This document shows, in pieces, positions 1-64,000 of a stretch of 64,000 nucleotides of DNA (positions are counted from its first letter, which is position 1; every line of letters starts with the position of its first letter). This DNA is from Lacunisphaera sp. (GTDB taxonomy: Bacteria; Verrucomicrobiota; Verrucomicrobiia; Opitutales; Opitutaceae), in contig JAQSCO010000005.1 of assembly GCA_029945445.1 (NCBI GenBank), positions 62,001 through 126,000 of the forward strand, given 5' to 3'. Both the position numbers and the translations under genes were made by a program. The notes under the pieces were generated by a model. The model saw only the letters and a list, made by a program, of their open reading frames with translations, ran no database searches and had not been told where the DNA came from.

Positions 1-1341
1 GTGGCCAAGCGCGTGCTGCACGTCCTGCTCGGCCAGACCGCCGGCAGCCTCACCCAGCTGGTGGACAAGCGCATCATCGTCGCGCAAGACATCTCGCCCT
101 CGGAGGCGGCCGGGATCGACCGCAGCGCCGCCCTCGGCCTCGTGACCGATGGGGGCAGCCGCACCAGCCACGCCGTCATCGTCGCGCGCTCGATGAAGAT
201 CCCGGCGGTCGTCGGCACCAACGATCTCACGACCAAGCTCCAGAACGGCGACTGGATCATGGTCGATGGCTACGACGGCATCGTCATCGTCAACCCGACC
301 GAGCAGACCCTGTTCCGCTACGGCAAGATCGAGAAGGCGAAGAAATCCTTCGAGTCGCGGCTGATGGCGGTCAACGAGTTGCCGGCCGTGACGCTGGACG
401 GTGTGGCGGTGACGCTGCGCGCCAACATTGAGAAGCCCGACGAAGTCGCCTTGGTGAAGCAATACCGCGCCGAGGGCGTCGGTCTCTACCGCACGGAGTT
501 CCTTTTTCTCAGCGCCGAGAGAATCCCGACCGAGGAGCAGCAGTATGCCGCCTACAAGGAGATCGTGAGTGGCCTCACGCCCGCGCCGGTCACGATCCGC
601 ACGCTCGACGTCGGCGGCGACAAGCCGCTGCCGGGTGCCCCGGGGCTCATCGGCCCGGAGGCGAACCCGTTTCTCGGTTTCCGCGCCATCCGGATGTGCC
701 TGCAGAACCCGGCCATGTTCAAGAACCAGCTCCGCGCCATCCTCCGGGCGAGCGCGCACGGCAAGGTGGAGCTGATGTATCCGATGATCAGCGGCGCCGA
801 GGAACTCGACCAGGCCAACGCCCTGCTGGACGAGTGCCGCGCCGAGTTGCGGGAGCGCGGACAGGCCTTTGATGAGAAGCTCCGCGCCGGCACCATGATC
901 GAGATCCCGAGCGCCGCGCTCGCCGGCGACGTGCTGGCCGAGAAATGCGACTTCTTCAGCATCGGTACCAACGACCTCATCCAATACCTCCTCGCGATCG
1001 ACCGTGGCAACAACCGCATCGCGCATCTCTACGACCCGGCGCATCCCGCGGTCATCCGCGTGCTCAAGCAGATCGTCGACACCGGCCACGCCAAGAAGAT
1101 CAAGGTCTGCGTGTGCGGCGAGATGGCGGGCGACCCGCTCTTCACACCGCTGCTGCTCGGCCTCGGCGTCGACGAGCTGAGCATGACGCCCACGCTGCTG
1201 CCGGCGGTAAAATTCCTGATCCGCGCCATGAAGCTGAGCGACGCCCGGCAGCTCGCCGCCGCCGCCTTCGCGCAGACCGACGCGAAGAAAACCTACGCGC
1301 TGATCGAGGCCTTCTACAACTCGCGGATGAAGGTGGAGTGA
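1..1341 (+). CDS. ptsI: PTS enzyme I (phosphoenolpyruvate-protein phosphotransferase), 5' end cut by window edge
   Basis: Cytoplasmic enzyme that takes phosphate from PEP and passes it to HPr, the first step of the PTS cascade. The reading frame is open at base 1, and 446 residues are present against about 570 for the family, so roughly 120-130 N-terminal residues lie outside the window. Visible motifs are the phospho-histidine loop TDGGSRTSHAVIVARS near residue 50, the PEP-binding GGDKPLPGAPG near 207, ANPFLGFRAIRM, the signature SIGTNDLIQYLLAIDRGN, and the catalytic-Cys region VCGEMAGDP. In Opitutae-type genomes enzyme I often has a regulatory rather than sugar-uptake role, but nothing in the window decides this. 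Family assignment is very secure. Confidence 0.96.
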   Translation: MAKRVLHVLLGQTAGSLTQLVDKRIIVAQDISPSEAAGIDRSAALGLVTDGGSRTSHAVIVARSMKIPAVVGTNDLTTKLQNGDWIMVDGYDGIVIVNPTEQTLFRYGKIEKAKKSFESRLMAVNELPAVTLDGVAVTLRANIEKPDEVALVKQYRAEGVGLYRTEFLFLSAERIPTEEQQYAAYKEIVSGLTPAPVTIRTLDVGGDKPLPGAPGLIGPEANPFLGFRAIRMCLQNPAMFKNQLRAILRASAHGKVELMYPMISGAEELDQANALLDECRAELRERGQAFDEKLRAGTMIEIPSAALAGDVLAEKCDFFSIGTNDLIQYLLAIDRGNNRIAHLYDPAHPAVIRVLKQIVDTGHAKKIKVCVCGEMAGDPLFTPLLLGLGVDELSMTPTLLPAVKFLIRAMKLSDARQLAAAAFAQTDAKKTYALIEAFYNSRMKVE

Positions 1342-1402
1342 GCCGCGGCGTGCTCGCGTCGTCGTCGGGCAGTCAGCATCGGTTTGAAGCCGGTCCATTG
1401 AG

Positions 1403-1430
1403 CTAGGGCCGAACGGCGCTAGTGCGTTTT
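1403..1430 (+). terminator. putative rho-independent terminator after ptsI
   Basis: A 9-bp stem with one mismatch (1403-1411 against 1414-1422) and a short AA loop is followed by TGCGTTTTGA. The T-tract is short, so this is a plausible but weak terminator for the PTS enzyme I transcript. Confidence 0.4.
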
Positions 1431-1511
1431 GATAACACCCTAGCTGAATGATTTCCGTTGGCGTAAAATCACCCAGCATTTTTCCCCAGAGGTAGTTACG
1501 GGTGTGAACGG

Positions 1512-2288
1512 ATGATGAAAAGCCCGCCTGAGACCATTGTAGCATTGGGAAAATCCACGCTGCCCAGCATGACTTTGGTCCGCGAACACATGCCAGCCAC
1601 GATCAACTATTCCACCCTCCAGCCCGCCAAGCCCCACCCGAAGCCCATCCGGGTGCGTTACAAGCGGTCGTTGGAAGACGTATGGAAACAGGCAGCCGCG
1701 AGCGTCGACCGGAAAGGAAGGATCCTCGACCTCGGCCGGTTCAATCCGCTGCCGAAGGGCCGGCAGCTCACGAGGGTTGAAAAAATATTCGGACTGTTTT
1801 TGGCCACGACCTTCGGCCTGGCCATCTGGATCCACGCGCGACCGGAACCCGTCAATGCCCACGCGGGTTATTTCCAGTCGCTCGCGCTCACGACCGGCGG
1901 TGAGGCTTCGTCAGTGCAGGCCTTCACCGAGGCCGCGGTGCTGGCCATCGGGAAGGAGTGGAAGGCTCCCGTGCTGTTTGCCCGCATGCATCCGCTTTTC
2001 TGGCAGCGCACGCCGGCCATCCATCCCAATGCACTGGTACAGCACGTGGAAGCCGGTCTCGCCGGGCTGGCCGCACACGGGCGGGTGGTTAGCGTTACGG
2101 TTTTCGGCACGCCCGAACTCAGCACCGTGGAGCAGGGCGACGGCCGCCCGGCCGTGACCAGCCGGGTCACGGGACAGCTGGAGCTGGCCGACGGCACGGT
2201 CGTGCGGCTGGAGGCACGGCTGATCCAGGACGAAAAATCCAAGCAGTGGGGCCTCGTCGACCTGGCGCTGCCCCCGTTTCTGCCGTGA
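1512..2288 (+). CDS. hypothetical protein with one TM segment, upstream of pseudopilin genes
   Basis: 258 residues, not recognised. A basic, proline-rich cytoplasmic-looking N-terminal region of about 85 residues is followed by one hydrophobic helix (FGLFLATTFGLAIWIHA, about residues 90-107) and a soluble C-terminal domain of about 150 residues. That predicts a bitopic inner-membrane protein with its C-domain in the periplasm. The stop codon overlaps the start of the following pilin-like gene (GTGA), so the two are probably translationally coupled and this may be an accessory of the pilus/secretion minor-pilin set, as one-TM assembly factors often are. In-frame ATGs at 1515, 1569 and 1590 are alternative starts; no strong Shine-Dalgarno decides between them. 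Confidence 0.65.
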   Translation: MMKSPPETIVALGKSTLPSMTLVREHMPATINYSTLQPAKPHPKPIRVRYKRSLEDVWKQAAASVDRKGRILDLGRFNPLPKGRQLTRVEKIFGLFLATTFGLAIWIHARPEPVNAHAGYFQSLALTTGGEASSVQAFTEAAVLAIGKEWKAPVLFARMHPLFWQRTPAIHPNALVQHVEAGLAGLAAHGRVVSVTVFGTPELSTVEQGDGRPAVTSRVTGQLELADGTVVRLEARLIQDEKSKQWGLVDLALPPFLP

Positions 2289-2743
2289 ACACCGCTCCCC
2301 AGCGTCCCGCCTGGTGGCGCACTGCGCGCGGCGTCACCATCGCCGAGGTGGCGATGGCCGCCATGTTCATGGCCTTGGTGCTGACGACCTCGATCACCAC
2401 CCTGCAGCGCGCGTTCATCAGCCTGCAGAACGCCCGGGACCTGAACATTGTCTCGCAAATGCTCCAGAGTGAGATGGAAAAGATGCGCCTCGCCGACTGG
2501 GGCACGGTCAATGCGCTGTCCGGGAGCAGCACGCAAATCCCGCTCGATACCACCTTCACCACCAATGCTTTTGTCGGCAACCGCTTCACGCTCACCCGCA
2601 CGGTGGCCGATCCCAAGACCGGTACGCGCGTGATCACCCTGAGGATTAACTGGGTCGGGGCGGACAAGCGCCCGCTCTACCGCAACCTTTCCCTGCGCTA
2701 TTCGCGCAACGGGCTCTATGACTACTTCTACAGCCAGACTTGA
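2285..2743 (+). CDS. type IV pilin-like / pseudopilin protein (PilV/GspI-like)
   Basis: About 152 residues with a class III prepilin signal: a basic leader, the cleavage motif RGVTIAEV, then a hydrophobic helix rich in Ala, Met and Leu. The Glu at +5 of the mature protein is present (G^VTIAE). The GTG at 2285 is preferred because it overlaps the previous stop codon; an ATG at 2246 in the same frame would overlap the upstream gene by 43 bases. The C-terminal half is beta-rich, as in minor pilins. Order and overlap with the next two genes match a minor pilin operon (PilV, PilW, PilX type). It would be processed by a prepilin peptidase not encoded here. Confidence 0.75.
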   Translation: MNTAPQRPAWWRTARGVTIAEVAMAAMFMALVLTTSITTLQRAFISLQNARDLNIVSQMLQSEMEKMRLADWGTVNALSGSSTQIPLDTTFTTNAFVGNRFTLTRTVADPKTGTRVITLRINWVGADKRPLYRNLSLRYSRNGLYDYFYSQT

Positions 2744-3296
2744 ACGCCGCCGCGCCGCGGGCTTCACCCTGGTGGAGCTGATGGTCGCCAGCGGGATCGG
2801 CTCCGTCATCCTGAGCGGGGTGCTATCCGTCGTCCTCATGATGGGCCGGTCCGGCCTGTCCGCCTCGAACTATGCCGACATGGAGGCCCAGTCCCGCCGC
2901 GCCGTCGACGAATTCGCCCAGGATGTGCGCATGGCCTCAAACCTCACCTGGAACAGCGCCACCTCGGTCACGCTGACCGTGCCGGACAACTATGCCGCCG
3001 ACGGCAACAAGGTGACGTATGCGCTCGACAGCTCCGCGTCGGGCCCGACGGCGCATTGTTTCTACCGCCAGCCCGGCACCGTCGGTGCGGGCAGCGCCCG
3101 GTTCACCCTGGCGCGCAATGTCACCACGCTCAATTTCGCCCGCTTCACGCGCACCAATGCGGTGGCGACGAGCGAGCTTTCCGCCAAGCGCCTGCAGCTC
3201 ACCATGAACCTGCGCACGTCGCGGCAGACCACCGTGGACCAGAACACTCTCGTGGTCTCGGCGTCCTACGTGCTGCGCAACAAGCCCTCCAACTGA
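2718..3296 (+). CDS. prepilin-type N-terminal methylation domain protein (PilW/GspJ-like)
   Basis: 192 residues. The leader MTTSTARLERRRAAG is followed by the canonical cleavage and methylation site GFTLVELMVASGIGSVI, with Glu at position 5 of the mature pilin, and about 20 hydrophobic residues. The remainder is a globular beta-rich domain without cysteine pairs of note. It overlaps the upstream pilin-like gene by 26 bases and ends one base before the next gene starts, so the set is one operon. The likely role is a minor pilin that primes assembly of a type IV pilus or type II secretion pseudopilus. Confidence 0.85.
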   Translation: MTTSTARLERRRAAGFTLVELMVASGIGSVILSGVLSVVLMMGRSGLSASNYADMEAQSRRAVDEFAQDVRMASNLTWNSATSVTLTVPDNYAADGNKVTYALDSSASGPTAHCFYRQPGTVGAGSARFTLARNVTTLNFARFTRTNAVATSELSAKRLQLTMNLRTSRQTTVDQNTLVVSASYVLRNKPSN

Positions 3297-3297
3297 G

Positions 3298-4707
3298 ATG
3301 AAAGCGTCAGCTTCCCGCCGGGGCTCGGTGCTGATCACCTGCCTGATCTTCGCCATCATCATTGCCATCGCCCTGACCAGCTACCTGAAGCTGGCCGGCA
3401 ACTCCTACATGCTGGCGGACCGCGCCTTTTTGAACACCACGGCGGTGGCCCTCGCGGAGCAGGGCCTGGAACAGGGCTTGGAATGCTACAACCAGCTCGA
3501 TGATGCCGCCACCCCGGCCCAGGCGTGGACCGGCTGGACGCTCAGCGGCACGGTCGCGACCTTCAAGAACGCCAGCTTTCCGCTCGATAACGGCGCCGTC
3601 GGCACGATCCAGATCTATGCCACGGACTACAACCCCGCGCCGGGCACCTCGCCCAAGCTGGTCGCAAAGACCACGGTCCTGCCCGCGAACGGACTCGGGC
3701 TGAGCCGGATGATTGAGATCACCCTGAAGCGCCGGACCATCTTTGCCGGCGGCTTGGTGGCCCGCGAGACGATCCAATTTTCGACCAGCACGCTGGTCAC
3801 CAGCTGGAATTCAGATCCGGACAACAATGCCGCGACCGCGGCCGTCGGCTATTCCAGCGCGGCAAGCACGGCCCATGCCTTTGTGGGCACCATCAGCACG
3901 GCCAACGATGCGATCAACACCTCGGGTGGTGATATTTACGGCCGCATCGGCACCGGGGGCGGCACCGTGGCGCACACCGGCGGCGCGCTGCTGACGGACA
4001 GTCCCACCGGCTCGGGCTGGGACGCGTCGCTGGTCGACAGCAATTTCGCCAGCAACCTGGTCACCCCGGTGGCCCCGGCCCTGCCGGCGGGGGTCAACAC
4101 CGTCACGACCAGCATCTCGGCCGACACCACACTGCCCCGCGCGGGCGACACGGCCGCGGCGGATGGGAAATATTACTACAACTTTGCCTCGGGGGCCGCG
4201 ATCCTCCTCGGAGGCAACGACCGGCTGACCGTTTCCGACAAGGTCGTCGTCTACCTGCAAAACCACGCCGGGGCGACCGCCGTGTCACTCGGCGGCACCG
4301 CCAAGATTCAGATCACCAGCGCGGGGAATCTTACGGTTTATACCAATGGCAACATGGCGGTGGGCGGCAATGGCATGGCGAACGCCAACGCCAACGCCAG
4401 CAGCTGCCTGATCTACGGCACCAACACCGGTTCCGGCCAGACCATCGCCATGACCGGCAACGCCACCACCGTGACCGCCATCAACGCGCCCAACGCCGAT
4501 TTCAGCATCACCGGCAGCGGCGAGGTCTGGGGCGCGGTGATCGCGCGGAACATCGCCTTGAACGGCAACGCCGCCTTCCGCTACGACGAGGCGCTGCCCA
4601 ACTTTATCAACACCACCGGCACCGGCAATCCCTGGGGCGTGGCCAAGTGGCGGGAAATGACGCAGAGCACGGAACGGGAAATCTACGCCGGCAATTTCAA
4701 TTTCTAG
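3298..4707 (+). CDS. PilX-like pilus-associated membrane protein
   Basis: 469 residues. The N-terminus MKASASRRGSVLITCLIF with a hydrophobic helix (about residues 9-30) resembles the PilX N-terminal type, which lacks the Glu-5 processing motif. The following region AVALAEQGLEQGL is the amphipathic continuation typical of PilX. The C-terminal about 300 residues are rich in Gly, Thr, Asn and Ala and look like a right-handed beta-helix or adhesin-like polymer-forming domain (many NGN and GGN turns). It starts one base after the PilW-like stop and closes the operon. The surface-exposed tip or adhesive role is an inference. Confidence 0.65.
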   Translation: MKASASRRGSVLITCLIFAIIIAIALTSYLKLAGNSYMLADRAFLNTTAVALAEQGLEQGLECYNQLDDAATPAQAWTGWTLSGTVATFKNASFPLDNGAVGTIQIYATDYNPAPGTSPKLVAKTTVLPANGLGLSRMIEITLKRRTIFAGGLVARETIQFSTSTLVTSWNSDPDNNAATAAVGYSSAASTAHAFVGTISTANDAINTSGGDIYGRIGTGGGTVAHTGGALLTDSPTGSGWDASLVDSNFASNLVTPVAPALPAGVNTVTTSISADTTLPRAGDTAAADGKYYYNFASGAAILLGGNDRLTVSDKVVVYLQNHAGATAVSLGGTAKIQITSAGNLTVYTNGNMAVGGNGMANANANASSCLIYGTNTGSGQTIAMTGNATTVTAINAPNADFSITGSGEVWGAVIARNIALNGNAAFRYDEALPNFINTTGTGNPWGVAKWREMTQSTEREIYAGNFNF

Positions 4708-4749
4708 CGGGCGAAGCGCGGGGATGCCCCGCCCGATTCCACTGGCCGG

Positions 4750-5697
4750 TTACTTGCCGGACTTCTCGCCGCTCGCGAGCAGGGTCTCGAAGTGCGGCTC
4801 GGCCTCCTCGCGGGAGACGGCGGTGACCTCGACTTTCTGGAAGCCGGCCTTTTTCAAGAACCCGTGCAGGGCGCTTTCCTTGAAGCCGAGCCAGAGGTCG
4901 CCGTGGAGCTCGTGGGCTTTCTCGAAATTGTGCTCCTTCAGGTCCAGCAGGAGGAGCTGGCCGCCGGGCTTGAGGATGCGGAAGGCCTCGTTGACCGCGG
5001 TCTGCGGATGGCTGGCGTGGTGCAGGGCCTGCGAAAGGATGGCGAGGTCCACGGACTTGTCGGCCAGCGGCACGGCCTCGATGTCGCCGAGCTTGTAGGT
5101 GAGGTTGGCGAGGCCGTTCTTCTTCGCGAGCTCGGTGCCGACCTCGACCATGCGCGGCGAGTTGTCGATGCACCAGACGCGCTCGGCGCGGTGGGCGATG
5201 AGCTGGGAAACGAGGCCTTCGCCGGCGCCGAGGTCGGCCACGGTGATGGCGGGCACGAGCCGGAGCGCGAGGTGGCCGAGGGCCTCCCACGAGCGGCCGG
5301 GACAGTGGCCTTTGCCGAGCCGGCCGGCGATGAGATTGAAATATTGCTCGGAGACGCGGCGGCGCTTCTGGAGCGTGCGGTCGAGGTTGTCTCGGTCCTC
5401 GACGGACTCCGGCAGGTCGGTCACAGAGTCGCAGGCGGCCTTGAGCAACGCGAGGCGCCGGGCCGGCAGGGTGGCGCGGAGCGAATAAAAGGCCTTCTTG
5501 CCCTCGCGACGGTCGCTGACGAAGCCCGCCTGCCGCAGCAGCGCGAGCTGGGACGAGATGCGCGACTGCGCCATGCCGAGGATCTCCTGCAGTTCGGCGA
5601 CTGAGAGTTCCTCCTTCAACAGCAGCGCCAAGAGGCGCAGGCGGGTGGAGTCGGACAGGATTTTCAGGTGGTCCCAGGAGGAGTTCATCGGGCCCAA
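4750..5697 (-). CDS. ArsR-family HTH fused to SAM-dependent methyltransferase
   Basis: 315 residues. Residues about 8-75 form an ArsR winged helix (SDSTRLRLLALLLKEELSVAE, then a recognition helix AQSRISSQLALLRQAG). Residues about 140-290 form a class I methyltransferase with motif I VADLGAGEGLVSQLI, an acidic post-I segment, and motif IV SVDLAILSQALHHA followed by the post-motif ILKPGGQLLLLDLKEH. Fusions of this type are widespread and are often found near methionine/SAM-cycle genes; no such gene is adjacent here. It is probably a transcriptional repressor whose methyltransferase part senses SAM or SAH, or modifies a small molecule. It faces the pilin operon convergently. An ATG four codons in (5688) is an alternative start. 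Confidence 0.88.
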   Translation of the reverse strand: MGPMNSSWDHLKILSDSTRLRLLALLLKEELSVAELQEILGMAQSRISSQLALLRQAGFVSDRREGKKAFYSLRATLPARRLALLKAACDSVTDLPESVEDRDNLDRTLQKRRRVSEQYFNLIAGRLGKGHCPGRSWEALGHLALRLVPAITVADLGAGEGLVSQLIAHRAERVWCIDNSPRMVEVGTELAKKNGLANLTYKLGDIEAVPLADKSVDLAILSQALHHASHPQTAVNEAFRILKPGGQLLLLDLKEHNFEKAHELHGDLWLGFKESALHGFLKKAGFQKVEVTAVSREEAEPHFETLLASGEKSGK

Positions 5698-5817
5698 GAC
5701 CTATGGGGCGAATCGCGCCGGTTTACAAGAGCTTCGCTTTGACTCGGGTGGAGGGCACCCGTCGTGGTGCGCCGCGGCCCGCGGGGCACGGGCCCGCCAA
5801 TAAATCAAACCCGGCCA

Positions 5818-5845
5818 GAAAAAAGCCGCGCGGGTGGCGCGGCTT
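5818..5845 (-). terminator. rho-independent terminator of the long greA gene
   Basis: On the minus strand a perfect 9-bp stem (AAGCCGCGC paired with GCGCGGCTT, loop of five) is followed directly by six T residues (A-tract at 5819-5824 on the plus strand). It lies about 40 bases after the stop of the minus-strand gene at 5885. A second perfect hairpin (5853-5872, 8-bp stem, AGGG loop) lies between it and the stop codon. Confidence 0.75.
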
Positions 5846-5884
5846 GAAAATTGCGGGGTGAGGGCACCCCGCCACAAACTTCAC

Positions 5885-7738
5885 TCAGCCCTTGTTGGCG
5901 TCGACGAAGCGGGTGATGCCGGCGATCTGGAACTCCTGGTGGGTGGAGCCGATCTTGAGCTTCACGTGCTCGCCAACCTTCTTGCCCATGAGCGCCTGGC
6001 CGAGCGGGGTCTTGTAGGCGATGCGGTGGGCGTCCGGGTCGCTGTCCCACGCGCCGAGCACGGAGTAGCGGACGGCCTTGCCGTTGGCGACATCGCGGAG
6101 ATCCACGATGGTGCCGACGCTGATGGAATCAGTGCTAGCCTCGGAGAAGTCGGTGATGCGCGCGCGGGCGAGGTCGCGCTCGAGCTGCGCCTTCTGGCCC
6201 ATGAGGACGCCCTGATCCTGCTTGGCCATCTTGAACTCGGAGTTTTCCTTGAGGTCGCCGTGTTCGCGGGCGATGGAGATGGCCTTGGAGTTCTCGGGGA
6301 TGCGCTTGGAGACGATCTCCTCGTATTCGACGCGCTTGCGCTCATAGCTCTCGCGGGAGACGAGGAACTGCTCGTCCTTCGTCTCGGACTCGCCGGAGAC
6401 GAGGGTCTGGAGGGAGGGGAACAGCTTGATGAAGCGGGCGAGCAGGGACTTCTTGGTGAGCTCCTCGAAGCCTTGGTTGAGCAGGAGGCTGTTGGCGAGG
6501 TCGCGGGCGGTCTCGGTGTCGGCCGTGGCGAGCAGGTCGGAGATGAGGTCGGTGTCGTCGCTCAGGGCCTCGCCGAGCGGGATGCGGCGGGTGCCGGCGG
6601 ACTGCAGCGCCTCGTAGTCGATGGCGAAGAAGATGGCGCCGAGCAGGCGCGGCGTGACCAGCTCGTTGAGGAGCTTGGAGAACTTCTTCGAGTGGCGGTT
6701 CTTGATGATCCAGAGGAGCACCGGGGCGCGGAGGTTCTGCTCGGTCTTCCAGCGCTTGAGCGCGGCGGCGAGCTCGTCGCCCTGGCCGTTCTCGAGGAGG
6801 AAATTGATGCACTCGGTGGTGAACTTGCCCTGCGAGGTCTTGAGGAGGGCGAACACGATCTCGCGCCACTCGAGCGGGTGCGTCTCCTTGACGAGGTCGA
6901 GGAAGCGGGACTGGAAATGGACGGGGATCTTCTCGGCGATGGCGGAAAGGCCGCGGACCTCCTTGATGAGGTCGGACTGGCTCGGGCCGGCGGTGTTGCC
7001 GGCGTGGCCGAGGATCTTGGCGAGCTCGTCGCGGACGAAGGCGCCGTAGAGGCGCTCGGAGGCGTCGAGCTGGTTGCTGTCGCGCACGGCCTCGGTGATA
7101 CCGTTGAGGACGGTGCCGAGGGACTGCTTGGCCTCGTCCTTGATGGAGGCGGCGAGGAGGTCCTCGGCGAGGGCGATGCGGCGGCGGGCGGAGCGGGTGT
7201 TGGTGAACTCCTCCATGATCTCCGACTCGGCGGAGACGGGCTCGTCGCGGACGACGTAGCAGTCGGTCTTCTTGACCGGGACGCCGACGCGCGGGTCCTT
7301 GATGAGCTGCTTCTTGACGTTGGCGAACCAGCGCTTGAATTTTTCCTCGCCGACGACCTGGGTCAGGACGATCTCGAGCTCGATGGCGCTGGCGGCCTTG
7401 TTCGGATAGGCGGAAAGGGTGTCGATGACGAGCTGCACCGGATCGTCGGTGATGAGCTCCTTGACCTTGGCGGGCTCGGTCTCCTTGCGGGCCAGGATGT
7501 GCTTGGCCGGAAGGACATCCATGCTGCCGACGCAGAAGGCCGGGTCCATGCGGTGGCCTTTCTTGCCCTTGAAATCGATGACCAGCTTCAGGTCGGACTC
7601 GTCGTATTCCTTGATCTGGCCGAAGCCCCAGCTCCGGTGGACCACGTAGGCACCCGGTTCCATGGCCTCCAGCTTGGCTTTGGACGCCTTGAGGGCGGGG
7701 TGTTTGCTGATGGTCGCGGAGATGGCTTCAGAATTCAT
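5885..7738 (-). CDS. greA: GreA/GreB-type transcript cleavage factor with long N-terminal extension
   Basis: 617 residues against about 158 for ordinary GreA. The last about 170 residues carry the Gre coiled coil with the functional tip HGDLKENSEFKMA (the Asp and Glu that chelate the catalytic Mg are kept) and the C-terminal FKBP-like domain (GTIVDLRDVANGK, TPLGQALMGKKVGE). The first about 440 residues are helical, with an initial small domain (PGAYVVHRSWGFGQIKEYD) that resembles a CarD/Tudor-like beta fold. Chlamydial GreA proteins are similarly long, so this fits the PVC lineage. It rescues backtracked RNA polymerase by stimulating RNA cleavage; the N-terminal part may add an RNA polymerase or DNA contact. 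It is divergent from rsmB with a 41-base gap. Confidence 0.88.
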   Translation of the reverse strand: MNSEAISATISKHPALKASKAKLEAMEPGAYVVHRSWGFGQIKEYDESDLKLVIDFKGKKGHRMDPAFCVGSMDVLPAKHILARKETEPAKVKELITDDPVQLVIDTLSAYPNKAASAIELEIVLTQVVGEEKFKRWFANVKKQLIKDPRVGVPVKKTDCYVVRDEPVSAESEIMEEFTNTRSARRRIALAEDLLAASIKDEAKQSLGTVLNGITEAVRDSNQLDASERLYGAFVRDELAKILGHAGNTAGPSQSDLIKEVRGLSAIAEKIPVHFQSRFLDLVKETHPLEWREIVFALLKTSQGKFTTECINFLLENGQGDELAAALKRWKTEQNLRAPVLLWIIKNRHSKKFSKLLNELVTPRLLGAIFFAIDYEALQSAGTRRIPLGEALSDDTDLISDLLATADTETARDLANSLLLNQGFEELTKKSLLARFIKLFPSLQTLVSGESETKDEQFLVSRESYERKRVEYEEIVSKRIPENSKAISIAREHGDLKENSEFKMAKQDQGVLMGQKAQLERDLARARITDFSEASTDSISVGTIVDLRDVANGKAVRYSVLGAWDSDPDAHRIAYKTPLGQALMGKKVGEHVKLKIGSTHQEFQIAGITRFVDANKG

Positions 7739-7779
7739 AATTGCGTATCTAGTCGGTGAACCGATTAGTTGAGAGGATA

Positions 7780-9090
7780 ATGGCAGAAGATGTCAAACAG
7801 GGTTTGGAAAAAGCCTCCGGGGCCTCGAAATTCACCTTCGGCGGCTGGGAAGCCGCGGTCGGGCTCACCGAACGCTGGCTGGCCCGGGCGGAACGGGTGG
7901 ACACGTTGCTGGAAGGACTTCCGGCAGCCCTGACGGGGCAGGAACGGGCCCGGGCGCAGCAGCTTTTCTACGGCGTGGTCCGCTGGTCGAGCCGCATTGA
8001 GTCGGCTCTGGCCGGCCTCATGGCCCGCCCGCCCCGCACCAAGGTCCGCGCGCTGCTCACGGTGGCGGGGTTCGAGCTTTTGGAGGGCGGACCGGCCCTC
8101 ACGGCCAAGGTCATCCACCACGCGGTCGAGAAGGCCAAGACGGTTTGCAGCGCCAAGGAGGCCGGGCTGGTCAACGCTGTGGCCCGCAAGCTGGCGCTCC
8201 GCCTGGCCGAGAAGCCGGCGGACGTGGCGACGGAGTTTGCCCACCCCGAATGGCTCGTCACGCGCTGGACGCAGCAGTTTGGCGCCGCGACGACGCGAAA
8301 ACTTCTTGAATGGAACCAGCAGCCCGCGCCGGTCTACGCGCGCTGGCGCACGGACGCAGCGGTGCCGGAGTTTCTCGCACCGACGAAATGGCCGGGTTTT
8401 TATGAAGTGAAGGCCGGCAAGTGGGACGAGGTCCGCCGGCTGGTGGGCGAGGGCGCGCTCTATGTGCAGGACCCCTCGACGCGCCTCTGTATTGAGCTCC
8501 TCGCCCCGCAGGCCGGTGAGACGATCCTCGACGCCTGCGCCGCGCCGGGCGGCAAGAGCCTGTTCATCGCCGATCTCATGAAGACCGGCAAGATTGTGGC
8601 GCTCGACGAGCCGGTCGCCCCGGGCAAGTCCGACATCCGCCTGGTCCGCCTGAAGGAGAACCTCGCCCGCGCCCCCGCCGGCGTCGACGTCGCGCTGGTC
8701 GAGGCCGACCTGCGCACGGCGAGCAGCGTCTATTATCGGAATCTCAACCTGCCCGAGGAATATGATGCCGTGCTGGTCGACGCGCCGTGCTCCAACACCG
8801 GCGTCATGCGCCACCGCATCGACGTGAAGTGGCGGTTGCAGGACGGCGACTTCGCGCGCCACGCCGAGCAGCAGCTCGAGCTGCTCCATGCCGCGGCGCG
8901 GCTGGTGAAGTCCGGCGGCCGCATCGTCTACAGTACCTGCAGCGTGGACGGGCAGGAAAACGAGCAGGTCATCAAGGCGTTCTTCGACAGCCGCGCCGGC
9001 GGGCCGTTCAAGCTCGAGAAAAGCGTGCAGGCCTATCCGTGGACGGAGGGTCACGACGGCGCAGGGGCATTTTTGCTGAAGCGATCCTGA
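7780..9090 (+). CDS. rsmB: 16S rRNA (cytosine-C5)-methyltransferase, RsmB/NOL1-NOP2-sun family
   Basis: About 436 residues. The N-terminal about 130 residues form a NusB-like helical domain (ARAQQLFYGVVRWSSRIE). The C-terminal Rossmann domain has motif I DACAAPGGKSLFIADL, motif IV VDAPCSNTGVMRHRIDVKW with the conserved PC cysteine, and motif VI VYSTCSVDGQENEQV with the catalytic TCS cysteine. The enzyme methylates C967 of 16S rRNA by the two-cysteine mechanism. The ATG at 7780, preceded by GAGAGG, is preferred over the in-frame GTG at 7756. It is transcribed divergently from the long greA. Confidence 0.92.
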   Translation: MAEDVKQGLEKASGASKFTFGGWEAAVGLTERWLARAERVDTLLEGLPAALTGQERARAQQLFYGVVRWSSRIESALAGLMARPPRTKVRALLTVAGFELLEGGPALTAKVIHHAVEKAKTVCSAKEAGLVNAVARKLALRLAEKPADVATEFAHPEWLVTRWTQQFGAATTRKLLEWNQQPAPVYARWRTDAAVPEFLAPTKWPGFYEVKAGKWDEVRRLVGEGALYVQDPSTRLCIELLAPQAGETILDACAAPGGKSLFIADLMKTGKIVALDEPVAPGKSDIRLVRLKENLARAPAGVDVALVEADLRTASSVYYRNLNLPEEYDAVLVDAPCSNTGVMRHRIDVKWRLQDGDFARHAEQQLELLHAAARLVKSGGRIVYSTCSVDGQENEQVIKAFFDSRAGGPFKLEKSVQAYPWTEGHDGAGAFLLKRS

Positions 9091-9096
9091 GGGAGG

Positions 9097-9134
9097 GGCA
9101 CCGTTGCCCGCTGCTGCGGGCCCGGTGTTTGTCC
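9097..9134. repeat. 38-nt hairpin repeat, copy 1
   Basis: Sequence GGCACCGTTGC, then a hairpin (GCCCGC, loop TGCT, GCGGGC), then the conserved tail CCGGTGTTTGTCC. A second copy of the same length lies at 44107-44144 with a different stem that still pairs. Here it lies between the convergent rsmB and lipoprotein genes and could act as a shared transcript end. Confidence 0.7.
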
Positions 9135-9168
9135 CCGGTTCGCGCTGCGCGAAACCGTGGCAACCGGC

Positions 9169-10383
9169 CTACGGCACCAGCTCGAACACCGGCACCTCGA
9201 CATCCTCCTCCTTCGTGCCGTGCAGGAAGGTGTAGGTGATCTTCGCGGCAGACTTGATGAGCGCGGCGTAGCGGTCGAAGGTCCATTTATCAACCATCTC
9301 GCCGTTGATGCGCACGCACAGGTCGCCGGCCTGCACGGGCAGCCGGGCGGCGGGCGTGTCGGGGATCACGCCCAGCACGCGCCAGTAGATCGGCGAGCGG
9401 GCGAAGGAGAGCCCGGGATGGCGCCGCGGTGCCATCGTGACGGGGCCGTCCGATTCCCGCACCAGGGTCACCTCGTTGCGGCTCTGGTCGAAGGTCACCT
9501 TGAAATGGCGCAGGAGCTCGCCGCCGATGGAGGAAAGCTGGTCGGTGAGATCGACGACGGGCTGCGTGACGACGTGCGGGCCGATGAGCAGGGTCTGGCC
9601 GAGCCGTCCGGTGAGCTGCGGGCGGTCGCCCGAGAGGGAGGAGATGAGGGTGCCGGCGCGCGGCCCCGCGGCGAAGCGCGGGTGCAGGCCGGCGGGGTTG
9701 AGGCTGAGGCTGCCGTCGCTGCCGGAGTCGACGAGGACAATGAAGGACTCGGTGCCCAGCTGCACCGGGATGAGCGGGGTGTGCTGCTCGTTGTTAAACG
9801 CCAGGGTGGCGGTGCGCAGCGCGGCCTTGGGCGCGGGGGCTCCGGGAACGGCGGGGGCCAGGCCGAGGCGGGCGCCGGGATAATCCAGCGTCAGCAGCAC
9901 TTCCCGGAACACGGGGAAACCGATGATGCCGTCGATGTGCAGGTCGAGGTGGTCGGAGAGGTCGGTGAAATCAAACACCACCGCCGCGACATTCTGGAAG
10001 GAGGTGCCGCCCAGCATCACCCGGCGCAGCGTGACGGGGTCGAGCTCGATTTGACCACCGTTGGCCGAGCGCACCGGGACCTTGGCCGGGGCGGGGCCCT
10101 TCTTTGGTTTCACGCCGAAGTGCCGCGCCAGTTCCGGCGTGACGTAGCTGATGGTGGAGCCGGTATCGATCAGGAAGCGGTAGGTCTTGCCGTCGTCCCA
10201 GCGCGACTCGACAACGAAGAAATTAGACACGAGGCGGGCCGGCAGCAGGGTGCCGCCCGACTCGACCTGCGTCCGGCGGGGCACGCTCGTGCAGCCGGCA
10301 AGGAACAGCAGACCGAGGGCAGAAGAAAGAAGACCGAGCGGCTGGCGGAGGATGTGGGCGAGGAAGCGCACGCGAAAAGGCAA
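9169..10383 (-). CDS. lipoprotein with two retropepsin-like aspartic protease lobes and a PDZ-like domain
   Basis: 404 residues. The signal peptide ends in a lipobox (LLFLAGC, Cys about 30), so it is a lipid-anchored envelope protein. Lobe 1 has the catalytic signature RFLIDTGSTISYVTPELA (about residue 70) and lobe 2 FIVLVDSGSDGSLSL (about residue 225), giving the two Asp residues needed by a bilobal or self-paired aspartic protease. A PDZ-like segment (VLGVIPDTPAARLPVQAGDLC) follows at about 340-385. Such aspartyl protease-PDZ proteins are known in several phyla, but their substrates are mostly unknown. A role in periplasmic proteolysis is inferred. It is convergent with rsmB. Confidence 0.8.
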   Translation of the reverse strand: MPFRVRFLAHILRQPLGLLSSALGLLFLAGCTSVPRRTQVESGGTLLPARLVSNFFVVESRWDDGKTYRFLIDTGSTISYVTPELARHFGVKPKKGPAPAKVPVRSANGGQIELDPVTLRRVMLGGTSFQNVAAVVFDFTDLSDHLDLHIDGIIGFPVFREVLLTLDYPGARLGLAPAVPGAPAPKAALRTATLAFNNEQHTPLIPVQLGTESFIVLVDSGSDGSLSLNPAGLHPRFAAGPRAGTLISSLSGDRPQLTGRLGQTLLIGPHVVTQPVVDLTDQLSSIGGELLRHFKVTFDQSRNEVTLVRESDGPVTMAPRRHPGLSFARSPIYWRVLGVIPDTPAARLPVQAGDLCVRINGEMVDKWTFDRYAALIKSAAKITYTFLHGTKEEDVEVPVFELVP

Positions 10384-10444
10384 CGCTGGAGGAAAAGGCG
10401 CGCGCGCGCAAAGCCTGTTTCGCGGACGGGCGAATGATGGCCCC

Positions 10445-10558
10445 GCCTCCCATGGTCGCCTGCACTTTCTTCGGCAGCTTGGCGACCACGAGGTCGTAGC
10501 TGCGGCGGATGCGCCGGAGCAGTTCCGGCTCGGGCCGCGCCTCCTCCTCGCAGCGCAC
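10445..10558 (-). pseudogene. remnant of an MmcQ/YjbR-family gene (C-terminal fragment)
   Basis: About 38 codons read VRCEEEARPEPELL, then RRSYDLVVAKLPKKVQATM. The segment SYDLVVAKLPKK is the usual C-terminal signature of MmcQ/YjbR (DUF419) double-wing DNA-binding proteins, which are about 110-120 residues long. The N-terminal two thirds is missing: upstream on this strand lies only an AT-rich repeat and then glyA. No in-frame stop follows for a long way, so this is a decayed fragment rather than a short gene. The family match is by recollection of the motif and needs a profile search. Confidence 0.45.
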
Positions 10559-10568
10559 CGTAAGGGAA

Positions 10569-10671
10569 TAAGTTTTAAGGTTTAAGTTGTAAGCAAACCG
10601 AGCCGAGCCGGGCCGGATCTAACGAGCTGAGCCTCTGACTCAAAACTTACCCGTTTAAACCTTACAACTTA
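10569..10671. repeat. AT-rich inverted repeat between the YjbR remnant and glyA
   Basis: TAAGTTTTAAGGTTT at 10569-10583 is matched by AAACCTTACAACTTA at 10657-10671, a 14-of-15 inverted pair around a GC-rich spacer. The AT content is far below the GC level of the neighbourhood. The right arm covers the glyA stop codon and its last codons (LPYKL). The left arm lies where the MmcQ/YjbR remnant breaks off. Confidence 0.6.
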
Positions 10672-11930
10672 TACGGCAGCGGGAACCGGCTCGTGAGCGC
10701 GATGACCTTCACCTTGGTCGCGGCGAGCACGGCGTTCTCCTGGTCGGTGCCGATGGCCAGCAGCACGCCGTCGATCAGGCCGGCGATCTCCTGCATCTCG
10801 GCCTCCTTCATGCCGCGCGTCGTCATCGCCGGCGAGCCGAGCCGGATACCCGAGGCTTGGAACGGCGAGCGGGTCTCGAAGGGCACCGTGTTCTTGTTGC
10901 AGGTGATGTTGGCCTTATCGAGCGACTCCTGCGCGACCTTGCCGGTGAGGTTCGGAAGCTTGCTGCGGAGGTCGACGAGCATGAGGTGGTTGTCGGTGCC
11001 GCCGGAATTGATCTTGTAGCCGCGCTGGACCATCGCCGCGGCGAGCGCGCGGGCGTTCCGCACGACCTGCTCGCTGTAGGCCTTGAACTCGGGCTTGAGG
11101 CACTCGGCGAAGCACACGGCCTTGGCCGCGATGACGTGCATCAGCGGGCCGCCCTGGGCGCCGGGGAAGACGGCGGAGTCGATGGCCTTCGCGTGCGCCG
11201 CCTTGCACAGGGTGAGGCCGCCGCGCGGGCCGCGCAGGGTCTTGTGCGTGGTGGTCGTGACGAAGTCCGCGTGGGGGAACGGCGAGGGATGGTGGCCGGT
11301 GACGACGAGGCCGGCGATGTGCGCGATGTCGGCGAAGAGCAGTGCGCCGACCGAGCGGGCGATCTCGCCCATGCGCGCGAAATCGATGATGCGCGAGTAG
11401 GCGCTGGCACCGACGGTGATCATCTTGGGCTTCTCGCGCAGCGCGATGGCGGCGAGCTCGTCGTAGTCGATCAGGCCGTTGTCCTCGCGGACGCCGTATT
11501 GCACGAACTGGTAGAGCTTGCCGGAAAAATTCGCCGGATTGCCGTGCGTGAGGTGGCCGCCGTGGCTGAGGTTCATGCCGAGGATCTTGTCGCCCGGCGA
11601 GAGGACAGCGGTGTAGACGGCGAAGTTGGCCTGCGAGCCGGAGTGCGGCTGGACGTTCGCGTGCTCGGCGCCGAAGAGCCGCTTGGCGCGCTCGATGGCC
11701 ATGACCTCGACCTTGTCGACCTGCTCGCAGCCGCCATACCAGCGCTTGCCCGGGTAGCCCTCGGCATACTTGTTGGTCAGCACGCTGCCCATCGCCTCGA
11801 TGACGGCGGGGTTGGTGAAGTTTTCCGAGGCGATGAGCTCGAGGTGGCTCTGCTGGCGGGAGAGCTCGCCGGCGATGACGGCGTAGACGTCGGGATCAAG
11901 TTGCGAGAGCGGGGCGGCGTTGAGGGACAT
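10662..11930 (-). CDS. glyA: serine hydroxymethyltransferase
   Basis: 422 residues, full length for the family. It converts serine and tetrahydrofolate to glycine and 5,10-methylene-THF, using PLP, as a cytoplasmic dimer. Visible are the substrate region [13 protein letters not shown], the [15 protein letters not shown] loop, the DIAHIAGLV strand and the PLP-lysine motif [15 protein letters not shown] with Lys at about 230. The last codons lie in an AT-rich repeat, so the C-terminus PLPYKL may have been rewritten by that repeat. The upstream region holds the AT-rich repeat at 11991-12024. Confidence 0.97.
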
Positions 11931-11990
11931 AAAGGGACTTTCGATGTTGGATGCGCGATTTTCGATCGGGTTAGGAGCAGAGAGCAGCGG

Positions 11991-12024
11991 TAATCAAAAA
12001 TCGAGAATCGAAAATCAAAAATCA
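11991..12024. repeat. AT-rich ATCAAAAATC repeat, intergenic copy
   Basis: A block of TCAAAAATC, GAGAATC, GAAAATC and CAAAAATC units between glyA and the phosphatase gene; it ends on the phosphatase stop codon (12022-12024). A nearby CGATTTTCGAT at about 11956 is partly complementary to it. About 30 of 33 bases match a block inside purD (13976-14007, opposite strand). Confidence 0.65.
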
Positions 12025-12513
12025 GGCCTTGGGACGCACAACCAGTGTCTTAAGGAAGGCCACCACGCTCGGCACGGCCTCGACCAGCTCGTCGCGGCAG
12101 GCCTCGTAGACCTTGAGCGGGCCGCCGTAGGGGTCGCCGATTTCCTGCTCGGCGGGCGGCGGAAGGAACTCGCGGAAGAGGTAGAGGTGCTGGGGCACGG
12201 GCCGACCCTTGTATTGGATGAGGGCGCGGTGCGACTCGGTCATGCCGAACACGGCGAGTGCGCCGTCGAGCATTTCCTGGGTGACGGGCCGGCTGCGGTG
12301 GGCGGCGATGTCGATGCCGGTCTTCTTCAACGCGATGACGGAGTTTTCCGAGACGGGCTCGCCGGCGCGGGTGGAGACGCCGGCGGAGATGACCTTGAGC
12401 GACTTCAACGGCTCCGGTTGGCCCGCGAGCGCGTGCCGCAACAAACCCTCGGCCATCGGACTGCGGCAGATGTTGCCGGTGCAGAGGACGAGGATGTGGC
12501 CGGTCTCAGGCAT
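12022..12513 (-). CDS. low-molecular-weight protein tyrosine phosphatase
   Basis: About 163 residues from the ATG at 12513 (an upstream in-frame ATG at 12552 would add 13 unusual residues). The P-loop ILVLCTGNICRSPMAEG carries CX5R with the nucleophilic Cys and Arg, and the general-acid loop is DPYGG near the C-terminus. The protein would dephosphorylate phosphotyrosine, or act as an arsenate-reductase-like enzyme. In polysaccharide-producing bacteria such phosphatases pair with tyrosine autokinases (Wzb/Wzc), but no kinase is seen in this window. Confidence 0.88.
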   Translation of the reverse strand: MPETGHILVLCTGNICRSPMAEGLLRHALAGQPEPLKSLKVISAGVSTRAGEPVSENSVIALKKTGIDIAAHRSRPVTQEMLDGALAVFGMTESHRALIQYKGRPVPQHLYLFREFLPPPAEQEIGDPYGGPLKVYEACRDELVEAVPSVVAFLKTLVVRPKA

Positions 12514-12614
12514 GCGATGCGGGCAACATGACGCGAACCCGCGTTGCGTCAACTTTCCGGATGCAGATCGGCCCGCGAGCTTGCTCGCGCCTGAACCTGC
12601 GCGTGGCGCGCCGC

Positions 12615-13247
12615 CTACCGCTGCTTCAGCGCCAGCAGGGCGTGGTGCAGGTGCACGGTGCGCTGGAGCACGCGGTCGGTCAGGGCCGCGGGCTTTTCGG
12701 GGGCGCCTTCCGGTTTGGGCGCGGTGGGATCCGGCGCGGGCGGTATCTCGGCATCAGGGTTGCCGTTCTTGAACTCCTGCACGAGCGTCGCCTCGTCGAA
12801 GCGCTCCTTCTCGATCTTGCCGGAGATGAGCTGGTCGACCGGAATGCCGGCCTCGAACGCCTCGTAGGCGCGGCGGTCGGTCGCGGCATCGGTCTGGACG
12901 ACGATCTTGGGCGCGGGTTGCGCGCCGGCGATGCCGAGGGTGAGGGCGGACGACTCGCGCGCGATGAGTGCGAGCACCGGCGGCGTGACCGGACTGACGA
13001 GGATGAACAGCGCCGCCGCCGCGGGGCGGCTGGCGAGCGCGGTCTTGAGCGCGGCGGCGGCCGCGTCGTCGGCAGAGGCGTGGCGCAGGTCGAGCACGAG
13101 CGCGCCCGGCGCGGCGGCGGCCTTCACCGAGTCAGCGAGCGCGTGCACGCGCAGATAACCGAGCCCCTGGCCGAGGTCGGTGAGCTCGGTCGCCCCGGCA
13201 CAGAGGACGGAGGACAGAAGACAGAGGACGGAAAGGAGGGGTTTCAT
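12615..13247 (-). CDS. secreted hypothetical protein
   Basis: 210 residues, not recognised. The signal peptide [19 protein letters not shown] is encoded by a direct repeat (ACAGAGGACGGA at 13200-13211 and 13221-13232 on the plus strand). The mature part contains [15 protein letters not shown] and [18 protein letters not shown], and a Pro/Glu/Lys-rich stretch near 170-190; the short beta-alpha pattern vaguely recalls a ClpP/S41-like core but no catalytic residues can be named. Its start overlaps the purD stop by four bases (ATGA), so it is translated with purD. Confidence 0.6.
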
Positions 13248-14548
13248 TTGCGGTTGAGTTGCTTGGCGCCGATGTCGCGGCGGTAATATTTATTCGCCCA
13301 CTGGATCTGGTCGCAGGCCGCGTAGGCGCGGGCGGCGGCCTCGCGGAGGGTCGGTGCCAGCGCCGTGACGCCGAGCACGCGGCCGCCGTTGGCCGTGAGT
13401 TGCCCCGCGGGGGCCCGCGCCGTGCCGGCGTGGTAGATGAAGGTTTGGGGCGAGAGGCTTGAGGTGGGAGGCAGGGTGATGAGGTCGCCCTTGGCGTAGC
13501 GGTCGGGATAACCCTTGGCCGCGACCACGACGCAGAGCGCGTAGTCGGGTTTCACCGCGAGTTGGAACCCGTGCAGCTGCCCGCGCGCGGCGGCCCAGAG
13601 GAGCGTGAGGAGGTCCGTGGCGAGGCGGGGCAGCACGACTTGTGTCTCGGGGTCGCCGAAGCGGGTGTTGTATTCGAGCACGCTCGGGCCGGCGGGCGTG
13701 AGCATGATGCCGATGAAAAGCGTGCCGCAAAAATTGATCCCCTCGGCGGCGATGGCGTCGACGGAGGGCTTCACGATCTCGCGGTCGATGCGCGCGAGCA
13801 GCTCCGGCGTGACAATCTCCGCGGGCGAGTAGGCGCCCATGCCGCCGGTGTTCGGGCCGGTGTCGCCGTCGCCGATGCGCTTGTGGTCCTGCGAGGTCGG
13901 CAGGATGACGTAGTCGCGGCCGGACACGACGACGAGCAGCGAGGTCTCCTCGCCGAACAGGCAGTCCTCGATGAGGATTTTTGATTTTTGATTCTCGATT
14001 TTCGCTTGGCCGGGCAGGGTGAGCAGTGAACGCACGGCGGCTTCGGCTTCCGCGTGATTCTGGGCGACGACGACGCCTTTGCCGGCGGCGAGGCCGTCGG
14101 CTTTGACCACGAGGGGAACCGGACGAGCGCGAACATAGGCGATGGCCTTCTCCGCGTCGGCGAAGAAACCGGCGGGAGCCGTGGGGATGCGATGCTTGAG
14201 CAGGATTTCCTTGGTGTATATCTTCGACGCCTCAAGCCGTGCGCCGTCGGCCATGGGACCGTAGGCCGCGATGCCCGCCTTCATCAAGGCATCGACGAGC
14301 CCGAGCGAGAGCGGCACCTCGGGGCCGACGACGACGAACTCCACCCCCTCGTGCTGCGCCAGCGCGACGAGCCCGACGATGTTCTCGACGGCGACGGGGA
14401 AGCAGGCCGCGTCGGCGGCGATGCCGGCGTTGCCGGGAGCGCAGATCACCCGCGGGCCGGCGGGCGAGGCCAGGAGCGCGCGGATGATCGCATGCTCGCG
14501 CCCGCCGGAGCCGACGACGAGGACGGAGGAGGGGAGTTGGTTAGCCAC
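13244..14548 (-). CDS. purD: phosphoribosylamine-glycine ligase
   Basis: About 434 residues from the GTG at 14548; an ATG at 14605 would add 19 residues before the conserved [13 protein letters not shown]. It joins 5-phosphoribosylamine and glycine with ATP in step 2 of purine synthesis. Conserved blocks are [45 protein letters not shown] and [12 protein letters not shown]. Between the TLPGQ segment and the strand [11 protein letters not shown] lies an unusual AKIENQKSK (about residues 181-190), encoded by an AT-rich repeat also found between genes at 11991. The ATP-grasp residues around it are intact, so the enzyme is probably active. Confidence 0.95.
13976..14007. repeat. AT-rich repeat inside purD
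   Basis: A 32-base AT-rich block in a GC-rich gene, encoding about [11 protein letters not shown]. It matches the intergenic copy at 11991-12024 at about 30 of 33 positions. It keeps the reading frame. Confidence 0.7.
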
Positions 14549-14579
14549 GGATGAGCGGAAACTTGGGCGAGGGCTATGC

Positions 14580-14595
14580 AGCGAGCAAGCTCGCT
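14580..14595. repeat. short palindrome with core GCGAGCAAGCTCGC
   Basis: AGCGAGC and GCTCGCT separated by AA, between purD and the LOG-domain gene. A near-identical palindrome (CGCGAGC, TT, GCTCGCG) is found at 12574-12589 between the phosphatase and the secreted protein gene. Confidence 0.5.
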
Positions 14596-14680
14596 CCCAT
14601 AACACCGTGTGTCATCACGACGGGTAGGGCGCATTATGACTACGCGCCGCAGCGGATTGAGGACAATCCGCCCGACCAGC

Positions 14681-16594
14681 TCACAGCACCTTGAGCGTCT
14701 TGCGGTAGAACTTGATGACCTCGTCGGGGTCGTCGGTGAAGAGGATGTAGTCCGTCATCCAGGCCGGGGCGCGCTTGTCGCGGATCATCGTGTTGACCTG
14801 CTTGCGCAGGTCGCCCCAGAACTTCGAGTTGAAGAAAATATAGGGCACGCGCGGGCGGATGCCGAGCTTGAGGTTGCACAGTTCGATGCCGATCTCCTCG
14901 AGCGTGCCGACGCCGCCGACGTTGAAGATGCAAAAATCCGCCGCCTCGAACCATTTCTGGCGGAAGTGCCGCGAGGTTTCCTGGAAGGTGTTGAAGAAAT
15001 CGACGCCGAGCTCGGGCGGCTGGGCCTCGAGTTCGAGGAAGCACGCGCCGGTGAGCGCGCCCTTGCCGCGCGCCTGGTCGGTGGCGAGGCGCATGACGCC
15101 GCCGCCGCCGCCCGTGAGGACGCCGAGGTTGGAGCCCATGAAGGTGGTCAGCTTGTCGACGAGCGCGGAGATGCGGTCGGTGTCGGCCTGGTCGAGCCCG
15201 ACGGCCGAGCCGTAAAAGGCGAGGATGGTGGACTCCTGGAACTTCCGGGCGTTCTCCTCGCGCACGAAGAAACCGTGGCCGCGCTTGTAGGTGTGGAGGT
15301 AGAGGTCCTTCGTCACCTCGTCATACCAGTAGATGGAGATGCCGATGGAGTTGAAGGTGTCGAGCCGGGCGTGGGCGTTGCTCGAGAGGAAGTAGCCGTG
15401 CGTGCGCGAGGCCTTGCGGAAGATGAGGCGCTTGAGCTTCACCTCGCCGATCCGGGTGACGAGTTCCATGTGCTCGAGCAGGTCGGGGAAGAAATCGACG
15501 ACGAGCGTGTCGGCGTCCTCCGGCGCGGCGTCGAGGGCCTGGATCATCGTGCGGCTGCCGAGCGGGCAGGACTCGCCCTCGAGGATCTTGCGGAGGTCGT
15601 CGTCGTTGGCGCGGACGAGGATGGCGCGGTTCTCCATCGTGGCGCTCTGGCCGCGGACAGTGATGTGGGTCTTCGGGCGGGCCTCGCCGGTGTCGCGGGC
15701 GGGAAACTCGTCGAGGCACTTGTAGAGACCCTTGGCCGTGCCGAGGAGGCGCTGGCGTTTCTTGGTGAGCGTCTTGACCTCGGGGTCGGAGACCACGGCG
15801 GGCGCGCGGAACACCTCGAGCGAGACCATGGGGTTCACCACGGGCTGGTCGCCGGTGTTGTAGATCTCGAGCATGACATTCGTGCCGAAGGTCTTGATCG
15901 GGTCGAGCAGGACGGCGCTGGTGTGGAGGCCGAAGTTGCCCTCGCCGGGGTTGAGGCGGACGAAGTGCTCCTTCAGATACATCGAGCAGCTGGTGAGGAT
16001 GCCGGAATGCGGCGGGATGGTGAGCGGGGAGGCGTCGTGGCGGACCTGGACCTTGTCGATGAACGAGCGGCCGGCGTAACCGCTGACGATGTGCTCGAAG
16101 TTGAGGCGCTGGAGCCGCGGGTTGAGCGTGTAGCTGACGGGGTGCGGCGTGAAGAAGACGCGGCCGGAGCTGTCGATGGAGATCGTATTTGGCAGCTTCA
16201 GCTGGTTTTCCTGGACGGCGGCCCAGACCTCGGTGCTGGAAAGCTTGGCGGCGGCCGGCGCGTAAAACAGCCGGCCGACGGGCGCGCCGGGACGGAGGAG
16301 CTTCTTCCAGTAGGGCGCGTTCGGGAAGTTCTTGTCGAAGATGAACGCGTCCGCGGCGAGGATGAGGCGGTTGCCCTCGACGGTCGGGGCGCCCTGCAGG
16401 AGCAGTTCGATGCCGATGCGGGCGAGCGAGCTGCGTTCGCTGAACTTGATCTCGGCGAGGTGGGCCTTGAGGAAATCCATCTCGGCCGGGTTGCGCGGCC
16501 AGAAGGCGAGGGTGAGCGCGACATGTTCGCCGCCTTTGTTCTTCACCGTGAGAATCTGGCCGTCGGTGCTGTGCCAGAATTGGCTTTCGTTCAT
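14681..16594 (-). CDS. large protein with C-terminal LOG / TIGR00730-like Rossmann domain
   Basis: About 637 residues from the ATG at 16594 (an upstream in-frame ATG at 16633 adds 13 residues). The last about 190 residues form a LOG domain: ILAFYGSAVGLDQAD, GVLTGGGGGVMRLATDQA and the signature NVGGVGTLEEIG, the equivalent of PGGxGTxxE. Stand-alone LOG proteins (about 200 residues) release cytokinin-like bases from nucleotides by phosphoribohydrolase action. The first about 440 residues are an unrecognised soluble region with ISIDSSGRVFFTPHPVSY and RTMIQALDAAPEDADTLVVDF. The extension is about twice the size of the enzyme domain and may add a regulatory or nucleotide-sensing function. Confidence 0.75.
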   Translation of the reverse strand: MNESQFWHSTDGQILTVKNKGGEHVALTLAFWPRNPAEMDFLKAHLAEIKFSERSSLARIGIELLLQGAPTVEGNRLILAADAFIFDKNFPNAPYWKKLLRPGAPVGRLFYAPAAAKLSSTEVWAAVQENQLKLPNTISIDSSGRVFFTPHPVSYTLNPRLQRLNFEHIVSGYAGRSFIDKVQVRHDASPLTIPPHSGILTSCSMYLKEHFVRLNPGEGNFGLHTSAVLLDPIKTFGTNVMLEIYNTGDQPVVNPMVSLEVFRAPAVVSDPEVKTLTKKRQRLLGTAKGLYKCLDEFPARDTGEARPKTHITVRGQSATMENRAILVRANDDDLRKILEGESCPLGSRTMIQALDAAPEDADTLVVDFFPDLLEHMELVTRIGEVKLKRLIFRKASRTHGYFLSSNAHARLDTFNSIGISIYWYDEVTKDLYLHTYKRGHGFFVREENARKFQESTILAFYGSAVGLDQADTDRISALVDKLTTFMGSNLGVLTGGGGGVMRLATDQARGKGALTGACFLELEAQPPELGVDFFNTFQETSRHFRQKWFEAADFCIFNVGGVGTLEEIGIELCNLKLGIRPRVPYIFFNSKFWGDLRKQVNTMIRDKRAPAWMTDYILFTDDPDEVIKFYRKTLKVL

Positions 16595-16768
16595 GGGATT
16601 GGCGAGCTTTAGGGACGATGGTCGGGCTGACAAGCCCCGGCTTCGGCCGCCGCCGGCGGCGATTTCCCGCCTAAGGGATTGATTTTTGTCCCATGACCGC
16701 CAAGTTCCGGCGTTTTTAACGGCACAAAACCGCCCGGGCCGTTTCCCAACCGGGCTACCCTCCGCTCA

Positions 16769-17644
16769 ATGAAATTCACATCCAAGATCACTGCCGCCCT
16801 CGCCAGCCTGGGCCTGCTCGTCGCCGCGTCCGCCCAGGACCAGTTCAAATTGAATACCGGCACGGCTGCGAAGCCCGCCGCGCCCGCCGCCGCCACCACG
16901 CCGGCGGCCGCACCCGCCGCCCCGGTCGCGGCACCCGCTGCGCCCGCGCCCAAATTCACCGAGGCCCAGCTGATGGAGGCCTATGGTTACATCTTCGTGC
17001 TCGAGTCCCATCTCGGGGACCAGGTGCAGGCCCTCGAGTTCACCCCGGCCCAGAAAGAGGCCCTGGTGCGCGGCATCGCCATGGCGCTGAACAACCAGGA
17101 GCTGCCCTACGACGGCAAGCAGATCGAGGGTCAGCTGCAGGAGTTCGTCGGCAAGAAGCAGGAGGCGTTCGTCGCCAAGCGCGATGCCTTCCTCACCAAG
17201 CTGCGGATGCAGAACATCACCGACAACATTGCCTTCTTCACCAAGCTCAAGGAGAACAAGAACGTGGTCGAGACGCACAGCGGCCTCCGCTACGAGATCC
17301 TCAAGCCCGCCACCGGCGCGGTCGGCAAGGTCGGCCAGGTCGCAACCTTCCATTACACCCTTTCGCTGGTCAACGGCCAGACGATCGGCACCTCGCTGCA
17401 GCAGAACGGCAAGCCGATCGATCTGCCCCTCGTGGAGGCCAGCCAGGCGATGTCCGGTGGGAGTGCCGGCATTGTCGAGGCCCTGCAGTTGCTCGGCGTG
17501 GGCGCCAAGGCCAAGGTCTACATCCCGCCGTCGCTCGCCTATGGCGATCAGGGCAACCAGATTGTTCCCCCGGGCGCCGCGCTGATCTTCGAGGTCGAGG
17601 TCCTCGGCGTGAAGGATGCGCCGCCGGCGCCCGCGGCCAAGTAA
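16769..17644 (+). CDS. FKBP-type peptidyl-prolyl cis-trans isomerase, exported
   Basis: 291 residues. A signal peptide (MKFTSKITAALASLGLLVAASA) is followed by an Ala/Pro-rich linker (about 30-65), an FkpA-like N-terminal dimerisation region (about 68-170), and an FKBP domain (about 178-285). The latter shows SGLRYEILKPATG, VATFHYTLSLVNGQ, and the active-site loops PPSLAYGDQG and VPPGAALIFEVEVLG. It would act as a periplasmic folding catalyst. A strong terminator follows at 17670. Confidence 0.92.
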   Translation: MKFTSKITAALASLGLLVAASAQDQFKLNTGTAAKPAAPAAATTPAAAPAAPVAAPAAPAPKFTEAQLMEAYGYIFVLESHLGDQVQALEFTPAQKEALVRGIAMALNNQELPYDGKQIEGQLQEFVGKKQEAFVAKRDAFLTKLRMQNITDNIAFFTKLKENKNVVETHSGLRYEILKPATGAVGKVGQVATFHYTLSLVNGQTIGTSLQQNGKPIDLPLVEASQAMSGGSAGIVEALQLLGVGAKAKVYIPPSLAYGDQGNQIVPPGAALIFEVEVLGVKDAPPAPAAK

Positions 17645-17669
17645 GCGCGGATCGTCTACCCGCCCATCG

Positions 17670-17696
17670 AGCGCCTCCCCTGGGAGGCGCTTTTTC
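17670..17696 (+). terminator. rho-independent terminator after the FKBP gene
   Basis: AGCGCCTCCC and GGGAGGCGCT form a stem of 9-10 bp with a very short loop, followed by TTTTTCTC. It separates the FKBP gene from aroK. Confidence 0.8.
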
Positions 17697-17774
17697 TCTG
17701 GCGCGATCTGCGCGCGGCATGACCGAACACAACCTTGCTCTCGGGGGAAACGCCGTGTGTGTTTGGCGCATCGC

Positions 17775-18311
17775 ATGACCGCCACCGCCGTCAACCTCTA
17801 CCTCGTGGGCTTCATGGGCACCGGCAAAAGCACCGTGGGCCGCCTGCTGGCCCGGCAACTCGGCCTGCGGTTCCTCGACAGCGACCACGAGATCGAGCGC
17901 AAGCAGGGCAAGGCGGTCGCGAAGATCTTCGCCGAGGATGGCGAGGCGACATTCCGCGCGCTCGAGCGCGAGTTCATCGAGCTGGGCCATCCGGAGCACG
18001 GCGCGATCGTGGCCTGCGGCGGCGGACTGGTCGTGCCGCCGGGCATGCTGGAGCTGCTGCACCGGCGCGGGGTCGTCATCTGCATGCACGCGCCGATCGA
18101 GACCATCCTGCAGCGCACCATGCGCACCTCGCACCGGCCGCTGCTGCAGGTGGTGAACCCGGAGCAGCGGCTGCGCGAGCTCTACGCGCAGCGCGAGGAA
18201 ATCTACCGGCGCACCGGCACGATGGTGCTGACCGACAAGCGGCCGATGCGGGAGATCGCCGCGCACGTGCTGCGCGTCTACCGCCTCGAGGCCGCGCACT
18301 TCAAGAAATGA
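17775..18311 (+). CDS. aroK: shikimate kinase
   Basis: 178 residues. It phosphorylates shikimate at the 3-OH with ATP in the chorismate pathway. Motifs are the P-loop LVGFMGTGKSTVGRLLA, the shikimate-binding FLDSDHEIERKQGKAV (Asp of SDxxIE), VACGGGLVVPP (GGG motif), and the lid RTMRTSHRPLL. The ATG at 17775 gives the family's standard length. The stop overlaps the queG start by four bases (ATGA). Confidence 0.95.
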   Translation: MTATAVNLYLVGFMGTGKSTVGRLLARQLGLRFLDSDHEIERKQGKAVAKIFAEDGEATFRALEREFIELGHPEHGAIVACGGGLVVPPGMLELLHRRGVVICMHAPIETILQRTMRTSHRPLLQVVNPEQRLRELYAQREEIYRRTGTMVLTDKRPMREIAAHVLRVYRLEAAHFKK

Positions 18312-19468
18312 CCGCACCGGCCGGGCTGCAGGTCGCCGGTGAGAAGCGCGAGGCGCTCCGCGGGCGGCTGGCTGCGCTCGGTTTTGACGAGGTGCGGTTC
18401 GCCGCCGTGGATGCCCGCAAAAACTCCAGCCTGCGCGCCTGGCTCGACGCCGGCCGCTCGGCCGACATGGCGTGGCTGGAGCGCACCGCGGACAAGCGCA
18501 TGGACCCGGCCCTCGTCCTGCCCGGCGGGCGCAGCATGATCCTGCTCGGCGTCAATTACTGGTCGGATGCCTCCGTCGGGAATCCGCGCTGGGCGCGGTA
18601 TGCCCTGCATGCGGACTATCATGACACGATGGAGCCCGGGCTCGTGGCCGCGGGGAAAGTGCTGGAGGAAACATGCGGCGCGGCGCCGGCGGACTACCGC
18701 TACTACGTCGACACCGGCCCGGTGCTCGAGCGCGGCTGGGCGGCGCGCAGCGGTCTCGGCTTCCTCGGCAAGAACGCGATGCTCATCTCGCAGCGGCACG
18801 GTAACTGGCTGTTTCTCGCGACGATCCTGACGCGGCTGGAGATCGCACCGGACGAGCCGTTGCGCAAAAAACCGCTGCCCGCGTCCGGCGACGAGCCGGC
18901 CGGCCTGCTGTGCGGCAAGTGCACGCGCTGCCTCGACGCGTGTCCGACGCAGGCGTTCCCCGCGCCCGGCGTGGTGGACGCGCGGCGCTGCATTTCCTAC
19001 CAGACCATCGAAAACAAGGGCATCATCCCGCGCGAGCTGCGCGCGGGCATCGGCACGCACATCTACGGCTGCGACGTGTGCCTGGAGGTCTGCCCGTGGA
19101 ACCGCTTCGCCCGCGCCGGCCGGCAGTTGCTGCTCAGCGCACGGCCCGGCCTCGCGGCGCTGCCCCTCCAGGAAATTCTCCAGCTCACCCCGGCGCGTTT
19201 CGCGGAAATCTTCCGGGGCACGGCGATCAAGCGGCTCAAGCGCACCGGCCTGCTGCGCAACGCGTGTGTCGTCGCGGGGAACTCCGGCGACGCCGGCCTC
19301 CTGCCGGCGCTCGCGCCACTCGCCGCGCACGAGTCGGCCGTGGTGCGGGCGCACGCGGTGTGGGCGGTGCGGCGGATCGCCGGCGAAAAGGCGGGCGGGT
19401 TGTTGCAAACCGCGCGGCAGAACGAAGCGGACGCGACGGTGCTCGAGGAATACGCGGACGCTACTTGA
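18308..19468 (+). CDS. queG: epoxyqueuosine reductase
   Basis: 386 residues. Cobalamin- and Fe-S-dependent enzyme that reduces epoxyqueuosine to queuosine in the tRNA wobble base. The N-terminal cobalamin-binding part includes SMILLGVNYWSD and GFLGKNAMLIS. Two 4Fe-4S motifs follow, LLCGKCTRCLDACPTQAF and YGCDVCLEVCPWNRF, and the C-terminal tail shows HEAT-like repeats (LAPLAAHESAVVRAHAVWAV). It is coupled to aroK by an ATGA overlap. The 3' end overlaps the convergent thioesterase gene by eight bases. Confidence 0.95.
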   Translation: MTAPAGLQVAGEKREALRGRLAALGFDEVRFAAVDARKNSSLRAWLDAGRSADMAWLERTADKRMDPALVLPGGRSMILLGVNYWSDASVGNPRWARYALHADYHDTMEPGLVAAGKVLEETCGAAPADYRYYVDTGPVLERGWAARSGLGFLGKNAMLISQRHGNWLFLATILTRLEIAPDEPLRKKPLPASGDEPAGLLCGKCTRCLDACPTQAFPAPGVVDARRCISYQTIENKGIIPRELRAGIGTHIYGCDVCLEVCPWNRFARAGRQLLLSARPGLAALPLQEILQLTPARFAEIFRGTAIKRLKRTGLLRNACVVAGNSGDAGLLPALAPLAAHESAVVRAHAVWAVRRIAGEKAGGLLQTARQNEADATVLEEYADAT

Positions 19469-19862
19469 ACAGCGCCCGCATCGTCTCCGTGAAGAATGCC
19501 GGGGGCCGCACCGGTTCGCCGGTCATGTTGATGAAGGCGTGGGTGGTGAAACCGGTGACGAGCAGCTCCTCGCCGCGGCGCACCTCGTATTCAAGATGGA
19601 TGCGGAGCAACGGGCGTTCCTTCAGCCGGGTGATCACCGTCACGGTGTCGTCATAGAGCGCGGGCTTGAAGAACTTCGTGCCGAGCTCGATGACCGGCAG
19701 CCGGTAGCCCTGGGCCTCGAGGTCCTTGTAGGGCAGGCCGCATTCCTTGAGCAGGGTGGTGCGGCCGACCTCGAACCACGGGAGGTAATTCCCGTGGTAG
19801 ACGATGCCCATCATGTCGGTCTCGGCGTAACGCACGGTGATCGGTGAGCGCGATTCGAGCAT
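19461..19862 (-). CDS. YbgC/FadM-type acyl-CoA thioesterase (hotdog fold)
   Basis: 133 residues from the ATG at 19862; the longer frame upstream overlaps the preceding glycosyltransferase and looks like its shadow. The 4-hydroxybenzoyl-CoA thioesterase-type motif is VRYAETDMMGIVYHGNYLPW, with the catalytic Asp and the HGNY loop. It hydrolyses acyl-CoA or acyl-ACP thioesters. It starts four bases after the upstream glycosyltransferase stop, so the two share a transcript, which fits a lipid-related role. Confidence 0.88.
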   Translation of the reverse strand: MLESRSPITVRYAETDMMGIVYHGNYLPWFEVGRTTLLKECGLPYKDLEAQGYRLPVIELGTKFFKPALYDDTVTVITRLKERPLLRIHLEYEVRRGEELLVTGFTTHAFINMTGEPVRPPAFFTETMRALFK

Positions 19863-19866
19863 GGCG

Positions 19867-21042
19867 TCAGCTTGCCGGGGTGGGGGCGGGTTGTCCAAAC
19901 AAGGATTGGGCGGACTCGCGCCAGGAAGTCCGGGTGGCGCGCCCGCGGCCGGCCGCACCGAGACGCTGGCGCAGCGCCGGGTCGGCGATCAGGCGGCCGA
20001 ACGCGGCCGTGAGCGCGGGCTGGTCGCCCGGCGCGACGAGCAGGCCGGTCTCGCCGTTGCTGACCGCCTCCGGCACGCCGCCGATGTCGTGGGCGATGAC
20101 CGGCAGGCCGTGCGCGCCGGCCTCGAGGTAGACGAGCCCGAAGCCCTCGACGCTGTGGTGGTGCGGCATGCTGGTCATGGCGAAGATGTCCGCCTGCGCG
20201 TAGATCGCCCCGAGTTTATCGTCGGGGATGTCGCCGAGGAACTTCACCGGGAAGTCGGCGGTGGCCGCCGCGTCGGCGAGGGCGGTCTCGTAGTTCTCCT
20301 TGCTGTGCGAACCGACGAGCCAGTATTCGATCGAGGCGCGCACGGCGGGCGGCAGGGCCTTGAGCGCGGCGATGACCTCCCGCTGGCCCTTGCGGGGACT
20401 GAGCCGGGCAACGGTCAGGATGATGGTCTTGCCGGCGGACTTGGCGGGGGCGGGCGACGCCGGCGCGACGAGATCGGTGCGCAGGGCTCCCGGGGTGAGG
20501 ACGACCTTGGCCGCGGCCTCGGGAAAGTTTTCCTTCAGCAGATCGCGGGCATAGGCGCTGACGACGCTGACGTGGGCGGCCTGACGGAGCAGGTGGTTGG
20601 TGCTCCAGCGCAGCAGGCCGCGCGAGGCGAGGCGCTGGATCTCGGAGCCGTGGAAGGTCAGCACCAGCTGGGCCGAGCGCAGGGTGTCGAAGTATTGCAG
20701 CAGGAGCATCGCCAGCAGCGGACCCGGTTCGGGGATGTAGAGGGTGGCTCCCTTCAGCTTGTCGCGCTGCGTCATGAGCTGCCGGGCCATGCGCCACTGG
20801 CTCAAGAGGCTGTGATCGCCGGCCAGCGGCAGGCGGTGGACGGGGAAGGGCCACGCGGCTTCCGGCGTGCCCTCGGGCAGGGCGGGGGCCCAGACTTCCA
20901 CATCAAAGCCCAGGCTTTGGGCGGCGCGCGCCATCTCGGCGGCATAAACCGCGATGCCGCCGCGATGGGGGTAAAACTCGTGCGTGACCAATACCAGCGG
21001 CCGGATGGCCCGTGGGGCATTGCTGGGAACAAGGGACTGCAT
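19867..21042 (-). CDS. GT4-family glycosyltransferase
   Basis: 391 residues with the GT-B fold. The N-domain begins VLVTHEFYPHRGGIAVYAAEMARA (glycine-rich acceptor loop), and the C-domain has TVARLSPRKGQREVIAAL, and the donor-binding EX7E equivalent VEGFGLVYLEAGAHGLPVIA. The closest style is the PimB-like mannosyltransferases that act on lipid acceptors. It is cytoplasmic, with peripheral membrane association likely. It is divergent from the ACP-dehydratase gene across a 187-base gap that holds a TATAAT-like box (21052-21057) without a convincing -35. Confidence 0.88.
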   Translation of the reverse strand: MQSLVPSNAPRAIRPLVLVTHEFYPHRGGIAVYAAEMARAAQSLGFDVEVWAPALPEGTPEAAWPFPVHRLPLAGDHSLLSQWRMARQLMTQRDKLKGATLYIPEPGPLLAMLLLQYFDTLRSAQLVLTFHGSEIQRLASRGLLRWSTNHLLRQAAHVSVVSAYARDLLKENFPEAAAKVVLTPGALRTDLVAPASPAPAKSAGKTIILTVARLSPRKGQREVIAALKALPPAVRASIEYWLVGSHSKENYETALADAAATADFPVKFLGDIPDDKLGAIYAQADIFAMTSMPHHHSVEGFGLVYLEAGAHGLPVIAHDIGGVPEAVSNGETGLLVAPGDQPALTAAFGRLIADPALRQRLGAAGRGRATRTSWRESAQSLFGQPAPTPAS

Positions 21043-21229
21043 TGCCGGTTATATAATGAGTAGCGTCGTCGCCTGGGTGCGACCCGTTCAATCCAGAGAG
21101 CCGGCATGTGGGCTCGCAAGCATCACCAAGTCAACAGGCTAAATTTCCCCAACCCGCGCCTTGTCCGCTTCTGGTGGGGCAAATTTTTGGAGTTTACATA
21201 CCTGCCGACCTTAACTTACTAATTCCAGA

Positions 21230-22168
21230 ATGGCACACGTCTCTAACAACCCCTCGGGCACCCCGCTTAAAACTTTCACTTCGGAAGATGATGCAAATCT
21301 GCGTGAGGCCCTGAAGCGTTGCTCGGCAGCTACTTATGAGGCGGCCGCCCAGTTTCGCAAAACCGGCAATACCGAGCATTTGCCCGCCATCGTGCTGGGT
21401 ATCATCGAGCGCTATGTGGAGCCCGATCTCCGCGCCAAGCTGAAGGATACCGACGATGATCTGCGCATCATCGAGGATCTGGGCATCGATTCCCTGACCA
21501 TGATGGAAATCGTCATCCTCGTGGAGGATGTGCTCCAGATGACCATCAATAATGAGGAGCTCCGCCACCTGCGCACCGTCGGCGACGTGAAGACCTTCAT
21601 CGAGTGCAAGGTTCGCGGCTTGCCCCTGCCGAAGCCCACCAAGTTCATTCCGATCGAGCAGATCATGTCGGTCATGCCGATCCAGCCGCCGTTCCTGTTC
21701 CTCGGCGAGGCCTCGGTCAACGCCCACGGCGCGAACGCCAAATACAAGATCAGCGGCCAGGAGTTTTTCCTGCAGGGCCATTTCAAGGACAACCCCGTGC
21801 TGCCCGCGTCCATCATGCTCGAGGCGCTCGGCCAGCTCGCTGTCCTCTTCCTGCTCGAGGGCCAGGTCGGCGAGGCCGGCAAGGTCGTCGACCACCGCAC
21901 CATTTTCTTCACCTCCTGCGAGGGCGTCCGCTGCCACCGCGTGTGCCGGCCCGGTGACGTGCTCAATCTTTCCATCAAGCCGAAACGCCTGAAGTCGCCG
22001 CTCGCCACGTTCGAGGGCCAGATCCGCGTCGGCCAGGAAAAGGCCGCCATCGCCGAGGAAATCACGCTGACCTTCGCCTTCGCCGAGGAAGTCGCCCAAC
22101 CGGCTTCGCAGATCCAGTCCGCACCGGACGCCGCCACCGGCCAGTCGCAGGCCGCGGTGAACGCCTGA
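21230..22168 (+). CDS. acyl carrier protein fused to FabZ/FabA-like dehydratase
   Basis: 312 residues. Residues about 50-130 are an acyl carrier domain with the 4'-phosphopantetheine site DLGIDSLTMMEIV (Ser about 88). Residues about 140-290 are a hotdog dehydratase with PFLFLGEASV, the catalytic GHFKDNPVLPA (His about 184) and the Glu of IMLEALGQ (about 198). A carrier and dehydratase in one chain would keep the 3-hydroxyacyl chain on the same polypeptide. It heads a cluster of ketosynthase, SDR and glycosyltransferase genes, so it is probably part of a dedicated fatty-acyl or polyene pathway rather than bulk fatty acid synthesis. Confidence 0.85.
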   Translation: MAHVSNNPSGTPLKTFTSEDDANLREALKRCSAATYEAAAQFRKTGNTEHLPAIVLGIIERYVEPDLRAKLKDTDDDLRIIEDLGIDSLTMMEIVILVEDVLQMTINNEELRHLRTVGDVKTFIECKVRGLPLPKPTKFIPIEQIMSVMPIQPPFLFLGEASVNAHGANAKYKISGQEFFLQGHFKDNPVLPASIMLEALGQLAVLFLLEGQVGEAGKVVDHRTIFFTSCEGVRCHRVCRPGDVLNLSIKPKRLKSPLATFEGQIRVGQEKAAIAEEITLTFAFAEEVAQPASQIQSAPDAATGQSQAAVNA

Positions 22169-22282
22169 GTCGGGCCCGATGCCGGTCCTTGCGGCTGCGG
22201 TGGTTGACCACCCCCGGAAAAGCGTTTTGATTCACTGCGACCTCGCCGCGGCCCCGTTCGCCGCCCCCGCGGTCTAAACCCC

Positions 22283-23545
22283 ATGCGGAAAGTATACATC
22301 ACGGGCGTCGGTTTCATCTCCAGCATCGGCAATGACGCCATCGCCGTCTCCGAGAGCTTGCGCGAGCTCCGCCATGGCATGATCCAGTATCCGCCGTTCC
22401 AGAAGGCCGATGTGCCGGTCAAGGTTGCCGCGCCGATCCGCGATTTCACGACGGACACCACCGACCAGGAGGACTGGATTTTTCCCGCCCGCTACAGCAT
22501 CCGCCGAGAAACGCTGCGCGGCATGGCCCCGCACGGCATTTACGCCTACTGCGCGATGCAGCAGGCCGTGGAGGACGCCAAGCTCACCGAGGCCGACTGG
22601 TCCAACCCGGACACCGGCCTCTACGCCGCGTCCGCCGGCTCGCCTTTCCTGCTTGGGCACCATCTCGAGCGCATGCGCAAGCTCGGCGTCATGCGCTGCC
22701 CGCCGCTCGGCGTGGTCGCGTCCATCTCCGGCACCGTCAATTTTAACCTCGTCTCGCAGTTCAAGATCAAGGGCGCGTCGACCGGCTTTTCCTCGGCCTG
22801 CGCCTCGTCGGCCCATGCGCTGGGGTTTGCCTACGACGAGATCGCGCTCGGCCGCCAGAAGCGCATGTTCGTCATCGGCGCCGAGGATGGCAACGTCGAG
22901 AGCATCCTGCCTTTCGCCGGCATGCGCGCTCTCTCGCTGCAGACTGATCCGTCCATCGCGTCGCGGCCGTTCGATGTGGCGCGCGACGGCTTCGTCGGCA
23001 CCGGCGGCTCGACCGTCCTCGTCCTCGAAAGCGAGGCGGAGGTCCAGCGCCGCAGCCCCAAGGTCTACTGCGAGGTCGCCGGCTGGGGCCAGGCCTCCGA
23101 CGGCTACAATGTCGCCATCTCGCACCCCGACGGCGCGGGCCTGCGCATGGCCATGCAGAACGCCCTGAAGTATTCCGACACGCCGGCCGAGTCGGTCGAC
23201 TACGTGAACGCCCACGCGACCTCCACGCCCATCGGCGACCTTTCCGAGGCGCGCGCGCTCAAGGCCGTCTTTCACAGTTCCCCGACCCGCCCCGCCGTCA
23301 GCAGCACCAAGGCCCTCACCGGCCACGGCCTGTCGCTCGCCGGCGCGATGGAGGCCGGTTTCTGCGCCCTGGCCATCAAGCAGGGCTTCATGCCCGGCTC
23401 CGCGCATATCTCGCGGATCGACCCGGCCTGCGAGGGGCTGAACATCATCCGCTCCACGCTCCCGCACCGCCCGAACGTCGTGCTGAGCAACAGCAGCGGG
23501 TTCGGCGGCGCCAACGTCGTCCTCGTCTTCAAGAGCGTGAATTGA
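22283..23545 (+). CDS. beta-ketoacyl-ACP synthase (FabF-like)
   Basis: 420 residues, thiolase fold. The catalytic triad is visible: Cys in FSSACASSAHALG (about 173), His in VNAHATSTPIGD (about 311) and His in KALTGHGLSLAGAMEA (about 348); the C-terminal NSSGFGGANVVLVF is canonical. It condenses acyl-ACP with malonyl-ACP. With the ACP-dehydratase before it and the SDR after it, it forms a complete elongation set apart from the enoyl reductase, which suggests unsaturated or special chains. Confidence 0.92.
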   Translation: MRKVYITGVGFISSIGNDAIAVSESLRELRHGMIQYPPFQKADVPVKVAAPIRDFTTDTTDQEDWIFPARYSIRRETLRGMAPHGIYAYCAMQQAVEDAKLTEADWSNPDTGLYAASAGSPFLLGHHLERMRKLGVMRCPPLGVVASISGTVNFNLVSQFKIKGASTGFSSACASSAHALGFAYDEIALGRQKRMFVIGAEDGNVESILPFAGMRALSLQTDPSIASRPFDVARDGFVGTGGSTVLVLESEAEVQRRSPKVYCEVAGWGQASDGYNVAISHPDGAGLRMAMQNALKYSDTPAESVDYVNAHATSTPIGDLSEARALKAVFHSSPTRPAVSSTKALTGHGLSLAGAMEAGFCALAIKQGFMPGSAHISRIDPACEGLNIIRSTLPHRPNVVLSNSSGFGGANVVLVFKSVN

Positions 23546-23561
23546 TTCAGTCGGTTCACGC

Positions 23562-24377
23562 ATGAGCACCCCGCTGTCCGCCCGCTACCGCACCGCCTTC
23601 GTCACCGGCGCGAGCACGGGCCTCGGGGGCGCCTTCACGGACATGCTCCTCGCCGCGGGCGTCGAGGTCTGGGGCACCTCGCGCGATCCGAAAAAACTCG
23701 CGCCACGCGCCCGCTTCCACGCCGTCGCGCTCGAACTCGGCGACGGCCCGGCAGCCGAGCGCGCGTTCCTCGACGCGGATCAGGCGGCCGGCGGCTTCGA
23801 TATTGTCATCAACAACGCTGGCTTTGGCACCTTCGGCGCGTTTGCCCACACCGACTTTTCCGTCTGGGAGGAGCAGCTTCGCGTGATGCTCGTGAACACC
23901 GCGCGCCTCAGCCACGCCGCGCTCCGCGGCCTGCTGGCGCGGAAACGCGGCGCGCTGGTCAATATCTCGTCGATCGCCGGCGAGTTCGGCATGCCCTACC
24001 AGGCCACCTACAACACGACGAAGGCCGGTCTCTCCGCGCTCAACGAGAGCCTCATGTATGAGGTGCGCGGCACCGGCGTCATCATTATCGACTTCCGCCC
24101 GGGCGACTACCGCACCGACTTCGAGGGCTCCGTCCGCCGCCCGCCCGGCGCCGCCGGCCCGGGGCAGGAGAACGCCTGGGCCGCCTTCACCGCGATGATG
24201 CAGTCGGGCCCGCCGCCGGCCGGGGCCGCCGTTGATCTGTCGCGCGCCCTGCTCCGCGGCCGCAGCGGCACGGTGCGCAGCGGCCGTTTCTTCCAGGCCG
24301 TGCTCGCACCCCTGCTCGCGCGGTTCGGCTCGCTGGCGCTGAAGCGGCGTATCCAGGAAAAATATTTCGGCCTCTGA
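23562..24377 (+). CDS. short-chain dehydrogenase/reductase
   Basis: 271 residues. Classical SDR: NAD(P) loop VTGASTGLGGAF, the NNAG strand (VINNAGFGTFGAF), the catalytic Ser in NISSIAGEFG, and the YXXXK equivalent YNTTKAGLSALNES. It could reduce a 3-oxoacyl-ACP made by the adjacent ketosynthase, or a 3-keto-sphinganine-type product of the alpha-oxoamine synthase 4 kb away. It starts 17 bases after the ketosynthase stop. Confidence 0.88.
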   Translation: MSTPLSARYRTAFVTGASTGLGGAFTDMLLAAGVEVWGTSRDPKKLAPRARFHAVALELGDGPAAERAFLDADQAAGGFDIVINNAGFGTFGAFAHTDFSVWEEQLRVMLVNTARLSHAALRGLLARKRGALVNISSIAGEFGMPYQATYNTTKAGLSALNESLMYEVRGTGVIIIDFRPGDYRTDFEGSVRRPPGAAGPGQENAWAAFTAMMQSGPPPAGAAVDLSRALLRGRSGTVRSGRFFQAVLAPLLARFGSLALKRRIQEKYFGL

Positions 24378-24378
24378 C

Positions 24379-25590
24379 ATGTCGCGCGTCCGTATCCTCG
24401 TCCTCACTTCCAGCACCGGCGCCGGCCACGACGCGCGCGCGCAGGCTTTCGCCGAGTGGTGCTTCGAGCTCTACCGGCACGACGTCGACGTCCGTATTGA
24501 GCAGATGCTCGAGAAGTCCTCCGGCTTCTTCCGGCTGGGCGTGGATTTCTACAACTGGATCCAAAAAAAATCTCCGTGGCTCCACAAGGCCTTCTACCTG
24601 TTCGTCGAGCTGCTCAGCTTCCTGAACAAGCGCTCCGTCAGCTTCGGCCGCGCCTACTACGAGCAGGTCCTCCGGGAATACCAGCCGCACCTCGTCTTCA
24701 GCGTGCACGACTGCCTTAACCGCGGCTATTTCCAGCTGGCGCGCCAGGTCCTCGGGCCGGACAAGGTCCGCTGCGCCACCTACTGCGGCGAGTTCTCCGG
24801 CGGCTTCGGCTACAGCGTCAACTGGGTCGAGCCCTCAGCCGACCTCTACGTTTCCCGCACGGCCACGGCGCGCGACTACGCGGTGAACCTGGGCATGGCG
24901 CGCGAGCGCACCCGCGTGCGCGGCCACCTCATGCAGCCGCGCCACCACACCGAGGTGCTGAAGGGCGAGGCGCGCACCGCCTTCATCGAGGAGAAACTCG
25001 AGCTGCGCTCCGACCTCTTCACCGTCTTCCTCGCCACCGGCGGCAACGGGGCCAACAACCACCTTGAGCTGCTCCCGAAGCTGCTGCCCCACGCCGGTCG
25101 CCTCCAGGCCATCGTCATCTGCGGCAAGAACCGCGAGACCTACAACCAGCTCGTCCACTGGCGCACCGAGCACCCGGAGTTCACCTGCTTCGTCGACGGT
25201 TTCTCGGACGAGGTGCACCTCCTGATGCAGGTCAGCGACGCCATCGTCACGCGCGGCGGCACGACCACCTGCGCCAAGGCCCTGCATTTCCGCTGCCCGA
25301 TCATCTTCAACGTCATCGGCGGCATCATGCCGCAGGAGGAGCTGACGGTGAAATATTTCCGCAACGGCGACGGCGCCGAGCTCATCGCCAACGCGAACGA
25401 CTTCGGCCGGGTCATCGATGCGTGGATGGCGAACGAGCGCAACTACGACCGCCTGCGCGCCAACTTCCTCAAGCTCCGCTACGAGGAGGACACCACGCTG
25501 GTCGTGAAGGAGCTCGTCGACCTCGCGCAGGAGGCCAGCGGCACGGCACTCGAGCCCGGCCCGTTCCCGCCGAAACCGCGGAAGGGGTAA
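24379..25590 (+). CDS. MGDG-synthase-like (GT28) glycosyltransferase
   Basis: 403 residues. The N-terminal domain LTSSTGAGHDARAQAF matches the GxGH motif of monogalactosyldiacylglycerol synthases. The C-terminal GT28 domain contains FLATGGNGANNHLELL, and the donor-site VTRGGTTTCAKALHFRCPIIF. Such enzymes glycosylate lipids in the cytoplasmic leaflet. It begins two bases after the SDR stop, so lipid modification is the likely end step of this operon. The sugar donor cannot be told from the sequence. Confidence 0.85.
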   Translation: MSRVRILVLTSSTGAGHDARAQAFAEWCFELYRHDVDVRIEQMLEKSSGFFRLGVDFYNWIQKKSPWLHKAFYLFVELLSFLNKRSVSFGRAYYEQVLREYQPHLVFSVHDCLNRGYFQLARQVLGPDKVRCATYCGEFSGGFGYSVNWVEPSADLYVSRTATARDYAVNLGMARERTRVRGHLMQPRHHTEVLKGEARTAFIEEKLELRSDLFTVFLATGGNGANNHLELLPKLLPHAGRLQAIVICGKNRETYNQLVHWRTEHPEFTCFVDGFSDEVHLLMQVSDAIVTRGGTTTCAKALHFRCPIIFNVIGGIMPQEELTVKYFRNGDGAELIANANDFGRVIDAWMANERNYDRLRANFLKLRYEEDTTLVVKELVDLAQEASGTALEPGPFPPKPRKG

Positions 25591-25670
25591 CAATGGGCCG
25601 GCAGTGCTGGCAGGAGTATTTTCTTTTTTGTGTCTTTTTTGACCGCTTCGTGGCTATTTGATTTCCAGCC

Positions 25671-26882
25671 TTGGACTCTTCCCCGCCCACCATCGCCCTG
25701 CTGTTCACGACGTTCCCGAAAACCTCGGAGACCTTCCTCCAACGTGATGTCGCGGCGCTGCAGGCCAAGGGGCTCAACCTGAAGCTCTACTCGCTCTGGG
25801 GTGGCGGCGGTGAATTTCGCGGGCTGCCGGTGCGGAGTTTTCCCAAGTGGCGGCTCATTCCTTTGTTCCTGTTCGAGATTCCGTGGCAATGCGTCCGCCG
25901 GCCGCGGCTGGTGCGGGATCTTTTCGAGGGCGTTTTCACCCGCGTCGCGCCGTCGTGGCTGAATTTCTGGGAGAACATGCTCGGGGCTGGCTTCGCCGGC
26001 TGCTACCACCGCGAGCTGCGCGAAAATCCGCCCGCGCTGGTGCATGGCGCTTGGGCAGGGGCACCCGCGACTGCCGGCTGGATCCTCTGGCGGATGTATG
26101 GCTGGCCCTACAGCTGCGGGGCACACGCCTACGACCTCTACGAGCACGGGGGCGACTGGTGGCTGCTGGAGAAACTGCGGCACGCCCGCTTCATTCACAC
26201 CTCGACCGACATGGGCCGGCGCGAACTCGTCGAGCGCGGCGTGCCGGCGGGAAAGATCGTCTGCGTTCGCCGCGGGCTCGACACCTTCCCGGCGTTCAAG
26301 CCGCTGCGCTCACCCCGCACGCCGCTGCGGCTGCTCTGCATCGCCCGGCTCGTGCCGAAGAAGGGCCTCGACCACCAGCTCCGCATCTACGCGGCACTCA
26401 AGGAGGCCGGGCTGGCGTTTGAGGCGCGCGTCGTCGGCGACGGCCCGTTGCGCGTCGAACTTGAGTCGATGGCCGCGGCGCTCGGCCTGGACGGTTCGGT
26501 GAAATTTCTCGGCACGCTCCCGCCGCCGCAGGTCTGGGAGCAGCTCGCGTGGGCCGATGTGCTGTTGCACACGGGCGTGGTGGCGGCCAGCGGCGACCGC
26601 GACGGCTTGCCGAATGTCATCCCCGAGGCGATGGCCGCGGGCGTGCTGGTCGTGACGTCGCCGATCTCCGCGACGACCGAGGCCATCAGCCAGGAACGCA
26701 CGGGTCTCGTCGCGGACGTGGACCTGCCGCTGGCGTGGGTCGTCGCGCTGCGCCGGCTGGCCGAGGATGACAAGTCCGCGGAGAGTTTCCGCCTCGCGGC
26801 GCGGCGCTGGGTCGAAGAGAACTACGACGCGCACAAGAACACCGCGCGCCTGGTCGAGTGCTTTGAGCAGACCATGAAATGA
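25671..26882 (+). CDS. GT4-family glycosyltransferase (TTG start)
   Basis: 403 residues beginning with TTG at 25671 (no nearer ATG or GTG precedes LFTTFPKTSETFLQRDV). The WcaL/colanic-acid type N-terminus FPKTSETF is followed by the C-domain CIARLVPKKGLDHQLRIY, VKFLGTLPPPQVWEQLAWAD and GLPNVIPEAMAAGVLVVTS. These belong to exopolysaccharide glycosyltransferases. The gap before it is T-rich (25617-25640) and may hold the end of the upstream lipid operon. Confidence 0.85.
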   Translation: MDSSPPTIALLFTTFPKTSETFLQRDVAALQAKGLNLKLYSLWGGGGEFRGLPVRSFPKWRLIPLFLFEIPWQCVRRPRLVRDLFEGVFTRVAPSWLNFWENMLGAGFAGCYHRELRENPPALVHGAWAGAPATAGWILWRMYGWPYSCGAHAYDLYEHGGDWWLLEKLRHARFIHTSTDMGRRELVERGVPAGKIVCVRRGLDTFPAFKPLRSPRTPLRLLCIARLVPKKGLDHQLRIYAALKEAGLAFEARVVGDGPLRVELESMAAALGLDGSVKFLGTLPPPQVWEQLAWADVLLHTGVVAASGDRDGLPNVIPEAMAAGVLVVTSPISATTEAISQERTGLVADVDLPLAWVVALRRLAEDDKSAESFRLAARRWVEENYDAHKNTARLVECFEQTMK

Positions 26883-26900
26883 TTCACTCGATCCAGATTT

Positions 26901-26970
26901 CACAGGAGGAAACGGAGGTAACGGAGAAGGGTTTTGACCAATGCTCCGCTTTCTCCGTTACCTCCTGTAA
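26901..26970. repeat. GGAGGTAACGGAGAA inverted repeat
   Basis: GGAGGTAACGGAGAA at 26914-26928 pairs perfectly with TTCTCCGTTACCTCC at 26951-26965 across a 22-base spacer. The left arm is preceded by another partial unit (CAGGAGGAAACGGAG). It fills the gap between two GT4 genes and overlaps the region before the second gene's start. Confidence 0.7.
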
Positions 26971-26981
26971 GAATTAGTCCG

Positions 26982-28034
26982 ATGATCTACTACGACACCA
27001 CCAAGATGGGCGCAGCGCGGCACCGGTCGGGGCTGACGCGCCTGACGTCGCGCATCATGGAGGAACTTGGCGGGGTCGTCACCCCGGTCGCCTGGGACGG
27101 CCAGCAACTCACCTTCGCCGCAGGCAAGAACCGCGCGGCGGTTAAATTCGCGCCGGTGGACTGGCTGCTCTCGGTCGAGCAGTTCAGCGAGGCGGAGCGG
27201 CCGGGATTCACGGAGTTTGTGAGCCACCCGCCGTGCCGGCTGGCGGCGATATTTCATGACGCGATCCCAGTGAAATTCCCGCACATCACCTGGCCGCAGA
27301 GCGTCCAGCGGCATCCGGAATATATGAAACTGCTCGCCGGCTTCGACCGCGGCTGGGCCATCTCGGAGGCGACGAAACGCGACTTTGAAGGCTTCTGGCG
27401 CTGGCAGGGCACGCCACAGAAGACGCAGGTGGACGTGATCGAGCTCGGCGCGGACTTCGACGGCAGCCACCGCGTGCAGCGCGACCCGTTGCTGCCAAAA
27501 ACACGGCCGTCGCTGGTGTGCGTCGGTATTGTCGAGCCCCGCAAAAACCAGACGCTCCTGCTCGACGTGGCCGAGACGCTCTGGCGTGACCGGGTGAATT
27601 TCGAGCTGCACATCATCGGCCGCGTGAACCCGCACTTCGGCAAGCCGATCCAGGCGCGGATGCGCGCGCTGCAGAAGCGTAACAATCACTTCCACTTTCA
27701 TGAAGCCGCGGGCGATGACGAACTTGGCCGGCTCTACGCCGAGGCGCGCGCTGTGGTGTTCCCGACCATCGCCGAGGGCTGCGGACTGCCGCTGCTCGAG
27801 GCGCTCTGGCGCGGCGTGCCCTGCGTGTGCAGCGACCTGCCGGTGCTGCGCGAAAACGCAGACGGCGGCGGCTGCCTCGTGGCGAAGCTCAACGATGCGG
27901 CCGACTGGTCGGCGAAACTGCGGACCGTGCTGACCGACGCGGCGGAATGCCGGCGGCTGCAGACCGAGGCGATGGCCCGGCCGCTGCCGCGCTGGGCGGA
28001 CACAGCGCAGGCGATCCGCAAGGCGCTTTGCTGA
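26982..28034 (+). CDS. GT4-family glycosyltransferase
   Basis: About 350 residues from the ATG at 26982 (MIYYDTTKMGAARHRSGLTR). The in-frame ATG at 26940-26942 lies within the inverted repeat and would add residues of repeat origin. The C-domain has LVCVGIVEPRKNQTLLLDV, and the donor motif FPTIAEGCGLPLLEALWRGVP. It resembles the mannosyltransferases of O-antigen pathways (WbdA/B-like C-domains), like the minus-strand GT4 at 29351. The acceptor is unknown. Confidence 0.85.
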   Translation: MIYYDTTKMGAARHRSGLTRLTSRIMEELGGVVTPVAWDGQQLTFAAGKNRAAVKFAPVDWLLSVEQFSEAERPGFTEFVSHPPCRLAAIFHDAIPVKFPHITWPQSVQRHPEYMKLLAGFDRGWAISEATKRDFEGFWRWQGTPQKTQVDVIELGADFDGSHRVQRDPLLPKTRPSLVCVGIVEPRKNQTLLLDVAETLWRDRVNFELHIIGRVNPHFGKPIQARMRALQKRNNHFHFHEAAGDDELGRLYAEARAVVFPTIAEGCGLPLLEALWRGVPCVCSDLPVLRENADGGGCLVAKLNDAADWSAKLRTVLTDAAECRRLQTEAMARPLPRWADTAQAIRKALC

Positions 28035-28035
28035 G

Positions 28036-28091
28036 GGTGGGCGTCGGCCTCCGCACCGACGCCGTCGCCGATGGGGACATCGGCGACCACC
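28036..28091. repeat. double hairpin between convergent genes
   Basis: Two adjacent perfect stems: GGCGTCGG/CCGACGCC (28040-28047 with 28056-28063) and GTCGCCGATG/CATCGGCGAC (28064-28073 with 28078-28087). An outer GGTGG/CCACC pair could close both into a three-way structure. No T-tract follows on either side. It may serve as a bidirectional transcript end or be a palindromic repeat element. Confidence 0.65.
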
Positions 28092-28094
28092 TGA

Positions 28095-29291
28095 TCACAT
28101 CTGCTTTACCGCGTAGGCCATGGCGGCGGCGATTTTTTCCAGATCCTCGTCGCTGTGCAGGGCGGAGACGGCGGTGCGGATGAGATCCTTGCCCGGCGGC
28201 ACGGCCGGCGCGATCGACATGACGGTGAAGACGCCCTTCTCGAGCAGCGCCTGCCAGAAGCGGTAGACGAGTTCCTTGGAGCCGAGGACGATCGGCACGG
28301 CGGGCGTCTCGCTGCCCCAGGTATCGAGGCCGAGGCCCTTGAGCATCTCGCGGTAGCGCTTGGTGTTTTTCCAGAGGCGCTCGAGGTGTTGCGGCTCGGT
28401 TTGCATGACGTCCAGCGAGGTCGAGGCGACGGCGGCCATGCTCGGGCTGATGGCGGCGCTGAAGAGGGTCTGCTTGGAATTGGTGCGGAGATACTCGATG
28501 AGATCGCGCGAGCCGGCGACGAAGCCGCCCGTGCTGGCGAGGGACTTCGAGAGCGAGCCGCAGAGGATGTCGACCTTGTCGTTCATCTTGAAGTGATCGA
28601 CGGTGCCGCGGCCCTGGCGGCCGAGGACGCCGAAGCCGTGGGCGTCGTCGAGCACGGTGAAGCAGCCGGCCTCCTCGCCGATCTGCGCGAGCTCGGGCAG
28701 GCGGCAGACGTGGCCCTCCATCGAGTAGACGCCCTCGACGACGAGCAGCTTCGGGGTGGCGTGGGGCACATCCTTCAGGATCTGGCGCAGGTCCTCGGGG
28801 TTGTTGTGCGAGAAGCGCTCGACGGCGGCCATCGACAGGCGGATGCCGTCCCAGAGGCAGGAGTGAATGTTTTTGTCGGCGAGGACGATGTCGCCCTTCT
28901 GGGCGAAGGTGGCGACGGCCGAGAGGCAGGCGACGTAGCCGGCGACGCTGACGTGGCAGGCCTCGCGGCCGAGGAAGGCGGCGAGTTTTTCCTCGAGCGC
29001 GACGTGATAGGCCCGGGAGCCGTTGGAGATGCGGGCGCCGGTCGTGCTGGTGCCCCAGGTCTTGGCGGCGGTGCCGCAGGACTCGATGACCTTCGGGTGA
29101 AAAGAGAGCCCCAGGTAGTCGTTGCTCGAAAGCATGATCATGTCCCGCCCCTGCAGCCGGATGTGCGTGCCCTTCTGCGCCTCCATCGCGTGATAGTAGG
29201 GCTTGTATTTCAGCCGCAACTTGGTCGCGTAGTCGTCCTGGGCGCGTTCGATGATCGCTTTCTTGGTCTTGGTGAACAGGGACAGGGCCAT
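28095..29291 (-). CDS. alpha-oxoamine synthase, serine palmitoyltransferase-like
   Basis: 398 residues, PLP fold type I. Motifs are MLSSNDYLGLSFHPKV, the aspartate DDAHGFGVLG (about 215) and the PLP lysine GSLSKSLASTGGFVAG (Lys about 249). Members of this family (KBL, BioF, HemA, SPT) condense an amino acid with an acyl thioester. The C-terminal FSAAISPSMAAVAS and the block GVFTVMSIAPAVPPGKDLIR fit bacterial serine palmitoyltransferases or capnine synthases better than BioF. The nearby ACP, ketosynthase and SDR genes support a lipid role. KBL or BioF cannot be excluded without a tree. Confidence 0.75.
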   Translation of the reverse strand: MALSLFTKTKKAIIERAQDDYATKLRLKYKPYYHAMEAQKGTHIRLQGRDMIMLSSNDYLGLSFHPKVIESCGTAAKTWGTSTTGARISNGSRAYHVALEEKLAAFLGREACHVSVAGYVACLSAVATFAQKGDIVLADKNIHSCLWDGIRLSMAAVERFSHNNPEDLRQILKDVPHATPKLLVVEGVYSMEGHVCRLPELAQIGEEAGCFTVLDDAHGFGVLGRQGRGTVDHFKMNDKVDILCGSLSKSLASTGGFVAGSRDLIEYLRTNSKQTLFSAAISPSMAAVASTSLDVMQTEPQHLERLWKNTKRYREMLKGLGLDTWGSETPAVPIVLGSKELVYRFWQALLEKGVFTVMSIAPAVPPGKDLIRTAVSALHSDEDLEKIAAAMAYAVKQM

Positions 29292-29350
29292 GGAGTTGCG
29301 GGCTGACTAGAGGTCAGAAAACCAGCCTTAGCAACCGCAAAGCCCCGCGG

Positions 29351-30517
29351 TCAACCGCGGCGCGGCAGGGTGCGCATCCACGTCGTCAGTTCTTGCGCGC
29401 AATCGGCCCAGGAACGGAAAGCGCGCGCGCGCGCGGCGACGCCCAGCGCGGCGAGCTCGACCGGGTTTTGCAGCAGGCGCCGGAGCGCGGCGGCCAGGTT
29501 GGCCGCGTCAACCGACGCCAGCGCCACACAGCCGCCGCCGCGGGCCGATTCGCCCAGCGCCCCGAGCGCGGAGCAGACGCACGGCTTGCCGTGTTGCAGG
29601 CTCTCGAGGACCGGCAGGCCGAAGCCCTCGGTGAACGACGGATAAACCGTGAACGTGCAGCGCCGGTAGGCCGCGTGCAGTTCCGCGTCGGCCGCCGCGC
29701 CGTGGTAAAGGAGGGGGTGGCCCGCGCGCTGGAGCGCGGCGATCTTCGCCAGCGCGCGGCCGGCCGTGTCGGCGCGCGCGAGCCCGAGCAGTTGCAATTC
29801 GAATCTCAAGCCCTCGGCCCACAGCGCCGCGCAGGCCTCGAGCAGGGCGAGGTGGTTCTTGCGGCCCTCGATGGTGCCGACGCAGAGCACGCGCGGCGTG
29901 GCGGGCGCTGCTTCCGTGGCGGCCGCCGGCACGGGATCGACGCCGTTCGGGATCGCCTGCACCGGCGGCGTCTCGGTCAACCCGAGCCACTGCCAGTAAT
30001 CGCGCAAGCTCGCGGCGGAATCCGCCGACACGGCGGCGACGCCGTCGAACAACAGCAGCTCGCGCAAATAGCCGGGCAGCCGCGCCACGGTGCCGGGCGG
30101 CGTGAGCTCCGGCAGCTTCAGGCCGATGGCGTCGTGGAAGATTGCGACGCGCGGACCGCGGACCGCGCCGAGGATTTCCGGCAGGTGCGCCCCGAGCTGG
30201 GCGGAAAATAATTCGGGGCACACGAGGCCGTCGGCCGCGGGCAGCGCGGATTTCGTCCCGGCGAGGCGGCGGGCGTGGCCCGCGAGGCGTTTGTGCAGCG
30301 GCCATTTCGCGCCGCGCGAGCGGGTGGCGGTCTGGCCGGGCCGCAGGTGGTCGAGTTCGCCGGCGTCGAGCGCGCGCCATGCCCCGAGGTAGGGATCGTG
30401 GCAGACCGCGGTGGCCGGCGACAGCTTCGCCAGCTCCGCGAAGAGCGAGCGCGTCACGCGCTGGATGCCGGTCTGCGCGCGCGTGTGGCTCGTGTGGGTG
30501 GCGTCGAAGAGCAGCAT
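29351..30517 (-). CDS. GT4-family glycosyltransferase
   Basis: 388 residues. N-domain DATHTSHTRAQTGIQRVTRSL with the glycine of the acceptor loop; C-domain RVLCVGTIEGRKNHLALLEA and YPSFTEGFGLPVLESLQHGKP, the donor-binding Glu pair. It is of the same subtype as the plus-strand GT4 at 26982. Its start lies two bases after the stop of the preceding GT-C-like gene (30520), so both belong to one minus-strand operon. Confidence 0.85.
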   Translation of the reverse strand: MLLFDATHTSHTRAQTGIQRVTRSLFAELAKLSPATAVCHDPYLGAWRALDAGELDHLRPGQTATRSRGAKWPLHKRLAGHARRLAGTKSALPAADGLVCPELFSAQLGAHLPEILGAVRGPRVAIFHDAIGLKLPELTPPGTVARLPGYLRELLLFDGVAAVSADSAASLRDYWQWLGLTETPPVQAIPNGVDPVPAAATEAAPATPRVLCVGTIEGRKNHLALLEACAALWAEGLRFELQLLGLARADTAGRALAKIAALQRAGHPLLYHGAAADAELHAAYRRCTFTVYPSFTEGFGLPVLESLQHGKPCVCSALGALGESARGGGCVALASVDAANLAAALRRLLQNPVELAALGVAARARAFRSWADCAQELTTWMRTLPRRG

Positions 30518-30519
30518 GT

Positions 30520-32025
30520 TCAGCCTTTGGGCGGGGCGTCCGCCAGCCGCCAGAAAGTGGTTTCGCCGACGGTGGTGAGCCTGACCCAGCGGCCGCTCAT
30601 GCGCGACTGGGCGTCGGGCGTCTCGAATTCATACAGCGCGGCGTAGACGGGGCGCTTTTCCTCCGCCAGCGCGGCGAGCAGATCCGGCAGCCGCCCGGGC
30701 GTGACCTGGTCCCAGCGAACCACCATCAGGTCGGTGTAGAAATGGAGGGCGCCGCTCACCTGCATGCAGAATACGGCGGAGTCTGGCGGCAAGTGCTCCT
30801 TGGCCCAGTTGGCGGCTTCGAGGTAGTGCGCCTGGCCGGGCGCGATGTCGAACACCTCAAGCTGGCGCGCGAGCCGCAGCTGCCAGCCCGCGCCCAGTGC
30901 CAGCAGGACAAGGAGCCCGGCCCGGGCCCAGCGCGGCGCACCCGGGCGGGCGAGTCCGGCCTGGGCGACCAGCAGGGCGGCGAGGATCAGGACCGGGAAG
31001 GCGGGCAGGATGAACCGCAGATACCACCACGTCTCGCCGGAGTGATAGTAGAAGGCATAGAAGCCGATGAGCAGCACCGCCCAGAGGCCGAGCACGGCGA
31101 AGTCCCGCCGCCGGGCCGCGCGCACGAACGGCACGGCGAGCGCGGCACCGACGAACGGCGTCAGCAGGCGGGGGATCCAGCGGGCGAAGTGCGCGAGGTT
31201 GGGGGACGCGTAGCTGGCACTGAAAGCGGACCAGACTTCCCCGTAACCGGTCGCGAGGGGCCCGCCGTAGACCCGCCAGTTGTAGTAGCAAAAAAAGATT
31301 CCGCCGGGCAGCCCGCCGAGGATGAGGCCGAGGTAGCCACGATAATTCCAACCCAGCGCCACCACCAGCGGCAAGGCCAGCAGAACGTTCGTCGGTCGCA
31401 CCAGCACGGCGAGCGAGACCGCCACGCCGGCCAGCACGCTCCAGCGCCAGTGTTCGCCGCTGCGCAAGGCGGCGGCGAGCGCGGCCAGCGACCACAGCAG
31501 GGCCAGGTGGTCGCTCATGGGCTGAAGGGCCGCGAAGAGGGCCAGCGGGCACAGCCACAGCCAGGCTACGGCGGCGGCCGCCCAGCCCGGGGACAGTTGC
31601 AGGCGGCGGGCGAGGTGCCAGAGCAGGGCACCGGTGCCGAGGGCGGCGAGGATGTTCACGACGGTCGAGGCGTGCCGCCAGCCGGCGACCCAGGAGGCGG
31701 CGAGCAGGTGCAGCGGCAGGCCGATGGGGTAGGTGGGCGCCATGCGCGGGGCGTTTTTGTCCGCGATGAAGCCGAGCGGCTGGAAGGCCATCAGGCCGAA
31801 TTCAGGGTGCGGGTGGCCGGCGGGCATGCGCAGCGGGGCGTGGAAAAGTCCCGCGCCGAGCAGTCGGGCGCTGTTGAAATAGCCCGAGGAGTCCGAACCG
31901 CCGGCGAAGGAGGCGGAAAAGCGCGCCAGGAAAACGGCGTAACCGAGGGCGCCGGCCAGCAGGAGAAAAACCACGGCGCGCGGCAGCCCGGCGGGCGGGG
32001 TGGGGCGGTGCGTGGCAGGTTCCAT
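30520..32025 (-). CDS. polytopic GT-C/GT39-like membrane glycosyltransferase
   Basis: 501 residues with about 10-11 hydrophobic helices. The first periplasmic loop carries SDSSGYFNSARLLGAG, whose acidic residue lies where GT-C enzymes keep their catalytic Asp. The C-terminal about 110 residues form a soluble periplasmic domain (HYLEAANWAKEHLPPDSAVF) common in GT39/PMT-like proteins. Such enzymes use polyprenyl-phosphate sugars on the outer face of the inner membrane. It heads the minus-strand pair with the GT4 gene at 29351. Confidence 0.72.
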   Translation of the reverse strand: MEPATHRPTPPAGLPRAVVFLLLAGALGYAVFLARFSASFAGGSDSSGYFNSARLLGAGLFHAPLRMPAGHPHPEFGLMAFQPLGFIADKNAPRMAPTYPIGLPLHLLAASWVAGWRHASTVVNILAALGTGALLWHLARRLQLSPGWAAAAVAWLWLCPLALFAALQPMSDHLALLWSLAALAAALRSGEHWRWSVLAGVAVSLAVLVRPTNVLLALPLVVALGWNYRGYLGLILGGLPGGIFFCYYNWRVYGGPLATGYGEVWSAFSASYASPNLAHFARWIPRLLTPFVGAALAVPFVRAARRRDFAVLGLWAVLLIGFYAFYYHSGETWWYLRFILPAFPVLILAALLVAQAGLARPGAPRWARAGLLVLLALGAGWQLRLARQLEVFDIAPGQAHYLEAANWAKEHLPPDSAVFCMQVSGALHFYTDLMVVRWDQVTPGRLPDLLAALAEEKRPVYAALYEFETPDAQSRMSGRWVRLTTVGETTFWRLADAPPKG

Positions 32026-32051
32026 TATTTAGCGTTGTCGTGTGCCGGAGG

Positions 32052-32106
32052 GTGCCATTGCTTGCAGAAATGGCACAAACTAAAAAACCCCGCGGCGGCC
32101 GCGGGG
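32052..32106. repeat. two hairpins in the divergent gap between GT-C-like genes
   Basis: GTGCCATT/AATGGCAC (32052-32059 with 32069-32076) is followed by a GC-rich stem CCCCGCGGC/GCCGCGGGG (32088-32106) preceded by six A residues. Read on the minus strand the second hairpin plus T-tract is terminator-like, although no minus-strand gene ends here. Confidence 0.5.
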
Positions 32107-32128
32107 CGGACCGCTCAAAGGCCGGCGC

Positions 32129-33772
32129 ATGACGCCCTGGCAAAAATGGGTGCAGGTGCGCGCCTGGTTTGAGCAACGCGGCCTGGCGCCGGGCGTGCTG
32201 CTGGCCTACGGCGGCCTGGTGGCGGTTTTCCTGGTGGCGCTCGGGCAATTCTACATCCCGGGCAAGGGCTTTACCTACCTGATCAGTTTCAGCGACCAGA
32301 GCCAGACGGCGCGGCTGTCCAAGCTGCGCAAGGTGGACTTCCATGTCGAGCGGGCCTCGGCGGGTTACGACGCGCAATACTACGCGCAGATCGCCATGGA
32401 CCCGTCGCTGCAGAACCGGGAGCTGCGCAAGGCGGTGGACAGCCTGCCCTACCGCGCGCGCCGGATCCTGTTCCCGGCGGTGGCGTATGGCCTCGGCTTC
32501 GGCACGCCCACCGCGATCCTGCAGGCCTACGCCCTGCTGAACGCCGCCGCATGGCTGCTGCTCGCGGTGCTGCTGCTCCACTGGTTTCCCCCGCGCAGTT
32601 GGGATAATTTCATCCGCTGGGCCGGTGTGCTGTTCTCTTTCGGCCTGTGCGTTAGCCTGCGCAATTCACTGGTCGACGGTCCCGCGCTGCTGCTGGTCGC
32701 GTTCGGGCTCTACCTTTTTGAAAAGGGCAAGCCGGCCTGGTCGACGGCCGTACTGGCCCTGGGCGGCCTGGGCAAGGAGACCAGCCTGCTCGCGGCCGCC
32801 GCGCTGCTGCCGGGCCGGGGCGAAGGCGGCCGCGCCTGGGGCCGCGCGGTGCTGCGCGGCAGCCTGGTCGCGGCGCCGCTGGCGCTCTGGCTGCTCTACA
32901 TCTCGCGCGTGGTCGGCCCGGCCGCCGACGTGGGTTACCGCAATTTCGACCTGCCGTTTGCCGCCTACCTGCACAAATGGCGCGAGGTGCTGGCCGCGTT
33001 GCCGGAGGCCTCGCTGCCGGACCTGGGCGCGGTCTGGAGCCTGCTGATGCTAGTCGCGCTGACCGTCCAGCTGGTGTTCCTGCTGGCGCGACCGAACTGG
33101 TCGGCGGCGTGGTGGCGGGTCGGCGCCTCCTATGCGCTGCTCATGATCTTCCTCGGGGATGCCGTGTGGGAGGGGTATCCGGGCGCGGCTTCACGGGTGC
33201 TGCTGCCGATGCAGCTGGCCTTCAATATCCTCGTGCCCCGGAGCCGCGGTTGGACGCTTGTGCTGCTGCTGGGCAACCTCACGCTGCTGGCGGCGCCGAC
33301 CGCCCTCGAGGCGCCGCGCGGCGACGGCTACACGGTGACCGGGCCGGCCGAACTGGTCTACGGCACGGCGGGGGATATCCTGCGCATCGAGTTTTCCGAC
33401 GCGTGGTATCCCGCCGAGCGCTATCGCCAGGACTACTGGTGCTGGGCGGCGGAGTCGGGGCACCTGCTGGTGAAAAACCCGCAGCACCAGCCGCTGGTCG
33501 GACGCCTGCGCTTCGCCGTCAACGTCCGGGGCAGCCGCAATCTCTGGCTGAAGATCAACGGGGAGGACGCGTGGGGCGGTTACCTCACCGAGAGCGCGCA
33601 GGTGAACGTGGTGCTCAACAACATTGTCCTGCAACCCGGCACGACGCGCCTCGACCTGGTCACGGATGCCGAGGGCAAGCAGATCGGCGAGGATCCGCGC
33701 GTGCTGATGTTCCGGCTGGTGAACCTGCGGATCGACCTGCAGCGGATGCTGCCGCCCGGCGCGACGAAGTAG
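32129..33772 (+). CDS. polytopic membrane protein, GT-C-like
   Basis: 547 residues with about 8-9 TM helices in the first about 380 residues and a periplasmic C-terminal beta-rich domain (about 395-540). The first loop contains ERASAGYDAQYYAQIAMDP, which resembles the acidic first-loop signature of polyprenyl-sugar-dependent transferases. The middle contains FGLYLFEKGKPAWSTAVLALGGLGKETS, a stretch common in this uncharacterised family. It is divergent from the GT-C-like gene at 30520. A glycosyl transfer role is inferred from fold and neighbourhood only. Confidence 0.62.
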   Translation: MTPWQKWVQVRAWFEQRGLAPGVLLAYGGLVAVFLVALGQFYIPGKGFTYLISFSDQSQTARLSKLRKVDFHVERASAGYDAQYYAQIAMDPSLQNRELRKAVDSLPYRARRILFPAVAYGLGFGTPTAILQAYALLNAAAWLLLAVLLLHWFPPRSWDNFIRWAGVLFSFGLCVSLRNSLVDGPALLLVAFGLYLFEKGKPAWSTAVLALGGLGKETSLLAAAALLPGRGEGGRAWGRAVLRGSLVAAPLALWLLYISRVVGPAADVGYRNFDLPFAAYLHKWREVLAALPEASLPDLGAVWSLLMLVALTVQLVFLLARPNWSAAWWRVGASYALLMIFLGDAVWEGYPGAASRVLLPMQLAFNILVPRSRGWTLVLLLGNLTLLAAPTALEAPRGDGYTVTGPAELVYGTAGDILRIEFSDAWYPAERYRQDYWCWAAESGHLLVKNPQHQPLVGRLRFAVNVRGSRNLWLKINGEDAWGGYLTESAQVNVVLNNIVLQPGTTRLDLVTDAEGKQIGEDPRVLMFRLVNLRIDLQRMLPPGATK

Positions 33773-33775
33773 CCG

Positions 33776-35380
33776 TTACCAGCCCGCGATGGCCTCGAGC
33801 CGGCGGCGGTAGCGCGCGCCGATGGCGGCCGGGGAAAAGTCCCGTTCGATGGTGGCGCGGGCGGCGGCGCCGAGCCGGCGGCCCAGGTCGCGATCGTCGT
33901 GCAACCGCCGCATCCATTCCGCCGCGTGGTCGATGTCAGGCTCGGCCCACGTCTGGCCCTTGGCGTAGGGGCCGTGGTTGCGGTCGAGCGTGACCGTCGT
34001 GCAGCGCACGGGGCAGCCGTTGCCGGCGTGGACGAACTCCGCGGTGCCGGACCAGTCGGTCGAGATGACGGGCTTGCCGAGATACATGCTCTCGGCGATC
34101 GCGAGGCCGAAGCCCTCCGAGCGGTGCAGCGAGACGAAGCAGTCGCAGGCGGACTCCAGCTCGTAGATTTCCTGCCGGCTGAGCGTCTGCGTGATGAGCA
34201 CCGTGCCCGGCAACGAGGCGGCGGCGGCGCGCAGGCGCTCGAAGTCGGCGGGATTGCCCGGCACGTTGTGCACCTTGATGACAAGGGCGGCGCCATGGCC
34301 CGCGAGCCCCGCGCGGCGGAACGCCTCGAGCACCGCGGCGGGATTCTTGCGCTCCGAGTAGGAGTTGAGGTCGTAAAGGTAGAGGAAAAGGAATTGGTCC
34401 GCCGGCAGGCCGAACCTCGGGCGGCAGTCGCCCTCGGGCCGGGCAAAGGCGATGGCGTGCGGCATGGTCAGCACCGGCACCGGCACCTTCTGCGCGATGG
34501 CCTCGGCGGCAAAACGCGAGGGCGCCCACACCTCGTCGCAGTAGTCGGCGAAATGGATCCACGCATCGGGAAACTCCGGCAGCTCCCACGCCCAGTAGCC
34601 GATGTTGTATTTGCCGCGGCGGAAACCGGCGCCGTGGTGGTGGTCGAGGTCGCGCATGCCGGGCGGGTCGAGGTGGAACACATTCACCGGATACGGGTGG
34701 TCCGGCGACAGGCGGGCGGTGAACGTGTCGTCGCTCAGGGAATTCTTGCAGGGCAGCCGCAGGTCCACCAGCGCGGTGTTGATCCCGGCGGCGGCGGCGG
34801 CGCGCGCCATGCAGCGGACGGACTCGCCGAGGCCGAGGTCGGCGCGGAACCAGCCAACGAGGTTGACGCCGAGCTTGAGAAAGCGGCGGGCGAAGGTGGT
34901 GTTCCACGGCGCGGCGCGGTTGGCGAAATCAAAGAGCACTTCGCCGTCGGCCTCCACGCGTTGGAGGCGCAGCCGGCGATTCCGGGCCTGCGCGCGCCAC
35001 GGCTGCAGGAAACCCAGGCCGGTGACGCGGCCGAGCCACGCGAGCAGGTTGCTGCCGCGGACCCCCGTCAGGTCGAGCGCCAGCACATGGCCGGCGGATG
35101 AGTCGGCCACGGGCAGTGCGAAGTCGAAGCGGAACGGTCCGGCGGGCAGGGCGGCGGGTTGGGCGAGGAGGCAACCGTCGAGCGCGATGAGCAGGCCAAT
35201 TTCGCCGGCGGAAGTGGCGTCAGTGGCGGCGGCGGGCCGCAGCTCGCCGATCACGCTCAGTTGTTTGACGCCGCGGAGCGGGGGCAGGGCCAGTGCGCCC
35301 GTTTCACGGATCCAATAGGAATCGGTCACGACTTCGTCGTGGAAAAGACCGGTGAACTTGGGGCGGCGGCGGGGCGGCAT
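33776..35380 (-). CDS. GT4-family glycosyltransferase with N-terminal extension
   Basis: About 534 residues from the ATG at 35380; the frame stays open a further 2 kb upstream, but that part is antisense to the membrane protein at 35498. The first about 180 residues are a beta-rich region of unknown role. From VNLVGWFRADLGLGESVRCMA (about 195) the protein follows the GT4 pattern, with LYDLNSYSERKNPAAVLEAFR and LHRSEGFGLAIAESMYLGKPVI. The GWFRADLGLGESVR start is typical of GT4 enzymes in repeating-unit polysaccharide clusters. It ends four bases after the convergent gene at 33772. Confidence 0.8.
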   Translation of the reverse strand: MPPRRRPKFTGLFHDEVVTDSYWIRETGALALPPLRGVKQLSVIGELRPAAATDATSAGEIGLLIALDGCLLAQPAALPAGPFRFDFALPVADSSAGHVLALDLTGVRGSNLLAWLGRVTGLGFLQPWRAQARNRRLRLQRVEADGEVLFDFANRAAPWNTTFARRFLKLGVNLVGWFRADLGLGESVRCMARAAAAAGINTALVDLRLPCKNSLSDDTFTARLSPDHPYPVNVFHLDPPGMRDLDHHHGAGFRRGKYNIGYWAWELPEFPDAWIHFADYCDEVWAPSRFAAEAIAQKVPVPVLTMPHAIAFARPEGDCRPRFGLPADQFLFLYLYDLNSYSERKNPAAVLEAFRRAGLAGHGAALVIKVHNVPGNPADFERLRAAAASLPGTVLITQTLSRQEIYELESACDCFVSLHRSEGFGLAIAESMYLGKPVISTDWSGTAEFVHAGNGCPVRCTTVTLDRNHGPYAKGQTWAEPDIDHAAEWMRRLHDDRDLGRRLGAAARATIERDFSPAAIGARYRRRLEAIAGW

Positions 35381-35497
35381 GCGGCGGGAGCGTGGGCGCG
35401 GATTAACGCCGAGGCGCCCGGGCTTGTAAATCTGGAACTGCCGCGGCGTCTTTTCGCTTTGCAAGCCAATCCGGCCAAGTTGAGATGAGAGCACCCC

Positions 35498-37693
35498 ATG
35501 CTCTATTACCTTATTGCCGCGGTCGTGGTCCTGCACACGGCCTTCTGGGGGATCGGACTGAGCTGGCTGGTGTTGCCCCGGGTCTGGCGGCGCTGGTGGT
35601 GGGCCTTCGCCCCCGGCCTCGGCATCGCGCTGCAATCGGCGGTCGTGTGGCTGGGCGCGCACACGCCGCTGGCCGGCACCAACGTCTACGCCCAGTGGAG
35701 CGAACTGCTGCCGCTGGGCCTGCTCGTGGCCGCGGTCGCGCGGCACGGCGCACCCGCCATCGGGACGCGACTGCGGGCCGCGTGGAGCGCGCGGGGCTTG
35801 CTGCTCCTGGCCGGGCTGGCGGGCGCGGTGTTGCTCTGGCCGATGGCACAACGCGGCGGCTGGACCCTGACCGCGTCCTCGCTCGGCAGCTGCGACCAGG
35901 CCGATTATGCCGCCGGCGCGCGGGTGCTCGGGGAATTTTCGCGCGACGACCGCACCGGGTTTCTCGGCCTGAGCGAAGTCACCAAAGTCGGCTCGGCGGA
36001 TTACTTTTTCGATTTCTGGCTCCGGCTGAACCATTTCACGCCCTCGGCGCTGCTGGCGCACAACGGCACCATCCTCGGCCTGCAGCCCTACCAGCTGGTG
36101 AGCCTGACCGGCGTGGTGCTCCTGCTGCTGAACTCCTGCCTGGTGCTGCTGCTGGCCCGCGTGGCGGTCGGCCTGCGCGGCTCCGCGGCCTTGATCCCGG
36201 CGGCACTCTATCTTTTCTCGCCGCTCGGTGCCTACGCGGTGCACCACGGCGCGCTCGGCCAGCTCTACGCCGCGCACGGCATCGCGGTGTTGACGCTGGC
36301 GGTGCTCGGGGCGTGGCGGGCCGGTCTCCGCGGCGGCAGCGTGTGGGCTTGGGCGCCACTCGTGCTGGTGGCGATCTGGATCCTGGCGGGCAGTTACAAC
36401 TTCATCCTGACCGTGGCGCTCGCGCCCGCCGGCGCCTGGCTGCTGGCCGAATTGTGGGCGCGGCGCGACTGGCGCGGCTCCGCCCGGGTCGCGGGCCTGG
36501 TGCTGGCGATGCTGGCGGTGTCCGCGGTGCTTTTCTGGGGCCGCTTCGACGGGTTGATCGAACGCTTCCGGCTGTTTGACCAATACGATTTCGGCTGGCC
36601 GGTGCCGTTGCTCTCGCCCGAGGGCTGGTTCGGTATGCTGCGCGACACGGAACTCCACGCCTGGCCGCGGGCGGTGCGCCTGCTGCTCAGCGCGCTGACG
36701 GTCGGCATCTGGCTGACGGGCGTCATCCTGCTCTGGCGCCGGCAACGGGACCGCGCGCTGGCGGCCGTGGCGCTGGTGCTGCCGGTGCTCGCGGGCTGGG
36801 GCCTGCTGGTATGGGAGGCGCGGACGCGCGCCAACGCCAGCTACGATGCATTCAAGCTCTTTTCCGTGTTCTATCCCGAACTGCTCGCGGGCCTCACCTG
36901 CTGGCTGGCGGTGGCATGGCCGGCGCGGCCGACGTGGTGGCGGCGCGCCAGTCTCGCGCTGGTGGCACTCGTGCTGGTCCTGAATGGCCACGCCGCCGGA
37001 TTGTTTGCGCGGAAGATGGCGCTGCCGCCCCTGCGGGTGGAGCGGTCCCTGCTGGAGATCCGGCGGCTGGAGCGCATCCCCCGCGTCACGTCGGTCAACC
37101 TGCGTATCGAGGACTTCTGGGCGCGCCTGTGGGCGAATGCGTTCCTGCTGCGCAAGCCGCAGTATTTTTCCGTCCACACTTATGAGGGCCGGCTCAACAC
37201 CGCCTTTAAGGGCGAATGGGACCTGAGCGACAGCCTCCTGCGCTCCCTGCCGCTGCGCGAGGCGGACTTCATTGATCTCAATCCCCAATTCCATGCCGTG
37301 CGGGTGAAGGCGCCCGGCCGCGTCGACCTGGCCTTCGGGTCGGGCTGGCACGTTCAGGAGGCGGAGGGGATCAACCGCTGGCGGTGGAGCGCCGGTCCCG
37401 CCACCATCACCGTGTTCAATCCGGGCGCCCGGCCGCAAACGGTGAACCTGGCGCTGCGGGTGCGCGCCCTCCAGCCCGGCCGGCTGCAGCTCGAGCTCGG
37501 TGACGCGCGGCTGGGCGGTCCGCGTCTCCTGAACGGCAATCTCCAGCGGCTGGAATACAAGGACGTCGTGCTACCGCCGGGGGCCTCGGTGCTGATTCTG
37601 TCGACCGACCAGGCGGCGGCCCACGCGGCGGACAGCGACCCGCGGCTGCTCGCGGTGGCGCTCTACGGACTGTCGGTGCAGGCCGAGCCCTGA
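35498..37693 (+). CDS. large polytopic membrane protein, unrecognised
   Basis: 731 residues from the ATG at 35498. About 12 TM helices occupy residues 1-515 (first MLYYLIAAVVVLHTAFWGIG), followed by a periplasmic C-terminal region of about 200 residues with beta-sandwich character. The loop SCDQADYAAGARVLGEF holds an acidic pair like that of GT-C enzymes. Its position between glycosyltransferase genes suggests polyprenyl-linked sugar transfer or polymer handling. No specific family can be named. Confidence 0.62.
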   Translation: MLYYLIAAVVVLHTAFWGIGLSWLVLPRVWRRWWWAFAPGLGIALQSAVVWLGAHTPLAGTNVYAQWSELLPLGLLVAAVARHGAPAIGTRLRAAWSARGLLLLAGLAGAVLLWPMAQRGGWTLTASSLGSCDQADYAAGARVLGEFSRDDRTGFLGLSEVTKVGSADYFFDFWLRLNHFTPSALLAHNGTILGLQPYQLVSLTGVVLLLLNSCLVLLLARVAVGLRGSAALIPAALYLFSPLGAYAVHHGALGQLYAAHGIAVLTLAVLGAWRAGLRGGSVWAWAPLVLVAIWILAGSYNFILTVALAPAGAWLLAELWARRDWRGSARVAGLVLAMLAVSAVLFWGRFDGLIERFRLFDQYDFGWPVPLLSPEGWFGMLRDTELHAWPRAVRLLLSALTVGIWLTGVILLWRRQRDRALAAVALVLPVLAGWGLLVWEARTRANASYDAFKLFSVFYPELLAGLTCWLAVAWPARPTWWRRASLALVALVLVLNGHAAGLFARKMALPPLRVERSLLEIRRLERIPRVTSVNLRIEDFWARLWANAFLLRKPQYFSVHTYEGRLNTAFKGEWDLSDSLLRSLPLREADFIDLNPQFHAVRVKAPGRVDLAFGSGWHVQEAEGINRWRWSAGPATITVFNPGARPQTVNLALRVRALQPGRLQLELGDARLGGPRLLNGNLQRLEYKDVVLPPGASVLILSTDQAAAHAADSDPRLLAVALYGLSVQAEP

Positions 37694-37734
37694 GCGCGGC
37701 TTTCGCCTCGCCACTTTTTCCGGAGACGGCCTCA

Positions 37735-38472
37735 ATGGCCCCGGTGCAACCAGACGAATATCGCAAGATGGCCGGCGTGGAGGACGCGATGTGGTATTAC
37801 CGCGCACTCCACCGGCATGTCACCCGAAGCCTGGCGCGGTCGCTCGGCCCGAACGCGGCGGTGCTTGATGCCGGCTGCGGCACCGGCGGGCTGCTGCGGC
37901 GATTGCACGAGGCGCAGCCCGCCTGGAAACTGACCGGGCTGGATTTTTCGCCGCTGGCCGGCGAGCTCGCCCGCGAGCGCACCGGCGGCGAGATTGTGCA
38001 GGGCTCGATCGCCGCGCTGCCGTTTGCAGACGCGAGCTTCGACGCCGTGGTGTCGTGCGACGTGGTCTGCCAGGTGACCGAGCCGGCGCAGGCCGTGCGC
38101 GAGTTTCACCGGGTACTCAAGCCCGGCGGCACCGTAGTGCTGACGATGCCCGCCTACCCGTGGATGTTTTCCTACCACGACAGGGAGGTCGGCAACCTGC
38201 GCCGCTACACGCGCGGCGAGGTGGGCGAACTCCTGCGCGCGGCGGGTTTCACGGTCACGGGCAACACCTACTGGAACATGCTGCCGTTCCCGCTCGCGGT
38301 GCTCCGCCGGAAGGTCTTCCCGCCGGCCGCGCCAGCCAGCGACGTCGGGCTTTTCCCCGCGCCGGTGGAGGCGTTCTTCAACGGCCTGATGGCGCTCGAG
38401 CACGCCTGGCTGGGCCTCGGGGCGCCGTTGCCGTTCGGCAATTCGGTGCTGACTGTCGCCCGGAAATCATAA
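37735..38472 (+). CDS. class I SAM-dependent methyltransferase
   Basis: 245 residues. Motif I AVLDAGCGTGGLLRRL, the acidic LTGLDFSPLAGELA, the motif II/IV region FDAVVSCDVVCQV and VLKPGGTVVLTMPAYPWMF are present. The YPWMFSYHDREVGNLRRYT region is common in methyltransferases of polyprenyl-sugar clusters that act on lipid-linked or sugar substrates. The gap to the following GT2 gene is 18 bases, so they form one operon. Confidence 0.85.
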   Translation: MAPVQPDEYRKMAGVEDAMWYYRALHRHVTRSLARSLGPNAAVLDAGCGTGGLLRRLHEAQPAWKLTGLDFSPLAGELARERTGGEIVQGSIAALPFADASFDAVVSCDVVCQVTEPAQAVREFHRVLKPGGTVVLTMPAYPWMFSYHDREVGNLRRYTRGEVGELLRAAGFTVTGNTYWNMLPFPLAVLRRKVFPPAAPASDVGLFPAPVEAFFNGLMALEHAWLGLGAPLPFGNSVLTVARKS

Positions 38473-38490
38473 CAGTCTGGCGCCGCACCC

Positions 38491-39420
38491 ATGACTCCCT
38501 CCCTCAGCTTCGTCATTCCCCTGTATTACAGCGCGGAAACCATCACGCCGCTCGTCAAGGAGATCGAGGGCCTCGTCATCGAGGGCGGCCACGAGCTGGT
38601 GCTGGTCAACGACGGCAGCCGCGACGCCACGGCCGGCCTCTGTCGCGAGTTACTGCGCGACGCGCGCATCCCGATCACCTTCGTCAACCACGCGCGCAAC
38701 TTCGGCGAGCACAACGCCGTGCTCACCGGCTACCGGCACGCGCGCGGCGCCTATATCGTCAACCTCGACGACGACGGCCAGAACCCGCCGGCAGAGGCGG
38801 TGAGGCTCTGGTCGCACGCGAAGGCGGAGGGGCTCGACGTGGTCTACGGGCATTACGCGCACAAGGAGCACTCGGTCTTCCGTAACTTCGGCAGCTGGGT
38901 GACCAACCGGATGACGGACTGGGTGCTCGACAAGCCGAAAGGCTTTTATCTCTCGAGTTTCCGCTGCGTGAGCGCGTTCGTGGCGAAGGAGGTCGCGGCG
39001 CACGAGGGCCCGTATCCCTACATCGACGGGCTCATCCTGCAGGTGACGCAGAACATCGGGGCGATCGAGGTGCACCATGCCGGGCGCGCCGCCGGCCAGA
39101 GTGGCTATACGTTGCGGCGGCTGCTCCGGTTGTGGCTGAGCACGTTCGTGAATTTCTCCGTCATGCCGCTGCGACTCGCGACCCTGCTCGGGCTGGTCAT
39201 GGGTGCCGTGGGCCTGGCCGGCCTCGGCATCGTGTTTTTCCTCTGGGCGACCAACCGCGGCCCGGATTACGGCTGGGGCTCGCTGATGGGTGCGCTGCTG
39301 GTCTTCTCCGGCGCGCAGCTGGTCATGCTCGGCCTGATCGGCGAATACCTCGGCCGGATGTTCCTGACGGTGAACCGCCGGCCGCAGTCGGTCGTGCGCT
39401 CGGTCGAGCGCGCGGGGTAG
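38491..39420 (+). CDS. GT2 polyprenyl-phosphate sugar transferase (ArnC/GtrB-like)
   Basis: 309 residues. A GT-A domain (FVIPLYYSAETI, LVNDGSRDATAG, NFGEHNAVLTGY, and the DXD-type NLDDDGQNPP) is followed by two C-terminal TM helices (about 225-255 and 265-290). The family makes polyprenyl-phosphate-linked sugars that GT-C enzymes use outside. Three such GT-C-like proteins are encoded nearby, so this gene probably supplies their donor. Confidence 0.88.
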   Translation: MTPSLSFVIPLYYSAETITPLVKEIEGLVIEGGHELVLVNDGSRDATAGLCRELLRDARIPITFVNHARNFGEHNAVLTGYRHARGAYIVNLDDDGQNPPAEAVRLWSHAKAEGLDVVYGHYAHKEHSVFRNFGSWVTNRMTDWVLDKPKGFYLSSFRCVSAFVAKEVAAHEGPYPYIDGLILQVTQNIGAIEVHHAGRAAGQSGYTLRRLLRLWLSTFVNFSVMPLRLATLLGLVMGAVGLAGLGIVFFLWATNRGPDYGWGSLMGALLVFSGAQLVMLGLIGEYLGRMFLTVNRRPQSVVRSVERAG

Positions 39421-39466
39421 GCTGGATCTTGTCCGGTTGTGGGCACCCCGCCCGCAAATGAACCCA

Positions 39467-40501
39467 TCAGATCCGGGCGGGATAAACGGGCACGGGCACC
39501 GGGCGGGGCGCGGCGTTTTCCAGCAGTTCGCGCCAGCGCTGCTGCTCCCCGCCGAGGGCTTCGGCCACGCTGGACCGGATCGCCGCGGGCGGCGCCGGCA
39601 GGACTTGCAACCAATAGAGCAGCGCGGCTTGCCCGAGATGATAGTCGAAGACGAACGACTGGTCCCAGTGCCGCTCGATGAAGCGCCGGCTCCAGTCGCG
39701 TGCGGCGAGCACGGCGATTTTTTCCCGCCAGCGCGACACCAGCCGGAAGGTGTTGTGCTCGTCGCGCAGCTTGCGGCCGGACGAAGCGCTGATGTGGTGC
39801 CGCACGACGCTGCGCAGCGCGACGAAGTTTTGCAGGCCGGCGGCGGACGCCCGCAGGCAGAGGTCGATGTCCTCGCTGCCGTTGATGAAACCCTCGTCGA
39901 AGCCGCCGAGCTGCGTCCACAAGGCGCGGCGCAGGCCGAAGCACGCGCCGGTCAGCGCGTCGACCGCGCGACACGCGGGCACACCGAGCCAGCGGAAGCT
40001 CCACGGCACGCCGGTGTCGTGCGCCGGCTTGCCCTGGTGGTTGAAGAAGATCCCCGTGTGGTCGGTGGCGCCGGTCGCGGCGTTGAGCTGGACGTTGCCC
40101 ACGAGCCCGGCATCCGGGAAGCGGTCGAAGGCGGCGAGCATCGGCTCGAGCCAGCGCGGCAGGAGGACGAGGTCGTTGTTGAGGAAGAAGAGGAAGTCGC
40201 CGGTGGCCGCCGCGGCGCCGCGGTTGCAGGCGGCGGCGAAGCCGAGGTTTTTTTCGTGCAGGATGGTGCGGATTGTAGGGCTGCCGCTTGTCGGCAGGCC
40301 GGGATTACCGGTCGGACCAGGTCCGGCGACTAGCGCCGACCCTACAGCCTGCAACCACTCCTGAGTGCCGTCGGTGCTGCCGTCGTCGACGAGGATGATC
40401 TCATGCTCCAGTCCAGGCGGCAGGGTCGCGCGCAGGCTCGCCAGCATGGCCTGTGTCAGTGGCAGGCAGTTGTAGAGCGGGATGATGAACGAGACCTTCA
40501 T
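39467..40501 (-). CDS. GT2-family glycosyltransferase with repeat-derived insertion
   Basis: 344 residues, GT-A fold: FIIPLYNCLPLTQAML, LVDDGSTDGTQEWL, the acceptor-side EKNLGFAAACNRGA, and FLNNDLVLLP (DXD equivalent). It resembles rhamnosyl- and galactosyltransferases of O-antigen loci. Between EWL (about 50) and RTILHEKNLG (about 78) lie about 25 extra residues rich in Gly, Pro, Ser and Thr, encoded by a 73-bp palindromic element (40274-40346). That loop lies between beta-strands 2 and 3 of the usual fold, so activity may survive. Confidence 0.82.
   Translation of the reverse strand: MKVSFIIPLYNCLPLTQAMLASLRATLPPGLEHEIILVDDGSTDGTQEWLQAVGSALVAGPGPTGNPGLPTSGSPTIRTILHEKNLGFAAACNRGAAAATGDFLFFLNNDLVLLPRWLEPMLAAFDRFPDAGLVGNVQLNAATGATDHTGIFFNHQGKPAHDTGVPWSFRWLGVPACRAVDALTGACFGLRRALWTQLGGFDEGFINGSEDIDLCLRASAAGLQNFVALRSVVRHHISASSGRKLRDEHNTFRLVSRWREKIAVLAARDWSRRFIERHWDQSFVFDYHLGQAALLYWLQVLPAPPAAIRSSVAEALGGEQQRWRELLENAAPRPVPVPVYPARI
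40274..40346. repeat. 73-bp palindromic element inside a GT2 gene
   Basis: Terminal inverted repeats TGTAGGG and CCCTACA bracket two internal stem-loops: CTGCCG/CGGCAG (loop CTTGT on the plus strand) and CGGCG/CGCCG (loop of five). The element lies wholly in the coding sequence without disrupting the frame. Confidence 0.7.
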
Positions 40502-40552
40502 GCCGGGCGGTTCATGGTGTAGCCGGCCGGCCGGCGCGCCGCACGCAGAATC

Positions 40553-41431
40553 TCAGGCCAGCAGCCGCTTCAGGTATTCGCCGTAGGCGGACTTGCCGAG
40601 CTTCTTGATGTTGGCTTCGAGGCCGGCGCGGTCGATCCAGCCCTGCTTGTAGGCGATCTCCTCGATGCACGCGATCTTCAGGCCGGTGCGGTTCTCGAGG
40701 ACGTGGACAAACTGGGCGGCCTCAATGAGCGAGTCGTGCGTGCCGGTGTCGAGCCACGCGGTGCCACGGCCGAAAACCTCGACGTGCAGCTTGCCTTTCT
40801 CGAGGTAGAGCCGGTTGAGGTCCGTGATCTCAAGTTCGTTGCGCTTCGAGGGCTTGAGGCCGCGCGCGAGGGCGACGACATCCTGGTCGTAGAAATACAG
40901 GCCGGGCACGGCGTAGTTGGATTTGGGCTGCGCGGGTTTCTCCTCGAGTGAGAGCACGCGACCGTCCGGGGCGAACTCGACGACGCCGTAAGCCGTGGGG
41001 TTGGCGACATGGTAGCCGAAGATGGTGGCGCCGTCGGGGCGGGCGCTGGCCTCGGCGAGGGAGTGCACGAACTCGGCGCCGTAGAAAAGATTGTCGCCGA
41101 GGACGAGGGCGGAGGACTCCTTGCCGGTCAGGAAGCCGGTGTCGCCGGCGATGGTGAAGGCCTGCGCGAGGCCGTCGGGGCTGGGTTGCTCGGCATAGCT
41201 GAACTTGAGGCCGAGGTTGGCGCCGTCGCCGAGGAGCTTCTTGAAATTCGGCAGGTCGGTCGGCGTGGAGATGATGAGGATCTCGCGGATGCCGGCGAGC
41301 ATCAGCACCGACAGCGGATAATAGATCATCGGCTTGTCGTAGACCGGCATGAGCTGCTTGCTCACGGCGATGGTGAGGGGATAGAGGCGCGTGCCGGAGC
41401 CGCCAGCCAGGATGATTCCTTTGCGATTCAT
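40553..41431 (-). CDS. rfbA: glucose-1-phosphate thymidylyltransferase
   Basis: 292 residues from the ATG at 41431. It makes dTDP-glucose from glucose-1-phosphate and dTTP. Motifs are [47 protein letters not shown] and [11 protein letters not shown]; the length fits RmlA. A solo CACGAA repeat (41446-41470) lies 10-40 bases before its start. It is the last gene of the minus-strand deoxysugar run. Confidence 0.95.
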
Positions 41432-41440
41432 GTATGAGGG

Positions 41441-41472
41441 GTGCCCACGAAACACACGAAAACGCACGAAAG
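41441..41472. repeat. solo CACGAA-unit repeat before rfbA
   Basis: CACGAA at 41446, 41455 and 41465, that is spacing 9 then 10, the same spacing seen in the CGCGAA repeats at 41511, 41621, 42764 and 43186. It carries no partner repeat that I can see. Confidence 0.6.
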
Positions 41473-41510
41473 GTCAAAGCTGACCTGAAAAAATCAGGAG
41501 ATAAAGACGG

Positions 41511-41656
41511 TGAACCGCGAAAGGCGCGAAGAGACGCGAAGGTTTAAATGCGGGAGGCAGATAACCAAGGTAAGGTATCCCAAGGGCTGGAAGGAGCAGG
41601 CCCTGGCTGCATGTTGCCTTGCCACTTTCGCGAAACTTCGCGCTCTTCGCGGTTAA
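41511..41656. mobile_element. gene-less inverted-repeat element (MITE-like) of the CGCGAA family
   Basis: Left end 41511-41542 and right end 41625-41656 are inverted copies matching at about 24 of 31 positions, each with CGCGAA units at offsets 6, 15 and 25. The roughly 80-base interior has no coding capacity for a GxxExxY protein. A further one-unit partial copy follows at 41671-41687, next to the rfbB stop. It fills the rfbB-rfbA gap. Mobility is inferred from structure only. Confidence 0.55.
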
Positions 41657-41687
41657 TCATCTTCCGTCCGGCGCCCTTCGCGGTTGA

Positions 41688-42755
41688 TTACTTTCCGGTC
41701 CCCAACCTTTCCCGGGAGTATTTCTTGGCGGTGATGTCCGCCGCCCACGCGCGGTTCTGCAAATACCAATCCACGGTCTTCGCGATGCCGCTGGCGAAGG
41801 TCTCGCGCGGCTGCCAGCCGAGCTCGCGGTTGATCTTGGCGGCGTCGATGGCGTAGCGGCGGTCGTGGCCGGGGCGGTCGGTGACGTAGGTGATCTGGGA
41901 TTCGTAAGACTTGCCGTCGGCGCGCGGGGCCTTCTTGCCGAGCAGGGCGCAGATCGTCCGGACGATCTCGAGGTTCGGTTTTTCGTTCAGCCCGCCGATG
42001 TTGTAGGTCTCGCCGGCGCGGCCCTTGTTCAGCACGAGCCAGATGGCCGCGGCGTGGTCCTCGACGTAGAGCCAGTCGCGGATCTGCATGCCGTCGCCGT
42101 AGACCGGCAGCGGCTTGCCCTCGAGGGCGTTGAGGATCATCAGCGGGATGAGTTTTTCTGGGAAATGATACGGACCGTAGTTGTTCGAGCAGTTGGTGGT
42201 GAGCGTCGGCAGACCGTAGGTGTGCTGGTAGGCGCGGACGAGGTGGTCGCTCGCGGCCTTGGACGCGGCGTAAGGTGAGTTGGGCTCGAAGTTATGGTTC
42301 TCGGTGAAGGCCGGCGCGCCGGGCGCGAGCGAGCCGTAGACCTCGTCAGTCGAGACATGCAGGAAGCGGAAGACGGACTTCTTGGGCTCGGTCAGCTTCG
42401 TCCAGTATTGCTTCGTGCAGTTGAGCAGGCGGAGCGTGCCGATGACGTTGGTCTGGAGGAACGGCTCAGGCGAGTCGATGGAGCGGTCGACATGCGACTC
42501 GGCCGCGAAGTTGACGACCGCGTCGATCGCGTGTTCGACGAGGAGCTTGGTCACGAGGGTGGGGTCGCCGATGTCGCCGTGCGCGAAAACATAGCGCGGG
42601 TCGCCCGCGAGGTCCGCGAGGTTGGCCGGGTTGCCCGCGTAGGTGAGGGCGTCGAGGTTGACGAGTTTCGCCAGCGCGCAGCCTTTCTCGGTGAGCCTTT
42701 GCCGGATGAAATTAGAACCGATGAAGCCGCAGCCTCCTGTTACGAGTAAGTTCAT
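41688..42755 (-). CDS. rfbB: dTDP-glucose 4,6-dehydratase
   Basis: 355 residues from the ATG at 42755. It converts dTDP-glucose to dTDP-4-keto-6-deoxyglucose with bound NAD. Motifs are [39 protein letters not shown], and the YXXXK motif [13 protein letters not shown]. Upstream, 8 bases from the start, lies the left end of the first GxxExxY element. It belongs to the same run as rfbA and the epimerase-reductase gene at 43213. Confidence 0.96.
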
Positions 42756-42763
42756 GAAAATAA

Positions 42764-43216
42764 TTAACCGCGAAGGGCGCGAAAGGACGCGAAGGTTAGG
42801 AGTGGGAGAGGATGATCCGTTCCCATTCGAGGCGGGGATAGGAGCCAAAGTTGACCAGCAGGCCGAGGGGCAAACCGGTGACTTTGAGGTAATTCATTAA
42901 TTGGGCCCGATGCTCATCGGTCAAGGCTTTGGCCGCTTTCAGCTCGACGATGATTTTGTCGAAGCAAAGCAGGTCGGGGGTATAGCTATGCTTTAAAGGC
43001 CGCTCACGGTAGTGGATCTGGTAATTCCGTTGGGCATCGAACGGTATGCCGAAAAGTTCCAGTTCGATCTCGAGGGCATCCTGGTAAACCGGTTCGACAA
43101 ACCCGTTGCCCTTGTCTTTGTGCACCGCCATGCAGGCGCCGATAATGCGAACCTCGTCGCGGTAGAGCAGGTCGTCCGGCATGGTCTTCGCGATACTTCG
43201 CGTCCTTCGCGGTTAA
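42764..43216 (-). mobile_element. GxxExxY element A: gene bracketed by inverted CGCGAA repeats
   Basis: The left arm (42764-42795) and right arm (43186-43216) start with TTAACCGCGAAGG on opposite strands and match at about 26 of 31 positions, with CGCGAA units at offsets 6, 15 and 25 in both. The gene fills the interior: the left arm ends at its stop codon and the right arm ends three bases before its start. The outer TTAA of the right arm includes the stop codon of the epimerase-reductase gene. No target duplication is obvious. Confidence 0.6.
42796..43182 (-). CDS. GxxExxY protein (PD-(D/E)XK-like), copy A
   Basis: 128 residues. The family signature is GFVEPVY (Gly 27, Glu 30, Tyr 33). The nuclease-like core follows as [21 protein letters not shown] (Asp 70, Glu 80, Lys 82) and [17 protein letters not shown] (Gln 94), ending LLVNFGS. 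This Asp-Glu-x-Lys-Gln set is that of the PD-(D/E)XK superfamily. GxxExxY proteins are common and multi-copy in verrucomicrobia and related groups, and their function is not established. The start is preceded by CGAAGACC, contributed by the repeat arm. It is co-oriented with the rfb genes. Confidence 0.85.
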
Positions 43217-44085
43217 ACCGCCTTGACCCAGCGGCGGAGGTCGCGTTCGACGGCCTCGTGCACCTCGGTGAGCTTGATGCCGGTGGCGGCGAGCTTGCGG
43301 GCGTCCATCACGCAGTTGGACCGCGGCGTCTTGGCGGCCTTGCTCATGAAGTCGGCCTCGTTCTCGAAGAACTTGAAGTCCTTCTGCGAGACGCCGGTCT
43401 TCTTGATGAGTTCGACAACCTCGTGCGTGGTGACCTGGCCGGGATTGGTGACGTTGTAGGTGCCGAACGGCACGCGCTGCTCCCAGCAGGCGAGCGTGGC
43501 GGCAACGAATTCGTCGAGCTGCGAGATGGAGTTGGTGGCCTCGAGCAGGTTCGCGTAGCGCATAAGCTTGCTGAGATAGTTGCGCGCATTGTCCACCTCG
43601 TTGAACGGGATACGCAGGCGCCAGATGAACACATTCGGCACGCCGGCGAGCACCTCCTCGCCGAGGCCCTTGGTGCCGGAGTAGAAGCTGCAGTTGTCCG
43701 TGCGGAAGGTGAAGTTCGGGGTGTCGGTCTCGCTGAAGCCGGTGCCGTCGGGCCGGGCGCCGGTGTAGATGCAGCCGGAGGACACGTGGCCCCAGGGCAC
43801 GCCGGCGTCGGTGCAGGCCGCGGCGACGGTGCCGGGCAGGACGGCGTTGCCGGCGAGGCACTCGGCCTTGTGCAGCTCGCAGGCGTCGACGTTCGGCTTG
43901 CCGGTATAGCCGGCGGCGTTGATGAGGAAGGCGGGCTGCTCGCGGCGCAGGAGCTCCGTCAGCGCGGTCCGGTCGGTGTAGTCAAAGTCGGCCCGCCGCA
44001 CGTTGCGGAAGGGGAGGCCGCGGCGCGTGAGCAGCGCCTGGTAGGCCGAACCGACATAACCTGAGCCACCGAGCAGATAAATCAT
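43213..44085 (-). CDS. NRS/ER-like nucleotide-4-keto-6-deoxyglucose 3,5-epimerase/4-reductase
   Basis: 290 residues, extended SDR. The Rossmann loop is LLGGSGYVGSAY and the catalytic pair lies in FYSGTKG (Tyr 135, Lys 139). The blocks FLINAAGYTGKPNVDACELHK, SSGCIYTGARPDG, ETDTPNFTF, RLRIPFNEVDNARNYLSKL and YNVTNPGQVTTHE resemble plant NRS/ER and the C-terminal half of RHM rhamnose synthases more than bacterial RmlD. Those enzymes carry out both 3,5-epimerisation and 4-reduction. Since rfbA and rfbB are adjacent and no rfbC is present here, a bifunctional role making the rhamnose nucleotide is likely. Plain RmlD-like reductase is the alternative. Confidence 0.75.
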   Translation of the reverse strand: MIYLLGGSGYVGSAYQALLTRRGLPFRNVRRADFDYTDRTALTELLRREQPAFLINAAGYTGKPNVDACELHKAECLAGNAVLPGTVAAACTDAGVPWGHVSSGCIYTGARPDGTGFSETDTPNFTFRTDNCSFYSGTKGLGEEVLAGVPNVFIWRLRIPFNEVDNARNYLSKLMRYANLLEATNSISQLDEFVAATLACWEQRVPFGTYNVTNPGQVTTHEVVELIKKTGVSQKDFKFFENEADFMSKAAKTPRSNCVMDARKLAATGIKLTEVHEAVERDLRRWVKAV

Positions 44086-44106
44086 GGGAAATTAAAATGA
44101 GAGTAA

Positions 44107-44144
44107 GGCACCATTGCTGGCTGCGGCCAGCCCGGTGTTTGTCC
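44107..44144. repeat. 38-nt hairpin repeat, copy 2
   Basis: GGCACCATTGC, a hairpin (GCTGGC, loop TGCG, GCCAGC), then CCGGTGTTTGTCC. Same length and flanks as the copy at 9097-9134, but the stem differs by paired changes. It lies between the GT2 gene at 44217 and the epimerase-reductase gene. Confidence 0.7.
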
Positions 44145-44216
44145 GGGCCGGTCGCCCGGCAAAGGGAATGAGGCTCCGGCCGAAGGTCAATCTGCAGTTT
44201 TCCGACCGGCGGCCGG

Positions 44217-44978
44217 TCACTTTTTCCGGTAGTCGCCGCGGCTGAAATACTTTTCCAGCCAGACGTAGGCGCAGATGAAGAAATAGCGGCTGCCCATCTC
44301 CTTGATCTTGAGCTTGGCCTCGCCGTATTTGCGGTTCTGCCACGAGATGGGGATGACCGTCCAGGTGAAGCCGCGCACGATGGCCTTGAGCGGGAGCTCG
44401 ACGGTGAGGTTGAAGTGCGGCGCCATCAGCGGCCGGCAACCGTCGATGACCGTGCGCCGGTAGGCCTTGAAGGCGTTGGTCGTGTCGTTGAGCGCGATGT
44501 TGAAGCCGATCCGGACGAGGAAATTCGCGAGGCGATTCACGTAGAGTTTCACCCTTGGGTAGTCGATGACCTGGCCCCCCTTGACGAACCGGCTGCCGAA
44601 GACGCAGTCCCAGCCCTCGTTGAGCAGGCGCCAGTAACGCACGGCGTCGGCCGGCGAGTCGGAGGCGTCGGCCATCATGATGGTGCAGGCGTCGCCCGCC
44701 ATGTGGTTGAGGCCGTATTGTACGGCGCGGCCGAAGCCGTTCGGGCCGGGGTTCTGCACCGGCGCGAGCGTGGGGAATTTCTGCTTCAGCTCCTGCAGCA
44801 CGGTCCAGGTCCGGTCCTTGCTGCCATCGTCCACCACGACGATCTCATGCGGCACGCCTTCGCGCAGCATCACGGCGTAGATGTCCGCCACGGTGGGCGG
44901 CAGCGACTCCTCCTCGTTGTGCGCAGGGATGACGATGCTGTAGAGCTTGAGCGGTGCGGGCTGGGTGGTCGGTTGCAC
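44217..44978 (-). CDS. GT2-family (dolichol-phosphate mannosyltransferase-like) glycosyltransferase
   Basis: 253 residues. Motifs are YSIVIPAHNEEESLPPTV, IVVVDDGSKDRTWTVL, GFGRAVQYGLNHMAGD, and the metal-binding MMADASDSPAD. No C-terminal TM pair is present, unlike the ArnC-like gene at 38491, although AYVWLEKYF is hydrophobic. It would transfer a sugar to a polyprenyl phosphate or a lipid-linked chain. It lies 48 bases after the second GxxExxY gene in the same orientation. Confidence 0.85.
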   Translation of the reverse strand: MQPTTQPAPLKLYSIVIPAHNEEESLPPTVADIYAVMLREGVPHEIVVVDDGSKDRTWTVLQELKQKFPTLAPVQNPGPNGFGRAVQYGLNHMAGDACTIMMADASDSPADAVRYWRLLNEGWDCVFGSRFVKGGQVIDYPRVKLYVNRLANFLVRIGFNIALNDTTNAFKAYRRTVIDGCRPLMAPHFNLTVELPLKAIVRGFTWTVIPISWQNRKYGEAKLKIKEMGSRYFFICAYVWLEKYFSRGDYRKK

Positions 44979-44992
44979 GGGTAGATTAGGGA

Positions 44993-45423
44993 TTCACCAC
45001 GAAGGCACGAAGAAACACAGGGAAGGTCAGAGGACGAGACGTTTCAATCCTTGCCGGAGCAACGGCACGTTGAAATTGACCAGCAAGCCGATTTTGAGGC
45101 CGGAAAGTCGCAGGTAGGTAAGGAGCTGGGCGTCATGGATGGGCAGAAGTGCATCAACCGACTTGAGCTCGAGCACCAGACTTTTCTCTATGACGAAATC
45201 CATCCGGTAGGCGCAATCGAGGGCCAAGCCTTTATAGCGCACCGGCAATGGCACCTCGGACTCAAAGGGAATATTTGCCGCCTTCAATTCATAGGCCAGG
45301 CAGGACGGATAGGCTGATTCGAGCAAACCCGGACCAAGCTCACGATGCACTTCGAGCATCAGGCCGATCACGCGATTTGAAACAGGATCGAATTCCATGC
45401 GGTCTTCGTGCCTTCGTGGTGAA
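44993..45423 (-). mobile_element. GxxExxY element B: gene bracketed by perfect 21-bp CACGAA inverted repeats
   Basis: TTCACCACGAAGGCACGAAG plus A at 44993-45013 is repeated exactly, inverted, at 45403-45423. The gene occupies almost all of the interior: 13 bases separate its stop from the left arm, and 4 bases separate the right arm from its ATG. The overall plan matches element A, but the unit is CACGAA rather than CGCGAA. Mobility is inferred from structure only. Confidence 0.65.
45027..45398 (-). CDS. GxxExxY protein (PD-(D/E)XK-like), copy B
   Basis: 123 residues. Signature GLLESAY (Gly 24, Glu 27, Tyr 30); core YRMDFVIEKSLVLELKSVDAL (Asp 67, Glu 77, Lys 79), IHDAQLLTYLRLSGLKIG (Gln 91) and LLVNFNVPLL. 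It is only moderately similar to copy A, so the two are not a recent duplication. The start is preceded by CGAAGACCGC, the inner end of the repeat arm. It is co-oriented with the glycan genes on both sides. Confidence 0.88.
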   Translation of the reverse strand: MEFDPVSNRVIGLMLEVHRELGPGLLESAYPSCLAYELKAANIPFESEVPLPVRYKGLALDCAYRMDFVIEKSLVLELKSVDALLPIHDAQLLTYLRLSGLKIGLLVNFNVPLLRQGLKRLVL

Positions 45424-45429
45424 CAAGGC

Positions 45430-46500
45430 TTACGACGGCGAGGACAACTCGAGCCAGCCGGGGTGCTGCTCCGCGTGCGTGGCGATTTCCTCGAGGATGG
45501 CGGCGGTCGGGGTCACCGGCGACCAGTCCCAGACGCGTCGGGCCTTGGCGGGATCGAGCACGATCCACGGGATGTCGAACGGCCGCGGGGTGCCGTCCTG
45601 CACGACGGGGTGCGGGCCGAAGCGCGCCGCGCACCAGTCGCTGAGCTGCCGGAGCGACATCGCGGAGGCGGCGCCGCCGGAGAAATTGGCGAGCCGGTCG
45701 CCCACGGGGAGCTTGGGTGCGGCGAATTGTTTTTCGAGCACCGGCACAAGGTCGCGCGGGTGGAGGCAGTCGCGCACCTGGTGGCCGAGGCCGCCGAAGC
45801 CGAGGTATTTCAGCGGACGCTTCCGCAGCCAGCTGTTGATCCAGAAGGAAAAGATGCCTTGGTCGGCGCGGCCGAACTGGCCGGCGCCCGCGAGCACGCC
45901 GCAGCGGTTGATGAAGACGGGGAAGCCGAACGTCTCGCCGTATTCGAGCGCGAGCGCCTCGGAGGCGAACTTGGTGGCGCCGTAGAGCGAGATGGGCGCC
46001 GCGGTGGCGAAGGTCTCGTCGAGGCCGGCGGGGCTCAGGCCAGGCGAGAGGCGAGCGGCCAGAGGCGAGAGGCGAAAGGCATTGTTTCCCACCACGACTT
46101 CCAAGCGGGCGAGCGGGCCGATCGAATAGACCCGGCTGGTCGAGAGGAGGATGAAGCCCGCGCGGTGGACCTTGCAGTATTCGAGCAGGTTCACTGTGCC
46201 GCTGAGGTTGTGGTCCACGAGCTCGCGCGAGCTCGTCTGGCCGTCGATGCCGGCGAGGACGCTCGGGTTGGCGGCGGCGTCGAGCACGAACTCGGCGGCG
46301 GGCAGCGCGTCGATCTGCGGCGCGAAGCGGAGGTCGGCGGTGATGACCTTGATGCCCAGTTTTTCCAGCGGCTCGCGGTTGGTCTGGCTGCCGGGGCGGA
46401 TGAAATTGTCGAAGCCGCACACCGTGTGACCGGCGGCGTGCAGCGCCCGGGCGAGGGTACTGCCGGCAAAGCCACAGATGCCGGAAATCAGAATGCGCAT
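45430..46500 (-). CDS. NAD-dependent epimerase, CDP-paratose 2-epimerase-like
   Basis: 356 residues, extended SDR. Motifs are ILISGICGFAGSTLARAL, GFDNFIRPGS, FVLDAAANPSVLAGID, LSTSRVYSIGPLA, and SLYGATKFASE (Tyr and Lys). The block NRCGVLAGAGQFGRADQG with KYLGFGGLGHQVRDCLHP is characteristic of CDP-paratose/tyvelose 2-epimerases and relatives. The true sugar need not be tyvelose. A GA-rich tandem repeat (46042-46079) encodes residues about 142-156 (FRLSPLAARLSPGLS). It ends 7 bases before the right repeat arm of element B. Confidence 0.8.
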   Translation of the reverse strand: MRILISGICGFAGSTLARALHAAGHTVCGFDNFIRPGSQTNREPLEKLGIKVITADLRFAPQIDALPAAEFVLDAAANPSVLAGIDGQTSSRELVDHNLSGTVNLLEYCKVHRAGFILLSTSRVYSIGPLARLEVVVGNNAFRLSPLAARLSPGLSPAGLDETFATAAPISLYGATKFASEALALEYGETFGFPVFINRCGVLAGAGQFGRADQGIFSFWINSWLRKRPLKYLGFGGLGHQVRDCLHPRDLVPVLEKQFAAPKLPVGDRLANFSGGAASAMSLRQLSDWCAARFGPHPVVQDGTPRPFDIPWIVLDPAKARRVWDWSPVTPTAAILEEIATHAEQHPGWLELSSPS

Positions 46501-46554
46501 AAGACGAGGGAAGCAGACTCACTCCGCCAGGTGAAGCGGGAAAACCACGGCGCC

Positions 46555-48717
46555 CTACCTGGGCCCGAGGTCGGACGCGTGGTGGAGCTTCAGGCTCGCG
46601 AGATACACCCAGTCCCAGGCGTCGTCGCCATATTGGCCGGGGTCGGTCCGGAGGACGAGCATGGAGCCGGGCGGGTAGGGTGGCAGGTCCACCCGGGCGG
46701 TCTGCAGGCCGCGGTCCCCGGGCTCGCGGGCGGGATCGAGGAAGCGCTGATAGACCGGGAACGCGGATTCAGGGCCGACGAGCTCGAGGATGAGCTCCGC
46801 CCCGTTGCTCCGGCCTTGTTCGTAAGCGACGGGATCAAAACCAAACTCGACCGAAACCTCGCGGACGTCATCGTTGAGCGACAATTTCAACCGCGTCGGG
46901 GGCAGCAGCATGATGACTTCGCGGTGAGCGATGACCCTGTGCTGCAGCTGGTCCAGGGGCGTGACGGGGAGCAGCAGGCCGAGCCAGTCCACCCCGCGGC
47001 CCCGCGCCACCAATTCCTGAAGGCGCAGGGGGTTCAGTCCGGTGAGGGTGGCGAGGCCCCGGCGGGCGTAGACACGCGCGCTCTGCAGGTCGATGACGAG
47101 GATGTAATGCTGGCGGATGTAGTCGGCCAGTTCCGGAAAACTTTCATGCGCCTGCCGCGCCCGGTTCAGGAAGGTGAAGGCCCTAAAACCGACGGCATCG
47201 ACGAAAACGGCGGGGGCGCTCTTTTTCAGATCAGCGAGATAAACGGCCCGGTGGTAAGCCTGCTGCGGGTTGGGCACGATCGACCAGAGGGTGGTGCCGT
47301 CGCGCGTGGCCTGGGGCAGGCCGCATTCCACCTGGAGGAAGCAGGCCCAGCCCCAGATGCCGAGAGTGTCGTCGCGCCCGGCCAGCGCGTGCACCACCAT
47401 GGCCGCGCTGGAGCGGGGATACTTCCAATGGTGGACAAATCCGCCGTAGACGGGAGGGTCCGCTTGCAGGCTGCGCGTGATCAGCGGCAGCAAACCCGTC
47501 GCGAGCAACCCTCCGGCCAGCCACCAGCGCGGGCGCGCGGCCGACAATTGCCGCCACCAACCGCCCAGCGCCGCCCCGAACCAGAGGGTGAGTGGCACCG
47601 GCAGCAGCAAGAGGTAGTGCAGGTAGTCGCGGCGGGGAGCGATGACCGCCGCGAGGGCCGCTAGCGTCACGGCGCCCCCGGCCGCCAGCAGCGCGGAGGG
47701 ACGCACGCGGCGCCAGGCAAAATAAACGGTGGCGGCCAGCAAACCGGCGACCACGGTGGCGAGGAACAAAGGGAAGCGGCCGTCGTCCCCGGCATGCTGC
47801 CACATGGCGCGCATGGCTTCGCCGACGGACGGGGATGTGCCGGTGCCGACATACAGGATGTTTTGCAGGATATATCTCCGCCAGGCCGCTTCCACCTGCC
47901 CCGTGGCGGCGGCCAGGCCGGCGAAAAGCAGCGTGGGCAGGGCGGACGCCAGCAAAACTTCCGCCGAACGGCGCCAGCGGAGCCGGGCCGTGAGCCCGGG
48001 CTCGCGCAGCACCTGCCACCAACCCCAGCCGAGAAGCGCGAGGCCGATGGGGGCGGATTGCAATTTGGCCCAGGGCAGGGCGCCGGCGACAAAGCAGCCG
48101 GCCCACCGCCGGAAACGATCCGGGGGCGCGCGGCCGGCCAGCAAGCCAAAGGCCACGGCGGTCAGCAGCAGGGGCAGGTGTTCCGTCGAGAGATTGGTCA
48201 GCTCGGCGTGGTTGACGGTCGCAAAAAAGCCGGCCGCGGGCAGGAGGCCGAGCCAGGCGGCGGTGCGCCCGAAGGCCCGGGTCAGGGTCCGGAGGCAGGC
48301 GAACAAAGCGCCCCAGGTCAGCAGCAGGCAGGTCAGTCGCGCGGTGAAATAATCCAGCGGCGCGCCGACCCAGTGCCAGGGCACCAGGAGATAGTAGTTG
48401 AGCGGACCCGAACTGCCGCCGTCCACCGACCGCCAGAACACCGGGTCGCGCACGAGCGTCAAGGCCCCGGCGAGCAGCTGGCTTTCGTCGGGGTTGTATT
48501 CGTCGGCGACGAGCAAAAAAGGCCAGCGCCAGGCGAGCAGGAACAGGAGTAACACAAGGGCATCGCACCAGGCGCCACGCGGCGGAGCGGAGGTTCCGCG
48601 GACTTCCCGCGCGATGATGACCCCGAGCCGGGCGACCAGCAGCCCGGTGGCCGCGACGACGGGGAGCCAGTAGCTGCCCGGGTGAAGATCGAGCCAGTCG
48701 AAGATTGATTTCAACAT
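46555..48717 (-). CDS. polytopic GT-C/GT39-like membrane glycosyltransferase
   Basis: 720 residues with about 12 TM helices in the first about 440 residues and a periplasmic C-terminal region of about 260 residues. The first loop contains VADEYNPDESQLLAGALTL, an Asp/Glu pair at the place of the catalytic acid of GT-C enzymes. A later region reads HWKYPRSSAAMVVHALAGRDD. It lies at the 3' end of the minus-strand set that starts at 53585. The substrate is unknown. Confidence 0.7.
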   Translation of the reverse strand: MLKSIFDWLDLHPGSYWLPVVAATGLLVARLGVIIAREVRGTSAPPRGAWCDALVLLLFLLAWRWPFLLVADEYNPDESQLLAGALTLVRDPVFWRSVDGGSSGPLNYYLLVPWHWVGAPLDYFTARLTCLLLTWGALFACLRTLTRAFGRTAAWLGLLPAAGFFATVNHAELTNLSTEHLPLLLTAVAFGLLAGRAPPDRFRRWAGCFVAGALPWAKLQSAPIGLALLGWGWWQVLREPGLTARLRWRRSAEVLLASALPTLLFAGLAAATGQVEAAWRRYILQNILYVGTGTSPSVGEAMRAMWQHAGDDGRFPLFLATVVAGLLAATVYFAWRRVRPSALLAAGGAVTLAALAAVIAPRRDYLHYLLLLPVPLTLWFGAALGGWWRQLSAARPRWWLAGGLLATGLLPLITRSLQADPPVYGGFVHHWKYPRSSAAMVVHALAGRDDTLGIWGWACFLQVECGLPQATRDGTTLWSIVPNPQQAYHRAVYLADLKKSAPAVFVDAVGFRAFTFLNRARQAHESFPELADYIRQHYILVIDLQSARVYARRGLATLTGLNPLRLQELVARGRGVDWLGLLLPVTPLDQLQHRVIAHREVIMLLPPTRLKLSLNDDVREVSVEFGFDPVAYEQGRSNGAELILELVGPESAFPVYQRFLDPAREPGDRGLQTARVDLPPYPPGSMLVLRTDPGQYGDDAWDWVYLASLKLHHASDLGPR

Positions 48718-48751
48718 GGGGAAGTGGGGAAACTGCGCGCTGGCCGGCCGC

Positions 48752-49513
48752 TCAGAGCCGCTGGAAGCGGTATTTCGCCCAAGCCCAGAGCCAGTTCGGC
48801 GGGTCGCGGAACATCGAGACCTTCTTGCCCTCCTTGAACGACCGCGAGGTATACTTCACCGGGATCTCGACGGGGATGTGGCCCTTGCGCACGAGTTTGA
48901 TCAGCAGCTCCCAGTCGAAGTCGAACCGGTTGCTCTCGAACGTCAGGCCGGTCAGGCATTCGCGGCGGAACACCTTATACATGGTGAACGGATCGCGCAG
49001 CGTCAGGCCCAGCGAGACGTCCACCAGCGCGGTGAAGAACCAGTGGCCGGCGTTGAGCACGAAGGCGTGGAGCACCTGCTCGTCGAACTTGCGGATGAAG
49101 AGGCTGTCGCCGTGCCGCGAGCCGAGCACGAAGGTGTGCGTATTGGCGGTGAACGGCACCAGCAGCTTCTCGTAGTCGGCGAGGTCGTACTCGAGGTCCG
49201 CGTCCTGGATGAGGATCACGTCGCCCGTGGCGTGGCCGAGGCCGTTGCGCACCGCATGGCCCTTGCCGCGGGGACGTTCCTCCAGGATGATCCGCACGTG
49301 GGGCAGGGACGCGTAAGTGTTCACGATCTCGCGCGTGCCGTCGGTCGAGTTGCTTTCGACGATGATGATCTCGAGCTCCCAGCCCGCGATTCGCTTGGCG
49401 GTGATGGCGTCGAGCGCGACCCGCGCGGTGCCGCGCTCGTTGAAGGCCGGCACGATGACGGAAAGTTTCGGGCGGTCGGGCAGCGGAGCGAAGACAGGGG
49501 AAGGTTGGCTCAT
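48752..49513 (-). CDS. GT2-family glycosyltransferase
   Basis: 253 residues from the ATG at 49513. Motifs are LSVIVPAFNERGTARVAL, IIVESNSTDGTREIV, RGKGHAVRNGLGHATGD, and the DXD-like LIQDADLEYDLADY. The pattern is that of polyprenyl-phosphate-linked transferases without TM tail. Its start overlaps the stop of the 1003-residue membrane protein gene by four bases (ATGA), so it is translated with it. Confidence 0.86.
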   Translation of the reverse strand: MSQPSPVFAPLPDRPKLSVIVPAFNERGTARVALDAITAKRIAGWELEIIIVESNSTDGTREIVNTYASLPHVRIILEERPRGKGHAVRNGLGHATGDVILIQDADLEYDLADYEKLLVPFTANTHTFVLGSRHGDSLFIRKFDEQVLHAFVLNAGHWFFTALVDVSLGLTLRDPFTMYKVFRRECLTGLTFESNRFDFDWELLIKLVRKGHIPVEIPVKYTSRSFKEGKKVSMFRDPPNWLWAWAKYRFQRL

Positions 49514-52500
49514 GCGGTCAACGCGACCGTGGCCGGGAGGGCGGGACGACGCCAGAGCCAAACCGCGCCGGTGGCCAGTGCGACGGCGCCCGCCAGCCCG
49601 AGCCAGAGGGCGGCCGGGAAATACTGCGGCGCGTAAGTGTAGCTGATCTCGTAGGTGCCGGCAGCGGGCAGGGCGACACCGCGGAAGGCGTGGTTGACGC
49701 GGAAGTAGTCGGCGGGCTTCCCGTTCACGGTCACGGCGAAATCGTCGAGGTAATACGTCTCGGTCAGCACGGCGACGCCCGGGCCGGTGGCCTCGACGGT
49801 GAACGCCGTGCGGTTGGGGGTGAAATGATAGTTGCGCGCCGGGCGGATCGTGCGGTCCGCCATGACCGCGGCCGCGGGCGCGAGCGGAACCGTTTCGCCC
49901 GCCTGCACCGCCGCGAACGGCCGCCCGTCGCCGGCGAGCAGCAGCTTGGCGAAATCGGCGGGCGTCGCGTAGCCGACGACGCGATCGCAGAAGAAAGCGC
50001 GCGGCCACGCCGTCGGGCTCGCGTAGACGTCGAGGTCCGCCTGGCCGAGCAGCTGCAGCCCGTCGATCGGATGCGGCCCGTCGCGGTGCGAGGCGACGGA
50101 GTGGGTGATGTTGTAGAGGTCGAACTTGCGGACGAGGTCGCGGGCGTCCGCCTCGCGGTTCGGCCAGTCCCAATCCCACACGCGGCGCAGGCCGAGGGCT
50201 TCCGCCAGCTCGTGGAAATAGCGGCTGCGCACGGCGTCCACGCCGTAGAGCCCCTCCCAGCGCAGGGCGGTGTTGTAGGAGGCGTAGAGGTTGGAGCCCC
50301 AGCCGACGACGCGACCGGGTTCGGTTTTATGGGAATTCAGCAGCGCTACCGCGGGGGAGGGCGCGTGGAGATTGGAGCGCGGCCCGGGCACGAAGGCGTA
50401 GCGGTCAAACCGGTTCTCCCGGTATTGGCTGTGACGCCAGCACAGCAACGGCAAGCCCAGCACCAGTACCACCCAGATCGGACCCGGCGAATTGGGGCGC
50501 AGCAGGCCCCAGTGCAGGCCGAGCGGCAGCAGCGCGGCGGTGAGGCCGAGCGCAGTCGCGTAGCCGGTGAAGAACGGGCTTTTCGGAAACTGCCGCGTCG
50601 TCAGGAAATACAGTCCGGCCAGCGCGAGGCCCGCGAGCCAGAACCGGTTCAACACCCCGCGGGCGGCCGGGTCGCGGAGCCGGTCCCACGCGTCGCGGAA
50701 GCCGAGGCCGGCCAGCACGGCGAACAGGCTGAGCAGCACGCACGACAAGGTGTTGCCGACATGCACGATGTTGCCGACGAAGGGAATCTTCAGGATCACC
50801 GCGTGTGGCACGAGGCCGAAGCCGAGCGCGAACGGCGGCAGCGCGGCCAGCAGGAACGCCCGGCCGAGTTGCGGACTCCGCCACGCGCGCGGCTGCACCG
50901 CCCACCACAGCACGCCGGTCAGGAACAGGAAGTTCAACGCCGGCGCGAGGATGATCTCATCCTTCGTGGTCTGGCGGTAGAAGATGTCGTCGAAGAACCC
51001 GATGAAGTGCGCCCATGGCAGCGTCTGCGCCTGCGGGATGTCGTAGCCGGTCATCGAGTGGTGCCACGCGCTGAGGAACGAGATCCAGCCGGGCGCGGCG
51101 AGCAGCACGAAGCCCGCGCCGGCGGCGACCGTCAGCGCGAGCAGGAACTTGCGCCGGCCCGCGCACTCCGGCCGGAGCAGCAGGAGCACGGCGCCGGCGA
51201 AATTGAGGCCCGCCAGCAGCATGTAGGCCTCCTTCACCGTGCCGCTGGTCAGCACGAGCCAGTTGGCGGCGACGAGGCCGGCGAGCCAGCCGGTGAGGCG
51301 GCGCGGCGTGGCGGCCGTGAGCAGCCCGGCCCAGGCAAGGAGGATCAGCGGTGAGTAGCAGACACTGAAGTTGGCCGGATGGATGAGCCGGAAGGTGAAG
51401 AAGCCGAGGAAGCCGGCGCCCACGGTGGTCAGCGTCGCGGCGCCGAGATGCCGCGTCAGCAACCACACCGTGCCGCCGAGCGAAGCGGCCAGGAGCCAGC
51501 GCGCGACGACGAACCGGATATCCCACGCCCAGCCGGCCCCGTCGGTGACGATGGTGATGAAATTGAACGGGTCGCCGAACATCGACTGGCCCTGCCCGAG
51601 CAGCGGTTCGCCGGCGAGCGAGTAGCGGTTCCACAGGGGCAGCTCGCCGTGGGCAAGCGCGTCGCGTTGCACCATCGGGTAATAGAGATGCTGGTAGAGC
51701 AGGGCGCCGGTGTCGGAACTGCCGGTGCTGGTCGACATCGGGTCGGTGTCGCCCGGCAGCGTGGGCAGGGCGTCGTAGAGCATGTGTCCGCCGTTGTTGC
51801 CCGAGGCGAAGCTGCGGCCTTGGAAGATCACCGGGTGGCACTGCAGCGCGACCACCCCGGTCGTCACCACGATGAGCGTGAGGACCGGCCGGGGCTGCGC
51901 GACGGCGGCCACGGCCGCAGCGGCGCGGGAGAGCCGCCGGGCCACAACGGGCAGGCCCAGCAGGAGGCCGAGAAGGAAGACCGGCACCGCCACCGGCCAG
52001 CTTTGCTCCCACCAGATGCGCGCGTCGGGCCGGAGGACGAGCGGCTCGTTGAGCCGGAGGTTGAGGTTGGGATCGTTGGAAACCGGGTCCGTCACCACCT
52101 CGAGCGCGCTGCCGCGCGGCGTGGCCCGGATGATGCCGCCGCCGGGGATGAGGTCGGCGGAAGTGAAGACGCGGACGATGCGGCCCCGGCGATCCACGAT
52201 TTGCGCGTGGGAAAGCAGGAACACGCCAGCGCCGTCGATGGGGTCGAGGCGGAGGGCCTTGAAGCGGCCCATCGGCATCATGAAGCGGTAGACAACCGGC
52301 GTGCCCTCGACCTTGATGGGCTGGCGCGAGGAATCATCCTCGTTGAGCCCCCGGCCGAGGTCCCAGAAAAACTGGGTCGTGCCCGCCGAGGTGCTGGTGA
52401 GCGTGACGTCGAAGAAGAAGTAGTCGCGGGACTCGACGCTGGAAGTGAGGACGGGCAGCGCGGCGGCGAGGGCCAGCAGCGCGGCCAGGGCGAGGGCGCG

Positions 52501-52521
52501 GAGGTCGACCCAGTCGCGCAT
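49510..52521 (-). CDS. very large polytopic membrane protein (YfhO-like), possible GT-C
   Basis: 1003 residues from the ATG at 52521; longer frames upstream are shadows of the epimerase gene. An N-terminal helix (LRALALAALLALAAALPVL) is followed by a beta-rich periplasmic domain of about 150 residues. Then come about 12 TM helices (about 185-720) and a final about 240-residue periplasmic domain with a last TM helix near the C-terminus. The loop FASGNNGGHMLYDALPTLPGD and LPLWNRYSLAGEPLLGQGQS resemble YfhO-type proteins, which act in lipid-linked glycosylation. Its start shares one base with the stop of the preceding epimerase gene. Confidence 0.68.
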   Translation of the reverse strand: MRDWVDLRALALAALLALAAALPVLTSSVESRDYFFFDVTLTSTSAGTTQFFWDLGRGLNEDDSSRQPIKVEGTPVVYRFMMPMGRFKALRLDPIDGAGVFLLSHAQIVDRRGRIVRVFTSADLIPGGGIIRATPRGSALEVVTDPVSNDPNLNLRLNEPLVLRPDARIWWEQSWPVAVPVFLLGLLLGLPVVARRLSRAAAAVAAVAQPRPVLTLIVVTTGVVALQCHPVIFQGRSFASGNNGGHMLYDALPTLPGDTDPMSTSTGSSDTGALLYQHLYYPMVQRDALAHGELPLWNRYSLAGEPLLGQGQSMFGDPFNFITIVTDGAGWAWDIRFVVARWLLAASLGGTVWLLTRHLGAATLTTVGAGFLGFFTFRLIHPANFSVCYSPLILLAWAGLLTAATPRRLTGWLAGLVAANWLVLTSGTVKEAYMLLAGLNFAGAVLLLLRPECAGRRKFLLALTVAAGAGFVLLAAPGWISFLSAWHHSMTGYDIPQAQTLPWAHFIGFFDDIFYRQTTKDEIILAPALNFLFLTGVLWWAVQPRAWRSPQLGRAFLLAALPPFALGFGLVPHAVILKIPFVGNIVHVGNTLSCVLLSLFAVLAGLGFRDAWDRLRDPAARGVLNRFWLAGLALAGLYFLTTRQFPKSPFFTGYATALGLTAALLPLGLHWGLLRPNSPGPIWVVLVLGLPLLCWRHSQYRENRFDRYAFVPGPRSNLHAPSPAVALLNSHKTEPGRVVGWGSNLYASYNTALRWEGLYGVDAVRSRYFHELAEALGLRRVWDWDWPNREADARDLVRKFDLYNITHSVASHRDGPHPIDGLQLLGQADLDVYASPTAWPRAFFCDRVVGYATPADFAKLLLAGDGRPFAAVQAGETVPLAPAAAVMADRTIRPARNYHFTPNRTAFTVEATGPGVAVLTETYYLDDFAVTVNGKPADYFRVNHAFRGVALPAAGTYEISYTYAPQYFPAALWLGLAGAVALATGAVWLWRRPALPATVALTA

Positions 52522-53585
52522 CAGGCGGAACCCGCGGTGCGCTTCTTCCAGGCCTCGACGATCTGCCGGATGGTTTCCTCGAGCGACTGCGTGATGTCCC
52601 ACGCCGGGTAGTGGGCGCGCATTTTCCGCAGGTCGGAATAGTAGCAGATGTGGTCGCCGGCGCGGTTCTGGTCGACGTAGGTGGAGACCTGCGCCTTGCC
52701 GGTGAACTTCTCCGTGAGCTTGAAAGCCTCGAGGATGGAGGTGCTGTTGGCCTTGCCGCCGCCGAGGTTGTAGACCTCGCCCGCGCGCGGGCTGGCGACG
52801 AACGCCGCCATGAAGCGCGCGACGTCGAGCGAGTGGATGTTGTCGCGCACCTGCTTGCCCTGGTAGCCGAAAATCTTGTATTCCCGACCCTCGAGGTTGC
52901 ACTTCACGAGGTAGGAGAGGAAGCCGTGGAGCTCGACGCCGCTGTGGTTCGGGCCGGTGAGGCAGCCGCCGCGCAGCGCGCAGGTGGGCAGGTTGAAATA
53001 GCGGCCGTATTCCTGCACCATCACGTCGGCGGCGACCTTCGACGCGCCAAAGAGCGAGTGCTTCGACTGGTCGATGGTGAACGTCTCCGGGATGCCGTGC
53101 GCGTAGGCCGGGTCGGCGTAGTCCCAGCGCGTGGCGAGCTCGACCAGCTTGATCGAATTCGGCGCGTCGCCGTAGACCTTGTTCGTGCTCATGTGCACGA
53201 AGGGCGACTCGGGGCAGGCCTGGCGCGCGGCCTCGAGGAAGTTGAGCGTGCCGGTCGCGTTGGTGTCGAAGTCGTCGAATGGGATCGCGGCGGCGCGGTC
53301 GTGCGAGGGCTGGGCGGCGGTGTGCACGATGACGGACGGCTTGACCGACTGTACGAGCGCGAGGACGCCGGCGCGGTCGCGGATATCGAGCTCGTGGTGG
53401 ACGAAGCCCTTCAGGTCCGCGGCGAGGCGCGACTGGTTCCAGCGGGTGTCACCCGCCGGGCCGAAGAAGACGGCGCGCTGGTTGTTGTCGACGCCGTGGA
53501 CCGTGTAGCCGAGGGCGGCAAAATAAACGCAGACTTCCGAGCCGATGAGGCCCGAGGAACCGGTGACTAGGATGGTCTTGGCCAT
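52521..53585 (-). CDS. NAD-dependent epimerase/dehydratase, CDP-paratose 2-epimerase-like
   Basis: 354 residues, extended [59 protein letters not shown], and the region [17 protein letters not shown] where Phe replaces the usual Tyr of YXXXK. The block [20 protein letters not shown] and [18 protein letters not shown] is that of CDP-paratose 2-epimerase relatives, in which the Y-to-F change has not been checked here. It heads an operon with the YfhO-like protein and GT2 genes. It is a paralogue of the gene at 45430. Confidence 0.8.
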
Positions 53586-53963
53586 GGGGATAGGAAGACC
53601 CTACAAAAGATGCCGACTTGGGGGAGGCGAGTGCAATCTTGGGTCCGGCCGGCTGGCCGGCGGAAGGCCGGCGGCGCGGGTCAATCGCAAGATATGCGCC
53701 ACCAAGATTTGCGCAATATTCGCCAAGAATGGCGGTGCAGCGGGCGCCGCGCAGGCGCAAGATGCGGCCATGACCCCGCAGCGCGATCACCCCGCCTGGC
53801 TGCACGGCGGCGCTGTGGTCGGCTCCCCGGCCCTCCCGGGTTCTGCTGGACGGGCGGCGGCTTGGGCCGTCCGTCCGTCGGAGTGCGCCCGCTTCGCCCG
53901 ACTTGCTTTTGCGCCCGCGGGCATTGATATCCCGCCTGGGCCGCCGGGCCAACGCTCCACCCC
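53586..53963. other. 378-base intergenic region between divergent epimerase and adenylate kinase genes
   Basis: It contains a GC palindrome around 53646-53675 (GGCCGGCTGGCCGG and a second CCGGC arm) and an AT-richer stretch (53684-53740) with near-repeats of GCGCAATATTCGCC and AAGATTTGCGC. Two promoters would be expected here. I see no clear -35/-10 pair and no convincing gene; the short frames have no recognisable content. Confidence 0.5.
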
Positions 53964-55388
53964 ATGAATATCGCGCTCATCGGTCCTTCCGGCGCCGGCA
54001 AAGGAACCCACGCGGCCAGTCTCTGCGTCCGCTTCAAGCTGCGGCACGTCGCCACCGGCGACCTGTTCCGCCACCATCTGCAGACCCGCAGTCCGCTCGG
54101 CCTGCTGGCGCGCAAATACATGGAGGCGGGCGAACTCGTGCCCGACGAGATCGTGGATGCGATCATCGAGGAATGGTGCATCAAGCGGAAGCCGAGTGAG
54201 GGCGCGTTCTTCGACGGCTTTCCCCGCACCGCCTCCCAGGCGCGGTTTCTCGACGGGCTGCTCCAGACGCTGCACCGCCCGATGGCCGCGGTGATCTACC
54301 TGCGCGTGCCCGACGCCATGATCATCGACCGCCTCGCCGGCCGGTTGATCTGCCGCAAGTGCCAGGCGCCGTATCACCGGACGCTGCACCCGGCCCGGAA
54401 GGAAGGCGTCTGCGACGTCTGCGGCGGCGAACTCTACCACCGGCCTGACGACAACCCCCGGCTTGTGCAGGCGCGGCTGCGGGTCTTCCACCGCATGACC
54501 GGCCCCGTGCTGGAGCACTACGCGGCGGCGGGCCGGCTCGCCATCATCAGCGGCGAGGGTTCGCTCGCCGAGGTCGACACCCGGTTGCTGGACTTCGTCG
54601 CGGCGGTGCGGCAGGGCACCGCCGCCTTTGCGACCCGCGAGGAGACGGCGCTCAGCGTGGCGGTCGAGACCGCGGCGCTGACGGCCGCGCAGCTCGAGCG
54701 GGCCACGCCCGACCTCGTGCTGTTGGGCGGGCCCGGTTCCGGCAAGGGCACGCAGGCCGAGCGGTTGTGCGCCGAGCTCGGGCTGCCGCACATCGCCACC
54801 GGCGACCTGTTCCGGGAAAACCTCCGGCAGGCCACCGATCTCGGCAAGCTGGCCCAGACCTACATGAACCGCGGCGAACTCGTGCCCGACGATGTCACCG
54901 AGGCGATGGTCGAGGAACGCCTCGCGCGACCGGACACGCAGGGTGGCTTCATCCTCGACGGCTTTCCGCGCACCGTGTCCCAGGCCGGGGCGCTGACCGA
55001 AATGATGACCCGGCTCCGGCGCCGGATCGCCGCCGTGCTCTACATCAAGGTGTCGGACGAGGCGCTGGTCGGGCGGCTCTCCGGCCGGATGATCTGCCGG
55101 GCCTGCCAGGCACCCTACCACCTGCAATTCAAGCCGCCGCACAAGCCCGGGGTCTGCGATTCCTGCCGCGGCGAACTCTACCAGCGGGCCGACGACAATC
55201 CCGCCACGGTGCGGGCGCGGCTGGTGACCTTCCACCGGCAGACCGAGCCACTCATCGCCTATTACCGGCCGGCCGGCCTGCTGCATGAGATCGACGGCGA
55301 GGGCCCGCTGGCGAAGGTCAGCGCGCGCAGCCTGGCCGCCCTCCGTCCGCTGGTTCCGGGGGCACCCGCGCCGGCGTCCGCAACCTGA
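53964..55388 (+). CDS. adk: tandem (two-domain) adenylate kinase
   Basis: 474 residues, about twice the normal adenylate kinase (about 215). Domain 1 (about 1-215) has the P-loop GPSGAGKGTH, HVATGDLFRHHL, FFDGFPRTASQA and a LID zinc site of two Cys pairs (CRKC, CDVC). Domain 2 (about 250-460) has GGPGSGKGTQAERL, HIATGDLFRENL, ILDGFPRTVSQAG and CRAC/CDSC. Both keep the AMP-site GELVPD and the PDDN/ADDN of the LID. Each should catalyse ATP + AMP = 2 ADP. The gene precedes a polyphosphate:AMP phosphotransferase by 16 bases. Whether another single-domain adk exists in the genome cannot be seen here. Confidence 0.9.
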   Translation: MNIALIGPSGAGKGTHAASLCVRFKLRHVATGDLFRHHLQTRSPLGLLARKYMEAGELVPDEIVDAIIEEWCIKRKPSEGAFFDGFPRTASQARFLDGLLQTLHRPMAAVIYLRVPDAMIIDRLAGRLICRKCQAPYHRTLHPARKEGVCDVCGGELYHRPDDNPRLVQARLRVFHRMTGPVLEHYAAAGRLAIISGEGSLAEVDTRLLDFVAAVRQGTAAFATREETALSVAVETAALTAAQLERATPDLVLLGGPGSGKGTQAERLCAELGLPHIATGDLFRENLRQATDLGKLAQTYMNRGELVPDDVTEAMVEERLARPDTQGGFILDGFPRTVSQAGALTEMMTRLRRRIAAVLYIKVSDEALVGRLSGRMICRACQAPYHLQFKPPHKPGVCDSCRGELYQRADDNPATVRARLVTFHRQTEPLIAYYRPAGLLHEIDGEGPLAKVSARSLAALRPLVPGAPAPASAT

Positions 55389-55404
55389 ACCTGGGAGACT
55401 CCTT

Positions 55405-56880
55405 ATGTTTGAAGCCGCCGAATTGGGACAAACCCTCACGCCCCGCCGTTACGACGCCCGCCTGCCGGACCTGCGGGCCCGCCTGCTGAGCGCCCACCTC
55501 GAGCTGCGCAGCCGGAAATTTCCCGTGATCGTGATCGTGTCCGGCGCGGACGGCGCGGGCAAGGGCGAGCTCGTGCACTGCCTCAACGAGTGGCTCGACC
55601 CGCGGGGCGTGGCGACGCACGCCTTCTGGGAGGAGAGCGACGAGGAGCGCGAGCGGCCCGAGTTCTGGCGGTTTTGGCGCGCCATGCCCGGCCGGGGCCG
55701 CATCGGGATCTTCTTCGGTTCGTGGTATACCCGGCCCATCATCCGCCGCGTCTACGGCAAGGCCCGGGGCGTCCGGTTCGACGCCGCGCTCGACCGCATC
55801 ACGGCTTTCGAGCGGATGCTGGCCGACGACGGGGTGCTGATCATCAAGCTCTGGCTGCACCTGCCGAAGAAGGAGCAGAAGCGCCGGCTCAAGAAACTCG
55901 AGGACGCGGGCCGCCTCGCGCCCGACGACTGGAAGCACTACAAGCTCTACGACAAGTTCACGGGCGTCTCGGAGCGCGCGCTGCGCCGCACCGACGCGCC
56001 GCAGGCCCCGTGGCATGTGATCGAGGCCACCGACCGGCGCTACCGCGAGATCACGGCCGCCGACATCCTGCTCAAGGCGCTCGAGGCGCGGCTCAAGGAG
56101 CCGCTGGCCCCCAAGGCCGCGGAGGGCGGCGCCCCGGCGAAGCAGGGGAAGGGCAAGTTCGGCCGGGCCAATTCCATTCTCTCCCATCTGGACATGTCCG
56201 GACGGCTGCGCCCCGCCGTTTACGCGCGGCAGCTCGCGGAACTGCAGGGCAGGCTCGCCCGGCTGGCATGGGCCGCGCGGCGCAAGGGCGTCTCGATGGT
56301 GCTGATGTTCGAGGGCTGGGACGCCGCTGGCAAGGGCAGTGCGATCCGCCGGGTGACACAGGCGATGGATCCGCGGCTTTACCGCGTCGTCGGCGTCGCG
56401 GCGCCGACGGACGAGGAACGCGCGCAGCACTACCTGTGGCGTTTCTGGCGGCACCTGCCGCGCGCGGGCTACACGACGATCTTCGACCGCTCCTGGTATG
56501 GCCGCGTGCTGGTCGAGCGGGTGGAGGGCTTCGCCAAACCCGGCGAATGGGGCCGGGCCTTCGGCGAGATCAACGCCTTTGAGGAGCAGCTGACTGCGCA
56601 CGGCATCGTGCTCGGGAAATTCTGGGTGCACATCAGCCCGGCCGAGCAGCTGCGCCGGTTCAAGGAGCGCCAGACCATCGCCTACAAGCAATACAAGATC
56701 ACCGAGGAGGACTGGCGGAACCGCGAGAAATGGCCCGCCTACCAGCAGGCCGTCGACGACATGGTCAGGCAATGCAGCACGGAATATGCGCCTTGGACGC
56801 TCGTCGCGGGCGACGATAAGAGGTTTGCCCGCATCCAGATTTTGCAGACCATTGTGACACGGCTCGAGGCCGCGCTTTGA
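55405..56880 (+). CDS. pap: polyphosphate:AMP phosphotransferase, two-domain class II PPK2
   Basis: 491 residues from the ATG at 55405, preceded by GGGAGA at good spacing. Two PPK2 domains in tandem: domain 1 (about 20-235) has VSGADGAGKGELV and FFGSWYTRPIIRR; domain 2 (about 260-490) has EGWDAAGKGSAIRR and the canonical FDRSWYGRVLVERVEGF. Domain 1 has GSWY where domain 2 has DRSWY, so its Walker B acid is missing and domain 1 is probably degenerate. The family makes ADP from AMP and polyphosphate. With the upstream adenylate kinase it forms a route from AMP to ATP paid by polyphosphate. Confidence 0.9.
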   Translation: MFEAAELGQTLTPRRYDARLPDLRARLLSAHLELRSRKFPVIVIVSGADGAGKGELVHCLNEWLDPRGVATHAFWEESDEERERPEFWRFWRAMPGRGRIGIFFGSWYTRPIIRRVYGKARGVRFDAALDRITAFERMLADDGVLIIKLWLHLPKKEQKRRLKKLEDAGRLAPDDWKHYKLYDKFTGVSERALRRTDAPQAPWHVIEATDRRYREITAADILLKALEARLKEPLAPKAAEGGAPAKQGKGKFGRANSILSHLDMSGRLRPAVYARQLAELQGRLARLAWAARRKGVSMVLMFEGWDAAGKGSAIRRVTQAMDPRLYRVVGVAAPTDEERAQHYLWRFWRHLPRAGYTTIFDRSWYGRVLVERVEGFAKPGEWGRAFGEINAFEEQLTAHGIVLGKFWVHISPAEQLRRFKERQTIAYKQYKITEEDWRNREKWPAYQQAVDDMVRQCSTEYAPWTLVAGDDKRFARIQILQTIVTRLEAAL

Positions 56881-56920
56881 GTTTCCCTTCCGGGATGCGC
56901 GGCCGCCGTCTCGCCCGCCC

Positions 56921-59158
56921 ATGTCCACCCCGTCCTCCCCGCCGTCCTCCTTGCCGCCGCGCGCCGGCCTCGCGGGTGATGCGTGGGGCGGCCTGGCCGC
57001 GATGCTGGTGGCGCTGCCGTCGTCCATCGCCTACGGCGTGGCGGTCTTCGGCTTGCTCGGCGGGGATTATATCGCCCACGGGGTGCGCGCGGGACTCCTG
57101 GGCGCCATTGCCCTCGGCATCGTCACCGCCATCGTCGGCGGGGCGCCGCGGCTGATCTCCGCGCCGTGCGCGCCGGCCGCCGCCGTGCTTGCGGCGCTGG
57201 TCGGCCAGCTGCTGGGCGGGACGCCCGTCCCGGCCTCGCCGGAGCGGATCATCGCGCTGCTCACGATGGTGGCGCTGATGTCGGCGGTCCTGCAGCTCGG
57301 CTACGGCTTCGCGGGCGGCGGCCGGCTCATCAAGTTCATTCCCTATCCGGTCGTCTCCGGCTACCTGAGCGCGGTGGGCGCCATCATCTTCATCGGGCAG
57401 TTGCCGAAATTCCTCGGACTCGCGCATGGCGTGAAGCTTGCCACCGGGCTGCTGGCGCCGGCGAGCTGGCAGGTGCCCGCGCTGGTCGTGGGCGCCGCGA
57501 CCATCGCGGGTGTCCTGCTGGCGAAACGCATAACCCGCGTCGTGCCGGCGCCCATCATCGGGTTGGCCGCGGGCGTCGCCGCCTATTTCCTGCTCGGCCT
57601 GCGGCAGCCGGAGCTCCTTTCGCTGGAGCACAATCACCTCGTCATCGGCCCGGTCGGTGGCGGCCTGGCGCTGTTCTCGGGCCTCGCCGGACCCTGGCAG
57701 GCGTTGACGGGACTGCATGCCGGCGACCTGCGCGCGCTCATCGTGCCGGCGCTCACGCTGTCCGTGCTGCTCTCGGTGGACACGCTAAAGACGGGCGTCG
57801 TGGTGGACGCCCTGACGCAGGGCCGGCACGACTCGAACCGCACGCTGCTCGCGCAGGGCGCGGGCAATGTGGCCGCCGTCTTCCTCGGGGGCATGGCCGG
57901 CTCCGGCACGATGGGGCCGACGCTGGTCAACGTGGAGGCCGGCGGCCACAGCCGCCGCTCCGGCCTGATCGAGGGCGGGCTCATGCTGATGACCGCGCTC
58001 GTGCTTGGTCGCGCCATCGCGTGGGTGCCGGTCGCCGCGCTCGCCGGCATCCTGCTGGTCGTGGGCGTGCGGATGATCGACTGGGGCAGCCTGCTGCTGC
58101 TGCGGCAGCGAGCGACCGTGCTGGATTTCTCCGTCATCGCGACCGTCGTGGTCGTGGCGGTGACGACGAACCTCATCGCCGCCTCTGGGGCGGGCGTGGC
58201 GCTCGCCATCATCCTTTTCATCCGGGAGCAGATCCATGGCTCGGTCATCCGGCGCCGGGTCTCGGGCCGGCAGATTTCGTCCACGCAACACCGCATGCCG
58301 GATGAACAGGCCGTGATCGAGCAGCACGGGTCCGAGGTGCTGGTCTGCGAACTGCAGGGCAGTCTCTTCTTCGGCACGACGGACCAGATGCTCACTGAGA
58401 TTGAAGAGCCCCTGCGCACCTGTCGCTACCTTATCCTCGACCTGCGGCGCGTGCAGTCCGTCGACTTCACAGCCGCGCACCTGCTCGAGCGTTTCGAGAA
58501 GGACCTCGCGCGGCGTGACGGCTGGCTGCTCTTCAGCCGGGTGCCCGCGCATCTGCCGAGCGGGCGCAATCTCCATGATTACTTTGCGAAACTCGGCGTG
58601 GTCGGCGCGCAGCGACGGGTGCGGGTCTGCGCCTCGCTGGACGACGCGCTCATCTGGACGGAGGACCGGATCCTGGCCGACTATGCCGGCGCGGGTGCGG
58701 GCGCCGACACGCCGCTTCCGCTCGGGGAATTCGACCTCCTCCGCGAGTTCGACACCGACCAGACCATGGCGCCGTTCACGCCCTGCGTCACCGAGCGGTC
58801 CCATGCCGCCGGGGACGTGATTTTCAAGAGCGGCGACACCGGCAACCAGCTCTACCTGGTCCGGCGCGGCATCGTGCGCGTGCGGCTGCCGCTCAAGGAC
58901 GGCGGCTACCACAACCTGGCCTCGTTCGGCCGGGGCAATTTCTTTGGTGAAATGTCCTTCCTGACCCGGGAGGCGCGCTCGGCGGAGGCCGTGGCGATCA
59001 CCGCCACCGACCTTTATGTGATCGAGCGGTCGCAGTTTGACGCCACCTCGCGGTCGCATCCGCTGGTCGGGGTGAAGATGTTCGCCCGGCTGGCGCGGGC
59101 GCTGGCCGTGCGGCTCCGCCGCACCGACATTGAGCTGCGCGCCTTCTACGAGACCTGA
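56921..59158 (+). CDS. SulP-family anion transporter with STAS and cyclic-nucleotide-binding domains
   Basis: 745 residues. About 11-12 TM helices span residues 25-440 (GDAWGGLAAMLVALPSSIAYGVAVFGLLGG; APAAAVLAALVGQLLGG). A STAS domain (about 465-590) shows VLVCELQGSLFFGTTDQML and YLILDLRRVQSVDFTAAHLL. A cNMP-type domain (about 615-725) has FKSGDTGNQLYLVRRGIVRV and the phosphate-binding-cassette-like FFGEMSFLTREARSAEAVA. It would move sulfate, bicarbonate or another anion across the inner membrane, perhaps gated by a nucleotide. It follows the kinases in the same orientation with a 40-base gap. Confidence 0.88.
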   Translation: MSTPSSPPSSLPPRAGLAGDAWGGLAAMLVALPSSIAYGVAVFGLLGGDYIAHGVRAGLLGAIALGIVTAIVGGAPRLISAPCAPAAAVLAALVGQLLGGTPVPASPERIIALLTMVALMSAVLQLGYGFAGGGRLIKFIPYPVVSGYLSAVGAIIFIGQLPKFLGLAHGVKLATGLLAPASWQVPALVVGAATIAGVLLAKRITRVVPAPIIGLAAGVAAYFLLGLRQPELLSLEHNHLVIGPVGGGLALFSGLAGPWQALTGLHAGDLRALIVPALTLSVLLSVDTLKTGVVVDALTQGRHDSNRTLLAQGAGNVAAVFLGGMAGSGTMGPTLVNVEAGGHSRRSGLIEGGLMLMTALVLGRAIAWVPVAALAGILLVVGVRMIDWGSLLLLRQRATVLDFSVIATVVVVAVTTNLIAASGAGVALAIILFIREQIHGSVIRRRVSGRQISSTQHRMPDEQAVIEQHGSEVLVCELQGSLFFGTTDQMLTEIEEPLRTCRYLILDLRRVQSVDFTAAHLLERFEKDLARRDGWLLFSRVPAHLPSGRNLHDYFAKLGVVGAQRRVRVCASLDDALIWTEDRILADYAGAGAGADTPLPLGEFDLLREFDTDQTMAPFTPCVTERSHAAGDVIFKSGDTGNQLYLVRRGIVRVRLPLKDGGYHNLASFGRGNFFGEMSFLTREARSAEAVAITATDLYVIERSQFDATSRSHPLVGVKMFARLARALAVRLRRTDIELRAFYET

Positions 59159-59170
59159 CAACCGGCCGCC

Positions 59171-62100
59171 TCAGAACGCCGCGGTCAGCGAGAGCGAGTA
59201 GGTGCGGCCGCGCCAGTCGCCGTAGGGCTGCACGCCGGCGCCGGTGCCCTCGTTGGCGTAGCGCGGATAGGCGGCGTCCAGGACATTGTTCACCCGCAGC
59301 TGCGCGCGGAGGCCGAAGTGGGGGCTCCGCCAGGGGAACCAGCGGGTAATGTCGCTCTGCACGTAGGCGTCGCATTGCACGTAGGGCCGGATCTCGCGGC
59401 CGCCTTGGGCGGCTTGCTCGGCCAACGGCAGCAGGCGGGTATAAAAATACTGGCCGTCCACGCCGAAGCTGTAGTGCGGGTTGGACCAGTTGGCGCCGAG
59501 GTTCGCGCGGTAGCGGAGCAGGCCCGGGAAGGTCCCGTCGGGGCGACGCACCTGGTCGATGACCGGCTGGCTGGAAAAAAGTTGCTGGTCATAGCGCGTA
59601 AACCAGACCAGCCGGCTGCGCAGTTCCAGCGTGCCGCCGAGGCAGCCGGTCCAGGCGTAGTCCACCGCGGCGTTCCAGTTCTGCGAATGGCGCCACGAGG
59701 CGTTGACGCTGCCCGTGATCACGCGGGTGATCAGTCCCGCGGTGTGCGCGTCGCCGGGGGCAAGCGGCGCGCGGAGCACCCGGCCGGGAAAGGCCGCCTC
59801 GACGTTCACCATCTTCTGCGCGTCGAGGAAGAGGATTTCGTTGGACTTGCGGGTGTCGACGAAATCGAGCGCGGCGCGGACATGGTAGGTGGTGCCGCGC
59901 TGCCAGATCAGCCCGGCGGTCTGCGTGACGGCGGACTCAGGGAGGAGGCCGGGGTTCACAAGCTCGTCGGCCTGCACGGCGTCTTGGGCGCTGCGCACGG
60001 GATCGAAGACCAGCTCCTGGTTGATGCCGGTGCCGCCCCCGCCCGTGCCCGACACCGGCAGGCTCATCTGCGGGGTTGGGAAGCGCTTCGAAATGGTGGA
60101 GCTGCCGCGCAGCGTGAAGCCGCGCGCGAAGTCGACCTTCAGGCCGAAGGTCGGCGCGAGGTTGGCCTCCTGTGCGGTGTCCGCGGCGACGTAACGCGCG
60201 GCGAGGTCGCCCTCGATGCCGCGCAGTCCGCGCGGGAGCAGGCCGACCGGCAGCAGCGGAGCCTGCAGCTCGCCGAAGAAACTGTAGCGCTGCAGCGTGC
60301 GGCCGTTGCGCAGGACCGGATCGCCCGCCGGCGAGCCGTCGCCATAGCGCAGGGTCTCGGCGTAGTCGGAGAGGTGGTTGCGCCGGTAGTCGGCGCCAAA
60401 CAGCACCGTGCTCCGGCCGGCCGGCAGGTGCAGCTGCTGGTTGGTGACGCGCACCGCCGCGTCGAGGGTGTCGTAGTTGCCAAGGGTCACGAAATGGTCG
60501 CGGCCGTTGCGGTAGATGAGCACCTGGTCGTAGAAGGCGGCCGGCGGGCCGTGTCCCTGGGTGTCGCGGAGGGGCTGGTAAAGCCCCTGGTCTACGAGTT
60601 GTTGCCAGCGCGTGGCATCGACGCCGGCGAGCCCGCGGTATTTGACGACATTGTGCGCGTATTGGGCGTCGAAGGAGACCCGCCACTCGGCCGGCAGCTT
60701 GAGCAGCACGCCGCCGACGAGCGAGGTGAAGTCGATGCGCGACTGGCTGTAGTCCGCGCCGAGCAGCGGGGCGGCCTCGTTGAGCGAGACATCCAGGGCC
60801 TGGCCGAAAGGATTCAGGGGCGAGGTCGCGGCCAGGTTCAGGTTGCCGGTCAGCAACTGGTAGCCGCGGCGGATCAGCGTGCGGGAATGGGTGGCGTCGA
60901 ACCCGACCTCGAGCCAGGGCCGCGGATCGTAGGTGGCGGAGGCGAAGAAGGTGGCCCGCTGCTGGTCGCGGCCGTAGGGCGAATCGAGGCTGAAGAGCGA
61001 ACTGGCGAGCCCGCCCGGGGCGTCAAAGAAGCCGAGGCTGCGCCCGCCCGCGCGCCCGGCGAAGGCCGCCAGGCCGCCCGTGCCGTCGGCCCCCGGGGCC
61101 ACGGAGGTGAAGGTCGCGCTGCCCGCGCCGAAGAGCGGCGTCCGGCCGGAGCTGCGGACATTCGGCGTGGCCCGGTAAAGCTGGTCATCGCTGACGGGGC
61201 GCTTCGCGGCCTCGGCCTGCCGCAGGCCCAGCTCCGACTCGACGGGCGGGCGCGCGGCGGTGAACACGGCGTTGAAGCGCAGGCGCAGCCGGCCCGCGAG
61301 CAGCGTGAGCCCGTGCTGCAGCGAGACCGACCGCTGCGGCGCATCGTAGCCGGAGGCCGCGTTGGTGTAGACCGTGGTCAGCTCGGTGGCGGTGATGTCG
61401 GGCCGCAGCACGATGTTGATGACGCCGCCGACCGGGTTGCCGTTGTAGAGCGCGGAGGCGGAGACGGGCAGCACCTCCACCTGCTGGATCAGGCTGAGCG
61501 GGATGAAATTCACATCGGGCGGCAGCACGCCCGAGTCGTCGCTGGTCAGGATCTCCGGCAGCCGCCGGCCGTTGACGAGCACCACGGTTTCGTTGGCGCC
61601 GTAGCTGCGCAGGTTGAGGTTGGTGCTGCCGGCGACGGGGCCGGCGGCGCTGCCGCTTTGCTCCGGGGTGGGCGAGGCCGCATCGCTTTCGAGCACGGTG
61701 CGCCGGAGAAACTCGTTCAGGTCGACCACGCCGCTGCGGACCAGCTGGTCGCGCGTGAAGAGCGTGTAGGGCAGCGCGTCGTTCTCGCTGCGCGGCAGGT
61801 CCAGGTTGCCGGTCGCGCGGCGCGGCCCGAGCAGGGCGGCGCTGTCGTCGAGCAGCTTCATGCGGATTGATTTGTCCCGCACGACGAACGGCTCGAGCTG
61901 GGTCAACTTTTCGTCGAGCTGCAGGGTCTGCGGCTCCAGGACGGCTTCCCGGCCCTCCTCGACCAGCACGCGCTCGAGCCGCAGGGGTTGGTAACCCGGC
62001 GCGAGGGCGGTCAACTGATAGGCGCCGGGCGGCACGCGCCTGAAGACAAACCCGCCGGTCTCGTCGGTAATCGCGGCCACCGGACCGGCGGACAGCCGGA

Positions 62101-62473
62101 TCCGCCCGCCGGTCACCCCGCCGCCGTCCGGGCCGACGAGGCGGCCGCGCACCGCGCCGGTGGGTTTAGCCAGGGCGAGGACGACGAACTTGCCGGCCGC
62201 GTTGCGGCGGACGGTGAAGCCGGTGTCGTGAACCAGGTGGACGAGCGCGTCCTCGGGCTCGAAGCGGCCGATGACTGCGGCGGAACGGATGGCGCGCAGC
62301 TCGTCGAAGGAATAAAGCACCTCGACCTTCGCCTGCGTGGAGAAGGCCAGCAGCGCCTCGGCCGCCGGCTGGGCCGGCAGATCGAAGTCGATCGGGGCGG
62401 CGGGCAGCCACGCGGGCAGCAGGCCGCCGGCGCCCACGAGGAGCAGACGGAGAAAAAACGGCGCGGAGCGCAC
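59171..62473 (-). CDS. TonB-dependent outer-membrane receptor with N-terminal STN domain
   Basis: 1100 residues. A signal peptide (to about 26) is followed by a secretin/TonB short N-terminal domain (DFDLPAQPAAEALLAFSTQAKVEVLYSFDEL, about 28-95), a carboxypeptidase-like regulatory domain (GAVRGRLVGPDGGGV to about 185), a plug domain (about 225-370, with NLNLRSYGANETVVLVNGRRL) and a long beta-barrel ending in an aromatic residue (SLSLTAAF). The STN domain links it to the FecR-type regulator and ECF sigma genes next to it, as in ferric-citrate-like signalling. The ligand cannot be inferred. Confidence 0.92.
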   Translation of the reverse strand: MRSAPFFLRLLLVGAGGLLPAWLPAAPIDFDLPAQPAAEALLAFSTQAKVEVLYSFDELRAIRSAAVIGRFEPEDALVHLVHDTGFTVRRNAAGKFVVLALAKPTGAVRGRLVGPDGGGVTGGRIRLSAGPVAAITDETGGFVFRRVPPGAYQLTALAPGYQPLRLERVLVEEGREAVLEPQTLQLDEKLTQLEPFVVRDKSIRMKLLDDSAALLGPRRATGNLDLPRSENDALPYTLFTRDQLVRSGVVDLNEFLRRTVLESDAASPTPEQSGSAAGPVAGSTNLNLRSYGANETVVLVNGRRLPEILTSDDSGVLPPDVNFIPLSLIQQVEVLPVSASALYNGNPVGGVINIVLRPDITATELTTVYTNAASGYDAPQRSVSLQHGLTLLAGRLRLRFNAVFTAARPPVESELGLRQAEAAKRPVSDDQLYRATPNVRSSGRTPLFGAGSATFTSVAPGADGTGGLAAFAGRAGGRSLGFFDAPGGLASSLFSLDSPYGRDQQRATFFASATYDPRPWLEVGFDATHSRTLIRRGYQLLTGNLNLAATSPLNPFGQALDVSLNEAAPLLGADYSQSRIDFTSLVGGVLLKLPAEWRVSFDAQYAHNVVKYRGLAGVDATRWQQLVDQGLYQPLRDTQGHGPPAAFYDQVLIYRNGRDHFVTLGNYDTLDAAVRVTNQQLHLPAGRSTVLFGADYRRNHLSDYAETLRYGDGSPAGDPVLRNGRTLQRYSFFGELQAPLLPVGLLPRGLRGIEGDLAARYVAADTAQEANLAPTFGLKVDFARGFTLRGSSTISKRFPTPQMSLPVSGTGGGGTGINQELVFDPVRSAQDAVQADELVNPGLLPESAVTQTAGLIWQRGTTYHVRAALDFVDTRKSNEILFLDAQKMVNVEAAFPGRVLRAPLAPGDAHTAGLITRVITGSVNASWRHSQNWNAAVDYAWTGCLGGTLELRSRLVWFTRYDQQLFSSQPVIDQVRRPDGTFPGLLRYRANLGANWSNPHYSFGVDGQYFYTRLLPLAEQAAQGGREIRPYVQCDAYVQSDITRWFPWRSPHFGLRAQLRVNNVLDAAYPRYANEGTGAGVQPYGDWRGRTYSLSLTAAF

Positions 62474-62488
62474 GAGGGTGGCGCGGAA

Positions 62489-63490
62489 TTAGTGACCGGC
62501 CCGTTCACTGACGAGCACGGTGCCGTTCAGGTTGCGCGTGACCTTCAGTTCCATCGCCGCCTCCAGGAAGGCGAAGAACCCGTCGAGGTCGTCCAGGCTG
62601 TGGCGGCCACCGATGCGTTTCCCCGCAGCGGCCGGCGTCGCGGTGATGCCGCGGCCATGGTAGCGGGCGAAGCGCGCGAGCGCCTCGTCCAGCGGGGTGT
62701 CGACGAAGACGAGCTGGCCCGCGCGCCACGCGAGGGCGTTCTCGAGCGCGGCGGGGGAAAGCCGCGCCACGAGGCCGCCCGCGAGCCGGTCGCCGGCAGT
62801 GAGCGCCAGCGGGACGGGCGAGGCGCCGTTCGCGCCGGCGGGGCGCGCCGACACGGAACCCTCGCGCACGGTCACCTCGAAGGGCATGGCAGGCTCGGTG
62901 CGGACGTTGAACTGCGTGCCGGTCACGCGCACGGCGCCGGCCGGCGTCTCGACGGTGAACGGGCGCGCCGCGTCCTTGGCCACGGTGAAGAAGGCCTCGC
63001 CGCTGGCGAGGCGCACATGGCGGCCGCGGCCGTCGAGCTCGACCAGCAGGCTGGTCTGGGCGTTGAGTTCGACCCGCGTGCCGTCGACGAGCGTGAGGGC
63101 CGAGCGCTGGGCGACGGGGGTGGCCATGTTCTCGAACTGTGCTTGCGTCCGCCCGAGCCAAAGGACCAGCGCGACTGCAGCAGCCGCGGACAGCGCCGCA
63201 CCAGCCATCAACGGCCGGCGCAGCCAAGGGCGCGGCTGAGCAGTCGTAAGCGCTGTTGGATTTTCCGCCGGCCCTTCCTTGATCCCTTCAATCAACGGCA
63301 ATTGCTGTTCGAGGTCGGCGGAAAACTGGCAATAGGCGGAGAGCGCGGTGCGGTGCGCGGGGTCGGTGGCCAGCCACGCGTCCAGGGCGGTGCGGTCGGC
63401 AGCAGACAGCACGGAGCCGTCGAGCCGGGCGGCCCAGAGCGCGGCCTGCTCGTCGGTGACGGGATCGGGATGGCCCGGGGAAGTTTTCAT
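62489..63490 (-). CDS. FecR-family anti-sigma regulator
   Basis: 333 residues. The N-terminal cytoplasmic domain begins DEQAALWAARLDG and ends before one TM helix (LMAGAALSAAAAVALVLWLG, about 93-112). The periplasmic FecR domain (about 120-235) shows LVDGTRVELNAQTSLLVELDG and VRLASGEAFFTVAKDAARPFTVETPAG. The last part (VFVDTPLDEALARFARYHG) is the STN-like C-domain that contacts the receptor. The start overlaps the sigma stop by four bases (ATGA). Confidence 0.92.
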   Translation of the reverse strand: MKTSPGHPDPVTDEQAALWAARLDGSVLSAADRTALDAWLATDPAHRTALSAYCQFSADLEQQLPLIEGIKEGPAENPTALTTAQPRPWLRRPLMAGAALSAAAAVALVLWLGRTQAQFENMATPVAQRSALTLVDGTRVELNAQTSLLVELDGRGRHVRLASGEAFFTVAKDAARPFTVETPAGAVRVTGTQFNVRTEPAMPFEVTVREGSVSARPAGANGASPVPLALTAGDRLAGGLVARLSPAALENALAWRAGQLVFVDTPLDEALARFARYHGRGITATPAAAGKRIGGRHSLDDLDGFFAFLEAAMELKVTRNLNGTVLVSERAGH

Positions 63491-64000
63491 GGGAGGTGCT
63501 CCAGGTCGGACGACATGGCGGGTTGCAGGGCGGCGCGCAGCAGGCGCAGGGCGCGGGCGTGTTGCTTCTCGACGGTGCTGATCGCGATGCCGAGCCGGTC
63601 AGCGATTTCCTGGTGGGAGAGAAGGTCGATCTTGCGGAGGAGGAGGACGGAGCGGCAGCCGGCGGGCAGTTCCCTGATGGCGGCCTCAAGCTGGGCTAAT
63701 TCCTGGCGGGCCATCACCGTCTGCACGACGCCCGGCGAGGGCGCGGGGGCGAGGTCGGCCTCGCCGGTGGTGCCGGCGATCGGGGAGTGCTGGCGGCGTT
63801 TGATCTGGTTGAGGGCGAGGTGGCGCGCGGTGGTGTAGAGCAGGGCCTTGGGATTCGCGGCCGTGTGCCGGTCCACGTTGTCCTTCACCCGCAGGTAGGC
63901 GTCATGGGCGACGTCCGCGGCGTCCTGCTCGCTGCCCAGCAGGCGGGCCAGGTAGTTCCGCAACGGCGCGATGGTCGCGCGGTAGAGACTGCTCAGGTCG
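63487..64000 (-). CDS. ECF RNA polymerase sigma factor (FecI-like), 5' end cut by window edge
   Basis: About 170 residues are present and the frame continues through the right edge (DLSSLYRATIAPLRNYLARLLG), so the start is outside. Region 2 includes SEQDAADVAHDAYLRVKD and region 4 has LQLEA-like AIRELPAGCRSVLLLRKIDLLSHQEIADRLGI, the helix-turn-helix for -35 recognition, ending AISTVEKQHARALRLLRAAL. It would be released by FecR on ligand binding at the TonB receptor and activate this operon. The family usually has about 170-200 residues. Confidence 0.93.
   Translation of the reverse strand, partial: DLSSLYRATIAPLRNYLARLLGSEQDAADVAHDAYLRVKDNVDRHTAANPKALLYTTARHLALNQIKRRQHSPIAGTTGEADLAPAPSPGVVQTVMARQELAQLEAAIRELPAGCRSVLLLRKIDLLSHQEIADRLGIAISTVEKQHARALRLLRAALQPAMSSDLEHLP

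Follow-up and report, generated by a model that had tools for sequence, protein, structure and literature searches.

What are the short, evenly repeated CGCGAA and CACGAA units that stand on both sides of a small gene beside rfbD in this Lacunisphaera genome, and do they belong to the gene that they enclose? The window, by which we mean the whole stretch of 64,000 nucleotides analysed here (G000:C5:62001-126000), comes from a genome of 4.17 Mb and was scanned on both strands for the pattern CRCGAA-N3-CRCGAA-N4-CRCGAA with up to two mismatches, using shuffled sequence as a control. Five matches were found, at 41446 (+, CACGAA), 41516 (+), 41627 (-), 42769 (+) and 43187 (-), and every one was exact, compared with a mean of 0.09 and a maximum of 1 in the shuffles. 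This bears out the initial annotation, which had described five ends with units at offsets 0, 9 and 19 (its end coordinates take in a few bases beyond the first unit) and had read 41511-41656 as a copy with both ends and no gene; no cassette gene lies between those arms. The five ends form two converging pairs, one gene-less and one around a nuclease gene, together with a single left arm at 41446 (Table 1). The latter is not a free-standing end, because the relative G004 holds a whole gene-less CACGAA element in the gap of that arm (113 bases), where the left arm is followed by the same bases as judged by eye. Gene-less CGCGAA-type pairs also occupy the slot of 41511-41656 in relatives G017, G011 and G029. 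A second GxxExxY element (44993-45423), overlooked by the initial annotation, uses a different unit from the first at 8-base spacing, and the neighbours of the window's elements are co-directional protein genes.

Table 1. Arms, genes and gene-less elements located in the window (position 1 is its first nucleotide).
Feature	Position	Strand	Remarks
Left arm, decayed gene-less element	41444-41472	+	CACGAA three times, at offsets 0/9/19; no right arm remains
Gene-less element	41511-41656	.	Converging arms 41516-41540 and 41627-41651, three CGCGAA units each
Partial additional right-type arm, ~1.5 units	41670-41685	-	Read from sequence
Left arm, gene-bearing element 42764-43216	42764-42795	+	Three CGCGAA units
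GxxExxY / PDDEXK_3 gene (128 aa) for a predicted nuclease of Cas4/RecB fold	42796-43182	-	Profile matches, predicted structure
Right arm, gene-bearing element 42764-43216	43183-43216	-	GGTTAA end provides the stop codon of neighbour rfbD (minus strand)
Left arm, second GxxExxY element	44993-45026	+	CACGAA units 8 apart
Second GxxExxY gene, 123 aa	45027-45398	-	Profile matches
Right arm, second GxxExxY element	45399-45423	-	Paired with left arm 44993-45026

Two further features of the region were noted in passing. The TTAACC end of a cassette and the stop codon of the adjoining gene overlap both at 43183-43216 and in a slot on another contig (E3, below), and a dispersed repeat at 44107-44163, between rfbD and the next gene, has short copies at 89-97% identity elsewhere in the genome and in relatives.

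The enclosed gene at 42796-43182 matches TIGR04256 (GxxExxY) at 1.3e-40 and PF13366 at 1.2e-39. The window's two genes score 138.4 and 143.9 bits against TIGR04256 (curated cut-off 35) and 135.8 and 140.2 bits against PF13366 (PDDEXK_3; curated cut-off 22). Residues E30, D70, E80, K82 and Y98 are invariant among 51 GxxExxY sequences, and the order D..(E/D)xK..QxxxY, of which QxxxY is a RecB-family motif, is present in 162 of 176. The AlphaFold2 model of the 128-aa protein has a pLDDT of 93.5, and its best solved match is SSO0001 (4ic1), which we take to be of the Cas4 family, at E 2.7e-4 and a TM of 0.60 on the query. The structural resemblance to Cas4 is moderate, as the four matches at E 0.001 or below are all chains of this one entry; lambda exonuclease, LHK-Exo and Cas4 follow at E above 0.001. 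Taken together, motif and model predict that GxxExxY is a compact PD-(D/E)XK nuclease related in type to Cas4 and RecB. The dN/dS values in the rfbB-rfbD slot, computable for 6 of 15 pairs with the other nine saturated, were 0.06-0.14, which indicates purifying selection on the nuclease gene. Four proteins searched against the PADLOC defence library gave no match, and against the PHROGs phage library gave a single weak match to an endonuclease and a single match to Avd. GxxExxY is carried by at least 52 of 61 Opitutaceae genomes, and the TIGR02436 four-helix-bundle family, to which we return below, by at least 51 of 61.

Searching the whole genome with the same tolerance of two mismatches gave 44 triple-unit matches against 3 with the reversed pattern. 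Within 600 bp these 44 form 13 pairs that converge, 1 that is tandem and none that diverges, and 11 of the 13 converging pairs, spanning 53-136 bp, lack the gene, so that the paired ends without genes which the initial annotation proposed to look for genome-wide do exist; GxxExxY lies inside the other two. Independently of this pattern, nine GxxExxY matches representing eight loci were identified, and by eye all eight are flanked by converging unit arrays whose words differ: CGCGAAG, CACGAAGG, CACGAATGAA, CGCGAAT, GCGGAAA, CGCAAAG, CACAAAA and an 8-spaced CGCGAAG. By the same inspection, none of the eight is a gene-bearing partner with the same word for the gene-less CACGAAA copies. Some gene-less cassettes (L010, L014 and L344) have a CATTCTGAGCGAAGCGAAGAATCC-type repeat in their interiors, and L013 contains a REP-like repeat in common with the flank of a RAYT-type match (L102).

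The arms share an architecture that is regular without being rigid. When the gaps are left free, the genome contains 38 exact CRCGAA triples (control 1), and their spans are 25 bases (9+10) in 19, 26 bases (10+10) in 8, 22-24 bases in 9 and long in 2. The 9+10 spacing reported for every end thus holds for the five ends of the window and for only 19 of the 38 exact triples genome-wide, and the data do not support the fixed helical spacing drawn from it: the spacing is mostly 8+8, 9+9, 9+10 or 10+10 and varies by element, and with units mostly 8-10 bases apart, depending on the element, strict helical phasing was rejected as a general rule. Variable unit number and spacing together with a lack of pairing had been named as evidence against the initial reading; the spacing was found to vary, and the pairing is strong. 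Among loci with an arm score of at least 30 (the score is defined below), to which the counts of arms, spacing and T-runs refer, triple units occur in 87% of 157 family arms and 92% of 108 GTDB arms, compared with 4% and 11% of shuffled arms. The most frequent spacings were 9+9 (30), 8+8 (29), 9+10 (23) and 10+10 (22) in the family (n=136) and 9+9 (49) and 9+10 (31) at GTDB loci (n=99). Both arms have equal spacing in 51 of 60 family elements and 37 of 48 GTDB elements, a result that is partly by construction since the arms were found by alignment. A T-run precedes the first unit at -8 to -4 at left and right ends alike: T makes up 0.29-0.68 there (119 left and 114 right arms were counted) and 0.20 in the outer flanks. 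The unit word varies between elements, yet agrees across both ends of one element. Of the 82 CRCTAAT-type triples listed outside genome G005, 73 have the same second base in all their units, where 36.6 would be expected if the units were independent.

To score how well two ends fit each other, we aligned the left arm with the reverse complement of the right arm in 170 bp flanks and set a threshold of 30. Scores at or above this were reached by 79 of 96 GxxExxY loci in the family and own genome and by 54 of 79 GTDB loci, leaving 17 and 25 below it, and when arm partners were swapped only 6.4% and 7.2% reached it, respectively (1000 draws each). Displaced controls reached a score of 32 in 0 of 17, 0 of 74 and about 2 of 330 cases. 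Examples of GTDB loci above 30 come from Singulisphaera acidiphila, Nitrosomonas mobilis, Lentisphaera, Desulfobotulus alkaliphilus, Tamlana agarivorans, Marinifilum, Pyrinomonadaceae, Cloacimonadota and Neomarinimicrobiota, with the taxon labels of metagenome bins accepted as given. From the other family genomes, 89 GxxExxY and 29 four-helix matches were used, among the matches listed; the interrupted GxxExxY at L038/L039 and L201, with a flank under 60 bases, were set aside from the scoring.

The ends also go with the gene between them. For pairs without a common outer flank, and again at loci with an arm score of at least 30, protein identity and arm similarity were correlated with a Mantel r of 0.51 in the family (n=79) and 0.51 at GTDB loci (n=54), a value reached by 0 of 500 permutations. 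Linked inheritance alone would give such a correlation, and it therefore shows that gene and arms form a unit, not that one recognises the other; the link could be simple co-inheritance. Among the 162 family pairs with at least 65% protein identity, 121 have a flank in common and no common flank was detected in 41 (using flanks of 330 bp at 60 loci and up to 1330 bp elsewhere), so movement is rare or old. The initial annotation had taken the ends for multi-site protein-binding DNA; that they fit each other and accompany the enclosed gene is compatible with recognition by a protein, and stops short of proof.

The most interesting rival explanation, although one that we consider quite unlikely, is that the cassettes act as RNA, like the intervening sequences of 23S rRNA. 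The arms would pair in the transcript and RNase III would cut out the hairpin, whereby an insert in an operon is tolerated and base pairing keeps the ends matched. The matching of arms within an element agrees with this, as does the four-helix (S23-like) cargo, which is that of the rRNA intervening sequences; part of the account of the Coxiella example describes tandem heptamers before the S23 ORF and excision by RNase III (PMC4990558). However, arm-mismatch transitions on the gene strand, counted at loci with an arm score of at least 30, were G-U compatible in 95 cases and not in 151, and the opposite strand would fit better. No p-value is attached to this count because related elements are not independent, but its direction is opposite to that expected, and with this proviso RNA pairing on the gene strand was rejected. 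Additionally, in slot E1 the right arm appears by eye to be constant in three species as the left-arm units change, and Rfam gave no match in window positions 41000-45700.

The comparison of occupied with empty sites that the initial annotation had called for found slots that are empty in some relatives. The rfbB-rfbD gap was surveyed at 20 loci in 19 genomes and holds GxxExxY in 7 (internally deleted in G017) and a four-helix gene in 3 (G014, G009 and G005); one of the two G026 loci has a short pair there, and 9 loci contain, by eye, nothing or nearly nothing, three of which (G016, G018 and G003) have a divergent rfbB. In G029, which is among the seven, the GxxExxY gene adjoins rfbB and rfbD was not found. 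In the same relatives the rfbA-rfbB gap has gene-less pairs with the words CGCGAA, CACGAAA, CACAGAG and others, or a four-helix gene in G035, G008, G002 and one G026 locus. Three slots on contig C51 were read by eye. E1, in 16 relatives, has cassettes with at least five words in 10, is empty in 4, has a four-helix gene in 1 (G014) and no recognisable element in 1; E2, in 10 relatives, has cassettes in 7 (G020 with one clear arm), is empty in 1 and has none in 2; and E3, in 14 relatives, has clear cassettes in 6, a degenerate one in 1, other sequences in 2 and is empty in 5.

Occupied slots can also change their contents. In 10 family genomes GxxExxY occupies slot S10, and although the flanks on both sides are related in 45 of 45 pairs, the words are CGCGAAT, CACGAAA and CACGGAA. 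Between our genome and G014, of the same genus, the left flank is 89%, the right flank 76% and the gene 66% identical, compared with 84%, 74% and 76% between our genome and G067 (local alignments of unequal length). The disagreement of gene and flanks implies that cassettes were exchanged within the slot, or that different copies were kept. On a quick tree built from few columns, the S10 proteins form one group containing besides them only the two S2b proteins; 5 changes are required for S18, where 120 of 153 pairs are related in both flanks, and 6 for S14 (23 of 91 pairs, possibly two merged slots). In slot E3 all six units read CGCTAAT in G018 and G004 and CACTAAT in G017. We considered in-place change of the units, and replacement of the cassette would be the simpler reading, because in S10 the gene and its arms change as one, at odds with the flanks.

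These slots also bear on a more conservative explanation, in which the arrays are immobile regulatory or nucleoid-binding repeats owned by the host and the gene between them is incidental. Inheritance is indeed mostly vertical and the window's elements lie between co-directional genes, but empty slots, the disagreement of gene and flanks inside one slot, and words private to an element and not to a genome make this very improbable. No clear target-site duplication was found at the junctions compared, where the relatives are divergent and exact joints are blurred because most flanks are only about 78-93% identical, no transposition intermediate was seen, and the plasmids sought for near-identical occupied and empty pairs (8 records) were all less than 60% identical. 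As the ends pair and converge, gene-less pairs outnumber gene-bearing ones and slots are empty in some relatives, the proposal of the initial annotation that gene-less copies are non-autonomous relatives (MITE-like) is a reasonable one. The GxxExxY elements, whose ends are of like kind, would be candidates for the autonomous partner.

The same layout surrounds a second, unrelated gene family. The genome has eight TIGR02436 four-helix matches, and by eye seven of them are laid out like the GxxExxY cassettes, L040-L046 having converging arrays of other words (e.g., TCACTCATCAC, GACTACGGACCAC and CCATTGTTCATT), one word set per locus; the layout is weakest at L046 and L047 is without it. With these two partial matches set aside, median arm-match scores were 34.5 in the genome (n=6) and 33 in the family (n=29), compared with 16 and 17 when swapped, and 3 of 6 and 19 of 29 loci reached 32. 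A layout common to two unrelated cargo families could mean that the arms are ordinary terminal repeats, moved in trans by an unrelated transposase, and that GxxExxY and four-helix genes are passengers protecting or regulating the element. One candidate mover was sought among RAYT-type genes. The genome has five PF01797 matches (L098-L102), three above the cut-off and two below, and in the 500-600 bp inspected none of the five has the arms of these cassettes; by eye their flanks carry classical REP-like repeats of their own. As the PF01797 loci have no ends in common with the cassettes in those 500-600 bp, RAYT was rejected as the mover.

A burst of similar copies in G005 (L379-L398) has CGCTAAT triples, conserved outer sequences of about 20 bp per end and doubtful 5-base duplications seen by eye, and looks like a recently active MITE containing a periodic-unit element. 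Given these extra outer sequences, some other transposase may do the moving there, a warning that something else, too, can carry the arms. The burst thus speaks for passive cargo, whereas the separate flanks of the PF01797 loci and the way in which arm similarity follows protein similarity from slot to slot speak against it. Having surveyed the GxxExxY and four-helix loci, the rfb-gap slots and E1-E3 for cargo, we regard it as rather unlikely.

To the observed pairing and matching of ends, the linkage between gene and ends across sites, the slot polymorphism between species and the selection on the gene, the reading that we favour adds mobility and end recognition. It is that of a mobile, MITE-like class of cassettes whose ends belong with their own Cas4/RecB-fold nuclease, and we hold it tentatively, at a little short of even confidence. 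A full cassette would be a GxxExxY gene between two inverted arms, each usually of three 6-7-base units placed 8-10 bases apart, often after a T-run and RNC. Each cassette lineage would have its own unit word and spacing, equal at both ends, with the word following the protein lineage, and gene-less cassettes (53-136 bp here) would be non-autonomous copies or remnants. The cassettes would occupy short intergenic gaps, sometimes at a stop codon, in slots that are emptied, re-occupied and exchanged over evolution. We infer that the exonuclease-like nuclease may bind the arms, with the word as an address, and process the DNA ends as the cassette is copied or exchanged into slots, acting in cis and also serving gene-less copies in trans. 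A broader version of this, which is possible and more doubtful, has mobile cassettes across many phyla in which a mini Cas4/RecB-fold nuclease recognises and moves its own ends, the three-word address changes along with it, and slots are contested by the four-helix-bundle family, whose gene is known from rRNA intervening sequences and resembles the Avd proteins of DGRs.

Placing GxxExxY and TIGR02436 genes in cassettes with element-specific, self-matching ends gives both families a context that can be tested. GxxExxY has been reported, in part of one account, as a domain beside reverse transcriptase (PMC8934634). Among titles and the openings of abstracts, a scope that takes in few subscription papers and no preprints, we did not find these cassettes described, and the partial texts within that scope give no role for GxxExxY. 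The cassettes may represent mobile DNA of a kind that has seldom been noticed in bacteria, and seeing them as such may connect short intergenic repeats, so far reported here and there, with cargo genes. If the nuclease does read the arms, they would offer a natural set of nuclease-address pairs.

Several known systems resemble the cassettes in part. The TAACTGA repeats of Beggiatoaceae, cyanobacteria and Bacteroidetes are direct repeats of a short word that lie mostly between genes and close to start codons, treated in the available part of their description as possible regulatory sites with a possible translational role (PMC4679880). In that part they differ from cassette arms in being described as direct, with one inverted case only, and four-helix-bundle or S23 genes are not mentioned (PMC4679880). 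GxxExxY is predicted to have a fold like that of Cas4, lambda exonuclease and RecB nucleases, with a similar order of active-site residues, but it is about 60% of their length and at E 0.01 its sequence matched none of the solved chains. The 23S rRNA intervening sequences of Coxiella and Leptospira, with their S23 four-helix ORF, likewise have a small ORF in the loop between inverted repeats, whereas the cassettes examined sit between protein genes, have a predicted nuclease as cargo and use a word private to each element. REP/REPIN sequences with their RAYT are paired, inverted and intergenic and come in autonomous and non-autonomous forms, as the cassettes appear to; in contrast, the Y1 transposase matches of this genome have their own repeats, and cassette arms are tandem units and not simple palindromes. 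MITEs derived from insertion sequences are also short gene-less copies with terminal inverted repeats. The cassettes differ from them in ends built as arrays of short units and in a full form that encodes a predicted PD-(D/E)XK nuclease and not a transposase.
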